Shown here one piece after another: positions 1 to 64,000 of a stretch of DNA of 64,000 bases. The DNA lies in contig CM034104.1 in assembly GCA_019914945.1 (NCBI GenBank), positions 3,660,501-3,724,500 of the forward strand, read 5' to 3'. The notes below the pieces were generated by a model, which made no database searches, had not been told where the DNA came from, and saw only the letters and a program-made list of their open reading frames with translations. Both the position numbers and the translations under genes were made by a program. Position 1 is the stretch's first letter. Every line of letters begins with the position of its first letter. The DNA is from Typha latifolia. Its lineage: Eukaryota > Streptophyta > Magnoliopsida > Poales > Typhaceae.

Positions 1-113
1 GGCGAAGAACTCAAAACTCCAGCAAATCACTCTCCACCATCCCAAAGTGACTAAATCATCCAAAAGGTGTTCCACCTGCAAATTTGAGTCCTAAGACGCC
101 AAACCAAACTTGG

Positions 114-3100
114 TCAATAGTAAGTGACATTGATCAAATCTAAACAATGTTGAAATTTGATTTTGGTCACTACTTTTGTCAACATATCAGCCGGATTATC
201 AGCGGTTTTAATCTTGCAAAGTGAAATATCCTTTTCTTCTAAAATTTCTCTCACAAAATGGAAAGGGACATCAATGTGCTTTGTCCTTGTGTGGTGAACT
301 TGATTCTTAGCCAAACAAATTGCACTTTGGCTATCACAATGTACCTCCACCTTCTCTTAGTATACACTCAAGTCATCCGTCAGACCAAGCAACCGAATAG
401 CCTCCTTTATAGTCTCTATCACTGCTATATACTCTGCCTGTGTGGTAGATAAAGCAACAGTCGACTATAAGGTAGATCTCTAACTCACCGACCCTCTAGC
501 AAGTGTGAAAACATATCCCGTAGTGGATCTACGCTTATCCAAATCACATGCATAGTCCAAATCTACATATCCAGTAAGATGTAGACTAAGTCTATCATCT
601 TTTACAAATTTTAGTCCGACACCCACAGTACCATGGATATATCTCAGAATCCATTTCGCAGCCTGCTAATGCCCTTTTCTTGGAGCATGCTTATATCGAC
701 TAACAATGCTAGTGACTTGTGAAATGTCTGGCCTAGTGCACACCATTGTATACATTAGGCTTCCAACTGCACTTAAATATGGTACCTTAGACATAGACTC
801 TCTCTCGGCATCTGAAGTGGGTGACATAGTTGCACTGAGCCTAAAATGAGGTGCCAACGATGTACTCACTGGTTTTGTTTTGCTATCAACTCCAAACCAC
901 TACAATACCTTCTTCAAATACTGCTCATGAGTTAAGCATACTATCCCCAATTTCCTATCTCTTCTGATCTCCATACCAAGTATCTTCCTTGCTTCTCCTA
1001 GATCCTTCATTTCAAACTCTTTATTCAATTGGAGCTTCAATTTATCAATCTCCACCTTGCTCTTAGATGCTATCAACATATCATCAACATATAATAGCAA
1101 ATAGATAAATGATCCATCTTGAAGCTTTCTAAAGTACACGCAATGGTTATAGTGGCTTCGCGTGTATTTATGCCTCCGTATAAACTAGTCAAACCGTTTA
1201 TACCACTGCCTAGGAGACTGTTTCAAGCCATACAAGGATTGTTTTCAATTTGCAAACCAAGTCTTCTTTTCCACTAATTTTTAACCCTTACGGCTGTGTC
1301 ATATAGATGTTCTTCTCCAAATCACCATGCAAGAAGGCAGTCTTCACATCCATCTGGGCCAGCTCAAGATCAAACTGAGCTACCAAGGCTAGCAAAATCC
1401 GAATAGAGGAGTGTTTCACCACTGGAGAAAACACTTCATTATAGTCGATCCCCTCCTTTTGAGCATACCCTTTTGCCACCAATCTAGTCTTGAATCTAAC
1501 CCCGCCATTTGATTGAGGATCATCCTTCTTGGCATATATTCATTTGCACCCAATAGCCTTCTTCCCCTTAGGGAGCTCCACCAAATCCTAAGTTTTATTT
1601 TTCTCAAATGCTTTCATTTCATCATTCATTACCCTTTTCCAATTTGTTGTTTCAGTGTTCTTCATAGCTTCTTTGAATGAAGTGGGAAAGTCTTCATCAA
1701 TCACCGGAAGAGCATATGCCAACATATCAGAATAGCGTGCCGGCCTTCTGATTTCTCTCCTTGGCCTTCTAACTACTATGGAGTCTTGATCATCAGTTTC
1801 TAGCTCCACACTGTCATCCTCTTACAAATTAGAATCTTCCTCTTCATTTGCCCCTTCTGAAGGTGTATTTTGTGGTGGACTTGAATGCTCCTCAAACTCC
1901 ACCTGCTGTGGAACATCTTCAGCACTGTCATCAACCGGGCTATCTAATGCTTGTCTTTGCTTCAGCATGGATGATTCATCAAATGTATTATCCCTCTGAT
2001 GATCAATTTCCTCAATTCTGGCCTCCAAACCTGAAATCCCTCCAATCCAGTGCTAAAGCCCAAGTAGATGTCCTTCTTGGCTCTAGGATCCAACTTGCTT
2101 TCCTTGACATGATAGTATGCAGGGCAACCAAAAATATGTAAGGAATCATAATCTAAAACGGGTTTGCCAGACCATACCTCCAATGGGCTCTTCCCATTGT
2201 TTATAGATAAAGATAGCCGGTTGATAAGATGACATGCATAGTTGATTGCCTCAGCCCAAAACTCCTTACCCAATCTAGCATTGGACAACATACACCGAAC
2301 CTTCTCCAATAAAGTTCGGTTTAGACGTTATGCCATGCCATTTTGCTGAGATGTCTCTCTAATAGTGAAGTGTCTTTCAATCCCTTCTTCTTTGCATAAC
2401 CTCATAAACGGATCTGAAGTGTACTCTCCACTATTATCTGATCTGAACTTCTTTATCTTCTTGCTAGTCTGATTCTCAATCATCTTCTTCCAATTCTGAA
2501 AAATTTTAAGCACTTGGTTCTTATGGTGCATGGTGTACACCTAAGACCTTCTAGAATAGTCATCTACAAAGGTGACGAATCAGTGCTTTCCTCCCAATGA
2601 GGCCTTTTGGGTAGGCCCCCAAACATCTATGTGAATGTAATCCAAGATCCGCTTGGTCCGGTGTACAACAGTGGCAAATTTAACTCTAGTTTGTTTGCCC
2701 AAAACACAGTGTTTGCAAAATTCTAGTTTGAGGCTCTTCACACCCTTTAGCAAACCTTGACTTGATAGGCTTTGCAAAGCTTTCTGTCCTAGGTGCCCCA
2801 ACCTCATGTGCTATAGTCTGGAAGAGTCTACCTCACTAATAGTGTTACTTGAGGCGGCCACTATTCTTTCCAAATCTGTAGAGCGTTGTAAGAAGTACAG
2901 ATTGCTTCTTCTTATGCCCTTCATCACCACCAATGCTCCCAAGGTCACCTTCAATGCTCCACCTTTTAAAGTAACAGTGAAACCCTTTGATTCCAAAACC
3001 CCAAGGGAGATGAGGTTCTTCTTCAAATCCGGTATGTACCGGACTTCAGTTAGCTTTTTGATAGACCCATCTTGGTGCTTCAGGCGAATAGTGCCAATGC

Positions 3101-4079
3101 TTTCAGCTCTACAAGGGCTATCATAGCCCATAAACACAACTCCACCGGAAATTTTCTCAAAAGTGGAGAACCAACTCCGGTTTGGACACATATGGTATGT
3201 GAAATCGGAGTCTAAGATCCACTCATCCGTGCTACATGCAAGAGCCAACCCTACCAAGGCGCTTTTCGAGTCCTCATCATCTGAATGTGCCATATTTGCC
3301 TTTTAGGGTTTCTTGTCCTTGTTTTTCAATACAGGGCAATCCTTATTCCAATGCCCTTTATTGTGGCAATAGGAACATTGGTCTTTGGCAATTGACTTCC
3401 TATCTGAGGATTTGCCTCTTTTCCCAAATTTTTTATTTTCTGATATACCCCTTACCATTAATGCATCAGATGATGACTCATGAGTAGCTTGCTTGTCCAA
3501 TTTCCGATACTCATTGTTAATCAATGCATTTGCAACATCATCATAATGAATTGAATCCTTTCCATATAGTAGGATAGTAGTAAGGTGGTCATAAGTATCC
3601 GGTAAGGAATTCAACAATACCAATGCCTTGTCCTCATTCGAAATTTCAACATCCAAGTTTTGCTAGTCCGTAAGTAACTTATTGAAGGCATTCAAATGCT
3701 CCGCCATCGGTGTTCCCATCTTGTATTGAAATCTGAAAAACTTCTTCTTTAGGTAAAGCCGGTTATCAATGTTCTTGGTCATGAATTTGTCCTCCAGTTT
3801 CTTCCACAAGCATTTTACCGAATTCTCCTTAATCACAAAGTACTTTTGGTTCTTTGCTAGACAAAACCGAATAGTGCTACATGCTTGCCTATTCAATTTC
3901 TTCCATTCCTTCTTGGATACATCTTTGGGTTTCTCCTCCAAGATAATGTCCAATTCTTATTGGAACAAAACATCCATAACTTCACATTGCCACATTCCAA
4001 AGTTGCTGGTGCCATCAAATTTCTCAACTTCAAAATTTGCATTTGAGATAAGTTTGCCCGATTTGGATGATTCCCCCAT
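114..4079 (-). pseudogene. Broken copia gag-pol polyprotein
   Basis: The start is the ATG at 4079, just inside the primer-binding site. Gag (about 4079-3300) has an RNA-binding zinc knuckle of the form CxxCxxxGHxxxxC near 3335-3376. The protease reads WILDSD near 3212 where the family has D-S-G, so an active-site glycine is replaced. An integrase core lies around 2810-2100, including the pre-integrase region with HCVLGK and a QQNG motif. The reverse transcriptase keeps its YVDD catalytic motif near 1080-1091. RNase H (HCDSQSAICLAKN) lies near 260-350. In-frame stops occur in gag, between gag and protease, in integrase and several times in reverse transcriptase. All gag-to-integrase pieces share one frame and everything below about 2030 is in another, so there is one net frameshift. 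It is not functional. Confidence 0.93.
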
Positions 4080-4140
4080 TTTGCTAAAATTTCTTCAATC
4101 CCTCACTATTCTCAAATTCAATAGCCTAGATTTGAAACTA

Positions 4141-4156
4141 ATTTCTCTAATACCAA
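4141..4156 (-). other. Primer-binding site (initiator tRNA-Met type)
   Basis: The minus strand reads TTGGTATTAGAGAAAT. This resembles the TGGTATCAGAGC site complementary to initiator tRNA-Met that copia elements use. It sits between the LTR end and the gag ATG, and one C-to-T type change separates it from the usual form. Confidence 0.85.
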
Positions 4157-4550
4157 TTTGTTGTGCAAAAGTCCCAAATGGGTGAAGGAAGCGGAAGCAA
4201 GACCTTCACCCTCAAATAGCCCAAATGGGAATAGTGAAAGAAAACCAATGCAATGCTTGGAAAAACTCCAAAGAGAGGTTAATGGTGATAGAAAAAGCCC
4301 TAAGCAAATTCTAATCACAGATTAACATCCTAATGCAAGCAATCACCAACAATGGAAATAATGGAGACAACAGAGACAATAAAGAGAGATAAGATTTACG
4401 TGGTTCGGCGATGTGCCTACGTTCACGAGAGGAAGAATTTTCTTTACTATGCAAATCCCTCACTTACAAAGAGTTTAACAACTCAAATCACTCTTCTTAC
4501 AATGGTAGCTCAACTCTCATAAATGTTCTTCCAACTGCTAACTCCTTAGA

Positions 4551-4558
4551 ATTTATAG
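4551..4558 (-). promoter_or_regulatory. TATA box of the copia LTR
   Basis: The minus strand reads CTATAAAT, directly downstream of the palindrome array and upstream of the R/U5 motif. The position fits the LTR promoter. Confidence 0.65.
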
Positions 4559-4589
4559 TCAGGTTCAGATTTAGGGATTTTCTGTGTCG

Positions 4590-4872
4590 CGTTTGAACGC
4601 CCTCGGGGGCGCGTTCGAACGCGCACAATATCAATACAACAGAAACAAGAGGGCGTTCGAACGTAGGAGGGGGCCGTTCGAACGCATGCAGAAATAGTTG
4701 CTCTCGGGTTGGCCCGCATTCGAACGCGGCTGGGGCCGTTTGAACGCCTGCAGAAAGTCTGCTCTCTGGTTGGCTCGCGTTCGAACGCGGCTGGGACCGT
4801 TCGAATGCTTGCATCATAGATTGCTCTCTGTTTAGAGCCCGCGTTCGAACGCCCCTAGGGCTTGTTCGAACG
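4590..4872 (-). promoter_or_regulatory. Array of ten CGTTCGAACG palindromes in copia U3
   Basis: Ten copies or near copies of the 10-bp palindrome CGTTCGAACG start at 4590, 4612, 4654, 4675, 4717, 4737, 4778, 4798, 4842 and 4863. Start-to-start steps alternate between about 21 bp and about 42 bp (22, 42, 21, 42, 20, 41, 20, 44, 21), which makes about five tandem units of 62-63 bp with two palindromes each. The inner spacer of each pair is G-rich (for example GGCTGGGGC). The longer spacer of the last three units carries GCTCTC. The array ends 32 bp upstream of the LTR TATA box. Steps of two or four helical turns would place the sites on one face of the DNA, which suggests a dimeric binding factor. 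That is inference. Confidence 0.85.
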
Positions 4873-7800
4873 TGCGACATAGAAATGATGATACATGCTG
4901 AAAATGTATTAAAACTAAATTTAAGCTAATTTTTAACGATTTATAATACAGCTTAGGGGATTATAATCTAGCAAGCTTTCAATCAATTTAAAAATATAAC
5001 TCTTTAAACCAGCTTAAAATACAAAGCCTACAAATAAGTCTTAAAAACAAGACCAACTATGCGTGTAGCACTAGATTTGGAGACCGCTCATCGACAGCTC
5101 TTCTCTTTCTCCTCATCGACGCAAACTCCCCCTCCTCCCTCCCATCTAATTTTATCTCACCATGTTTCCTCTTTTATTATCTATTTTATAGTAACATTAT
5201 TTAAGAGCATATTTTTCCTTTATTATTTGTTTTTCGATATGTATTTTTTTATTTAAGAACTCTACTCACTTTTGTAATATCTATGAACTTATTATGGCGT
5301 ATGAGCTCTACTATTATTTTTGTACTATTGATATATGTGGGTCTCATGAGAGGGGTGCCTGACAGGTTTGGGGTATTTCATATTGTTATGTAGTAACTTG
5401 GTAATTTCAATTCTAGTTACCATGATTCCTGTTGTATATTACATCACAGGGGTGGACCTTTTTCTCAGCGGTGGGAACCCCACATATATTCAATGAAGTG
5501 TATATCTACTGATATCCTTGTTATATATTATGGTGTTTGCTACCTGCTTTATTTATTGCTCATAAAGTGGCTCCAACCAAACCTTGAATACCTTCCAGAA
5601 TCTCATCCTGCTGCAGAGTAATATATAGTGAGCAAAGAACATTACTTTGTTTGGAAGAAGCAGGTTACACTAGAAATAATCCACTTGTTACTGGGCTACA
5701 TTCCTTCATGTATATGTTCATGTACTATATATATTTCTTGAAGTAAATGGCTTCCTGTGAATTGTAAAAGAGCTCATCTTAGGTTATTGGTGCAGTAGTT
5801 TGCACATATATGTTACATGATGTCTTAAAATCTAATCTAGGAAAAAAAAGGAGTAGCTGTAGGTGTTTGGAATGTGGTTTAGTGAAGCATGTAATATAGT
5901 TCTAATTAAAGGATAAATATATAAGTTGATGGTTATTTTTTCTCTCCAGTAGTCAGTTGCATACCACCTTCAGTGCATATATATATATATGGGCACTTTT
6001 TTTTTGAGATAATTTAAATCTTATTAGGTGTTAATTTAATAAGAATATTTTGATATTAATATTTTTCAAAAAGTTAAAGAGCATTTTATTAGTGTGTATA
6101 TATATATATGAGATACATCCTCAAAAAGTTAAAAAGCATTTTCTATTTTTGAGCTTATCAAACTCAGCTTGAGCGACCCAGCTTTAATTCAGACTCGGAT
6201 CAAAATTAATTTTAAATTTTGTTTTATTTTTTTCCATTAGAGCTCGAGCTGCTCATCTATTTTGATAGCCTTACTCATATTATATAAGTAATTTTGGATT
6301 CCAATAACGACTACATCAATTTTACTGAAATACTATTAAATTCCACTTCTTTGGAAAAAAAAAATCTAGAGAGACACCTCCCCCACCTCCCCCCGGAGAA
6401 CAACACATACCCATCAATGCATCAAGAGTCGTTAAATATTAATTATTTGTCTCCATGGCCTCCCACATTAAAGCCTCGAATCCATAACTTTTTATTTTTA
6501 TTTTTCTGCTCTCCAACGCATTTCATTATCATATAAAAAAGACCATATTCATGCACAGTATATTTGTAACACAACTCCATTACTACTATTACATCGACTA
6601 CCTATCCTCAAAATCCGTGTTATGATTTATTTAGCTCTATCATCAAAATACGAAAATGTTCTTGAAGAAGTTTGAACAGCTTACAGCCTCTCATGAGTAT
6701 TTTAGTCGTTTGAAAATTATAGACAGACGAACACTTGGAAAGAAAAGGTATACGTATTAATTAAATCACAGAATGATTTCAAAAAGATGTCATTTGAACT
6801 CCTCCCATAAATTTAATAAATCTTTTGGATAAGAAATTAGAGAGTGCATGGCATGGTGCATTGAAAATTTCATCGTAACGCTACTGATAGTAGTATCGTA
6901 ACATATCTTGTTGTACGTTCTTTTCAGAAGCTTCTCAACCGTCAGAAAACTGAGAGACATTGAGCTTTAATAGGTTAAGGATATGAACAAGAGAGAGATT
7001 AATCATTAACAAAGAAGAAGAAAATATGAAAAGAGCGTGCATGGTGTTTTCAATCGGACTAGTACTACAAATAATAGCATAATAATATAAATCGTACAAA
7101 TAGCAACACATCATGATGGTTATGTGTGCTTTTCAAAGCATTTAAAAAAAGAGAAAAAAAACAAGCATTCAATTATTTTTAACCCAAACTAATTAAAGGT
7201 TTTTTTTCTTTTTCCAATAGAATTCATTTCTGCGGATTGGAATGTGCATAGGAACTTCAATAGATAAAAGGGTTATAAATCATTTTAGGACTAATAATAT
7301 GTAGATCCATCCCTAAATTAACTCGCGTATATTTTTTAAACTTTTTTTTTGGTGACACGTAGACCTCATGAAGTATTGAAAATGTTTTAGGCATCTTCTC
7401 GATTAGGTTTTGTTACTTTTTTAATCTACAAACCGTCAACGTGCAAATTATATGACATATTTATTCTTATATTTTAAAAGAATTAAAAATAACTAATTGC
7501 TCTGATAATACTATTTAGTATATACTTTCTATAGTCTAAGAATGCTCGAGGTGGTCGATCATGTATCCTCGATTTAGGCTTATTTTTTTTGGGAAAGTTG
7601 AAATAATGTAACCTGTACTCATAATCTCGCCGCCAGACATGCTCTTCACTCTAGTAAATGTAAAGCTTGGTGTAGCCTACCGTTATGATTTTGTGATAAT
7701 GCCACGAACTATTTGTAATTTAACATCATTTTTTGGACTATGATTTCATAGGAAGTTAATTGTATTCTAGGCATTTTAAAAGTCAAGCTTAGGACTCTAA

Positions 7801-8124
7801 CCGAGTATTTTGTCATGGTACGTTTTTGTTTGGGGCCCGAAATTGGGCTTCTTGTTCCATTATTAGTGCCTATTGATGTGCCCAAAAACTTTTTCGACTT
7901 CAAAGAAGTACTTGGATTATAAATTTATAACCCATTTTGTATACTTATTTGATACTGATAGGTTTCCCTATATAAGATGCCCAAAAACACCTTTGAGCTT
8001 TAAAGAAGTTCTTGATTATATGGCTTATATAAGATAACTGAAAGCCTAATAAATCTAAAACCAAAGCCTACCAAATTCAATATTAAGAAGAGAATCAAAT
8101 TAAATTCTAATTATAGGTTGATCT

Positions 8125-8127
<3 letters not shown>

Positions 8128-8175
<48 letters not shown>
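8128..8175. repeat. TA dinucleotide microsatellite
   Basis: About 24 consecutive TA units, followed by a transition to TCTGGAG. Confidence 0.95.
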
Positions 8176-8177
<2 letters not shown>

Positions 8178-9270
8178 GGAGTACGGACAGGAGAATCAGT
8201 TTTCAAGAGTTATGCTACAAATATCAAGTACACACTCATTAGGGTTAATGAATCTCTAGATTTCCCTCTGTGCCAAATTTTTGATTGAAATTGAGGGTAT
8301 GGAAATACAAGGTTGTATGCATATATGTTGGGGGCAGAACAAGAGTAAAATAATAGAGGGGATCGCTTGCGTGCGGATTCAATTCTAAGTTATGCTAACG
8401 TGTTCATAATAGATATGCATCAACACATAGATCGCTCTCATTATGCATCAACGTGTTCGTATTCTGATTTCACCCTAAATGAAATATGGTAGATTCATAG
8501 AATTTGAATAGGTACGATTAGAGCGTTCAATGTTATATATGATGGATGTGTTAGCGATGTCCTAAGTGCAAGTCGCATTACTATACGGCAATTGTATATA
8601 TGTATGCATGTATCTATATGTGTTTAATTATAATTTAATAGTCTTCTCCCTGGAAAAAGGTTACAGTAGATTAAGACATGCTACTGCATTTCTAGGTTCT
8701 TGTCTCCTTCTATCCCTTTCAAAGTATGGCCTCGGAAATTTTTTATTCTTTTATGCCGCGAAATTTCTTCTCAGTTTCTGGAATTTCTTTCTTAATATTT
8801 GTCATTTTCTTACATCAAAAAGCATATGAGAATCATCAAACTAAATCCTCTTTAACATTTTCAAGTCAATGCATGACGATCCCTTGTAACCTAACGTTAC
8901 GAAAAGTCTACACAGTCATGGATTATTGCAATTGAACTGGGCACAGTGCCAATGGTGGCTGCTCTAACGGTCAGTTTAGATAATGTTCTCATTAGTCAAA
9001 CTTCCTTGCTTTAAATACATTTTTTCTCAATAAGCATATGGTGATGGATCTCATCTTTATACTATTCCAACAGTAACAAGCATTGCCTTTTATGAAATCA
9101 AAGTGTTCTCATCTACATTTGAGTCTTATTGAAGAAAACTCCTCCTTTTCAGATATATCAACAGATTCTTTATTCTCAACAAACATATTCACATTTATAG
9201 ATGGAAATAGTGAGTGAGTAGGACTACAATGTTTGAGATCACCAACAAAAGATAAAAAAGAGTTTCACAT

Positions 9271-9297
9271 AATATATATATATATATATATATATAA
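9271..9297. repeat. TA dinucleotide microsatellite
   Basis: About 13 TA units, roughly 190 bp downstream of the GPAT stop codon. Confidence 0.9.
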
Positions 9298-9484
9298 GTA
9301 CAATGGCAAATACGACCTGTGTTTTAATCTAGGAAGCGTACAAGATTCGAAAAATCTATGTATAAAAATTAACAGGCCAAACTAATTAAAAGAGATAAAT
9401 AAAGGTAGCTAGTATGTAACAAATGTCCACTATGTTATATATACTTCACAATGGCCATTCCTAAAGTTTGTAGTTCTTGCAGTT

Positions 9485-10978
9485 CTAACTACGACTCATG
9501 CCCGGAGATTCTCTCATCCTCATGGATGGTGCAACACTTCCATCATTCCCTGCAAGCATCATATACTTATCTTTCCTAGTGAGCTTGGTGCATTCAAACT
9601 CCAATGCCTTTCCAATCTCTCTCTGCACATAGTTAGCCATGTCAATGCTGCAAGATTTCCTCATCCTCACACCGCTGGTGTCAATCTTCTCAAGGAACTC
9701 CACTTCGTAGCACATACTAGGGTTCATTAAGTAGTACAATGAATCGAAGCACTTCCATCCTCCGGCGGTCGTCGCGTAGAACATACTAACCTTGGCGTCC
9801 AATGCGACCGGAACGATCTCGTCGCTGAGCTCCGTGAAGAGAGGGCTGAACCTTAGAAGATATGGCTCTCTGCAAGTGGTTCCCTCAGGGCACACAACTA
9901 CGAGCTCTCCTTTGCTTAATAATTCTCCCATCATTTTCCCATCTGCTTCTCTGTTCCTTGTCAATCTCACCGTCTTAATCGGTGCTAGGATCTCTGAGAC
10001 TCTACTGAGGCTGTAGGAGACTGCTCTGACTGGCTTGTTTAGAGCTATAGAGATGTAGATTGGATCAATGAGAGTCCTATGGTTGCAAGCAAATAGCTGA
10101 CCTTTGCCTTTCGAGGAATCATCTGAAGCTTTGGAGAAAGAAGAGTAGGATCCTTTGAGCCTCCATCTCATTCCAGTCATCTCTAGGACTGGAGTTGATA
10201 GCTTGTAAGGGAGGGTTAAGCCAATGAGAAGCCTAAGGATGGCGAGGAAAACACCAAGTGGGAGCCACATGAACATCAACAGCGTGTTGGTGGGAGTTGG
10301 TCTGAAGGCCATTCTTCCATCATGGAATACCAATGACCTTGGATATTTTTCCCTAGGCAAAGGGCTCCACTTCCTCTTGACTTTCTCCTCCACCCTAAAC
10401 AAGTCCTTCGCATTCAAATCCTCCATCAACCTCTCCTCTTCCATCAACCCAGTATAGAACCCCCAAAACTCCCCCAACTCCCTCCCCACCACCACCTCAA
10501 CCTCCAGGTAGTCCTTCAAGAACACCTCCACCATCACCCTCGGCATCCTGCTCACACACACCCTCCTCCCACTCTTCATCAACACCTCGAACCCTTCCAA
10601 CCCCACCTCCTCCAAGAAGAACTTGGGCAAGACTGCCCTCCCCACCCTGAACCCCGCCTTCCTCACCCCGCAAAAGCTCACCATCACCATCACCTTAATC
10701 CCCACCTCATCGCTAACGCAGCACAGCAAGGGGCACAGGAGCAAGAGGAGGAGGCCCCTCAAGAACCCCCCTGCCTCCAACGCCACAAGCATGAAGTAAG
10801 GGAAGGTAGAAGAAGACCTCAGCAGCCCTCCTTCCAAATCACACACTGTGTCCTCGCTGGGGAGGTCCGCCAGAGGCGGGAGGCCCTGCGACCTTGGGCC
10901 ATTTCTGGCGACGGTTTTGGGGTGGAGAAAGGAGAGGAGAGCAAGGCACACCTTTTGGGCAATCGTCTTCTTTGCCAT
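9485..10978 (-). CDS. Glycerol-3-phosphate acyltransferase (plant GPAT family, GPAT1/2/3-like)
   Basis: Transfers an acyl group from acyl-CoA to glycerol 3-phosphate at the ER membrane. The land-plant family is sn-2 selective and makes precursors for cutin, suberin and pollen-wall lipids. The protein is 497 aa, the usual family length of about 500. The acyltransferase motif NHRTLIDP is at 299-306 and PEGTTCREP at 364-372; hydrophobic segments lie near 70-90 and 250-275. The N-terminal HAD-like domain has DLEGGLL at 47-53 where phosphatase-active members (GPAT4/6/8) have DxDGT, so the second Asp is Glu and I infer no phosphatase activity. The open frame runs further upstream, but I chose the ATG at 10978 because the protein then starts at the family's usual N-terminus and a TATA-like box lies 41 bp above. 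No intron is present, although relatives usually have one. The C-terminal phrase LTRKDKYMMLAGNDG resembles GPAT1-3; the exact member is not certain. Confidence 0.95.
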   Translation of the reverse strand: MAKKTIAQKVCLALLSFLHPKTVARNGPRSQGLPPLADLPSEDTVCDLEGGLLRSSSTFPYFMLVALEAGGFLRGLLLLLLCPLLCCVSDEVGIKVMVMVSFCGVRKAGFRVGRAVLPKFFLEEVGLEGFEVLMKSGRRVCVSRMPRVMVEVFLKDYLEVEVVVGRELGEFWGFYTGLMEEERLMEDLNAKDLFRVEEKVKRKWSPLPREKYPRSLVFHDGRMAFRPTPTNTLLMFMWLPLGVFLAILRLLIGLTLPYKLSTPVLEMTGMRWRLKGSYSSFSKASDDSSKGKGQLFACNHRTLIDPIYISIALNKPVRAVSYSLSRVSEILAPIKTVRLTRNREADGKMMGELLSKGELVVVCPEGTTCREPYLLRFSPLFTELSDEIVPVALDAKVSMFYATTAGGWKCFDSLYYLMNPSMCYEVEFLEKIDTSGVRMRKSCSIDMANYVQREIGKALEFECTKLTRKDKYMMLAGNDGSVAPSMRMRESPGMSRS

Positions 10979-11018
10979 TGCTGCAGGGTTGTATGATATA
11001 GGGAGAGGCATTTGGGTC

Positions 11019-11026
11019 TTTAAATA
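11019..11026 (-). promoter_or_regulatory. TATA-like box of the GPAT gene
   Basis: TATTTAAA on the minus strand, 41 bp before the chosen ATG. It supports starting at 10978, but the implied leader is very short, so a promoter further upstream is possible. Confidence 0.4.
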
Positions 11027-11140
11027 GGTACAAGATATGGTGGGAGATATCATCTCCCGCATGACTTCCACATGATAAACGTTAGACTTTGCATGCATCT
11101 TCATGCATAGTATCGCGGCGTGATTAGCGAAAAGGGACAA

Positions 11141-12600
11141 ATTGGGAAAGGCGTGTGCGTGTACTCAATAGAGAGACGCTCGGAGAAGTACGTCTTCTCC
11201 GGAGGGGTTGGGGGATTCACTGCAAGGCCCGGATGCGGGTGATTTAGTGCAGCCAGGGTTGAATTGGTTGGGCAACCACTAGTGGGAAGACAAGTGACCG
11301 GATGCGATAAATTCCTGCAGCAACAGTGGGGGAGGAGGGTTTGGCCCTACATGCCTAACTTTTGCCAATGCGAAAGGAACTCCCTCCTTCCTGAGCTGAA
11401 GACTCTTTTGGATTCTATTAACTGCTTTGAAAAGAACTTGTCACTGGATTAGAAGCAATGATTTAGTTATGTTGACAACTCGAACTCTATCTCTCTCTCT
11501 ACCTCTCATGTTAATCTCAAACTGGGCAGACTTTTTCGACCTCTAATTGCAATGGAAATCATACTATAATTAGTATTTAGACATCTAATATACATGGTTT
11601 GCATCTGTACGTTTAGTATTTGTAAATGTATTACTAAATGTTCGTAGAACACTCACTCTCTCGGTTAGGTTAGCACTAACAACGTTTCGACAAATAGCAT
11701 CTCACTAAAAATGACTAGAATGTTTTTCTTTTTCGAGGCATAACGATATTCTTTTGGTCAAAATCTCAGAGCTAGAAGAGGAAGAAAATTGAGGACTCTC
11801 AACCCTCTTTGTTTTTCTTCCTAATCTCAGGTTTCATCTCGTTTGAATACCATGAATTTGTTGGTATGAACGAGGGTTCAGGTTGGCAAAAGGCTTTTTG
11901 GTAACCATATCGATTTGACTGCATAAGTTGAAGAAAATTTGAAGCAAAAAAACATCGTATGTACTTATTCCGAATCATCTTACATTGAAAATCCTCTCTA
12001 AATATCTCTATTTTCTTCTGTTCAAATTGCCCCTACCATAAAATACAAAGAAGACCTGCATGCATGTAAAGTATGTTAAACAGTTGTTTGACCATGGTAG
12101 AAGAACACAATTGAACCAATAGGTGTGCCTTATTCCAAGCCTTTGGCAAAGATAGGATTACTACGACAGCGATTCACAACTAATACATTTTTTTGGTTCA
12201 TTCTATATAGAAAATTGTATATGAGCAGAAAAAATGGAATAAGGTGTGTGACCATCGTCCGAGCGCGAGCGCACACACACACACACAAAAAAAAGTAATG
12301 AAGGAAGCGAAGGAATCCGCCCTCCCGCAACAATTAAGGTGAAGATGTGCTCCAAAGGCGAGCCTTGTCATCCAAAACCTCTGAGTCAGAGGTGTCCAAG
12401 AAGCATGAGGATTGACCTAAAACCCCACCTAGATCTTGGGCATCAGTTGCTGCTAGCTCTCACTAGGCTAATAGCACTCAATGGAGTATCTCGGATGAGA
12501 TACTTACGAAGATTTAGGCTAGACCGAGGACTATGTGGTCTTCCCAAGTTCTTAGAAAGATGGAAATGCTCAATCTTTGGGAGGTTCCTAGGGTGATGCA
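11141..12600. other. Intergenic spacer
   Basis: This is the promoter side of the GPAT gene, followed by AT-rich DNA. There is a short CA run at about 12271-12287. No gene or clear element was recognised before the LINE remnant begins. Confidence 0.6.
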
Positions 12601-14450
12601 TCCCCTTGGCAAGGTTGAAGGGCATTCTTGCTATACTCTGGAATAGCATTGGGGATTCCTCTGTCTCGAATGTAGAAGATGAGTTCTATATCTTCTAGTT
12701 CAATAAGGAGGATATGAGCTTTACGCTCACTAACAAGCCTCAGACAACCAAGAGAATTAAGGTGTTGAACCCGATTTCATGGCGGAACAACTTCCATCCT
12801 TTGTCAGAAGCCTTCATCATAGCCCCCCTGTCTAGATTCAACTACATAACCTCCCCAAGGAGCACTAGGAGCTCGAAGCTCTCATTACGGTGATGGCCTA
12901 TTTCAGCAAACTTTTTAGGGTTGATAAAACATCACCGGACCTCACGCAGAGCAAGTTTGCAAGGATGTGCGTGAAGGTGGACTTAAAAAAAATATCTTAA
13001 AATGGTTGTCTGGCTAGGGCCTAAATCTAAGAATGCCAACCAACTAAGTAGTGGTGTACGAAATCATCTCCTCCTTCTGCTATCTATAGTCACATTGGGT
13101 GCAAAGCAGATAAATGCCCAGAAGTTAACGTGGTCGATAACCACAGAAGGTGACAAACCAATATCACCATAGCAATGCCATTGAGTCATGCAAGCAAAAC
13201 GATGAAACCACATTGGAGCAAGGTCCCATGTGGTGCACCGTCCAATGTAAACCTAGAAGAAGCATGCCCCAAAGCAGTCCCAACCTAAGATGGAAAATGT
13301 TCATCTTGTTTCGATCCAATCGTGAGATGTCCTAGTGTCACCTACAATATATATAGTCTGGCCACCTCTAACTCGTTGAAAACCACCAACCAAGCTGACA
13401 GTTAGATAGAGAAAGATCCACAACCTCCTAATATTGACACGTCGATAGAGCATTCAATGGAGAGTGGAGAGGTCATTATGGATATTACGGACCTAGACCT
13501 AGCTGATAAGTCAGTGTGCTAGAGCTAAGCTTGGCGGTATTTAATGGACTATCCATTCGGCTTGGCATTGGCAAGTATCGAATGCCACAAACAACATACG
13601 TGAAGATGAGCATAGGCTAAGAGCGAGCCTAACGTAAAGCCAGAAGGGTCTTATCCCAAGAATATCTTTCAAGACAAGCTAGCATCGACCATATAAGGGT
13701 TGGCCTTGACTTGGTCGAGCAACCTTATGAACAAACATGTGGAGGCGGTCAAGTCCCTTAGGATGGCTCTACTCCTTACTCCCCTCGTGGAGGAGGAGAC
13801 GGACATGGACCTCGTCGCATCTAGGTCCAACAAGATCGAGTGTTTGCCAACATTATTTGGCTCAATGCACACCCATACTACAAGGTTCTCTACCTATATC
13901 AATCTGCTTTGGATCATCCCCATTACTTCTAATTGTCCAGCCCCCTCTTGTAGGATAGCTTGACCTTTTCAGTTTGAACTAAATTGGTTTGACTATGAGG
14001 AGAAGCGAATCATGAATGAAGTCTAAAAAAATAACCTGAGATAACCCTCTCCACGACTCCACACATTCATGCACAAGGTGTGCACTCTGTAAGGGGCCTT
14101 ACATAGCTAGAACAAGAAGGTGGTGGGTAAAATTGAATATGAACTGGATAATACTATCCTTTCCATCCAGGATCTTGAGGGGCTCAACGCTCTTAGGCAT
14201 TTAGATTCGACCGATCTGTGTGCCCTTAAGAGCCAGTACAACTGTAAGTCTGCTCCTTGCAGACAAATTAACCTTAAATGGCTCTAGCGATTTTGTCTCA
14301 AATGGGTTCAGGAGGGTGATCTGAATACCAAATTATTTCCTCTCTCAACCGCAATACATTGGAAGTGCAACCACATACCCGGGGTCATGAAGGAAGAGGG
14401 AGTATGGGTTCAAGAACTACCGAGGGTCATGAAGGTCTCAACCTGGCCAA
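12600..14450 (+). mobile_element. Heavily eroded LINE (L1-type), ORF1 and front part of ORF2
   Basis: Three landmarks of plant LINEs occur in order on the plus strand, each in a different frame. First, at about 12780-13110, is an ORF1-like gag domain (DUF4283 type): VDKTSPDLTQSKFARMCVKV at about 12915-12975 matches the conserved core, followed by a ruined zinc knuckle (FCY...SHW near 13075-13105). Second, around 13820-13915, is the end of the endonuclease domain with DRVFANIIWLNAHPYYKV and a decayed S-D-H motif. Third, around 14296-14415, is the linker before the reverse transcriptase (WVQEGDLNTKLFPLSTAIHW). No reverse transcriptase was found after it, so the copy is truncated or lost there. 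Stops and shifts are frequent, which marks an old insertion. Limits are approximate. Confidence 0.75.
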
Positions 14451-16528
14451 CCTCTAGTGTCCAGAGCTCCCCTCAATTTCAACCGAGGGAACTCGCTTTC
14501 GACATCTTGTCACTGCCTTTGATGATGCCACCACTGCCGACTCATAGATTTAGTGGCCTCACCCAAAGGGGATCAAGCTAGGTTGATCTACAATTTCCTT
14601 GCTTCAAGGAAGCCTCTCAGGTGGGAGAGGTGGAAGCAAATATGGTGCCCTGTCCTAACGAGTCTGCTCTCCTAATAGAAATTTGAACAATACAGTTAAG
14701 CCTCCAACTTGTCGAGAAAAAGGTAAAGCTTAATCCTTGAAATAGATTCCTTAAAGGCTGTCAGATTGCTCAAGGTTAAAACCTCCGGCCATTGGAGGAT
14801 TAAGAACCTTATTGTGGAGTGTCAGAACCTCTAAATGGAGTAGGGAAGCCTCATGTTGCTCTGTTATCAGGCCTACAAGCCATATTCCCCCTGATCTTTC
14901 TAACTTGTTCATTTTTGACACCCACTTCTTATCGCTGAGTGAGGAGTTTTGCTAACTACAACTCTTTATTAAAAAAAAAAATATTGTACTTGTATCCGAA
15001 ACGAACATTGTATTAAAAAGAGTTTTTGACCAAACTAGTCCTCAGAATGGAATTACTGTCTTATTCTGCCTTATAAAGTTTTTCTATATCTTCACAATAA
15101 TATATTTTATTATTAAAATAAATAACTGACGTTACAAACTTTTTTTTTATATTTTTAACTATATCTTTTTTATTTCATATTTTCAATAATAAAATACTCA
15201 ACTTTTCAACGTTGTATCCTCTCTCTTTTTTGTAAATCACTAAGTTTCTCAACATTTTTTTTCTTTCAATAAAACTGCCGACCATATCAGCATTTTACTT
15301 AAAAAATTGCTGATCCAATTAGTTTTAGCTAAGTGAAATACTTAATAATTTCATATTTTATTTAAGGCTACAGTAAAATAAATTACTTTGACCATTAAGT
15401 TTGGCGTGTAAGACATTTAGGAAATGATCTAGTTTGGTCAAAACTCGTCCTAAAGCATTTCCTGGAAGGATTCCAGGATAAAAACATGTACTAGAATTAA
15501 TGAGAAAAGCTCCATATGTTAGCAGAAACATGGTATCTGTCACCTATCAACTGCTATTGAAGTGAAGTTTGGTCACCTCTGTCCCTGGAAAGTGGGAACT
15601 CTTTGACATCTACGTACGTATGACTTAAATTGACTCTCTGACAAAAAGTTTTTTAACACCTTGAATATTGAATGCAACTCAGCAAAAGCTAATTCCAAGG
15701 TTAATTAAGTGACTTGATTTTTTTTTTCTCCAGCATTGAGTAAGGTTTCGCAATCAAGATCATAATAGCTACTTGTTTATTATAAACAAAACTTACCAAC
15801 AATAAGCATACATTCAAAGGTGGCGAATTTTGACTAAATAGAACTTAGATTTAATATAATCAAATTGAGGTCATATATAAGTTTTAAACAGATAGTATTC
15901 CTGTTTATCATCTAAACTCGATCCAACCCAATTGTTGCCCGTCCATTGAAGCATCTTGAACATATCAATCTCCCACATTGTTTAAGACCCAACAAAAAAA
16001 TAAGGCACAAAACAACCACAATAACCAAAGACTAACTCAGTCTTCCTACTTGGTAGATACAAGATGGGATATGTACCTATAAGTCACAACACTTGTTCCA
16101 TTCTTGGATGCATCATGACCAACACCAATATCAACTCATCAATTCAGTATCCCAGAAGTGCTAAAGAGGCTAACAAAGAAGCAACACAAATTTCATGATA
16201 CAGAAGGGGGAACTAGATAATGGTCAGTCTCAGAATAGTGAGAAGGGCATTTTTTTTACCTTGAAAGTAATTAACATGAAAATTACTTACTTCATAATAG
16301 TTGAATCTGAGATCTCGTAAAATTATGTGGCCTGATATGTTTTACAGTCTATCGAGAATAAGTTACTCCACAACAAAAAAAAATTCGAGAGAAAGATAAC
16401 AGACATGTCAGAAGAATATCCAACGACGAGGAAAGGAAAGGAAAAAAAAAACACTACCAGCAGGAAAAATGAAAAAGCAACCGGATGAACACACTCAACA
16501 AATGCTTCTAAGCAGATATGGTACCATT
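14451..16528. other. Intergenic spacer
   Basis: Possible further LINE debris to about 14900, then AT-rich DNA. I see no gene, RNA or clean repeat. The 3' flank of the prefoldin gene lies at the right edge. Confidence 0.55.
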
Positions 16529-19500
16529 TTAGGTTTCTTTTAGAGCTTGGTTACTTCTTCGCTGATGAACATCCCAGTTGTACACCCGAGCAATGGTAAC
16601 CTGCACAAATATAATTTCAGATTTGTGATTTCTATATACAGTTTTAAATTAATAAAGAAGTTCAGAACCAGATTACCTGAGTGATAGTCACTTGATCTCT
16701 CAAGAACTGCAGATCAGCAACAAGGACTTCAGAACTAGCTTTAGCATTTTCTAAGTTCTTTTTCAGAAGAGACTCGGCCTGCAAAGGGTTCTAATGAATT
16801 AGCACTGGCAAATCCCTTTTTTACTTTTCTTTCCTGCTAGAATTGCGTGCAATATCTAATCTAATGCAGGTATCTTTCAAACCAACCTCTTCACGGGAGT
16901 ACTCCAGCATCACATTTGCTCCCAACCAGAGACACACTGAGTCCGTATCCTCAATTCTTGCACGTGAATAAATTCCCTCAGATACCTCAAAATCAGCAAT
17001 CAGAGCCTGTATAAAGGAATTAGGAAGCTAATGATATGAGACTGCCTGGAAACTACGGTTATGGAAACCTTTGAGCCTAGAAGTATGAATCTGTTGAGGA
17101 CATAAAACTGAAATATAAAGTATAAACATTCACTGGATGACTTTTTTTCACCAAATTTGAGCATCTAAAAGTTGTGACAACATAATCCTACTATACCAAA
17201 GATAAAAAATAAAGATACCTGAATAATTATTAGAGGGAAATGCCTAGAAAGGTGGAAATATTGCATTCAGGAACAGTTAGTAATAGAGTACATGTGAGCA
17301 CAAAGACCTTCATGTTTGCATTATAACCAAAATATATCTTGACAATAGTAGATAGTGATTAACCACACTCTGCTGCAAATTTTTTTCATGGAAAGACCGC
17401 ATACTTTGCAAGCATATCACTGCTGTCATATAGCGATAAAGTTCCCACTAGTTTCAATCAAGATATGCAATGTTAAGGTAATAAGCCAATACCATTTTCT
17501 GATTTGGTATCTGTTACAAGCTCCTGATAACAAAAGTTACTGCACTTTCCACAACAAAAATCTCAATCCCATTTGAACATACATCAGTCATCTTCTTGGC
17601 CAACAACATGAAGTTCTGAAGAAAACTATTTATCTCTGGCTGATTCCAATTCATCCTATTGGCATAGATACAAAATTATGTGGAAAATGGATAGCCCACA
17701 TGAAAGAAATATGATTACAAAAACTAAAACCATGATCATGACTAGTATTTAAAAATTAATAATAACCAAAGCAATATGCAAACTATAAAAACAGTCACAG
17801 TGATAAGTTCTAATTAGTTGCTATTCTTACGCACATTTATGTCCTGTCATTGATGTAAATGTGGTAGCAGGCAAAATGAATACTACAAAAGCTGTTTCAA
17901 ACTGAACCAATTTTCCTATTTCTTTTACTTCAGAGCAGATCAAATTGGAAATTGAAACTCCGATGCTTCCAGAAGATAGTAAAAAGTAATACTTCCATAT
18001 TGTAAGATAAAATGAAAAAAAAATGAAATTACGTTGCTGAAATATCTCATCACAATATCAGGAAAAAAAAAAGGATTCCACATTTAAAAACAATCTGTAG
18101 GACATACATGTGGACCAAAAATGATTTAAAAAGAAATTTTGAAAGAGGAATTGACTATAAAGCATGTATAGGTATACGAGATCGGATACGATACGGATAT
18201 GCCGATATGGATAAATATATACATATATTGGCTACGTATCCTAATATCATGTTCTTATTTTTCAACATATATATTAGTGAACTTGTGTACTTGTATTTTC
18301 TTTATTGAGGAATTACATATTATTGTTGTGTATGATAGTTTATATACGGAGACCTCAAATTTATCCATTAAAAGAAACAATATTCATAACAAGGGTACAG
18401 TATATTAAGTAGTATATTACTAATTAAGATGTAAGATAAACAAAGGATTTCAATATATAAATTAGAAGAAATTGACCGTTGTAATAAAATTTCATAAGAA
18501 ATGAAAGATAACAGTCTCCTACAATTGACTCGTGTTGATAGGAATCTCGGAAATATCCGAGAAGTATTCGAGAAGTATCTGAGAAGCATCCACAACAATA
18601 ATTTTATTTTTAAAAAACCGGAGAATTTAATGAAGTATCTGACACATATCCAAAGGTATCCGACGAGTATCACATCTGATATGGATATGGTGAGTATGGA
18701 AATATCTGTGTTTCTTATGTGAAAAAAATCAATATGGTCCTACAAGAGCGCCTAAAAACAGAAACCAGAAGGTATTGAAAAAAAGAACATGTAAAAGTTA
18801 TATGAATAAGGCTTTCTAGAGTCATGTACCAAGTAAGTTACAAACATGTATTTAGTAACATCATAAATAGAGTAAAGCAATATCCAAAACATACTTCTAG
18901 GATAAAGAATTTATGTCATGATCATGATTAGAATCTGAAACCCAGAGTACTATTAATCTGCTAGAAGTCAAGTATTTATATGTAATAAGGTGGAGCGCTC
19001 CTCCTTGACAACATGCTTATGATATCCTATATAATATTTCACAAATTAACATGATATAGGCATATCACTGGTATATGAAGATGATTGCAGAAATCTAACT
19101 CCACGAGAACGTCGGGAAGATAACTTTACTTGCTAATATCACATTCAGCAATTATTCCATGCCAATAAAAAGATGTTAATATGAAGTACCGAAGAAAATG
19201 AGACGAACCTCACCAGAACCCTTTTTATCTTGTAACGTGGCAACAATATTCAAGCACTTCTCGATATCCGGAATTTTTGCCTGAAACAAAGAAAAGTAAA
19301 AACATCTTTGCTTTTGAGCCAACAGTTCATGAAAACAACTGATAAATAACCATAAACAGGACAATATTAGAGGGTAGCTTATACTTCCCCCAACAAAGCC
19401 TCAAACTGATTATCTCAATATGAAAAGAAGATACTGGGAACTTCACACTTGAGTATTGTCTGATACTTTCCTTTAAAAAGTATGGATATGTGCTGATTCT

Positions 19501-21781
19501 CACCACCAAAGAACTAATTTGAATTTTTTCCCCTAATATTGTCTGATGACGTCCAAAATTTCAAATTAAAATTGCTATATACATCTTACAGCAAATTTTC
19601 TTTTGAGAGGAAATATGAGACATTTGTACTGAAAAACAAATCCAGTAGAAGTTATGAATCGCTTTGGCCAGAAAAAGAAGAGAAATGCACCTGAAGATCC
19701 CTTTGTTGAGCTAGAAGTTTCATCTCCACTATCTTATACTGCTGAAGCCTGAGAAAAAAAAAGGAAATTAAGTTCACAAAAAATCTAACATTATTAAAGT
19801 AACACTAGAAGAGACCTTTGGAAGAGCACCGAAAGCGATGGGCAACCCTGACAAATTAATATTATGTATCCATGTCCCAGAGTACATCCTAACCTGAATC
19901 ATCTTTCCAACCTCTTACTCTCATGAATATAAGACCAACAAGTAGAAGATTGATTTTTATAATGTAAGATACTTGACTCTTACATCCTAACCCGAATCAT
20001 CTTCCCAACCTCTTACTCTCATGAATATAAGACCAACAAGTAGAAGGTTGATTTTTATAATGTAAGATACTTGACTCTATATAGGATTGTAGGGATCCTC
20101 AAAAAGGAAAGCTAGTGATGTCATTTAAGTTCCCCAATTCTTTATTGGTTCAACCTCATTGCTTCCATATACATGTGTAGGGCTAGAGAGTACCCATTCA
20201 ACCAATTAGTGAATTGGTTCTACAAGGGAGACATCAAAGATATACCCATAAGTCGTATCTAGCACTAGATAAGCACGACATACATAAGGGCACGTTGGCA
20301 TTACTACTAGAGTAGAAAAAGTGCAGAAAAATGATTGAACAAATGAAAGATTAAATGCTCGCATATCAAGCACTAGATATGCGCGACATACATGAGAGCA
20401 TTTTAGCCTTACTACTAGAGTAGAAAAAGTGCAGGAAAATTATTGAACATATGGACCAAATGAAAGCTTATTGCTCTGCAGCATATTATACTACAAATAT
20501 ATATGAAAAACAGGTGGTTCTCTGACCATATAGTATCAAATTATGTTAAGTCCTGAAACCTATTGATCACAATTAAAATTTATTACACAGTAGAGATTCT
20601 TCCCATCTACCTTTTTAATTAGATCAATGAGGTACAGAAAATTCTAACAAGAGGCATTGAATTGCTGGTACTTCTCCACACAAAAAAAAAGAAAAAGAAA
20701 TTCTTCAGCAGAGATAAACAATGTCAAATCAGGATCAATGCTCTCGAGAAGGAAAAAAAAAACTTTGATGGCCATAGAAATTAATATGACTAACTTGATC
20801 AATATTAACACAACTTAAGATCATTGAATGCCCATTTTTATCTCATTTTCGAAAGAGTTGATCAATAAAATAGGAGTCCTTTAAATATCATCTCAGAAAA
20901 AAAGCAGGGGCTAAGCAACACTATATATTAGTGTCCATAGTGAACAAAAATTCCACGTATATATAATAAAACATCCAGTTGTCCCTTCATCTGACAAAAT
21001 TGGAGCACGAAAATTGTTGATGTTTTTTTAAAAAAGGAAAAAGATGGCAAATAAAAAAAAGACCAATTGAAGAGTTATATTATCTTAGTTGCATTCTCAC
21101 ATCTTTCGCATTGATTGCGAGAATATATATAAAGTCAATATTTTGGACGTTGCTGAACAGAAAACTGGATCACTCACAAGGTTTCGTAACATCAACTAGA
21201 AGAATCAAAACCTACTATTTTTCCCGAATATTAGCGATAAATCTCATAATCTGATATGTGAACCTACAGATCAGATAGCAGAGATAAGATTATTTGCGAC
21301 AATCGAAAGATGTCCATCCAACTAGAACTCCACCAATCAAGCTTGCGCAAGTCCACCAACTGTAGTACCAGACAATCAATCTCAACGAATCCATCGTCAT
21401 AAAATTTGGAAAAGGAGAACTACAAGAAACCATTGACCTAACCAGCACAGTAACTTAAAAAAGGTAGGATTTTACCGGAAAAAAAAACCAAGGAAAACGA
21501 ATTAGACAGGCACTACAAAATCCAACCAAGAAATAGAACAAAAAAATACTGCCAAAACCCAGATGGGTTTTCCACCGATCATTAGGGGGGATCAAAGAAA
21601 CCAATATAAGCGATCAAGTCGAATAAAGGAGGGACCTTTCTTGAAGGAGAGCAAGGGAGGAGTTCACGTCGAGGCCCGACTGCTTGAGGTAGGTCTCCAC
21701 ATCCTCCACGAAGGAAGCCGCCGGGATACCCCTTCTCTCCGTGACGCCTTGGGGAGAAGAAGAGGAAGCAGAAGCCGCCAT
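16529..21781 (-). CDS. PFD3: Prefoldin subunit 3 (PFD3/VBP1 orthologue), six exons
   Basis: An alpha-type subunit of the hexameric prefoldin co-chaperone, which hands unfolded tubulin and actin to the CCT chaperonin in the cytosol. Exons (minus): 21781-21636, 19748-19691, 19280-19209, 17006-16887, 16778-16677, 16600-16529. All junctions are GT-AG and in phase, giving 189 aa against about 195 in Arabidopsis. Recognisable stretches are [21 protein letters not shown] at the N-terminus, [34 protein letters not shown] in the central beta region, and [15 protein letters not shown] at the end. The N- and C-terminal parts form the family's two coiled-coil arms. Intron 1 (1.9 kb) holds tandem duplications and intron 3 (2.2 kb) a GATAC-rich repeat. 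The start codon lies 905 bp from that of SLD5, head-to-head. Confidence 0.97.
18165..18720. repeat. GATAC/GGATATG-rich stretch in PFD3 intron 3, probable miniature element remnant
   Basis: Both edges are dense in GATACGATACGG- and GGATATGG-like words (18170-18215 and 18655-18700), and the middle right part repeats GAGAAGTAT-type words (18550-18585). The two edges look roughly inverted relative to each other, as in a miniature DNA transposon, but I could not define terminal repeats or a target duplication. Confidence 0.4.
19884..20078. repeat. 98-bp direct tandem duplication in PFD3 intron 1
   Basis: The segment starting ACATCCTAACCTGAATCATC at 19884 is repeated from 19982 with only a few changes, and both copies run through the phrase TAATGTAAGATACTTGACTCT. 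The near identity implies a recent event. Confidence 0.9.
20261..20460. repeat. Imperfect tandem duplication (about 108 bp) in PFD3 intron 1
   Basis: AGCACTAGAT at 20261 and again at 20369, each followed by a CGACATACAT stretch, then TTACTACTAGAGTAGAAAAA and GTGCAG. The copies are more diverged than in the neighbouring 98-bp duplication. Confidence 0.8.
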
Positions 21782-22685
21782 TAAAGAGGGCAGTCTCTCG
21801 CTCGCTCGATCTCTCTCAATTGGCCGTGAAGGGTTTTCTCCGAGGAAAGTCCTGTGAAGTCTTTCATAAGAGTTATATTGGTCGATCCCGACCGTTGGAT
21901 ATAGCAAAGCTTCTGCTGATTTCCGAACACTATTTTGCACATAAACCCTCCGTTAAGGCCAAAGTTTTGAAGAAAGGCCACCAAATTATGCATGCAAACG
22001 GGTCGGGTATTACCTGATCCGACCCTGTCCGCATATGGAGATGATAGGATAGTAGGATATGATTTGAAAATTTTCTATCCTCCCCAAATCATGTCCAATG
22101 AAGATGACATACACTGCAACTAGACATATATAAGGCCTTGCTTGATTAATTTATTTTATTCTTTAGTCTTTATTGTTTTGGAGAGTAAACTTAGTTAGAT
22201 ATAAAAAAGATAAAAAAGATATAAAAAAGATAGAGATTACGAGAGGATATTATACACAAATTTTTCTTTGAATATTATCCAAATGGCATACAATATAGAT
22301 CTAGCACACATTGTTATCATTTAAAGTAATTATTTTCGGTCATCAAATGACATCACTCATCCTAATGACGCTACGATTAAACATACACTATATATATTCA
22401 AACCTACACTTGCATACATCACTTGAAATGTGGTTACAATAATCACTCAGTCAGCTACTGCCAGTTTAAATTTAATTAGAGTGTTTTTTTAAGATTAAAT
22501 TTATAATGTAGGGTAGAATAATAAATACTAATAAGATAGAATGTTAAAGAAATAATAATAAAGGGGACCCTAAAAATGATAGTGTCAAAGACTCAAAGCT
22601 CAGGGAGCAAAATGTAATTAAACCTATTTGCTTTCGTCGGCTGCTGTAAAATCCCGCGGAGAGAGGAGAGAGGAAGTAGAGAGTG
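21782..22685. promoter_or_regulatory. Divergent promoter region between PFD3 and SLD5
   Basis: There are 904 bp between the two start codons. The inner part is AT-rich and includes a short GATATAAAAAA tandem (about 22197-22235). I could not single out a TATA box for either gene. Whether control is shared is inference from the arrangement only. Confidence 0.5.
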
Positions 22686-24257
22686 ATGGCTTCTGGCGCG
22701 TGGGACGAGTCGCCGCCGCGACCGGCGGCTGCATCGCCGTCGTCGTTGGAGGCAACAACCGACGTGGATCTACTGAAGAGGGCGTGGAGGAACGAGAAGG
22801 AATCCCCTGAGATCCTTAGATTCGAGTCCGAGCTCGTCCACCGAGCCCGTGAGCAGATCCAACTCTTGGTAACCTCTCCTAAACCCTAAGATTTAACGCT
22901 AATCTTAATCCCTGATGCACCTCTTCACATTGTCACTAAATTCGCGTAGATATCAAAGTCTGACCATAGGATTCTTTTGGGAAAAAAATCGCTCTTTTTT
23001 TCTTCGATCTGCAATTACGGAGTTTTATTATAGATTACATGCTTCCATCTGCAATTTCTCAGCAAATGCAATAACTTGAGGCGCCAGCATAGCTTCGAAA
23101 TACGTGCAATGTTAATCTAAAGGAAATAAGAATATCTTTTTTCTTGTTTTCCTCTAGCATTTAAAAGATTTCACAGATACATGCCTCCTTTGGTAATTTT
23201 GCAATTGCAATGAATTTTGGTGGAGTGACAGTTAGAGATGCATTTGATTGATAATCTGGTTTGATTTTGATATTATGAATTGACTTGGATAAATGGGAAT
23301 GTGGATTAGGAAGAGACTGTAGAAGAATTTAGGGAGAACAGCGTTGACGATCTCGTCGTTTCCCTTTATCAGATGGATTTGGACCGTACCTTATACCTGT
23401 TGAGATCATATCTTCGGATCCGTCTGCAGAAGGTGATGCTGCCCTCTGAAATATTCATATTGGCCTCCTTTAGTATATACCTTTTTTTGTGGTTTAGAGG
23501 TATTATGTATATGTTTGCAGATCAAGAAGTACATGATCCACATTGCAAAGACCAACCTCTGGAATCTGCTTTCTGAGCAAGAACAGAAGTTTGCCAAACG
23601 GTGCACAGATATTATGGAAAAGCATCTTGAGCAGTCAGTTTTATCACGATTGCCATATGGCTATCAGTCCATTTTAAAGCAATCCATATCTAGTGAAGAA
23701 GATGACATGGGTATATTCTTTAGCATCTCATACTTCATAACTATATAGTTTATGTTAGTAGATTTCCTTCATTTGCTACTGTCAACCTAATTAAAGGAAA
23801 GGGACTTTAAGTGCATGACAAAGCTGATGCAAGGTTTTTGTCAATTGGAAGATCGGTTTGAGAAACTTGCAGGATATATATATAATGTCAGATAACTTGT
23901 TGGACACCCTTGGGAAAATTAAGGCATTGATGCTTATTGCATATTGCAAAAAGTTATTGTTCCTGAATCCTGACTAGTTGACTCAATGTGGTTGTCCAGT
24001 TCCAGAACCTCAGGTAGACACATTTGTCTTCTGCAAGGCAAAGTGTGACATTGGAGCTATCCAGCTCGATGACACGTAAGTATTTTGAGCTTGCATTCTG
24101 TTATTTATATCTGGTTCTTCCATCAAATTTGCTCACCTAATACATAATACTTTGAAGAGGGGGTGAGATTTTGGACTTGGTTGCTGATGACTTGTATGTA
24201 CTACGGTACAAGTCCATAAAGGGTCTTGTAGAGAGTGGCCAGATCGATCTTGTGTGA
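22686..24257 (+). CDS. SLD5: DNA replication complex GINS protein SLD5, five exons
   Basis: A subunit of the GINS tetramer that joins MCM2-7 and CDC45 to form the replicative helicase in the nucleus. Exons: 22686-22868, 23310-23432, 23521-23710, 24000-24075, 24158-24257. All are GT-AG and in phase, giving 223 aa, the family's usual length. The helical A domain includes LLKRAWRNEKESPEILRFE (about 29-47), QMDLDRTLYLLRSYLRIRLQK, FAKRCTDIMEKHLEQ and LPYGYQSILKQS. The small B domain at the end includes VADDLYVLRYKSIKGLVESG and closes with the typical IDLV C-terminus. The start follows family length; the codon just before it (GTG) is not used. It is divergent from PFD3. Confidence 0.97.
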
Positions 24258-25927
24258 CTTATTTAGGAAGAAAGGAGCATATCTCATATATCTGCTATCT
24301 GTGATGGAAATGAACATGGTACGTTGGCAGTTCTCAGTACTAGTTTATTATTATTTTTTAAACTGTATTCTGATTATGTTGTCAAGTAACTCTTGTACTG
24401 TACCTTTTGCTGCATTAACATCCTTTCTTTCTTTCTTGGGAAACAAAGAACCTTTATGAAGTTATATTGGAGTCTAGAGATTGTTTTCTGGACTAATAAT
24501 TAGAGAGGCTACAACAGAATTTGCCATGCAAATTTTTACTTAAAAGGTATTGCAGCAGTCAGGTGGACAAAGCTACTCATATTAGTAATTGAATTTAAAT
24601 GATTCTTGTCAGTGAAACTTATACTTTTACGTAATCAAAACTTCAAAAATTAAAACTAGTCATCTTGTTAATGACTTGGAGTGAATGATGAGCCAATGGC
24701 AACAAAGGAAGAGTTTGCAATTTTAGCTGATCTATTCTTGTGCAATATTATAATGTGGTAATTCTACCGATGGTATTGGTTTCTAATGCACATTCAATTA
24801 TGGTAAAGGAAGCATGTTGTTTACTCACTCCTAAGTTAAAATATGGAAAATACATGGTTGGTTTGTCTAGTGTTAAATGAGAATCCTAATTTGGAGAGGC
24901 GAAAATAATTTTGATAGGAATTCAAATGTGCATGAATGAGCATTTGACATACTCTGCCGTCATGATAGTTAGGATTCTTTGTTGTCATGATCATAGTTGC
25001 CTGATCTGTACGAAGCCAAGAGTCTGGGTATAGAGATTTTTTTGGAAGATCACCGACATGTTTCTGATTAATTGCATGATTATTGCTTATCTTCTCCTAG
25101 GTGTCAAATTTTCTTGCTAACAACTTTATTCTGACATCAGCAATCCCTCCAACTTTGTCTTACCCTGCTTTACAGCCACCCTTAAAACGGGGAGAAATTG
25201 AGCCCTTTTAGTACAACATCTCTGGATCTTTGTTGGTTTTTCTTGATACCTGGCTATTCTTAAAACACTGATGATTTCCGCATTAAAAATTGCAGGACAC
25301 TGGAAAAAAAATGTGGGATGTGATGTTTCTAACATCCAGATATAGAGTATGTAAAATATTCCGATACTGATGTTTCTCTGTTGTGCTTCTAGGAAGCATT
25401 GCATCCCATTATCTCTGTGAAGGGTGACACACTAACTGCATAGTGCTCTCAATGAACGAAGTTAGCTACATCCGTGTTGTATTTTTCAAGAGTTATCATA
25501 CAGAGGATTGTTTGTTCAACGAGTTATTGACTAGTAGGTTTATTCCATTTATTGATCAATATGAAGAGTTTTATGTTGTAATTGAACATCTGATTCTTGT
25601 GGATATCATCTTACCAATATTATAGTGGATGCTGAATTTATCTGCAGTGCAAATTTTCTATTGACATAAACAGGAGAATTCTTTTCAATTGCCTCTTTAC
25701 GAGGTTCTAGTATGATAAGAACAAAATAGCAGCTCAAAGTGAGTTTTCTCATCTCAGCCTACGTTTTAGTATTTTTCATTGCTATATTCTTCTTCCACTA
25801 AGATAGCTTGTCATATTTCTCTTGTCAAATCCAAAAGCATATAGAAATTCTCACTGAAGAATATTTTCCCTGCGAAAATCTCCAACTCACTCTATGAAAA
25901 CGATAAATCTTTTATCTACTCTCAACA
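24258..25927. other. Spacer between SLD5 and the PPR gene (convergent 3' ends)
   Basis: The SLD5 3' flank and the 3' flank of the minus-strand PPR gene meet here. AT-rich, no recognisable gene. Small open frames on either strand (for example 25126-25404) show no family resemblance. Confidence 0.6.
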
Positions 25928-27964
25928 TCACCAGTAGTCTCTACATGAACAAGAACCTTCTCTGCAGTAATGAAAGATATTCCTGTCCCTTAAAATTATG
26001 TCTCTCTTATAGACTTTCGAAATTAACTTTGCTACAGCATGGCAATCATGGCATACTCGAAGGTTCTTAAAAACTCGGATCGGCTCCCCTTCGTCAGTAC
26101 TAATTAGCCCAAACGCAATAGCCAATTTCTCACTATGATGAGACACTGCATGTTGCTTCTCTTCCTCCTCTATATCAAACAAAACTGGAGTTGTGTTTGG
26201 TTGATACCCAGCAAGTTTCAATGACGAAGTAATCTCATCCAACTTACGTAGGATTTTGCTAAATTTTGGGTGTGATTGATCTCCCACATAAAATTCATGA
26301 ACAACACCATGAATTTCGATTGAGCTATGACCAGGGGATTTCTCTAGGCCCTTTGATTTCATTAGCACTCTAGTCCTCCTAGCATCATCCCATCTACCTG
26401 TCATGGCATAGATGTTTGACAAGAGGACATAGACACCGCCGTCGTCTGGCTTGAGTTCAGCGAGTCGATGAATGACGTACTCCCCTATCTCCGCATTTCC
26501 ATGGATCCAGCAAGCACCAAGCAAACTACCCCACAGGACATCACTGACTGGTAAATCTTGAACAAGGGAGACTGCTTCATCTAAAAGCCCAGCTCGACCC
26601 AGTGCATCAACCATACAACCATAATGTTCGATCTGGGGCTCGAGGCCATATATTGCCCTCATGGAATTGAAGTACTTCTTAGCTAAATCAACTAAGCCTC
26701 CATGGCTGCATGCACATAAGACACCCACAAATGTTACCCCGTTTGGTCTAACGCCAGCTTCCTCCATCTGAACAAAGAGCTCCAAGGCTTTCAACCCCTG
26801 ACCGTTAACAGCTAGCCCTCCGATCATTGCCGTCCAGGAGAATACATCCTTCGCCGGCAGTAAGTGAAATGTTTCAAATGCTCTATCTATACAACCACAT
26901 TTGGCATACATATCTATAAGTGCTGATCCAATAATGGAGTCCACCTTCATCTTCTTGTTCTTTATGTAAGTATGAATTTGCCTCCCTTGATCAAGAGCGC
27001 CTATCTGGGAGCAAGCTGAGAGCACACTGACAAGGGCTGCCCAATTGGGTCTTAGTCTCAGTTCCTTCATTTCCTCGAATAAAACTAATGCCTCCTTTGG
27101 GTTTTCTCCTTGGGCATACCCAGTGATCATGGCACTCCAAGACACAACATTCCTCATAGGCATCTCATCAAAGAGCTTCCGAGCCATATCAATTTGACTA
27201 CGCCTTGCATACCCCGCAATCATAGTATTCCAAGACTCCACATTTCTCTCAGGCATCCCATCAAAGAGCTCCCTAGCAGCACTGACATTACCCAACTTCA
27301 TATATCCATTAACCATCACATTCCAAGAAACAATCTCCCTCTCCGGCATCTCATCAAAAATGCACCTTGCGTGATCCAAAAGTCCGCAATTTACATATCC
27401 AGATAGCAAACAGTTCCAGGAGACGACATCCCGCTGATCACTCGTGTCAAAAACCTGGCACCCACAGTCGATCTTGCCACAAGCGGCATACATATGGATC
27501 AGACCATTGACCGAAAACACATCCCGGTCACCGCCATACTTGACCATGAAGCCATGGAGCTGCTCACCTGCACCAACAGCCGAGAGGTGGGCACAAGCTT
27601 TGAGTAGGAAAGGGAAGGTGTATGAATTGGGCCGGGAGGTTGACAAAAGCATACGACGGAAGAGGTGGAGGGACGGGGCAGGGGAGGGTGAATTGGCGAA
27701 GCCTTGTATGAGAGTATTATAAGTGAGGGATGTTGGCTGGGGAATTTGGTCGAACAGCTTGTGGGCATAGTGGAGGCTTCCATGGGTGAAAGCCGTTAAG
27801 AAGCGGAGGAGCTCGTGAGCAGCAAAGGGGTCCTGGAAGAGGTGGTTGCGGAGCATCTGGGCATGGAGTTGGAGGAATTCGACCATGGAAGCGCATGTTT
27901 GGAGGAGGGAGAGGCAGGTGGGATGGCTCGGTGGTGTGGGAAGGAAAGAGATGGAAGGGGGCAT
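25928..27964 (-). CDS. PLS-class pentatricopeptide repeat protein, E/DYW type
   Basis: A predicted organelle RNA-editing factor. PPR repeats read an RNA sequence and the C-terminal DYW domain is a cytidine deaminase acting on C-to-U sites in plastid or mitochondrial transcripts. The first true ATG (27964) gives 678 aa in a single exon, as is usual for the family. Tandem P, L and S repeats (VVSWNCLLSGY, IVSWNVMVNGY, VESWNTMIAGY, VVSWSAMITGY) run through most of the protein, then E/E+ motifs and a PG box (KSPGHSSIEI). The deaminase shows HSEKLA at 610-615 (zinc ligand His and catalytic Glu) and CHDC at 638-641, ending in the canonical DYW. All catalytic residues are present, so it looks intact. 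The editing target cannot be read from sequence alone, and I do not assign a symbol. Confidence 0.95.
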   Translation of the reverse strand: MPPSISFLPTPPSHPTCLSLLQTCASMVEFLQLHAQMLRNHLFQDPFAAHELLRFLTAFTHGSLHYAHKLFDQIPQPTSLTYNTLIQGFANSPSPAPSLHLFRRMLLSTSRPNSYTFPFLLKACAHLSAVGAGEQLHGFMVKYGGDRDVFSVNGLIHMYAACGKIDCGCQVFDTSDQRDVVSWNCLLSGYVNCGLLDHARCIFDEMPEREIVSWNVMVNGYMKLGNVSAARELFDGMPERNVESWNTMIAGYARRSQIDMARKLFDEMPMRNVVSWSAMITGYAQGENPKEALVLFEEMKELRLRPNWAALVSVLSACSQIGALDQGRQIHTYIKNKKMKVDSIIGSALIDMYAKCGCIDRAFETFHLLPAKDVFSWTAMIGGLAVNGQGLKALELFVQMEEAGVRPNGVTFVGVLCACSHGGLVDLAKKYFNSMRAIYGLEPQIEHYGCMVDALGRAGLLDEAVSLVQDLPVSDVLWGSLLGACWIHGNAEIGEYVIHRLAELKPDDGGVYVLLSNIYAMTGRWDDARRTRVLMKSKGLEKSPGHSSIEIHGVVHEFYVGDQSHPKFSKILRKLDEITSSLKLAGYQPNTTPVLFDIEEEEKQHAVSHHSEKLAIAFGLISTDEGEPIRVFKNLRVCHDCHAVAKLISKVYKRDIILRDRNIFHYCREGSCSCRDYW

Positions 27965-28658
27965 GCAATGCAAAAGACTCTTTTTACTCTTTTCCCCTTC
28001 CCTTTCCAAAATTCTCAGAAAAGACCTCTCTATGTCACTATGTGTAGTGTAACCCTCAAACTAAATAAGAAAACAAAACACAAAGATTAAATTTTAGTCT
28101 TATTGTGAAAAAAAACCTTCTCCTTTTTGACATATTTAGGCAAACGTCTTTGTTTCACATCAGAAACTTACTATACTCCTCTTCTTTTCTACTGTAATCT
28201 TATTAATCTCCTCTCTCTCCTTCCTTTGCAGAAAATAGCTGAGAGTATTTTAGTCAAATAAAATGAAAACATCCTGAAAATATCACTCATCAATGAACAG
28301 CAGTTGATTTATAGATATATCAAAACTGGAGGTTTCCAACGAGAACGCTAAGCATGTCAGTAGAAATTTTAAAAAAGAAGAAGAACAAGAAAACAATTCA
28401 GTTCGTCAAGTATTATATAGTGAATAACCTCTAATTTCATTAAAGAACTTAAAGGGGGGATAGACAATGGGGGAAAAAATAAAATAAAATAAAAGCAGGC
28501 TGCAGATTGGCACTGCCATGACTTCAGAAGCTGGAATATTACAAGTTTAGAGTGATCATACAATGAAGACAAGGTATCCGTTATTCTTGAAATATACTAG
28601 AATTTCCCTAGGTAAATAAACAAAAGAAATAGACCAATCCACCAAGATTAGCTCTGGT
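27965..28658. other. Spacer between the PPR gene and the GUN1 3' end
   Basis: This must hold the PPR promoter and the GUN1 3' untranslated region, both on the minus strand. No element or RNA recognised. Confidence 0.6.
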
Positions 28659-31600
28659 CTACAACTGTAATGCCTGTAGTCTTGGAAGCAGTTCCAACGA
28701 GCTTGATGGTTGCATCACTCTTTCATCATGTAGGAGAAGGATGTTTATTGTGCCAGATTTCTTCAACCAGGCTGCAACCATGGCTCCGGGCGATACAAAT
28801 CTTCCAATATTGAACCTCTCTAACTGAAATGGTGCTCCAATTGAATTAAGTAATGTCTCAATAACACGGCGAAGGGTGCTGGCACCGGCGACCTTGCTAT
28901 GTTTTCCCCATCCTGTCAAGATGCTGAGAAGAAACTCTAGCTTCAGGTTAAGTGAGTCGCAGGAGGCAGTGCAGAGAAAAGAGGTTATCATAAGTAGCAA
29001 ACTTAATTGGTCTTGGTCAGAATGAGAAGAAATGAGCTCAAACACCCAATTATGACAAGATTCCAAATTTTCAGATACCATGATAAAAAGACGATCAAAT
29101 CAGACTAAAGGTGAAGAACTACCTGCATTTTAACTATTTGACAAGCATATGGAGCAACTCTACAAAAACAAAGAGGATGTGGACTCTATATTGCTCAATC
29201 TCATAAGAGAAAGTTAAAACACCTAAACTGCTTCAAAAGGAAACAAATTTCAGTTGGTCCAGAAAGAGTTTCAGAGCCATCTTTTAGTACAAGGTCCACT
29301 GGAAGAGCTTGGAGGACCTTTGGAAGATAACTAATGGGTTCTATAATATGACTACTACAGCAGATAGTACAGATAAAATACAGCAGTTGAGGAGGCAACT
29401 CTGGCTTCCAAGGAGATGAGTATAGGCACAGTTATTATCTATGAAATATGACTAAACACAACACCTTGAGGCAACATTGGTTTGCAAGGTCATGAAATGG
29501 CGTGCATATATTCTATCAAGTTTGAATATATGATACCTGTCAAAATCAATGTAAATTCGTTGAAATTAATACTTGTAGAATTCATTATATATGAAGGTAG
29601 AAGCTTCATGACCGATCAAATTTTACCCTTCACAGAGTTGACCATGAGCAAATAGAAAAAAAAGACTAATTAGGTATCTGATTAAGCCTGTGAACCTTAC
29701 TCAGGTGTCTAAGGTTACAAAATTGAGGATAGATGCTTGATTAAACACTTATATTAGCATCAAAGCTTAAAAAGAAAATTAGAAATAGTACCTCACAAAC
29801 TCTGGCAGAGCACGCCCTTCAAAAACAATAGAGCGTATACCAAGAAGCCAGGCAAAAACCATGGCTTGAGCAGCTCCAGATGACATAAGATGTAAATCCA
29901 AACTAAATTCACCCCAATTATTCTCCCAGACATGGCGATTCACGCCTTCAAGCACGACCTGCTGAGCTCCTTTTCTCTGCAAACAGTTAGAAAGTTGGAG
30001 TTATTTTTCAGGGTCCTCATTGATGAAGAGAACACTGACGATTGTTTCTATGTGAGTACAGAATTTTGATCATATGGATGAAAATATTGATAGCAAGAGT
30101 AGGTATAGTGTTGTCTCCGTTCAAGAAGCAAGCAACAACTGGTTTGCCAGAATAGTTAGTCATTGAAAGTCTAACTTTAAATGGAAAAAGAAATTCCATA
30201 TAGATAAACTGGATATGGATTAAAAACAACTGGTTTGCCATATTATTTTGACCATCTCAATTTAAAATAGAAAATGCAATCCCACATGGCCCTTCTAAAC
30301 ATAGAACCATCATATTTGAAATACAACAGTTACTGCCGCTATATATTTTTCAACAGTGCTATCAAAGTTTTCCAAGATGAGCTGAAAAGAAAATACAAGG
30401 GACAACAGCACAACAAAAATTGCATATACAAAATAAAATGATCAAACCAATCCTATTGAAAAATTCATCTATGCATATATGTTCCCATAGGATTTCGACC
30501 TATACAGTCCCAATATATCATGGAATCAAACTTACCTGCCCAAAATGCCATAGCATGTCAGTTAGAGCATTGTAGAAAGCAGATGATGTTGGAGGATCCA
30601 TGCGCCTCAACTCATCAAAAAGGGACCGGGATTGCACCCATATCTCTTGATAGCCCATTAAGAGCCCATGTGCTACCCCGTAAACAAAATTATCAAACAA
30701 GCGAAGTTGCTCCAGTAAAAGCGATGCATCTTCAAATGAATTGCAGCGACTGTAACAGAAAAGACGATCAAATTATAAACTGGCTTACAAGAAATTCTAG
30801 AACAAGGCTGATGAGGAAACAAAGCATGAGAAGCAAGTATATTTGTATCATGACAACATATCTTTCAACTCCTTAGTTCAGTTCTAGAATGTAATATATT
30901 TCTAGTCTTCTACCAAACAAACATTAGACTTCTGTACACAGGCAAAATTAACCAATTTTTAATTCTTGAACTTTCAAATTCAGAAAAATGGCATTGTACG
31001 TAACTACCAAGTACAATGTCATTGAACATAAAATGTGACTGAATAAATAAATGATTCCATATATATTTCTCCAATGGTACAATATTTACACTATAACATC
31101 CTTGATTCACATTTATAATGTTGCTCCCATTCTCATAAACTTCAGTAGAGAAATTTCATTTAGAATGTGATAGAAAAATATAAAGGAACAAACCTAAGTT
31201 GCCAATAAAGGATCTTCAGAAGACAGAATATCACCTGCAAGCATTGAGGATAGCAGAGAAAGTCACAACATTAGGTCTTACACCCTGCTGGATCATTTTC
31301 TGAAACAACTCCAAAATACAAAACAGTTCCTCTGACCTCCTCCTCGCCTCCTCCGTAATGGGCCGTCCAATTCCCCTTGCTATCTGACTGACAACCCTCA
31401 CAATCTGGCCTCCATATACTCCAACAATCCCCATATCCCTTCCACCACCCCCTTCCTCGACAAAGTTCCTAGACTTACCAAATGCATCGATAATAGTATT
31501 GTAAGTGACCACGTTAGGTTCGATCCCCATCCTTGACATCTCATCAAGCATCCACACGGCGCATTCAACCAAACCATTCTTGGCCAGTGTATCAATAAAA

Positions 31601-33213
31601 GAGCTGTACAGGACTACATCTGCCTTTAACCCAGAGTCTTTGAACTCTAAGAAAACATTAGCTGCATCTCCATACATTCCTGCTTTTGAGTAAATGTCTA
31701 TCAAAGTCGAGTATGTTAGCACACTTGGAGCAACTCCCCGCTCCCTCATATCTTGAACTAAGTACGCAACAATATCAAATCTCCCCTGCTTGCCATACCC
31801 ATTAATCAAAGAATTGTAAGTAACTGTGTCCTTATCTACTCCCATTATATCCATCTCCTCACATACTCTAGCAATTTCTTCATACTTTGCAGTCTTCACA
31901 TAGATCGAAAGCAATGTATTGTAGCATATCCTGTCCAATTGAATCCTCAAAGATTTCATCTTTTCATACAACTTGAGTGCTTCATCAAACTGCTCCAACT
32001 TGGAATACCCATCCATCAATGTACTATATGTAACAACATTGGGTCTTACATTGTTTGCATCCATGTCCGACATGACCTGATCCGCAAGTTCCATATTACC
32101 GCACTTGCAGATGGCATCAATAAATGTGTTATAGGTGTAAATGTCACGACCAATGCCTATGTTGATCATTTCATCAAACATATCCCGAGCAGCTTCCAAG
32201 TGCCCGGCACGGCTACAAGCAGCAAGAAGTGAATTGAAAGTCTTCCTATCAGGGCATAGCCCATCCTGAAGCATCTTGCGAAAGAACTCTAGGGTGAACC
32301 GAATGTCGACACCACCCTTCCCGCAGGCATCGATCACAGCATTGTAGGAAATTGTATTGGGCTTCAAGCCATTAACTTTCATCGACTCAAGCACGCCCAT
32401 GGCCTCGGCAGCCAGCCCGCTCCGAGAATATGCCGATATCAGAGCCGAGTAGGCGAAAACGGTGTTGCCATAACCACCAGCGCAACCTTCGTCAAAAGCC
32501 TGTCTTGCAAGGTCGGAGCGGCCCATCTTGCCAAGCGCGCCGATTGCCGCCGTCAATAGCTTCCCCTGCTCGGTGGCGCTTCGCATTAAGGGTGCTGCCG
32601 AGCGGAAGAACCGGAAAACCTTCGGCGGGCACTTCTCCCGACGACCGAGCTCGTGGAGGACATAGCAGTAATCTTCCGGGACGGCAAGAGAACCCCGGAA
32701 GCCGGAAATTACCACCGTGAGGGCCCGTTCATCAGGACCCAATCGGAGAATTTGGGTCAGGCATCGGCCGGCGGCATCAGAGCCGGTGCGGCCGTGATCA
32801 AAGGAGGAATTTGGGGAGCTCAGATTCCTCTTGGAGATGACCCTTGTGGTCCGACTCCGCCGGAATTCAGGGCTCAACCCTGGTCTGGGGTGTGAATAGC
32901 GAGGTTGGTAGCAGGGCAACAAGGCCGGGTTCCGCTCCAAGATTGGATTTTGGGTAGCTGGGCAGGAAGAGGAAGGGTTTGCGCCATTGGAAACACAAGT
33001 AGTAGGAGTCGTGGAACTGCAAGTGCTACTACTAGTAGCAGAAGGGGAAGGAGAAGAGGGGGAGGAGGAGGAGTGGAGTCTATGGGAGGGCTTGTGGTAC
33101 CTTTGGGGGTACCTTTGGGGCTTCTTCTGGATATGGTTGTGGGTGGTGGGGTGAGGGGTTTGATGAGGCTTAGAAGGGGCGAGGGAATAGTGAGGGGGAG
33201 TGGGAGAAGCCAT
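28659..33213 (-). CDS. GUN1: GUN1, PPR-SMR protein of plastid retrograde signalling, four exons
   Basis: In Arabidopsis GUN1 is a chloroplast protein that integrates plastid signals and represses nuclear photosynthesis genes when plastids are damaged. Exons (minus): 33213-31235, 30749-30536, 29976-29792, 28923-28659. All junctions are GT-AG and in phase, giving 880 aa against 918 in Arabidopsis. The start [10 protein letters not shown] matches the orthologue, followed by a long low-complexity Ser/Pro/Thr-rich plastid-targeting region. P-type PPR repeats follow ([36 protein letters not shown] and so on). The C-terminal SMR domain carries LDLH (757-760) and TGWGKHS (796-802). The orthologue-specific segment [11 protein letters not shown] and the phrase [16 protein letters not shown] seal the identification. 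A linker inside the PPR tract after GKSRNF is family-typical. The exon 4 acceptor at 28924-28925 was chosen because it alone keeps phase. Confidence 0.97.
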
Positions 33214-34250
33214 TAGAGGAGTTGGGTGAGGATTGGGACTGTAGAAGAAGGGTTAATGAATAGAGAGAGAATTTTGAGCATGGATTCCAGGAAAATAGTT
33301 AGATGTAGAGAGAGAAAAGTTTAGGGGAGAAGGCAAGATTGAAGGTTGGGGACCATGAGATAGAGGAGATAAGGGTGGTGTGAAAGTATTGGAAGATGGA
33401 AAGAATGAAAGCCAAAGTGATAAGAGAAGGAAGAGAGGGGGATAGAGAGAGGATTTTGGTGGGGGTATGATGGGAAGAAACCAATGGCTGCGAATAGCTA
33501 TGATGGGGGATTTTAGAATTTAGATTGTGTATTTGTGTGTGGGGGAGCGGGGGCCAAGCTGTCAGTCATAATAGTCATAGTTTTTTTTTTTTTTTTAATT
33601 TTATAGAAGAGGCTCCTTTTATGTTTAACAAGAGAGCTGTATAATATTATATTATATTAGATACATCTTACAACCAACTTTATTAATTAATAAATATTTT
33701 ATATTAACTAAAATGGTGAAACAGTAGTCTAACTATTACGTACGTGTAACTACATATGTACTCTTTTTTTAATCATTCAAGAGAGTAACTATATATGTAC
33801 TTTTTTAATCATTCATGAGAGAGAGCTAGACAAAAGGCTAATACTTGCTGGATACCACTTAAGCCCCATAAAATATCAATATACTATGCTAAAGTCATCT
33901 ATGTTGCTGAATTATTATTCCAAACTTGAGTAGTTATTTTAAACCATCAATCTTATATCACATCAAATTTAATTATTACTTCTTATAGTAATATTTAACT
34001 AAATAATATAATAATTTATACTGGTATTGGCTTTTTTTATGAAAATCATACTCCGTTATGTGCTCGACAACACACCGCTAAAAAAGAAAACACAAAAAAA
34101 AAAAAATGAAAAACAAAAATGGGGTTTATATGCCACAACAAATTTATCCATAATACAATAAAAGGGTAAGAATCATTTACAAGAGTAGAGTAAGCTATAA
34201 CAAGAAGACATAAATCCTAACATGAGTATAAAATAAAGCATGAAAGGAAA
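33214..34250. other. GUN1 upstream region
   Basis: A CT/GA-rich leader-like stretch lies next to the start (33230-33490), then AT-rich spacer with a T run at 33581-33596. No TATA box singled out, no gene. Confidence 0.5.
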
Positions 34251-35700
34251 GGACCTATCGCGTTACGAGCTAAACTGCTGTCGGGATGATCTGCATCCAA
34301 TATCAGCATGGAATGAGCCTAAAGCACAACAATTGACACTATCACTAGTTAAACATCATGAATAATAATACATTCAGTCTAGAAAGATAATGACATGTGC
34401 ACTATGCAACTGAATATAATATAAACTAAATTATACATATCATAAAATGGCTAGCATAGTCCATTAAGACTACAATTTTTTTTATCTATTGATACAATGT
34501 ACACCTTCTACATAGGACCTCCGCTATTAATCTTTACTCAATAATCACAGCGGCCCTCAAGGGAGGGTAGATCTTAGCGGTAGAATTGCTTGCTCGTCAT
34601 CTAGCGAACAATATGACCAGTCATCTGCCACTACAAACTAAGAATCTCAGTCATAAGCCCATCACATAAGTTAGTATCGCATATCAATATGACCATTTGA
34701 GCCCGTGGCTCCACATCATCGTACCACTGTGTAGTAATTTATGTGTCATCGCTCACGAACGCCCTCACTCTATGTCATCGATTACCCCTATGTCATTGAT
34801 TACCCCTATGTCATCGATTACCCCTATGTCTATGTCATCATATCCTTACTAATTTAAACACCCTAAATGAATTCACTCTCATAAATTGCCTATCGCTCGG
34901 TGAAACGACTGCCTAATTATTTAAGATCTACATACTGCCTAATAGGCGTCGGGTCTTACTATGCAATACAATAAATATCCCCTCCCCTACCCTGGCTAAA
35001 AGTCATCTTCCTTTAAGATTGTGCACTTATGCAAGTGACATAATAAGATAAAAATAACTAGCATTATATAATCGTAAGCAAGGATATCTAAGCTTGCAGA
35101 AAATGCACATCATAATTAAATTAATAAAAGTCACGTCAAGCAACATGTTAATCCACTCACCTTACTTCTCTTTCCACTATCCCCCCTCCATCTAATCATT
35201 GTCGTGTTGTTGCCATGGTCGGGCCGGCGAAGTTGTCGTCGTTGTCGGTGAGTCCCCTTTCCCTCGTTCTTTCTTTTCTAGTCGGTGATAGTGTGCCACT
35301 TCAATTGATGCGTCTTCATTCTCCTTCCACCTTCGATATGCGACGACGGTTGGTTGCTTGGTGATGGTTTTTCCCCTCCCTTTGTGGGGGTGGTGTTGGT
35401 GTGGGTCGGTGGGGAAGGGGAGGAGATACCTCCCATCTAGTGCAACGCCACAGCTTATTAAGCTAGTGACTACTGAGCTCGGAATAGGTGGTGCCTAGCC
35501 CAAGCACCTTGGCTGTAGGCTGGGCTTTGCCTAGCCTGAGCACGCTGTGGTGGCAGTGGGACAAGCCTATCTTAGGTTGGGTATGGCCCCGTCAGCTCGA
35601 GTATTTTCGAGTCTTGTTTCATTAACTCTTAGACTAGGCAAGGGATGATGGGTTATTTTCCTCCATGATTAAGTGAGGACCTTTGTTAAGCCAATTACAA
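34251..35700. repeat. Probable LTR-like repeat fragment, non-coding
   Basis: A non-coding block with higher CpG content than its surroundings and a texture like the large LTR-type blocks at 40.6-42.6 kb and 62 kb (for example CCACTCACCTTACTTC near 35153, then GC-rich DNA). It contains an 18-bp tandem at 34771-34824. No TG/CA ends or target duplication were found, so the assignment is weak. Confidence 0.35.
34771..34824. repeat. 18-bp minisatellite, three copies
   Basis: TATGTCATCGATTACCCC is repeated three times head to tail (one copy has T for C), followed by the partial words TATGTC and TATGTCATCA. Confidence 0.9.
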
Positions 35701-38040
35701 CCAAGGGAGAAAGAAGGGGTGAGAGGAGAAATAGCATTTATTTTAGGGTTAAAAATGAATGGATTGTTAGTCTCGATAGTACCCAACACTTCCATATGAA
35801 GCAAGAGAATAATAACATATTACCATATAATAATGTCATGCTTAAGCTCCTAATATGTGGATCCTAGATAATTTGGTATATTGGTAGCAGAGCTTATGAC
35901 GTGCAATTATACTATTAATTAATGAGAGTCATAACTCTCATGGAGGTAAAATATGGTAGACTGAGCAGTATCTAGTAATATAGGATTTGGGTGTTCTTGA
36001 ATAGTGGCTCGTGATTTTTATTATGTGTGATGATTTGATGGTAATAAGGATGATGAAAATAAGGATATATACTCACAACTGAGGTCCATACTCTACGGTG
36101 CCGAATGATCGGTCAAATGTTCGTTATAAGCAAATAATTCTACCATTAGGGTATACTATCTCTCTTGGGGTTATTAATTTATTTGAGTGCAATATAGATG
36201 TCAGAGCCTAGTGTAGATTGAGTCATGTCGACCTGTGAACTTTATCTTATCCATTTTTCTAAACATACCATGCCTTTTATTAAAAACAAATATGGATTTT
36301 TACATAATTGTCACCAAAAAGCTTGTAAAAGATCAGAATTATCACTATATATTTAAAATGTCATAATTATCATTAAAATTATTATACTTCTCTAATAATA
36401 TATTTTTGTTAGTTAAAGCTACGCATAAAACTGAACTTAATTTTGAAAAAAATCCCATTTTGCCCTTGCAAAACCTACGTAAATGGTTCAAAGTTCATAT
36501 AATGTTTCACCCATATCATGTTACAAAAGAAATATTTTTCTTTATACAAGACAAAAGGCATTGATGAAAAATATTGTGCATTCTAAATTTTAAGAAATAA
36601 ATATATTTTAGTTATAGCGTCAGTTATGATATTTTGAAAGCTCTTAACTCTTACTTACAATTATGTAAGAGATCCTAATCAATTTAACCATTTTACTCCC
36701 TTCACTTTAAAATCTTGAAAGAAATAATTTAATATTATTCAAGCTGGTATATTTCAAAATTTTACTAATTACCATCATAAAGAGCTCACAACCGTATAAT
36801 TTTTATTTTAATCTTCCTTTCTAATTTTTCTATTAATATGTCTGTAGAACGATTTTTATTTTGGTTTTGAGAGAGTGGGGATATTTATTGGTATCCTAAT
36901 TAAATCGACAGTGCTGAGATCAAAATTTAAGAAAATTTATATGACATAAATCTCTTTGTGGTTAGTCCAGATTCTAATGTGCTTATTAAACTTCTATTTA
37001 TCACTTAACTCTCTCAACTATTCAACTATTAGTTTTTCTTCACAAAAACTAATAATGAAAGCTATATTCTGCTATATTTGTTAATCTTTTGACCATTTTA
37101 CCCTTTTATATCATTTCCTTTGAAAGATTTTAAACATCTAAATGTTAAACGTTAAAATAATTGAGACAAAAAGAGTATTCTAGTCTTTTTGTATTAAAAA
37201 TATTGTGTATCTGTAGTTGTACATAGGATAAAGTCCTTGATCTAAATTTTTTTTATTTTATTTTAGAGGTATGTATAGTTTTTTTTTTTATAGTTTAGAC
37301 AATATATATGGATAATAAAAAAAATTTAAGAAGTTTATATGTAAAACAGTGATAGTTCCGAGGTCTAAGTAGAATTATTTCTTAAAATAGTAATATATTA
37401 AATTAATATATTCTACTTTGGGCTTCTTTATCTTTTTTCATTAAAAATAGTAATATATTAAAGTGTTTCATTAACATTTAATGAGATATTAAAATAACAT
37501 AATAGTAAACTTGGAAAGAAAAAATAAATATTACCTCATTTGAGTTATAAAATTAAAAACCGACTCACTTTTTAGTACAAATTATTAAATAAATAAAAAA
37601 AGAACTTGAATCAGCTTGTCACCGGGAGAATCCAACCTCGTGATCCCAAGTCCGACGACTAAGCGACGAGCTTTTCCGGCCTTCACGCGCCGAGCCGAAG
37701 AGCATCTAAATTACCCAAAATTCCGTATACAAATATTATGCTAAGCTACATATCGCCCGTGCATTCGTGTATTGAACTAAATGGACGACAGATCCATCAG
37801 TCGCATAATATTTTTCTGTACATGCGTCCGGATGGTATACGGAAGTACCTAACTCCTCTACTTCACGTGATAGTGCCAACCTCCATACATGTGCATAATC
37901 TTTTCCATGCGGCCCTATCTGAGCCGTCTGATCTATAATAGACGCTCCCAAGCTTTAGTAAAATGAGGTCTTTTACATATTATTTTTATAGTTTTTTAAT
38001 TTCTTTCTTCCTCAGTTCCTTCTCCTATGGCACTCACTGT
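35701..38040. other. AT-rich spacer upstream of the IREG3-like gene
   Basis: No gene recognised. From about 37615 base composition rises. An open frame at 37736-37951 (minus) has no family resemblance. Promoter elements of the downstream gene are probably here or just below, but no TATA box stands out. Confidence 0.5.
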
Positions 38041-38236
38041 AAAGAGATAAGATTTCACACACAGAGAGAGGGAGAGGGAGAGGGAGAGGGAGGGAGAGGG
38101 AGAGGAGAGGAGCTGAGAAAATCCTAATCTTTGAGCTCGGAGAAATACTAATCCTAACCCTAACCCTAAACGGTGGCTGCATGAATAGAGTAGGGAAGGA
38201 GGGTTGTGGCATCAATCCCAGGTACCTGAAGCATCC
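38041..38236 (+). promoter_or_regulatory. Likely leader/proximal promoter of the IREG3-like gene with telo-box
   Basis: A GAGAGGGAGAGGG-type tract (38062-38110) is followed by a telo-box CTAACCCTAACCCTAAAC at 38154-38171, 66 bp before the start codon. Telo-boxes are known plant promoter and leader elements bound by telobox-binding proteins. Placing it in this gene's leader is inference from position. Confidence 0.55.
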
Positions 38237-41200
38237 ATGGGGTTGGTTATCGTCGTCTCTTCTCTGCCTTCGCCTCCCACTCGCATCTCCCTCGCCTCTT
38301 CCTCTCTCCGGAGAGCTCCGCCGCCGAGGCTTGTGCGTCTCGGCAGATGGCTGAGGCCGAGCTCCTCATTTGGGGGAGCCCTCGTTTGCAAGTAATTCCC
38401 ATCCCTTTAATCTTCCTTTTCTGTCATTAGTGTTAAAGATTGTTCCTAATTTTTTTTAAGTTTTATTCTGGTCATAAGTTGGACTTTATGTCGGGATTTG
38501 CCTTTTCATTTGTATATGATGAAGGTATGATTAGGTTTGAGCTATTTATTAGAATGCGAAAGACTATAATGCACATTTGCTTTTGTCAAATTATTTGTCA
38601 ACGATGGAAAAGAAGTGCTATTAGTTGTCCAGATTCATGGATCGGAGAGATCGCCTCGACAGTCCAGTGGTCGAATCTGGACCAAATCCGGCGAGGTTCA
38701 AGAGAGATTTAGTAGGGAGACGTTGGAAACGTGTCGGCTACTCTCACACCTGGTGGAGTCTCCAATGGTTCGCTGTTTGGAGAAGAGATACACCTCCCTG
38801 TGGAGAGTGGAGATGGCAATGGAGGAGGGGAACGTAGCAGGCCATTGTACAAGGAGGTTTTAATCTGTGGTTCCCCAGATATTCCTAATTTCTCGTCTTC
38901 GTGGGTAAACCCTAGGGTTTCTTCTTCTGCGGGGAGAATGCGGGGAGGGATCGGTGCTTGTGTGTGTACTTTTGCTGTGGAGAGAGTGGTCACTAAGCAG
39001 CAAACTGCCGTTATATGCTACAAGTGCAGAAGATTCGGGCATTGAGCTATATCGTGCAAGATAGGGAAGGAAGGGGAGAAGATGCCTCTCTTGGCTGGAT
39101 TGGTATGGATGATGCTACGAGCCTTAGAAGAAATGTGGCAAAATGAGTTAAGATTAAATAAGTGCATGATGGTGACCGTGAAAAGAGGTAGGATCTCAAC
39201 CCAAAACCTAGAGTGTCAATGAGCAACTAATGGGCAGGGGACAATGAATGGTGGGTGCGTGCTGTCACAAAAAACAAGTTTTCGGTAATTTAGCGTATGG
39301 AGGTGATAGGGAGGGGGAGATAGATTTGTGGATTGCAATGTTGGTGTTTACCCCTTGGAGAAAGGGTTTTAGAATGATCTGTATGAAAGAGCCTATGTGG
39401 ATTCGTCTTATAGGTATTCTTCTTCAGTGTTGGAATAATATACATTTTATTAAAATTGTTGAGTTTTTTGGATCTTTGGTGATGGTGGATGACAAAACTA
39501 CTCGAAAGGTGAATTTGCAATCAACAAGATTGGTGAAAGATTTGGTGGGTATACTTGTTAAGATAACATTAATAGTGGAAGGGATAATTTTTGAGGCAGC
39601 TTGTGAAGTGAAGGCAAGGAAGTGAAGTAGGAAGGAGTTCAAGCTTTTACTTGGATAAGAAAATGACCGACAATGGGGTCTGCTTAAAGTAGTATATAAT
39701 GATCGCCTTCTTAACCCCATGATTACTGCGAGTTCAAATCTAAACACGAAATTGGATTCTAACTCACGTAGAGAAAGTTAGGGTTACCACAAATCTCTAA
39801 AGTTAAGAGGTAACTCGAAATTAAACGGTTAAATGGTCGAGTGCTTTTGGGATTGAAATAGATTCGGGATGGATCGTGAAAAGGAAAGGCCGGAGAGGCG
39901 TGGTGGTGATCGACCTAGGGTATGGTATGGTGGTAGAGATGATAATGGTAGAAGTCGAGGTAGTCGGTAGAAAAGGAATAGAAAAGAAATACGATCATTC
40001 CTTAGAGTCAAAGGGGCGTGGCCAGATGAAGAGGAAGGCAGCAATAAAGATCCTAAGTGGTGGCTAGGATTTCAAAGCTTGAAAATAGTCGAACAAGGAG
40101 GAAGGAGACGATCTTGTAAATTAACTTTAATATTCCAAGATCACTATTCGGGTTCACACCACATTTATTTATAGATGGCTCCCCGACTCAAATAGACGTG
40201 GTAATAGGATAGAACAGGCTTAAATCTTATTGCCTAACATAAGCAAAAACACTTATTAAAACACATAAACTAGAGTTCCTCGTCGTCGGGCGTTCAAACA
40301 ACCTTTAGGGTGTTTGATCGCCAATTTATTCTTTGGCTCTCGAGAAAATGCGTTTGAACAGCCTTGGGGGCATTCAGATGTCTATTTATTCTTTTGCTCT
40401 CAGGAATTTGCATTCGAACGCCTGTAGGGCCGTTTGAACGCCCAATTTCGAGATGGGTTATTTCAACTGTTGAAACCTTTATTTCCTTTCTAATCAATTC
40501 CTATTTAACCATTACAGTCTACCACACTTTTCCACCTTATCCTCAAGGTGTGAAGTCAGGAAAGCGATCCATCATGTCGGTCTTGGACTCTCAAGTAGCC
40601 TGGTCGGAGGATGTCATGACCTGAAATAGGAATCATGACCAGCCATGCACCTCAATATGCTTGAGATACACGAAGTATTACTAATATTTTATAAGTGTAT
40701 AATGGCAAGAATAAAATAAATGAAGAGGATTTGTTTTATTTAATTTAAACTAATTGTAATGAAAATAAAACAATGTCATTATTACTGTGTCTCTAAACGA
40801 AATTAAATTAACAATTAATCTAAAACATAAGACCAAAAGAACGGAAAGGTAAATAGGAAAGTTCTAAGTGGAGGTAGGGCCCTGATGCATCTCGCTCAGT
40901 CGACATACTGACCATTACCTGAAATAATAGAAGAGAAAAAACGAAATACATGAGCCAACAATTATAGCTCAGTGAGTATAATCTACTCGAAAACCAAATA
41001 ATTCTAAAATTTTATAGTATTAAATAAAACCCAAGTTCAACAATATAAATAATAATTTTCAACAGGCATGCTCTTAAAATAATGACAATGATAACAATAG
41101 AGAGTCATAACTTGTAACCTTGCTCAGTTTTAACATATTAACATTTTTTCAATGTTTATAATGTCATTTGTCTTAATGGGTCTATACCTGTAGATTCATA

Positions 41201-44200
41201 TCAACTAGAAGTCACCTTAAGATGACGGTCAAGTCTTTCCTCATAGTTGATCCGGTTAGGATCATCAGGAGGTGTTATTATATGATCAACACACTCTGTT
41301 TTTTTCACTAACCGTTAAGAGATGTTAGAATCACCTTACGAAGTTTCTGATCTATCCTAGGACTGTTGTTTAACTCTGCTGGAGTCACCTAAAAAAATCA
41401 CTGCAGTGATCTGATAGGACTTTCTTTTGAACTTTAGATATACTTAGTCACCACGAAAAGCCGCAAGTGATCTATACCTGAATTGTTCTCTAAGTCATAA
41501 CAATACTAGTTTTAATTTTTTCCACTAAAATTTATAATTTGCATAAAGTATGGTGATGCACTGAGTATAATAATTAAGTGCACACATAAAATATAATAAA
41601 TAAATTTGCACACAACAAATTACATAGTTTGATAAAGGTACGAAATATAATATAAATAAATATGTGAGTGAACCCACTCACCTGAGTCTAGGCAAGACAA
41701 CTAAAATCTCTAATCTCTAGCTCACGTGATAAAAATCACCACCTTTAATAATAAATAATGATAAAAAATTTAAATTAAATAATATTAAATTTTTTTACAA
41801 TTTAATCCAAAAATTACCTATTTGGGCCAAAACAAGCCCAATCGGTTGGGGTGGGCTGTAGTTGGCCCGCAACCCCCAATCATACACTTAAATAGATTGG
41901 GCCAAAGTCTTAATCCAATTAAGTTAATGGAATCGGTCAGGTCCCTTGGGAGATCGACGAGTGGGAGATCGACGAGAGAGAGAGTCTGTTGGCCGCACCC
42001 TAAGCTCCCAGACACCCTCACAATCCAGTAGACCACAAGTGGTGGAGGAGAAGCTGTAGATAACGGTCGATAGCTCGACTTCATGGTCGACGGCCATGGA
42101 ATCGTCTCTACCACACATCAAGCCACGAAGACTTCAAGGAAGTGTGCCTGCGACACGAGGCCGATGACGCGAGGCTTTGGCACACGAGCGACATCGATCT
42201 GAAGCCACCGGCCGGCTTAATTAGCCAACAAAGCCGCAGATCCTCTAAAATAGGTTTTTCGATTTTTAACCTATTAAACTTAAATTTAATTTGAGGGGTG
42301 GGAGAGGGCTTATTGATGAGTCGCATGGTGGTCCCATATTACTCCGGTGATGCTTCGTCGGTTCGAAACCACGTCATGACTCCGACGACAAGAAAGAAGA
42401 AAATGAAGGAGAAGAAGAAGAAAAAGGGAAAAGAAGAAGAAAAAGGGAAAAGAGGCCGGGGTAAAGGAGAGAGAGAGAGAGAATTTAGGGTTTAATTTAT
42501 AGAGCAAAATTCAAATCTAAATTAGATTTGGATTCGGCGAGATACCTGCGGCTACCTCGTCGCGTGCCGGAGAGGGAGAGGGGAGGGAGTTGCATGTGCA
42601 GCGCACGTGCACCCTCTTCTCTCTCAATTTTTTTTTTCCTTAGTTCTCATAGAGGATTTGCCAAGCCACTCAATGAGTACCTTCGTCATTAATCTGCCTT
42701 CATGTCTTCAACGGTGCCTTGCTAGCACACGGACCAGCTCGACCCTCTCAATCTCTTCCTATGAAAGAATGGAGGTTGCAAATGATTTGAGACTTGGGAA
42801 CAATTTTAGATGAGTACTGCAAAGGCAGATCAGTTAGTGAAACCTTTTTCTAAGGAGAAGATATACAAGACAATGTTTGATATGACAGAAAATAAGGCAG
42901 TAAAGGTTTAGTATGAAATTCTATCATCAGTTTTGGGGGATAATAAAGTAGGAGATTTTGTATTTGTTCAAGGACTTTTATGATCGGCAGTGTAATATAA
43001 AATGGTTGAACTATGTGGTGTTGTTTTTGATGACAAAGAAAAATGATGCAGAGAGGGTTGAGGAGTATAGGCCTATCAGATTATTAAACTGCAATTATAA
43101 GCTGATATCTATAGTTTTTACAAACATGTTGTATGAAGTGATTAAGAATTTGATTGATGATTAATAAAGTGCTTTTATTATAAAAAAATACCATTTTGAA
43201 CAGTGCGGTGTGTGCACATGAATTGATAGGGATCAAAAAGAATAGAGAGGAAGGCATTTTAGTGAAGTTGGATTTTGAAAAAGCATATGACAATGTGAGA
43301 TAGGATTTTCTAAAAAATGTTCTCAAGTGGAAAGGGTTCTCGAATAGGTGAATTGGTTAGGCTATGTAGACTATGACTACTGGCTTCTCTGTGGTGATTC
43401 TAAATGGTGTGGTGGGGAAGTAGTTTAGATGCAAGAAGGGTTTAAGACAAGGGGAACCTTTGCCCTACTATATTTTTATGTTTGATTGCGGATTGACTTA
43501 AGAGATGGGTTTTGATGATACTTTGATTTCTGTGATGGCTGAGGAGAGAGAAATTATGACCTTGAAGTTTCTTTATTGCTTTGGAGTTGCGTCTGGGTTA
43601 AAAATTAATTTTGAAAAAAGTCATTTACTTGGGGACTGACAAAGATAAAGGAGAGGAGATGGCGGGCTTGTTGAATTGCAAGGTGGAAAAATTGTCCATT
43701 AAAAACTTGGGACTACCATTATATGATAGTAAGTTGAGAAGACAAGATTGGATATCAGTGATCGATAAGATTGAAAGATGAGCTTGGTGGAAAGGGAAGT
43801 TGTTGTCCTTGGGGGGCAGGATTACTCTTATAAATTTAGTGGTAAGTTCCATACCATTGTATTATCCTTTTTCAATTTGCTTGGTTGGGTCATAGCTAGA
43901 ATTGACTAGTTGATAGGGCATTTTTTGTGAACGGTAACAGTGAGGAGACAAAGGGGACTACAGGCTTATAGGATATGAATAAAGCTTTTCTTGTGAATGG
44001 TGGTGGAAGCTTTTGGACTCAGAACCAGCTTCGGGCTTCTGTGGTGATGCGAAGGTATTTTAAGAGATCCAAAATTAAGCTTTTAAGCTGAAAAACTCTT
44101 AACATAATCTCTCCATTTTGGAGAGGTGTTGATGCAAACAGGTAATGTGTTTAAGGTGGGGCTGAGGTTGAAGGTACTTAATAGGCAAAGAATCAAATTC

Positions 44201-47200
44201 TGGACTGATATTTGGTTGGATGATTGTAAATTTGTAATATGGCAACCAGGTTCCCTAGTCTTTTTAAAATTGTGTGGGATGTAAACGTTGTGGACTTTAA
44301 TGTATGGGATGGCCAAGGTTGGAATTTACAATACCAAGAACTTGAAGTGGGAAGAGCAGCAAATGGTAAATGTAGTTAATCACTTAATTGTATAAGATAG
44401 AAAAGAAGGGGAAAAGGATAAGGAAGGGTTGATTTGTTTTTGGAGGGTGAAAAGATGATATGAAGATTTTTGTCTTAAATCAGTAAAGTTGTTTCATTTT
44501 GTTACCTGATGATATGTGTGCCTTTCTCATATTCCAATTTTATGGTTATTGAACATGCTAAGAAATATTTTTTTTTCTCACTGTTATATTTATCGTTCAT
44601 TGGGGAGAATTGATGACATCTCTAGAATTTTTTGCCAGGTTGGATTATGTTACTCCAAAGTGCAGTACAACAAATACTGATGTTGATCTCAACAATGTAA
44701 CTACTGAGAATGGTGGAATAGAAGATCATCCATCTCTTCCATCTGGTTGCTCTATTCCAGTTGTTCATTTAACCGGAGATGTTCTAGATTCACAATTGTT
44801 AAATTTAGTCACAAAAAGGACTGGCCAGAATTCTGTCTTCAGAGAGCTCTCGGTATTCTTCATCTCGACCTGCATTCACATCTTTGCTTAAATAACCAGA
44901 GATAATGGCTGCATTTGTGTTACACATAGTTTTAGTACGATGTGATATTAGAATATTTTACATACCCAAGTTCTCACTATACAGGGTTTTTCTAAAGGGA
45001 AGGAAGATATTTTTGCTGCCATTCCAGCTCATCCTGAGGGACTATATGGTAAGACAATTTCTACAATTCGGAATATCTTTGTTATTTGCATATTAGTTTA
45101 GTTTTATCATATGGTTGAATTTTTAGGTCTAGTTCACTTTAGAAATAAGGGCAATTCTATAATAGGTATTCCTCTTTGTTATTTAAAATCTGAGGCCTTT
45201 ATTCTAACATTGCAATATGTAATACACCTCCCATGGTCTATAACCCTGTCTAAGATTTTAGTTTACCTTTTGAGGAACTTGTCCTATTTTTTATGTAATT
45301 TTATGCAGAGATATGCAATTCAACTAACATTTCTAGAATTAATTGCGGGTAATTTACCAGTGTGTAATGTAGAAAATGTATTTTCTTAAGTTCAGGTTCT
45401 CTTCTTGCATGTAGCTTTATTACTGTGAAGATATATGTGGGCCACAGAACATTATGTGTATTTTATTCACATTCTAGTTATATTGAGTATGGAGTATTGA
45501 ATTTGGCATTCTCAAAGTATCCTTCTAACATCATAGAAGATTGTTACAGCTTTATATGCGAGCTATTTCTTTGGAAATTTTGTGGAACAAGTCTGGAACT
45601 TTGCTTGGCCAGCTTCTCTGGCAATTCTTTATCCAAGTCTGTTGCCTGTGGCTGTTGTGGGTTTCTTCACGAAGGTACATATGTTATTATACTAAAAGTG
45701 AGTACTGTTACATGAATCACCTAAAAGACATCATGATATGCAGCTTGCAATCTTCACTGGGGCCCCATTAGTTGGGAAACTTCTAGATCACTGCCCCAGA
45801 ATACCCATGTATAACAGTCTGAACTTTGTACAGGTGCATGCCCATTGTTAGTTAGTTTCTTGTATTTCATGCCGTATACAGTTAGTTAGCATGTTAATCT
45901 TACATCCGTATAAGTTATCTGTCAGGCAGCTGCTCAGCTGTTATCAGCTACAATGATCATTTATGCACTGAAGACGACAAGCCATTCTCCTAAAACAGCT
46001 GTGCTTGTTCAACCGTGGTTCATACTGTTGGTGGTAGCTGGGGCAATTGAAAGGGTTGCAGGCTTGGCATTGGGCGTCACCATGGAGCGTGATTGGGTTG
46101 TGCTGGTAAATTATACATTTTAAATCCTGACCATAAAATTTCATGTTGTTAGCTTTGATGTGTTTATTTTTTCTTAGATGAATTTTATCTTTGTGAAGTT
46201 AGCAGGGAAAAGTAGGCCAGTTGCATTAGCCCAAGCAAATGCTATGCTTAACCGCATCGATCTTCTTTGTGAGGTGAAAGAGCTACATTGCTTATGCTTT
46301 CAATAATTCTGGATTTTCCTCTGAGATATCTTGTATCTTGTTTGGTGAAGATATCACATTATTCATGAAATTCCTTGAAATGGTTGAAACCTGAAATTAT
46401 GTGCTTTGTGTACTTGTGTATATTTGAAGTTTCCCCGTGATCTATTTAAATTTGATTTTACAATGCAGCATTAGATTTGACTGTCTTTAGCAACTGTCCA
46501 TGCCCTTCACAATGCTTTGTTGATCTCATTAATGTTGTTTCGTTGAATCAAAACAAAGTCAAAAGCAAGTTCTGCTCATTGCATCGTAGGCAAAAGGATT
46601 GGATAAAGGCAAGTTTGTCTTCTCTGAATGAAAAGAATGAACTGAGAGGAAACTCTAGTCTGGAACTGTGAGTATGACATCTGCAGATGTTGATTTGACT
46701 TTGTTCAATGGCTAAATTCAGAGGATAAAATGGCTTAAGAAGAAAAAGTCCGATGTTTGTCTTTCTATATGATTAGCTTGTCTTTTGAAGGAGAAATATC
46801 ATTGATCTTGTATTTAATGGCTTAAAAGTCAAGCCTTAGTCCCATTATTCAGGGGATACAGCCCATGTACAACTGACATTTCTATGTATGTACATCTGTG
46901 TGCATGTACAAACAGCCTTGTTCTTCAAAAGTCAAGTTGATACAAGTTGCTAGGTTTATGAAGTACATTCCTTGATTGATTAAGAACTATGAAGATGAAA
47001 ATGAAGAACTCATATCTTCCCTATAAATATACTTTTGCTAGAGTTTTGATGCATCTTGGAAAAGAAATGCTAGTATGCTATGAAGTAGTATTACTCTGTA
47101 CAGTCAAATTTTCTTTGCCAATGGTGGAGAATTTTCTTTTCGTGTCAACTTAGCATGTTATGTATCAAGAGAAAATGATGTGATAGTAAGATTTATTTAT

Positions 47201-49182
47201 ATTTGAGGTTTTTATATTATCAGAAATTTAGCGTGCATCACATGATAACATTTTGAGATTCCTTTTGCAGTCCTGGTATTGTTTCCACACAGCTTCAGTT
47301 CATTTTGCAATTCTACCTGGTTTATTTAGGTTGATGTCCATGTCTTATCTTCTTAAATGCAACACAATATTTTGATGATATACCATCAATAAGAAAATAA
47401 GTTATTCTGAAATATTGTTGCCCGGAATATCCAGACAGCTGGTGCTTCACTTTTTGGCATCCTGTTGTCCAAGTTTAATGCAGTGACCTGCTTAAAGATT
47501 GCTTGTGGTTTAATGGTTTGCAGCATGCCTGTTCTGGTAAACAACTTTCCCCTTCTTTTAGTCTAAATGGTTAAATCATCATTCCATTCCCTCCCATTAT
47601 ATCCAGTCTTTCAGGTTATACTGGGTCAGACAATCAACAGGCTTTCTAGTCATGTTCTTGATTGCTATAGAATCCCTGATAAATCTTTTAGACTTGGTCT
47701 TCTGCTCGATGCAGGGAAAATATGTAAGACAATTACTCATGCAACTGATATTATCGATAAATATTCATTTCTATTTGTATGGCAGATGAACCTAACATTC
47801 TTGTAACCTTCAGTTGAAAATGGAATTTATGCAATCAGACATGGCTGGAATGAGTATAAGCATCAGATTGTTCTTCCTGCAAGTGTGGCATCTGTACTTT
47901 TATGTTTTAATATAGCACTTGCTCCTGGTGCCCTCATGACTGCACTTCTAATGCATCATGGTAGGTTTCGATTTTCTACCATTTATGCTTGTTGTAATTG
48001 AAATTCAGTCTGCACATTAATTAGCATTCATGATCTCATCATATTTAAATGTCTCTATCTTTTGTATATGATTTCATCCTAAGAAAATTGCGAGTACTAA
48101 ATATGTCTTGTAACTCCGGTGGATTTAATTTAAGAATTTGTCCACTTGGACTCCTTGGTACAAGTAGTTAGGCGGTTAAACTGCAGACATCAATGTTTCA
48201 TGTAACCTAAGTATCCAATAATGTCTCATCTCATTGGCCCATTATTTTCGGATAAAAAACTGAAACTGGGAAGAGAAAAGCAGTATAATCTTATCTTTGT
48301 TCCCCACATACCTTTTCGCCACTGAACCACAACAATAACCTATACAAAACATACTCAAATTTGTCCCATCTATTGTAGGTTAGTTTACCAATCCTCGTGT
48401 CATCACTATGAGCATATTAGGATCTACTTGGTACTTTCATAGTTTGTTGTGCTGATGACTGATGTAAATCCAAGAGTCTAACTTTTATGCCTAAACAGGC
48501 GTAAGTCCCTCTATTATTGGTGGTTTTAGTGGATTATGTTCAATCATGGGCTTTGCAGCAACATTCATATCTTCAAGTTTGGTAAAAAGGCTTGGAATCC
48601 TGAAGGTTGGATTCTCAACTATAATAACATTTGTCTTTCTTAAATTGCATTCTTCAAGAACATAGCTAAAGAATAACTATGCTGTACCAGGCAGGAGCAG
48701 CTGGATTGATATTTCAAGCTTTGTTTTTGGCAATAGCTCTCGTTGTGTATTTGACTGGTTCTGTTTCTCGACAAGCACCATTACTTATCTTCCTCGTTTC
48801 AATTGTAAGCATCAGATATTGTGTACGTTTTACCAGATCCTATCCTACAGGTACAAAATGTCTCACTCCAGTGATGGTTTGCACTTTGCAGGTACTATCT
48901 AGGTTGGGACATATGTCATATGATGTTGTTGGGACACAGATTCTTCAAACTGGGGTTCCTGTAGCCAAAGCAAATCTGATAGGGACGACGGAAGTTTCAA
49001 TTGCAAGCCTTGCTGAGTTCATAATGCTTGGTGTGGCCATAGTTGCAAATGATGTGTCGCATTTTGGCTTTCTGGCAATTCTTTCTTTATTTTCAGTGAC
49101 TGGTGCTGCATTGATGTTCTGTCAATGGTTGGCAAATCCAACAGATGAACAGAGAAAACTATTCAATTTTGACTCAGATTGA
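38237..49182 (+). CDS. IREG3: Chloroplast ferroportin-family transporter (solute carrier 40 member 3; IREG3/MAR1-like), 13 exons
   Basis: A membrane transporter of the ferroportin family. The Arabidopsis relative sits in plastids and affects iron balance and aminoglycoside uptake. Exons: 38237-38391, 44639-44852, 44985-45048, 45550-45674, 45744-45833, 45926-46105, 46199-46273, 47435-47536, 47615-47723, 47814-47960, 48499-48605, 48691-48804, 48892-49182. All phases agree, giving 590 aa against about 598 in Arabidopsis. Exon 1 encodes a Ser/Arg/Pro-rich transit peptide. About ten membrane segments follow; conserved phrases include [74 protein letters not shown] and [10 protein letters not shown]. 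Exon 1 was linked by its transit-peptide character and matching phase (it ends in AA, exon 2 opens with G). Intron 1 is 6,247 bp and full of transposons. The weaker GTAATT donor of exon 1 is noted. Confidence 0.94.
38630..40079 (+). mobile_element. LINE, 5' part (ORF1) inside intron 1 of the IREG3-like gene
   Basis: In the plus strand, an opening stretch from about 38634 ([20 protein letters not shown]) leads to a zinc knuckle (CYKCRRFGH, a stop, then AISC) near 39015-39055. A DUF4283-like gag domain follows at about 39380-39610 ([33 protein letters not shown]). Stops break it repeatedly. The knuckle precedes the DUF4283-like part, which is the order in some plant LINE families. The right edge is where the chromovirus LTR starts at 40080. 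Confidence 0.75.
40167..40174 (-). promoter_or_regulatory. TATA box of the chromovirus LTR
   Basis: The minus strand reads CTATAAAT, downstream of the palindrome units in the same orientation as in the copia LTR. Confidence 0.55.
40291..40440 (-). promoter_or_regulatory. Three 60-bp units with paired CGTTCGAACG-type palindromes
   Basis: Six sites start at 40291, 40311, 40351, 40371, 40411 and 40431, so steps are exactly 20, 40, 20, 40, 20. Sites are more degenerate than in the copia array (CGTTCAAACA, TGTTTGATCG, CGTTTGAACA, CATTCAGATG, CATTCGAACG, CGTTTGAACG). The inner spacers are G-rich (CTTTAGGG, CTTGGGGG, CTGTAGGG) and the outer spacers carry GGCTCTC or TGCTCTC, as in the copia LTR at 4590-4872. 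Confidence 0.8.
40466..40611 (-). pseudogene. Chromovirus pol tail (end of chromodomain region), first part
   Basis: The minus strand encodes the family-typical end of gypsy chromovirus pol: an ATWE-like phrase with its Trp now a stop, then RFPDF, then LEDKV after a one-base frameshift, then a stop at 40514-40512. It continues at 42657 on the far side of an inserted LTR. Confidence 0.8.
40612..42651. mobile_element. 2.0-kb LTR (solo or internally deleted) inserted in the chromovirus chromodomain
   Basis: The block starts TGTCATGACC and ends TTCTCATA. It is flanked by the exact 5-bp duplication GAGGA at 40607-40611 and 42652-42656. Removing it and one GAGGA copy rejoins the chromodomain reading of the host element across the break, which proves the insertion. 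Inside it is non-coding, with CTCAGTGAGT near 40969 and ACCCACTCACCTGAG near 41674, features also seen in large gypsy LTRs. No internal coding region is present. The TG...TA ends are non-standard at the right side. Confidence 0.85.
42657..42811 (-). pseudogene. Chromovirus pol tail (chromodomain), second part
   Basis: The minus strand reads a chromodomain core with KVLIEWLG directly abutting the insertion point, preceded by VLARR- and VEDMKAD-like phrases in broken frame. Nothing of integrase or earlier domains follows, so the chromovirus is truncated here and LINE sequence resumes. The junction at about 42811 is approximate. Confidence 0.75.
42812..44460 (+). mobile_element. LINE, 3' part (reverse transcriptase) inside intron 1 of the IREG3-like gene
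   Basis: Broken but clear LINE reverse transcriptase on the plus strand: [20 protein letters not shown] (about 43050-43110), [13 protein letters not shown] (43263-43302), a [10 protein letters not shown] stretch (43434-43464), and FDDTLI (43512-43530) at the place of the catalytic F-A-D-D box, preceded by a deletion. [13 protein letters not shown] follows. After about 43690 comes the usual C-terminal region ([30 protein letters not shown] near 44180-44222). With the 5' part at 38630-40079 it is one LINE, missing the endonuclease region. It ends near 44450; no poly-A tail was recognised. Confidence 0.85.
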
Positions 49183-50891
49183 TGCAATGTGAGTGCTGGT
49201 GTCATTTTCATGACCTTGATGCAATGTGAGTTCTGGCGTGTCACTTTGGATTATTCAACAATCAACAAACACTCTGACCTTCATTATCCTATCCCCGAAA
49301 GACTTTCAGACCATACACTGTAGAATCCATTGCAAGACTGCCAAGTCATTTAAAACATCAGTCGAAAAGATAATAACAGTAATGTCTTCATTTCTAATGT
49401 CTCAACCATTTATGGGAATCAATGCTGCTGACAATCAACAGGCTGAAATTTCCCACAGCTACATTCAGTTTCACAAGGTTTATTGCAATAGAATCTTGAT
49501 GATATTGTAACGAGTTAGTAAATGCTGTGTGAGATGCTGCCAAGGCCATTGTCTTATTGAAAATTTCAACATGAGATGCTGTAATTTTTGGTTTCCTTAT
49601 CTTTTCTTGATTGGTTGTTAAAGATCTACTGTGTTTGCCATAATTTTTATACTTGTGTGTTCACTATATAAATTTCTCTTCTCCACCTTATAGAGAATAA
49701 TTCTGTCTTTTCGCTTGTTACAGTTAGTATATTTCATCCATTTGAGGTGCTTATGATCCAGTGGTCCATCTGGATGACCAAGAGTGTACAGTAACAGCTG
49801 CAGCAGCTTGGGCTCTGAGGTAAACCTATCTCATCAAGTTTATCGCCAGAGCTGCTGTAAGATTTCAATTGCTGAACTTGTTTTTAGCATCAAAAGGAAA
49901 ATTTTCAGAAGTCGTAGGAAAGGATTGGGTCATTTGAGCTACCATTTCCAAGTGGAGGGGAAGGAAGCATACAAACTGAGCAGCAGATGAGGAAGATAAT
50001 GCAAGTGGGTGTTTGTAAAGTTTGTAATGCTAATAACAACCAAGCAAGTGAAAGCTGCAAAACTTTTAAATTGCTTATTTTATGTGTCAATACATTTTTG
50101 TGTCTGAACTTTATCTATTCATCCTTTTTCTGGGGTTGCAGACATCTTAGCTTCAATTAGTTATGTTCATGAATGCCTCTCCGAATCCCAAACTATTTTA
50201 GTTTCAAGAGTAGCATGGGGAAGTGGTTTTATTAGTACAACTGCAATTGATCACGGCAACTGTCATACTGGTCTGGGGTTTGATGTCTTCTATTGGGAAG
50301 AGAATGTCCAAACCTTTTTGAGGTTTTTTGTTACTTATGATTTCTGAGATTGGCACCTATGCAGTTTCTTTTTGTATACACCTCAAAAAGTTTCTTATTT
50401 GTGATTATACCCTGTTAAATTTTATATTTGTGTGCATATCCTTTAACTAAAGCAGAGGTTGTACTCCAGTTTCTTCCAATATAGTTTCAAATTTGTCTAT
50501 TTGCCTTCATATTTGAACTCTTTTCTGTATTTAAAACAATCTATACGGATATGAAATAAAAAATAGTATCTGAATTAATACTTAAAATTAATATAGTTTG
50601 AAAAAAATATGAAAATAATGATATATATATATATGTAGGACAATTTGAAACTATTTTTTTAACAGGTAAAAAGCAAGGACTCAATTAATTGAGAGAAATA
50701 TATTTCTCTTCAGGCTATTCCAATACTGCCTTACTGAAGCATTTCTAATAAGAAATAACGGTATTTTAGTCTATCAACAATTAAAATTAAATGTTAGTTA
50801 TAAAGGGTATAAATGTAAATATAATATTTTATGCTAAAATAGCTTAATGTGTTAGGTCGTATTTGTTGAGCTGGCAATTGATAAGTTATAG
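49183..50891. other. Spacer downstream of the IREG3-like gene
   Basis: Probable 3' untranslated region, then AT-rich DNA with a short TA run near 50621-50634. An open frame at 49784-49990 has no recognisable family. No RNA gene seen. Confidence 0.55.
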
Positions 50892-51204
50892 ATATTTACT
50901 AGGGTTGTTAAAATATCTCGCTAGCTTATGAGCTTGTCTGAGGTAGACTAAGCTCATTGCCTCGTTCAAGTTCAACTAGAACTAGCTCGATATATACTTT
51001 TAAAATAATATTAATGTTTTGTAGCATAGTTAGTTATATGCCCACATTTTATAATGTAAAAAAATAATAATTAGTTGGGCCATATTTAGTCCTCGATATG
51101 ACTCGGTTCATATTGGCTCCACTCATGACATTGAATTCATTGGAATGAGCCTATTTATCTAGTTGATTTTTGTTTGAAGAAATAGAAGAATTTTTGCCGG
51201 GAGG

Positions 51205-51380
51205 TGTTCAAACACATTCCCTGGATTCGAACGGGTTATATGAATGCATGTACGCGTTCACAAAAATAAAGAACACAAATTGTGCGTTCGAACGGTATCG
51301 GGCCGTTCGAACGCCTCCACACGTTCGCAATGACAGAATATGTAATTCCGCGTTCGAACGCGATCAAGTGCTTTTGAACG
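51205..51380 (+). promoter_or_regulatory. Third cluster of CGTTCGAACG-type palindromes
   Basis: Sites start at 51205, 51224, 51285, 51304, 51351 and 51371, as three pairs 19-20 bp apart. Half sites (CGTTC followed by a broken right half) lie at 51255 and 51322. The inner spacer of the middle pair contains TATCGGGC. The cluster ends 59 bp upstream of CTATAAAT at 51439. Orientation is opposite to the other two clusters. Confidence 0.75.
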
Positions 51381-51438
51381 CACCGTGACGAAAATTATTG
51401 GTTTGTTAGGGTTTTTAACTTATCCCTAGGGTGAGCCT

Positions 51439-51446
51439 CTATAAAT
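51439..51446 (+). promoter_or_regulatory. TATA box downstream of the third palindrome cluster
   Basis: CTATAAAT within CTCTATAAATATATAG, placed as in the other two LTRs relative to the palindromes. Confidence 0.55.
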
Positions 51447-52332
51447 ATATAGAGGAAATCCTAATTGGAGTGAATCTAATAATTAAAAATGGCATTGTGC
51501 CTTTATCTTCTTCTCTTCTTGCTCTAGACATTGGCGCTCTCTCACCACGTTCTTTCTATCGCCTCTTCTACAACACCTTCTCCATCTTCACTCCAAAGAA
51601 TTAATTTAACATATATCTAGCCATTGAAGGGCTATTAAGCTAGGGCTTATCTGACCTTTGGCCATTTTTCGGCCGATATCTCAAGATCTAGTTATCCAAA
51701 CCCTACAATCTTAGATTCGTTGGAAATATCTTTTCAATACCGACAACAAATCCAAAGTTAGGAAGATCCAACGGCTAGATCATCCGCATCTTCCTTCGAA
51801 AGTCACTCCTCAATCTAGTTCAAAACTATTTCAGATCGGATCAAGCCGGTTCGTAACAACCTCACATTTAAAAATATTAAAAAATAATCATCTATATCTA
51901 TACTCACCTTTTGAACAATATAAGCATTATAGTTATGAAATATATATTAGAAATATTTTTTGAAAAATCGAGCTCACTGCTTGCTCGCACAGTTCGAGCA
52001 TTCCCAATTTCGAGCTCAGCTTGTTTACAACCCCCTAATATTCACTAATTAAAAAATTACGTCATTCTCTCCAATCCGTAAGGGTATTTTAGTCTTTTCA
52101 ATTACATATATATTTTAGATTGGTGTACAATGTACGTGTTAAAAAAGAGTGAACCGTTACCCAGAGCTGAGTTGAGCTGAGCTGGCAATCTGTAATAAAG
52201 ATTTATAGTTTTTCACTAATTGATGATAACTGTCCGATATTATCTCCTTACTTTTGGATAAAGTCTCCATCCATCCAACAGTCCGAAGATCCTTAGAATC
52301 TCTTGCCAGGTAGTTTCTACAAATCCTTGGTC

Positions 52333-52340
52333 TATAAAAG
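52333..52340 (+). promoter_or_regulatory. TATA box of the NAC gene
   Basis: TATAAAAG, 117 bp upstream of the ATG at 52450, implying a leader of roughly 85 nt. Confidence 0.65.
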
Positions 52341-52449
52341 GACCATACTGCCGATCAAACGCGCATTTGCATTCTTCCCACTTCGATCGTCTTCTCCCAA
52401 GTTTGTTTCCAAGAACAGGAACGTTAACGAGGAGAAGGAAGAGCCATCG

Positions 52450-53379
52450 ATGGAGGAGGACCTTGGTTTCTACTTCATTCCCACCGACCAGGAGTTGATC
52501 GTCGACTACCTCTTGCAGCGGGTAGCGGGCCTCCCGCTTCCCTCTGACGTCATCTCCGATGCCAGTGTCTTCTCCACGCCGCCGTGGGAGCTCCTCGCCG
52601 GCCGCGTGGAGGCGTACTTCTTCTCAGAGCAGAAACCGTTGGGGTCATCGCGGTCGAGTCGGAAGATGAAGAGTGGAACGTGGAAGAAGGAATCCACTAG
52701 CAAGGAGGAGACGGCCTTCCTCGATAGCGGCGCGGTCGTACGCTGGAAGAAGAGTCTCTTCTCGTTCCACCCCACTGGATGCGACTGCAGCAGTGGGTTC
52801 GTGATGCGCGAGTACCAGCTCTGCGGACCACCCAGCATTAGTGATGAGAGGAGGAGGATGAAGAAGAGGATCAATATATCTCAATCTCAATCTCAATCTC
52901 GATGGGTTGTGTGTAAGATTAACGTGAGCCGAAAAGCCCTGAAGAAGAGCAGAGAAGGTCAGTGTGCTCGACCGAGAGGATCTTCCAAAGATGCTGCATT
53001 AATGTTGGAGACCCAAGAAGAAGTGTTGCCATCTGCCGCTGAGCCGATTCATGATCAAGAAGCATCTTCTTCTACATCCTTGGACGACATGTTATTAATT
53101 CAACCGCTGCCACAGCAAGAAATAGACCAAATCCTCAACATGCTGGATTCAGATCCCTATCCTGAGAGCCTGCAGCCACCAACTGCTGGCGACGCTGCCA
53201 TCAGTGTTGACGATTATGGCGACTACGAGGCACCGTTAGTCTTCTGCCAGCCGGCGGCAGTGCTAGACCAACTAGTCATCGGACCACCCATCGACGGTGC
53301 TGTTCCTGCGGTGCAATCAGTTGGCTATGATCACGATAAGACGACGACATCAGCATCAGTACATGATTATTTGACATGA
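52450..53379 (+). CDS. Divergent NAC-domain transcription factor, single exon
   Basis: A plant-specific DNA-binding factor acting in the nucleus. The protein is 309 aa from the first ATG (52450); the open frame upstream of it has no ATG. The NAC domain lies at the N-terminus: subdomain A reads GFYFIPTDQELIVDYLLQRV (6-25), B has PPWELL, C has TWKKES, and D includes VRWKKSLFSFHP, GFVMREYQL and SRWVVCKI. Typical proteins have GFRFHPTDEELV and WKATG, so several consensus positions differ (Y for R, Q for E, KES for ATG). The tail is acidic and Ser/Pro/Asp-rich (DDMLLIQPLPQQEIDQ), as in activation regions. Most NAC genes have two introns inside the domain and this one has none. A TATA box lies upstream. 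Specific function not assigned. Confidence 0.9.
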   Translation: MEEDLGFYFIPTDQELIVDYLLQRVAGLPLPSDVISDASVFSTPPWELLAGRVEAYFFSEQKPLGSSRSSRKMKSGTWKKESTSKEETAFLDSGAVVRWKKSLFSFHPTGCDCSSGFVMREYQLCGPPSISDERRRMKKRINISQSQSQSRWVVCKINVSRKALKKSREGQCARPRGSSKDAALMLETQEEVLPSAAEPIHDQEASSSTSLDDMLLIQPLPQQEIDQILNMLDSDPYPESLQPPTAGDAAISVDDYGDYEAPLVFCQPAAVLDQLVIGPPIDGAVPAVQSVGYDHDKTTTSASVHDYLT

Positions 53380-53564
53380 ACGCACAACTAAAGTTGTTTG
53401 CTAATTTGTTGATCTTTATTCTGTTATTAGCCGATCCAGCACACCATACCTGCAAATTTGTTGTTATGTAATTAATTTTACACAGTCCATTGATCTTTTT
53501 TTTTTACAAATCCATTTACATAATTAATAGAGATTGACTTCACTGAGTCATTTTTTTTAAAAAA

Positions 53565-53672
<108 letters not shown>

Positions 53673-54986
53673 GTTGGCATCTTAATTATTAATTAAGAGG
53701 TATTCTCTGTATCCTATTCTATAATAAATACTGGAATTAATATATAGAAAGATATGAAGAGAAAAGGAGCTGATCAAATAAATAGCACTGGCAATGATTT
53801 ATAGGGTTGAACTCCAAAGTGACTCTTTCCTCGTTGACTTCCAAAGAATCTTTCAAACCATCAAGCTTGCTGGAGGAAACTGCTGCCTCCAAGCTAGACT
53901 CTTTGTATGCATATGTTTGCCTGCAGCTTACCCATGCACAATATTCCTGGATTATTTTTTATTCATCGACGGTATTTTCTTGATCCGTGGCGCTCCAGCA
54001 TTTTTTATTATCGAAAAATTTATATAATTTGTAAAAATTCATGGCAAAGACAATGTCATCAAATATTTTCTAATAAATAGAAAACTTAACATAAAATTAC
54101 AATATATAGGTTAACATCAATCCATTGTAGAGTCAATCTAATATTTCTATACATCAATTCCAAGCCAATTTAAATATTTTTCACATATTAATCTCGTATT
54201 TTCAAATTTGGGCAAATCATGGTTTCCCTTTGATCCTTATATTCTGAAATATAGATTGAGAGACCGAGAAACAGAGTGGGATCGAAATTCAAAAAGGGGT
54301 TTGGTTTTAGGGTTTTGATGGTTTGGATTGTTATAGAGAGAGAGAGAGAGAGAGAGAGACTTTTAATATTTTTTGTTTATATATAATAGTTATCAATTAA
54401 TTAGTCGGATTCGATCCGTTAAACTAAATCTGATCCGTTTCCAACCCGATAGCATTTATTAAACCTGTATTGGTGAGCGATATGCTAGATTCCCTTTTAG
54501 CGCCTAGTAGATTTTTGACATGCCAATGTGGCAGGCCGCCTTCTCCCAGTGCCAAACCTAATGGCGGGGTGGTCAGTGTGCTGCCCCACCATGGCAGCCG
54601 CCATGTTGACCGCCAAGAACAGTTTTGAAAATTCTAATTTTTTTTAAAAAAAAATCAGGTGTTTTTGAAAAGTTTATTGAAGAAAAATATAAAAGAAAGA
54701 GGAAGATGATAGTTATTTATTGCTATGGGAAAAAAAAAGAATAAAGCTGGGTTGTTATGTTAAGAAGAATGAAAAAGGGTAAATGACATTTTGTCTATCT
54801 CCATACTTGCCCCATGTTTTTTTCGCAACAAAAGAAATATTTTATTTACCGAGAAAAGGTACAAGGATATAGAACAAATTCTAAATTTAATAATGTAGTA
54901 AGATGATAATGGATTTATATCCTCGCAAATAGATATAAAGTTATATATATAAATCAGCATTTATCAAAGAAATGAAAAATAAAAAT

Positions 54987-54995
54987 AAAAAAAAA
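54987..54995 (-). terminator. Polymerase III terminator of tRNA-Gly
   Basis: The minus strand reads nine Ts directly after the discriminator base, followed by more T runs. Confidence 0.8.
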
Positions 54996-55067
54996 TGCGT
55001 TTGCCGGGAGTCGAACCCGGGTCTATTGCTTGGAAGGCAATTATCCTAACCGTTGGACTACAAACGC
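54996..55067 (-). tRNA. tRNA-Gly (anticodon TCC)
   Basis: A 72-nt cloverleaf read on the minus strand. The acceptor stem is GCGTTTG paired with CAAACGC, the D arm contains AACGGTTA, the anticodon stem ATTGC/GCAAT encloses the loop CTTCCAA with anticodon TCC, and the T arm CGGGTTCGACTCCCGG matches the B-box consensus. The discriminator is A and CCA is not encoded, as expected for a nuclear gene. A T-rich run lies directly downstream (T9 on the minus strand at 54987-54995), a good polymerase III terminator. No intron. Confidence 0.97.
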
Positions 55068-55364
55068 AAGCTTTATATATATATAAAATAAATTTATTTG
55101 TATTCTGACCATTACAACGATATAAACATAAAACACGCCTGCAGCTCTTCTATTAACATATCGTAATTTAATCATCTTATATACCTCATTGCAAACTTTC
55201 TATCTGCAACATCGTTCTTTATGTAATCCCAAGGAGAAAAACTTTTACTTTTGCATGTGCTGAAGAAGGAACAAAAAGAAAACAAGATAGAGAGAATGGC
55301 CAAGGGTCAGTAAGACAAGTTTCAGGAGGACTTATTAGTGAAGGACTTCGCAACTTGTGTGCAT
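55068..55364. other. Spacer between tRNA-Gly and the RWA 3' end
   Basis: The upstream flank of the tRNA gene and the probable 3' untranslated region of the RWA gene, both on the minus strand. A short TA run lies next to the tRNA 5' end. Confidence 0.6.
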
Positions 55365-58300
55365 TTATACATTACATACCAGCATCTTTGGTAGGTTGAG
55401 CAGCGCTAGTGACAATGAATACAGCGTAAGAGAGACGATAGTGCCTGTGATGATGTTATATACCAGGCACTTGTCGTCTCTGCTTGGTAGAAACACCATC
55501 TTCAGTTTGTTGGTCAATGCGAAGATTCTATGAGCAACCTGCACATGATGACATTAAGGAAATCAGAATTACTATTTCCATGTGCATTAGAGTAAATCTT
55601 ATATCAGTTCACATGAAAAGAGCATGAACTGTGATATATATGGCTGTGGTGAGCAAGAAATTGAGCATTGGATAGTTGGGGATAACAGACAGCAGCCTTC
55701 GAGGTTGTTTATCTGGCCCTCCTGATCTGCAGGTCCAAACAAACAAACAAAAAATATCGAATCAACTACTGTAAAAAGTAAAGTATTTGAAGCCCTCGAT
55801 ATGATACGAAGATTGTTGTGGAAACCTCAGCAGGATATGAAACTGAGATATGTAAGTCTCCAGTGTTATCTTTCCTAGCCACCTAACAATTTAACAACCA
55901 ATGAAAAATCAGTGATTGTACAGATAACTATAGACAAATTTAGTAGAATATTTGAGTAATCTCAGTCAATTACAAGCAAAGATCAGTCATAGGTTACTTA
56001 CTCAAAGAGGGTAAGGGTATAGCTGCGGAACTGCTGATTGATGTTGCGAAGGACTATGTATATACTTATTATTCCATGAATTGAGAAAAGAAAATATATC
56101 AGTATCTAGAAAAAATTAAGTAAATAATGCATCACATTTTATGGTAAAAGCATACGTGATGGGGATCCATGATGTGTAGGGATGGTATTTGTTATAAGTA
56201 TACTTTTCAAGTTTGTAGACATAATCATACCACAGGTAACCGACCTGAGAAAAAAAAATACAGATACATCAAGAAAACATGAGAGTATTTTTGAAAAGGA
56301 AATAATACTGAATACTATACACACCACTAGACAAATTGCAGAGATGGATGCTTTGATTAATATTCGGACCCTCACTTGGCTTTCTTCCAGTTTCTCTATC
56401 CACCTCTCGACCTATATCAGCATGCATAAAAAGGCATAGTTAATGAATTTTGTAGAGATTAACACAAACTAGAAATTTAGAAATCGGATCATTTATATGT
56501 AATCTGGCATCAACCAAGTACAGACTAAAGCATTGTAACTTACTTTTTTCTTCTATGAAGTGGCATCGTTGGAACTTGAGATTTATGTTTAAAGATAGAA
56601 AAGAAATTAGATAATACAAAAGTTGTGAAGGATTAATATGTACTATCAGACCACAACTGAAAGGTTTAAACTTTTGCATCGAGTTTGGTTTTGAATGTGT
56701 TTATGAAATCCTGTTTCTACTGCGATATGAATACTGGCCCATCATCCAACATTGGACTTAGAACTAAAGGTTTGAAAATCCCAACCAATTTTAGTAGATT
56801 TTATGCTCATGTTGGCTAAAATTTGCAGAGAAACTGCACCTGTTGACCACTGCTGAGTACCATGTGTGCTTGAGGACAATAATACCACTACATTGACTTA
56901 ATATTAGTCCACATTCCAACTACTTATAAGATCAAAATTTTGAGTTGAATTGGGTTCCAAGATGTATATGAGAAATCTCTTTATACTGCTCCAATGGATC
57001 TTCACTATGCAGAAGGAACAAAGTAAATAATTACTCTCAAGAAGAAACAGCATCAAAATTCACCGTTGGATGATAGTAGGCATATATCATGCCGACAATC
57101 CATATGTAGCGGTCAAGCCCAGATCTGAATTGCCATTCATGCAAGGGTGGATATTGCTTTGCTGACTGATCTGGATCATTGTAAGCTGCAGTTATTTGGA
57201 ACAAAGACAAGATGATCAGATGTCATGTCTATCTATCACAAAGAAGAAAGAGGCAAAGAAAAGAAACCAAGGATTAGCTTTAGAGAACTGACCTAGAAGA
57301 AAAGCAAATGGGCTCCACACAACCTCGAAGACATTAGGAACCTCCCACACCAGAATAATCACCAAGAAACAGGCAGCAAATTTAACTGCAATGACTGATC
57401 CATTCTCGTTGTACTTGTTCAAGAAACCAAGTGTGCCATACACCATCAGAGTGAATAATGTGTGCATTGGGCAGATGTAATATAACATGTAATGGTTATC
57501 AAGAAGAATGCAGCAAAATGCCACAAGAAAATTGAGTCGCCACATCATCTGTTTAACACAAATAGTCAGTGTTTGAAATAAGGAACTCATTAAATAGGGT
57601 GTTTACTAAACTTCACCTGAGCAAACCTTGCAAGGCTGAAATCTTTTCGGACATAATAATAAGAGAAGTTTCCAAATCCAGTCATCCACACATATGCAGC
57701 GATAAAAATGCGAATTGCATTATAGATTTCCTTGGCCCCAAAATAATGATACATCAAAAACAGCACCTGGATGGCAAGGGGAAATCCATTTGTGTTCAAA
57801 ATTCACACAATTAACAATTTTGAGCTGAGAACTTTGTAAATAAAATATTGGGCCTTCAAAAGTGACACCTCATTTGGCCAATTAATCAGATAATTAAAAC
57901 ATATATAACCAAAAAATCCTCCAAAGAAAAGCAGAAAATTCAAAAAAGTGAAACTGATCAGTGCAGAATAAAAATAACTAGATCTTTAACTAAATTCAAT
58001 TGGGAAAGGTATGATAAAGTAAATTCTGAGGCAGAGTCTAATGCGTATATTCTATGTACTGTAGAAGGCTTGCATTTTAGAAGAATGGGATAAATTATTT
58101 AAGCAGTCCTTATTCCAAGCAGTATTTTTTCTGAAGAGAGTTCAAGTTGCCAGGCTTAGGTCCAGACCAAGAAGGTCTAGCTTTGTCCAAGATGGCATTA
58201 CTTTTTATTTATTTAAATTCAACTGCTTTATGCCAAGTGCGTCAATTACAACTTGCATTTTGTGCTATGAGGATTTTAAAGCATGCATGAAGCTGCTGAA

Positions 58301-60526
58301 CTCCAAACTTTCTGATTGATGTTTGAACATTGGAACTTTTGGATTGACCTGTAAAGCTTAAGGAACACATTATTGGCCAGTGGCCCTATGCTTAAAATAA
58401 TCTGTGCCACCTTACCTAGCATTTTATTGGTACAAGCACAATGCAGAAGGAAACAAGAGAGATGTGGAATGGGACATTTTTATCTAGCAAATTTAATTTC
58501 ATAGCAACATGTGCAAGCAATTCAAACAAAGCAAAAGGGAAAGAAAGGAAATGACAGTGTACACAAAACAAAGATCAAATTACGAACAGGACTGAATACA
58601 TAAGCATATAAATTATCCAACTAAACAGTGAAAAATGAGCTTTTTATACTAAAGAATAAAATAATTATAGAGCATAACTGACCTGCATCCACCCCTTCCA
58701 TTCCTCAGTTTGATGCCTGTTAAGGTATTGCGTGGATTTTCCTGAGAGTTGTGGCTTATCTTGATGGACCTTAAACGAAGTCATTGCTGCAACAATTATA
58801 AGAAGGAAGTACAGAAACAGGAAGATATCCCTGTTATAGAACTGCAGACAGAGAAGCATAGTCAGAACAGAAAACCATATTATCCTAAAGTGAAAAAGAA
58901 CTACACAACCGCTAGTAGGAAAAAAGCATTCTCGAACAATTGGAAATAATAGCTACTATCTGTTAGTCATGCTCATTAGAAGTTTGACAGATCTATAGGC
59001 ATCTACAACAGATGGACAGAAAACATGTAAATTTAATAGATTAAGAACAAGGAAATTAGTTACATTCAAACACAATTCTGTATTCTTTAACTGCGCATTT
59101 GTGCTAACTTAAAAATTTCCTGGTGCAGAAGGTGAATACATAAAGACTGCTTATCTAGTTATTGCAGAGAACTGAACAGTGGACATAAAGAGTTTTTCCT
59201 CTAAAACAACTTTGCATGAAGTTAAACAAAAGCTCACATACACATTGTCAGACATTATACATGTAACAGAAAGCAGGACTCCCATAATGACTAACAGAAC
59301 ACCTTTGTTGACTCTCCAAGGAGATCTGTGCGGTCACATATGTAAAAGTAGGCCAGGAGGGCTCCAAATTCTGACCTGGTAAGTTCAGTGCAAATCAGCT
59401 GGTATGTCTTGCTACTTAAGGCTTAAATAAGATCAAAATATAACAATAGGTTAACTTACAGGGCTCTTAGTGTCAAACGATTCTCTAGCAAGAAATTCTT
59501 GTCCATCAAAAGAAACCTGAATAGAATCATGAATAAGGAAAGACAATTAGGCACTATCAAGCAAATATTCTAATTCTGGTACTGTGATGTCATATTAGGT
59601 ATATTTCTATTCAAAAACCTGACAAGATTTTGCTTTGATTTGTGAACTTTTGATGATGTTGCTGAAGAACCTCCCTCTAACAGTTGAGTATTAGCATCAT
59701 CACAGTTATCCAACCCAACCGAGTTTACAACAGAATACCTGGCACTAGATAAGCAAATAGGCAATGAATTTATTTCTACTTTAGATAATAATATGAAGAA
59801 CTAACACTGTAAATACTTGCAACTTGATATAGCCATAAGAAGACACCACTGACTGCAATATAATAATTCCAACAAAAGGCGTACATATATGTGCTTCCTT
59901 TGTGCTCATAGTGCTGATCAGGAGGAGTAATTTGTTGCAGTAAGATTTTAAGGTTTTTAAGGTTCTGCTCTAAGAGAAGTATCTAAATTATCTTTTAACT
60001 ATCTCAGATAGGTGATGCCCCAAAATAGTCTAGGTGCCCTTGAAGAAGTGCTTTGGTTATTGAGCGAATCAGTGACCTCGACTGTTTGAAAGATCCAAAT
60101 GTAGACATCACAACTTCTACCAAGTAAGAACAAGGAAAGAAATCATCTAAGAAAATATATGACTCACATTTTCAAAAACTTTGAGTTCTGGTATTCCAAC
60201 AGCTCAGAGTAGAGCCATGCAACAAATACTGGTACAAATCCTAGAAGAAGTGACACCTGATACAATTACACATCCAGTTGGCATTAGCCAATGTCTAAAT
60301 CATAAATTGAAACGAGACCACTTGCAGTACTGACAAGAAGTATCAACTAATTGAAAAACCACACAAAAAAAAATTGCTCATAAAAAGACCCAATTGAAGA
60401 AAGTCAATGATAAACCGAAATCCTCCATCAAAATCACATATTTCTTCAATATATCAAATATTTGGGCATCAACTCTATAAAAAATTCGAGAACCTGGCCG
60501 GCACTAACGGGCCCAAAGATCTCCAT
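55365..60526 (-). CDS. Reduced Wall Acetylation protein (RWA, CAS1-domain), 15 exons
   Basis: A Golgi polytopic membrane protein thought to supply acetyl groups for O-acetylation of xylan, mannan, xyloglucan and pectin in the cell wall. Exons (minus): 60526-60494, 60256-60168, 59744-59619, 59516-59460, 59375-59303, 58841-58683, 57766-57617, 57548-57293, 57185-57064, 56411-56325, 56244-56156, 56064-56002, 55882-55826, 55726-55630, 55538-55365. Every junction is GT-AG and in phase, giving 543 aa, typical for the family. The 11-codon first exon ([11 protein letters not shown]) fits monocot RWA starts. Conserved phrases are [72 protein letters not shown] and [16 protein letters not shown]. About ten hydrophobic segments are visible. 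Which of RWA1-4 it corresponds to cannot be decided here. Confidence 0.96.
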
Positions 60527-62020
60527 GGAAGAATGTACGACGAAGAAAAATTGCGAGGGGAAGGCTCAATCCAAACCAAGAAGCATTCCAAGTGTAAGCA
60601 AAAGAATACAGAAAAAAGAAGAAAACTTCCCCGATATCCAATTCGAGGGGCGAGCTCCTTAAATAAGCAAAGAATCTAGAGAAAGCGAGGCGGGAAAGAG
60701 GCGAGCGATAGAATTACCGGTACGGAACTTGTCTACATTAACCGGCGCCGACGAGTAGGACAAAACTTTATAGAAGTAACTGTGCTCAGGTTTGCAATTA
60801 TTTTGCTTACCTTCTTCTCTTCTTCGATCTTCTACTTCACAAAATTTAGCACTGCTCCACTTCATTTGATTTTATTTGGTTTGCTATTATTATCTTAGTT
60901 CTTGTATTATTACATTATCACAGATCATTGATAAACTTTTGCATCATCAGCTATCGAGAAATAAATAAACAAAAACTAGTTTTATTGATGCATAATTGGA
61001 AGAGGAATCCAAGAACATCCAAGCTATGCTCTTGTAATGTACTAGATAATTGCAAAGTTCTTGCAAAAAATATATATACGTAGTTAATCTGTTTGAATTA
61101 TTGTAATAAGTGTTATATTCCAGAAGTCACCCTGATGAGCAAAATCTTGCATTTTTTATACTCTAAAGTTGATATTTACATATATATATTAAAACATATA
61201 GTGTTTGCGTATATAACTATCTGATTACTTTTTAAATTATGTCTCGATAATTTGATAGAAAAAAGAATTTATGAAAACTAGAATAATTATAGTTTTGTCT
61301 TTTTATATCTAAGTTATTTAAAATTTTAACGATTAGTTAACTTCAAGAGTCATCCATACTTAAGATTAGAATAACTTTAATATGAGCGAATGGGATAATC
61401 TAGTCGAAAACATAATTAGTATAAAAGTTAAAGAATAGTAAATCAGAGACAGTTGACTTGGTATTGGATGACTGATGAGTACTTAAGATTAATCCAAAGA
61501 ACTTAGGTCTTACGTAATGGCTGTAATATGATAGCATTGGATGCTATGAAATGAACAATGATAGGGAAAAAATTTATCCTTCAATTGCTTGCACTTTTCT
61601 TGCTCAAGATTAAGATGCTGAGTCTAAGATTGTAGCAAATAATTAAGAGAAGGTATTCATTGAGCATTGGGATCTTGGATTCTCCAAAAATAAGATGGAA
61701 AGGGACAGTTGACTAATGTCTGTTCAAGGAGGCATTAGATAATTGAGGTGGCTCTAATTTGATTGCATTGGATCCCATTCAAAATCTAGTTCAAATGCAA
61801 AAAGTCAAAAATCAAAATCTATTTAATTTACATAAATCAAATTCTACAATATTTAAAAATATTAATGGAAAACGTATTTTGAAAATTGAAACCAAAGTAA
61901 GAGAAAAAAGAAAAGGAAAAATCTAATACATACTCGGTATGAAAATCGAACCGGATGAGTGAAAAATCGAGTAAGAATAGAAAGCTAAAAGCTGAGTAAA
62001 AAAAAAAAAAAAAAAAAAAT
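60527..62020. other. RWA upstream region and AT-rich spacer
   Basis: A GC-richer leader-like stretch extends to about 60770, then AT-rich DNA. It ends in a run of about 22 A at 61998-62019, directly before the LTR-like block. No gene recognised. Confidence 0.55.
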
Positions 62021-64000
62021 TGTAACGCCCCCGCCCGGCACGACACGTGCACGCCCACACGGCACGCACGGCGCTCACGCACAGATACTCTCCTGTGCAC
62101 ATATAATCATGACATCATAAAAAAAATATCCTGCTAACATATCCATGATCACATAATCCATCGCCAAATAAATCATACTCTTAACCAAATAAACTTGTTA
62201 ACATATGAATATCAAAGTCCACAATAATATACACTAGACTGCTACACAATCTGGCAGGGCCCACACAGGCCACAACAAACCATCAAGATACCATTAAACA
62301 ACTGATACAAGAGTACACTATGATTCGACCTGTATTATACAAATCATCGTCTAATACAAAAGAGTACAAATATCAAATACTAGTACAACTCAATTTTTAT
62401 ATAAACCATCATCTATACTATCTCGCATTTATAGCTCACCTCATCATCACTCTAAAATATCTTCTCAAGATATCTCAGGTCACTATCACGTACCACAAAC
62501 CTGAGGGGTTAGAAAAGAAATAAAGCGAGTCATGAGCAAAAGGCTCAGTGAATAGACCTTACCCCGAATCAGTGATGCCAAACAGAGAGTAAATCATGTA
62601 CTGGATAATATGAATTAGAAAGCAACATCATGTCATGAATGAGTATATAAATGCATCCTCAATAATACATAATTGAAAAGTAGATAATATGTCATACTGA
62701 TAAAAGTATACAATCCTCGACAATGAATAAATAAATCTCCATGTCATATGATCATCATAACTCTCTATCAAATATGATATATGATGCATGCCGACCATGA
62801 CTATGCGATGATATCAAATGCAACCATATATGATATATATTGACCCCTCAATAATCAGTTATGTTAGATAAAAATAAAATCATATGCATTTCTCAACATC
62901 ACGATCATCACCGACATCTCGGTATAATATCATCATACTAGACCACTATGCACAGTCAATACCCGGTACCCGGTCTCAACATCATGCCCGAAGGCTCAGA
63001 GCATACTCTGCCATCCGCAAGGAGTATCTCAAATATAATTATACCCCGCCACCTGCTAGGGTATCAACATCCATCCGCACGGCACACACACACATAGTTG
63101 ATAGAAACCTCGTGAGGATAACTCGCCACATATGCCCTAGCGAATGGCATGTGTCCGAATGTCTGCTGCGCACACAGACTAACGACCTCAGACGTAAGGC
63201 CAACAGGATCGTGACCATGTCGAGCGATCAATCATCCACCAAGCGCGTCCTAACCCTCGCGCCCACTCGGGTATCCTCACGCTTTCTATCAACTATCCTT
63301 TCAATCACATTTCATGCTTTCCTTCTAAATGACAAATCATATGCATATATCCAGTATGATAACAAGTCAATACATAACAGGAATTTAGGTGGAATAGGAA
63401 TCAAGAGAAAATGATGCAATGTAGTCTCCAACTGTATTGTCGACACATGCATACTCATGCTAATCTATTACATGCATACTCATGCTACAGATCAACTCGG
63501 TAAACAATCATAACAGTAGAATCATCTCTGATTATCTCTATATATATCACTAATGTACTCTTATTCCAAATCAGCGTAATCGAATGCATGATAAAATATG
63601 CTCGACTATTATCTCTAGATAAAATCATATAATCATGCTGGAGGCCAAAACATGCATATACACAAATATATAATATAACCTAATTTGAGAAAGGCGTCTA
63701 AGGGATAAGACTACTCACTGTCTGATAAGAAGACACGAACCACGCATCTCTCACGTCCGTCAGTCAAACATCAACTCATTGTCAGGATCCACGGGGTCTC
63801 ACATAAGGGGTTCAGGGTCTGAAAATATTTAAATGATATGATGTCAGCCGTTTATCCCATTTAGAATTTATTGGTGTAAAATATAATAAATTATTTGATT
63901 TTATTAAATAACTTGATATACATTATATATATATAATTATGATAACCTTATTCAATTATTTAGCAATTATTACTTTTACTTAACTAGTTACTAATCATAC
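62021..64000. mobile_element. Probable large gypsy-type LTR, cut by window edge
   Basis: It starts TGTAACGCCCCCGCCCGG with a sharp switch from poly-A to CpG-rich DNA. This is a typical start of large Ty3/gypsy LTRs, which often begin TGTAACG or TGTCACG followed by a C-rich run. A GGCTCAGTGAATAG stretch (62549) and a GACTACTCACTG stretch (63709) recall the LTR at 40612-42651. No protein-coding domain was seen, and an open frame at 62884-63414 has no family resemblance. The right end is outside the window. Confidence 0.5.

Follow-up and report, generated by a model that had tools for sequence, protein, structure and literature searches.

A paired palindromic box array in LTRs of Ty3/gypsy and Ty1/copia families of Typha latifolia

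Why should LTRs of two retrotransposon superfamilies carry the same array of boxes upstream of their TATA motifs? The question is raised by a window of 64,000 nucleotides (the whole stretch of DNA analysed; Typha latifolia assembly GCA_019914945.1, contig CM034104.1, positions 3,660,501 to 3,724,500), in which a first-pass annotation had placed six related, regularly spaced sites in a Ty3/gypsy chromovirus LTR and the same pieces in a Ty1/copia element. If both assignments were right, two superfamilies would share a putative promoter module.

The F1 array and the LTR that carries it

The array at 40 kb belongs to a family here called F1, whose features in the window are as follows.

40290..40441, minus strand: six-box F1 array, with boxes at 40290, 40310, 40350, 40370, 40410 and 40430
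40162..40174, minus strand: TATA-like motif CTATAAATAAATG, 116 bp downstream of the last F1 box
39695..40516 (822 bp), minus strand: degenerate 3' LTR of chromovirus type, with edges common to other copies
40517..40610, minus strand: pol tail, with a chromodomain end (SDQAT.E), RFPDF and, overlapping in another frame, LEDKV

The exact 20/40/20/40/20 spacing reported for the six related sites was borne out, the register being 0/20/60/80/120/140 from 40290. This register matches the box GCGTTCGAACGC at 55 of 72 letters, with 9, 9, 9, 7, 11 and 10 of 12 letters at the successive sites; register scores across the window averaged 16.5 (sd 3.6) and nowhere beyond the three arrays exceeded 33. When a strict box was defined as one with no more than three mismatches to the box, of which no more than one in the central six letters, four were found in the window F1 LTR; 300 dinucleotide shuffles averaged 0.12 and never gave more than 2. 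The 60-bp period is exact in the window array, whereas in other copies it is about 60–63 bp. The CpG observed/expected ratio was 1.06 in the F1 array, 0.98 in the remainder of its LTR and 0.55 in the window; the array is not CpG-richer than its LTR, and the other two window arrays reached 1.41 and 1.92.

The LTR ends with TGTAATGG at 40516 and GATCATTATA at 39695, so that the interval 40080–40465, first taken for the LTR, is only part of it. A chromovirus pol tail adjoins it as described, but of the chromodomain only the last residues are present, LEDKV and FPDF lie in different frames, and the tail survives only over about 40517–40610, a different repeat starting beyond 40611. The chromodomain end was read by eye as SDQATWE...FPxF, a motif that we take to be the end of a chromodomain; it comprises the last residues only, below the length usable for a profile. 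The purine tract reported at the LTR did not stand up: by eye, no canonical polypurine tract adjoins it, and the stretch is merely purine-rich. The repeat that adjoins the truncated tail from 40611 onwards is abundant (37 of 40 scored matches fall there; 761 candidates). On the other side of the LTR, window positions 38716–39625 (plus strand) contain what by eye is a zinc-knuckle stretch, along with a match to DUF4283 (5.3e-8); the two are probably a LINE ORF1 remnant.

A genome search with the F1 LTR gave at least 46 matching pieces (40 of 96 candidates scored), and twenty copies were taken as 10-kb stretches. Homology among them was mostly limited to an LTR-sized block with sharp edges, the exceptions being L010/L025 and L020/L026, which share flanks, L018, with two copies, L011 and L024, which are interrupted, and L027 and L028, which end early. 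Each of the 21 copies, the window included, contains three to seven strict boxes, counts that in L012, L014, L015, L018 and L023 include stray boxes outside the cluster. L010 and L025 also carry, about 1 kb away, an inverted second partial match to the F1 LTR (query 294–380).

In four of the 20 copies inspected (the window, L010, L013 and L025, of which L010 and L025, with their shared flanks, are possibly one duplicated locus), the LTR comes immediately after the final ~40 bp of the pol tail. A longer pol tail precedes the LTR in L052 on contig 14, where a gypsy-type integrase C-terminus (L053; SH3_Tf2-1, 3.3e-21; one copy) adjoins the pol tail and LTR. With the tail preceding the LTR in these copies, an unrelated solo LTR beside a pol tail is ruled out, and the assignment to a Ty3/gypsy chromovirus-type LTR holds. 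The L052 3' LTR matches the window F1 LTR at 72% over 849 columns, with boxes readable by eye. A same-orientation LTR match lies 5.1 kb away on contig 14 (query 7–323) and spans most of the array (query 211–362); this second LTR, its array portion included, was placed by the search match. The contig-14 copy thus combines integrase, pol tail, a boxed 3' LTR and a second LTR match, and the concern that intact chromovirus relatives might lack the array did not materialise. In L023 the LTR is immediately followed by a PBS-like TGGTATCAGAGC, presumably the primer-binding site complementary to initiator tRNA-Met, of which L016 has a decayed form (two of the 16 copies aligned there, by eye). The remaining F1 copies appear to be solo or truncated.

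Paired boxes in further LTR families

The copia partner, F2, comprises three features.

4159..4938, minus strand: F2 5' LTR, Ty1/copia; its 3' LTR lies just beyond the window (L036) and is 83.7% identical
4589..4873, minus strand: F2 array of 10 boxes, pairs 20–22 bp apart (300 shuffles: mean 0.19, maximum 2)
903..3956, minus strand: F2 internal region, in pieces, with Retrotran_gag_2 (gag), Pol_BBD, gag_pre-integrase, SH3_retrovirus and RVT_2

The assignment of the element at 4.9 kb to Ty1/copia proved correct (RVT_2, 2.6e-26 and 2.9e-16; Retrotran_gag_2); its integrase core match falls below the curated cut-off. A TATA motif lies at 4549–4560 and a PBS-like site at 4145–4156, the LTR pair holds 10 and 11 strict boxes, and at least seven same-strand pairs about 5 kb apart, its own included, were found in the genome (40 of 243 candidates scored). 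As claimed, the F2 array has the same pieces in the same order and strand as the F1 array: box, pair spacing and spacer words are common, and both arrays lie within minus-strand LTRs with TATA downstream of each.

A third array in the window belongs to a second gypsy family, F3.

51095..51858 (start approximate), plus strand: F3 LTR, second Ty3/gypsy family, with at least 45 matching pieces (40 of 933 candidates scored)
51204..51381, plus strand: F3 array of six boxes, pairs 19–20 bp apart; TATA region from 51433

The F3 copy L041 retains both LTRs (83.7% identity) and an SH3_Tf2-1 match (8.2e-20); gag matches only weakly, short of the curated cut-off. In both F1 and F3 (window 40517–40610, L052 and L041) the pol-tail frame ends in TP-stop, with a LEDKV-like stretch in another frame (by eye); the two tails look as if derived from one shortened tail. 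Separately, the window F3 LTR lies upstream of a same-strand ORF with a NAC (NAM) domain (52297–53379; PF02365, 5.4e-21), and because its TATA region at 51433 points toward this ORF, the LTR could be a putative promoter of that gene.

A fourth family, F4 (L042), is copia (RVT_2, 8.8e-75; Retrotran_gag_2, 5.2e-22) and Sirevirus-like by layout only; its LTRs are 95.8% identical over the 939 bp fetched. Four extra boxes lie downstream of pol; they precede an ORF in the env position by about 0.55 kb and have a TATA-like stretch behind them (by eye). This ORF (L042 1302–2243, minus strand) matches PF20167, a putative plant transposon protein (2.5e-34), and not an env profile. An ORF resembling it was also seen by eye upstream of the LTR in the F1 copy L010.

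Eight sites were followed from the first listed contig 1 matches, five from pair-pattern and three from exact-box matches. All eight lie in multi-box arrays: one in an F3 LTR, three in F4 LTRs and four in two groups, F5 and F6, separated by eye. The F5 and F6 arrays resemble those of F3; a PBS-like site was reached in one F5 copy, whose ORF had no Pfam match. No fewer than four LTR families (F1 and F3 of gypsy, F2 and F4 of copia) have box pairs 19–22 bp apart that are positioned upstream of TATA. The sharing of a putative promoter module between superfamilies is therefore confirmed and is wider than first claimed.

Genome-wide, the exact box GCGTTCGAACGC occurs 14,944 times in 214 Mb (reversed control, 0), and the exact pair pattern matched 450 times on the forward and 481 times on the reverse strand, with no match for either control. 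Since perfect pairs are counted on both strands, the distinct places number fewer than 931. No match to the pair pattern was found in viral contigs. Chance origin of boxes and arrays is ruled out by the reversed controls, the shuffles and the register scores. A YR centre is present in 17,868 of the 18,177 sites GCGTTNNAACGC, the reversed controls numbering 6 and 21. Changes at the central CpG affect 2,924 of 17,868 sites, those at the left flanking CpG 4,753 of 19,697 and those at the right 4,836 of 19,780, so that the centre is the best kept of the three, in a comparison in which mutation rates may vary with context and master copies may differ.

The arrays follow a common grammar. Intervals of 19–22 bp number 91 in 41 arrays and occur in all six groups (F1 28, F2 18, F3 17, F4 15, F5 6, F6 7). 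The gaps between pairs are mostly 40–41 bp in F1, 41–45 in F2, 46–48 and 61 in F3, 53–54, 30 or 34 in F4, and 49 in F5. Exceptions to the pair rule are intervals of 12–16 bp in F2, F3 and F5, runs of 20–21 bp in L045 and L046, and single boxes 53–54 bp apart in F4. From the last box to TATA, F1 shows 115–118 bp in 13 of 21 copies and 131–137 bp in three, the five copies in which none was found each having a stray box further on; the distance is 31 bp in all four F2 copies, 58–88 bp in four of seven F3, 74 bp in four of five F4 and 63 bp in both F5 copies. No TATA was found after the last box in either of the two F6 copies.

The outer spacers share a polar word, GAGARC, present in 46 of 110 on the TATA strand and in 0 of 110 on the opposite strand (shuffle means 0.1 to 0.6 per family), counts made after the word had been noticed and in which tandem units inside one family are not independent. 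By family, F1 to F6, it occurs in 24/46, 6/17, 6/14, 7/25, 2/4 and 1/4 outer spacers, and in 15/20, 3/4, 4/7, 2/5, 2/2 and 1/2 copies. It precedes the next box mostly by 14–15 nt in F1, 13–14 in F2, 13 in F4 and 9 in F3 and F5, and by 5 in the single F6 case. When columns were permuted within groups, one of 400 sets reached the observed CAGAGA statistic and four the minimum-fraction statistic; 31 sets had as many words present in every group as were observed.

Putative function and origin of the module

We consider it probable that the array is the portion of the LTR promoter that activates transcription from upstream, serving one host factor and gained under recurrent selection. The unit is a pair of 12-bp palindromes GCGTTCGAACGC, 19–22 bp or about two helical turns apart, repeated up to five times, often with the polar CAGAGA/GAGARC word in the outer spacer; TATA mostly follows 31–118 bp further on. 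The palindromes would most likely be occupied side by side, on one DNA face, by a dimeric host protein that binds DNA, and the bound dimer would drive LTR transcription. Paired palindromes two turns apart, before TATA and before the F4 env-position ORF, are as expected of sites for a dimeric activator. We infer protein binding, activation and the acquisition route from this arrangement. To our knowledge, no factor is known to recognise the full 12-bp box. Several LTR families in both superfamilies may have come to use one module, most likely because sites for a single host factor were repeatedly selected and units duplicated locally, with some short-range exchange between certain families.

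How far exchange contributed was judged from similarity between families. Same-strand blastn among F1 to F4, with one or two LTRs per family, gave no significant similarity outside the arrays (matches of only 12–20 bp, E 0.4–0.5), which rules out exchange of whole LTRs between superfamilies. With boxes included, F3 and F4 matched over 48 bp at 83% (E 1.4e-7) and F1 and F2 over 33 bp at 88% (E 5e-7). Spacers with boxes masked were compared on the same strand by their best match against 200 column-permuted nulls, the counts giving the nulls that reached the observed value, with F3 (gypsy), F5 and F6 treated as one F3 group in which F3 alone is classed to superfamily. F1 and F2 resembled each other in inner spacers (0/200; outer 11/200, alone marginal), and the F3 group resembled F4 in outer spacers (0/200; inner 9/200). 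Counts were 4/200 outer and 59/200 inner for F2–F4, within copia, and 17/200 outer and 36/200 inner for F1 and the F3 group. No excess was found for F1–F4 (outer 154/200, inner 64/200) or for F2 and the F3 group (outer 176/200, inner 117/200). On opposite strands the counts were 1/200 for F1–F2 inner spacers and, for the F3 group and F4, 2/200 outer and 4/200 inner; much of the spacer similarity is thus not polar.

Local alignment of whole box-masked arrays from 13 copies found F3–F4, F4–F5 and F4–F6. In 20 of 140 comparisons no more than six of 300 shuffles scored as high, mostly among F3, F5, F6 and F4, with one F1–F6 comparison among the 20; no F1–F2 link was found by this method in the 13 copies. 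The unit tree that the first-pass annotation had suggested could be approached only roughly, through spacer similarity, which makes F2 (copia) the closest partner of F1 (gypsy), and F4 (copia) that of the F3 group. The strongest spacer pairs appear to cross the copia/gypsy border, with modest effects.

Such crossing pairs would be left by capture, in which a module that originated in a single family (the abundant Sirevirus-like family is a candidate) spread to others when co-expressed elements recombined or switched templates, its spacers diverging afterwards. Both the masked spacers and the boxes-included stretches favour the pairs F1–F2 and F3 (or its group)–F4, and F1 and F2 have a common period of ~60–63 bp, order and strand. 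However, GAGARC-to-box distances and periods differ among families, and since nothing significant is common outside the arrays, any capture would have moved units only, which counts against it; we regard capture as unlikely. We raise, tentatively, a related possibility: that the compound module (paired GCGTTCGAACGC plus polar CAGAGA) moved between copia and gypsy independently of the remaining LTR, with old to fairly young elements answering to one host regulator.

Pure convergence on the 12-bp site alone would leave the spacer words to chance or composition. Most spacer letters are indeed not common, F1–F4 and F2 with the F3 group lack any excess, and the opposite-strand excess suggests that composition plays a part. 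Such convergence is nevertheless rather improbable, given the strand-polar GAGARC word (46/110 versus 0/110) and the F3 group–F4 outer spacers, which none of the 200 nulls equalled.

The core might otherwise be a TTYRAA site of the CHR type, recognised by a CXC/LIN54-like protein and conferring expression in dividing cells; the plant LIN54-like CXC proteins are TSO1/TCX. The YR centre of 17,868 of the 18,177 GCGTTNNAACGC sites fits the TTYRAA consensus given in PMC4974476, but CpG deamination yields identical variants. Moreover, the central CpG is less often changed than the flanking ones, which a TTYRAA-tolerant reader does not predict, and the box is 12 bp, not 6. These points make a CHR-type core decidedly improbable.

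That the palindrome is a non-regulatory insertion target or satellite seed that drifted into LTRs is very improbable: palindrome targeting by LTR elements is reported (PMC6911290) and the arrays are tandem, but the boxes lie within LTRs at family-specific distances from TATA, and all eight contig 1 sites fall in multi-box arrays, four of them within F3 or F4 LTRs. As to sequence type, a heat-shock element seems unlikely, since by eye TTC directly abuts GAA; heat-shock elements usually have a two-base gap between the two.

Recurrent acquisition of a host-factor binding module across superfamilies, partly perhaps by exchange, remains on sequence grounds the most likely account, and it suggests that unrelated families repeatedly came to depend on the same host protein.

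Comparison with known systems

No earlier report of the box in LTRs was found among the matches listed in the open-licence literature (titles and abstract starts), and among the matches listed for the box 10-mer in open-licence papers there was no retrotransposon title. The literature treats palindromic LTR boxes as a feature of Sireviruses, with no factor assigned to them. That a single box recurs in four families of one genome, two of them gypsy and two copia, and has about 15,000 exact copies overall, suggests that unrelated elements share a host regulator. The 60-bp unit offers a direct handle, as bait, for finding that regulator, and the arrays provide an opportunity to set the history of LTR promoters beside that of the proteins expressed from them.

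The closest likeness in layout is to the RM boxes of Sireviruses. According to Bousios et al. 2010 (PMC2829016), these are palindromic boxes in Sirevirus LTRs that lie upstream of TATA and form CpG islands, with additional boxes 5' of the env gene; their core is mostly CGG-CCG, with Tnd-1 (ACAATCGATTGT) as an exception, and they are called Sirevirus-specific and absent from classic copia elements. As in that account, the boxes described here are palindromic, in high copy and upstream of TATA. Those between pol and the next ORF of F4 (the PF20167 match) may be compared with the RM boxes 5' of env. In contrast, the core here is GCGTTCGAACGC rather than CGG-CCG, which Tnd-1 also lacks, and the carriers include two gypsy families (F1 and F3) and another copia family (F2). 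The boxes resemble RM boxes in position and layout but differ in two defining features, core and carrier.

The CHR element, bound by LIN54/MuvB with the consensus TTYRAA (PMC4974476), is similar in that its core fits the box centre, although CpG decay yields the same letters; its core is 6 bp long, and a 12-bp palindrome in a paired array falls outside that consensus.

The nearest evolutionary parallel is provided by ONSEN and other COPIA elements of Brassicaceae, whose LTRs contain heat-responsive elements (PMC5059998), those of ONSEN having arisen by duplication of a proto-site. There, as here, sites for a host factor would have been gained in different LTR families. The sites described there are those of heat-shock factors, whereas the arrays of Typha latifolia present another site, in large paired arrays and in both superfamilies.
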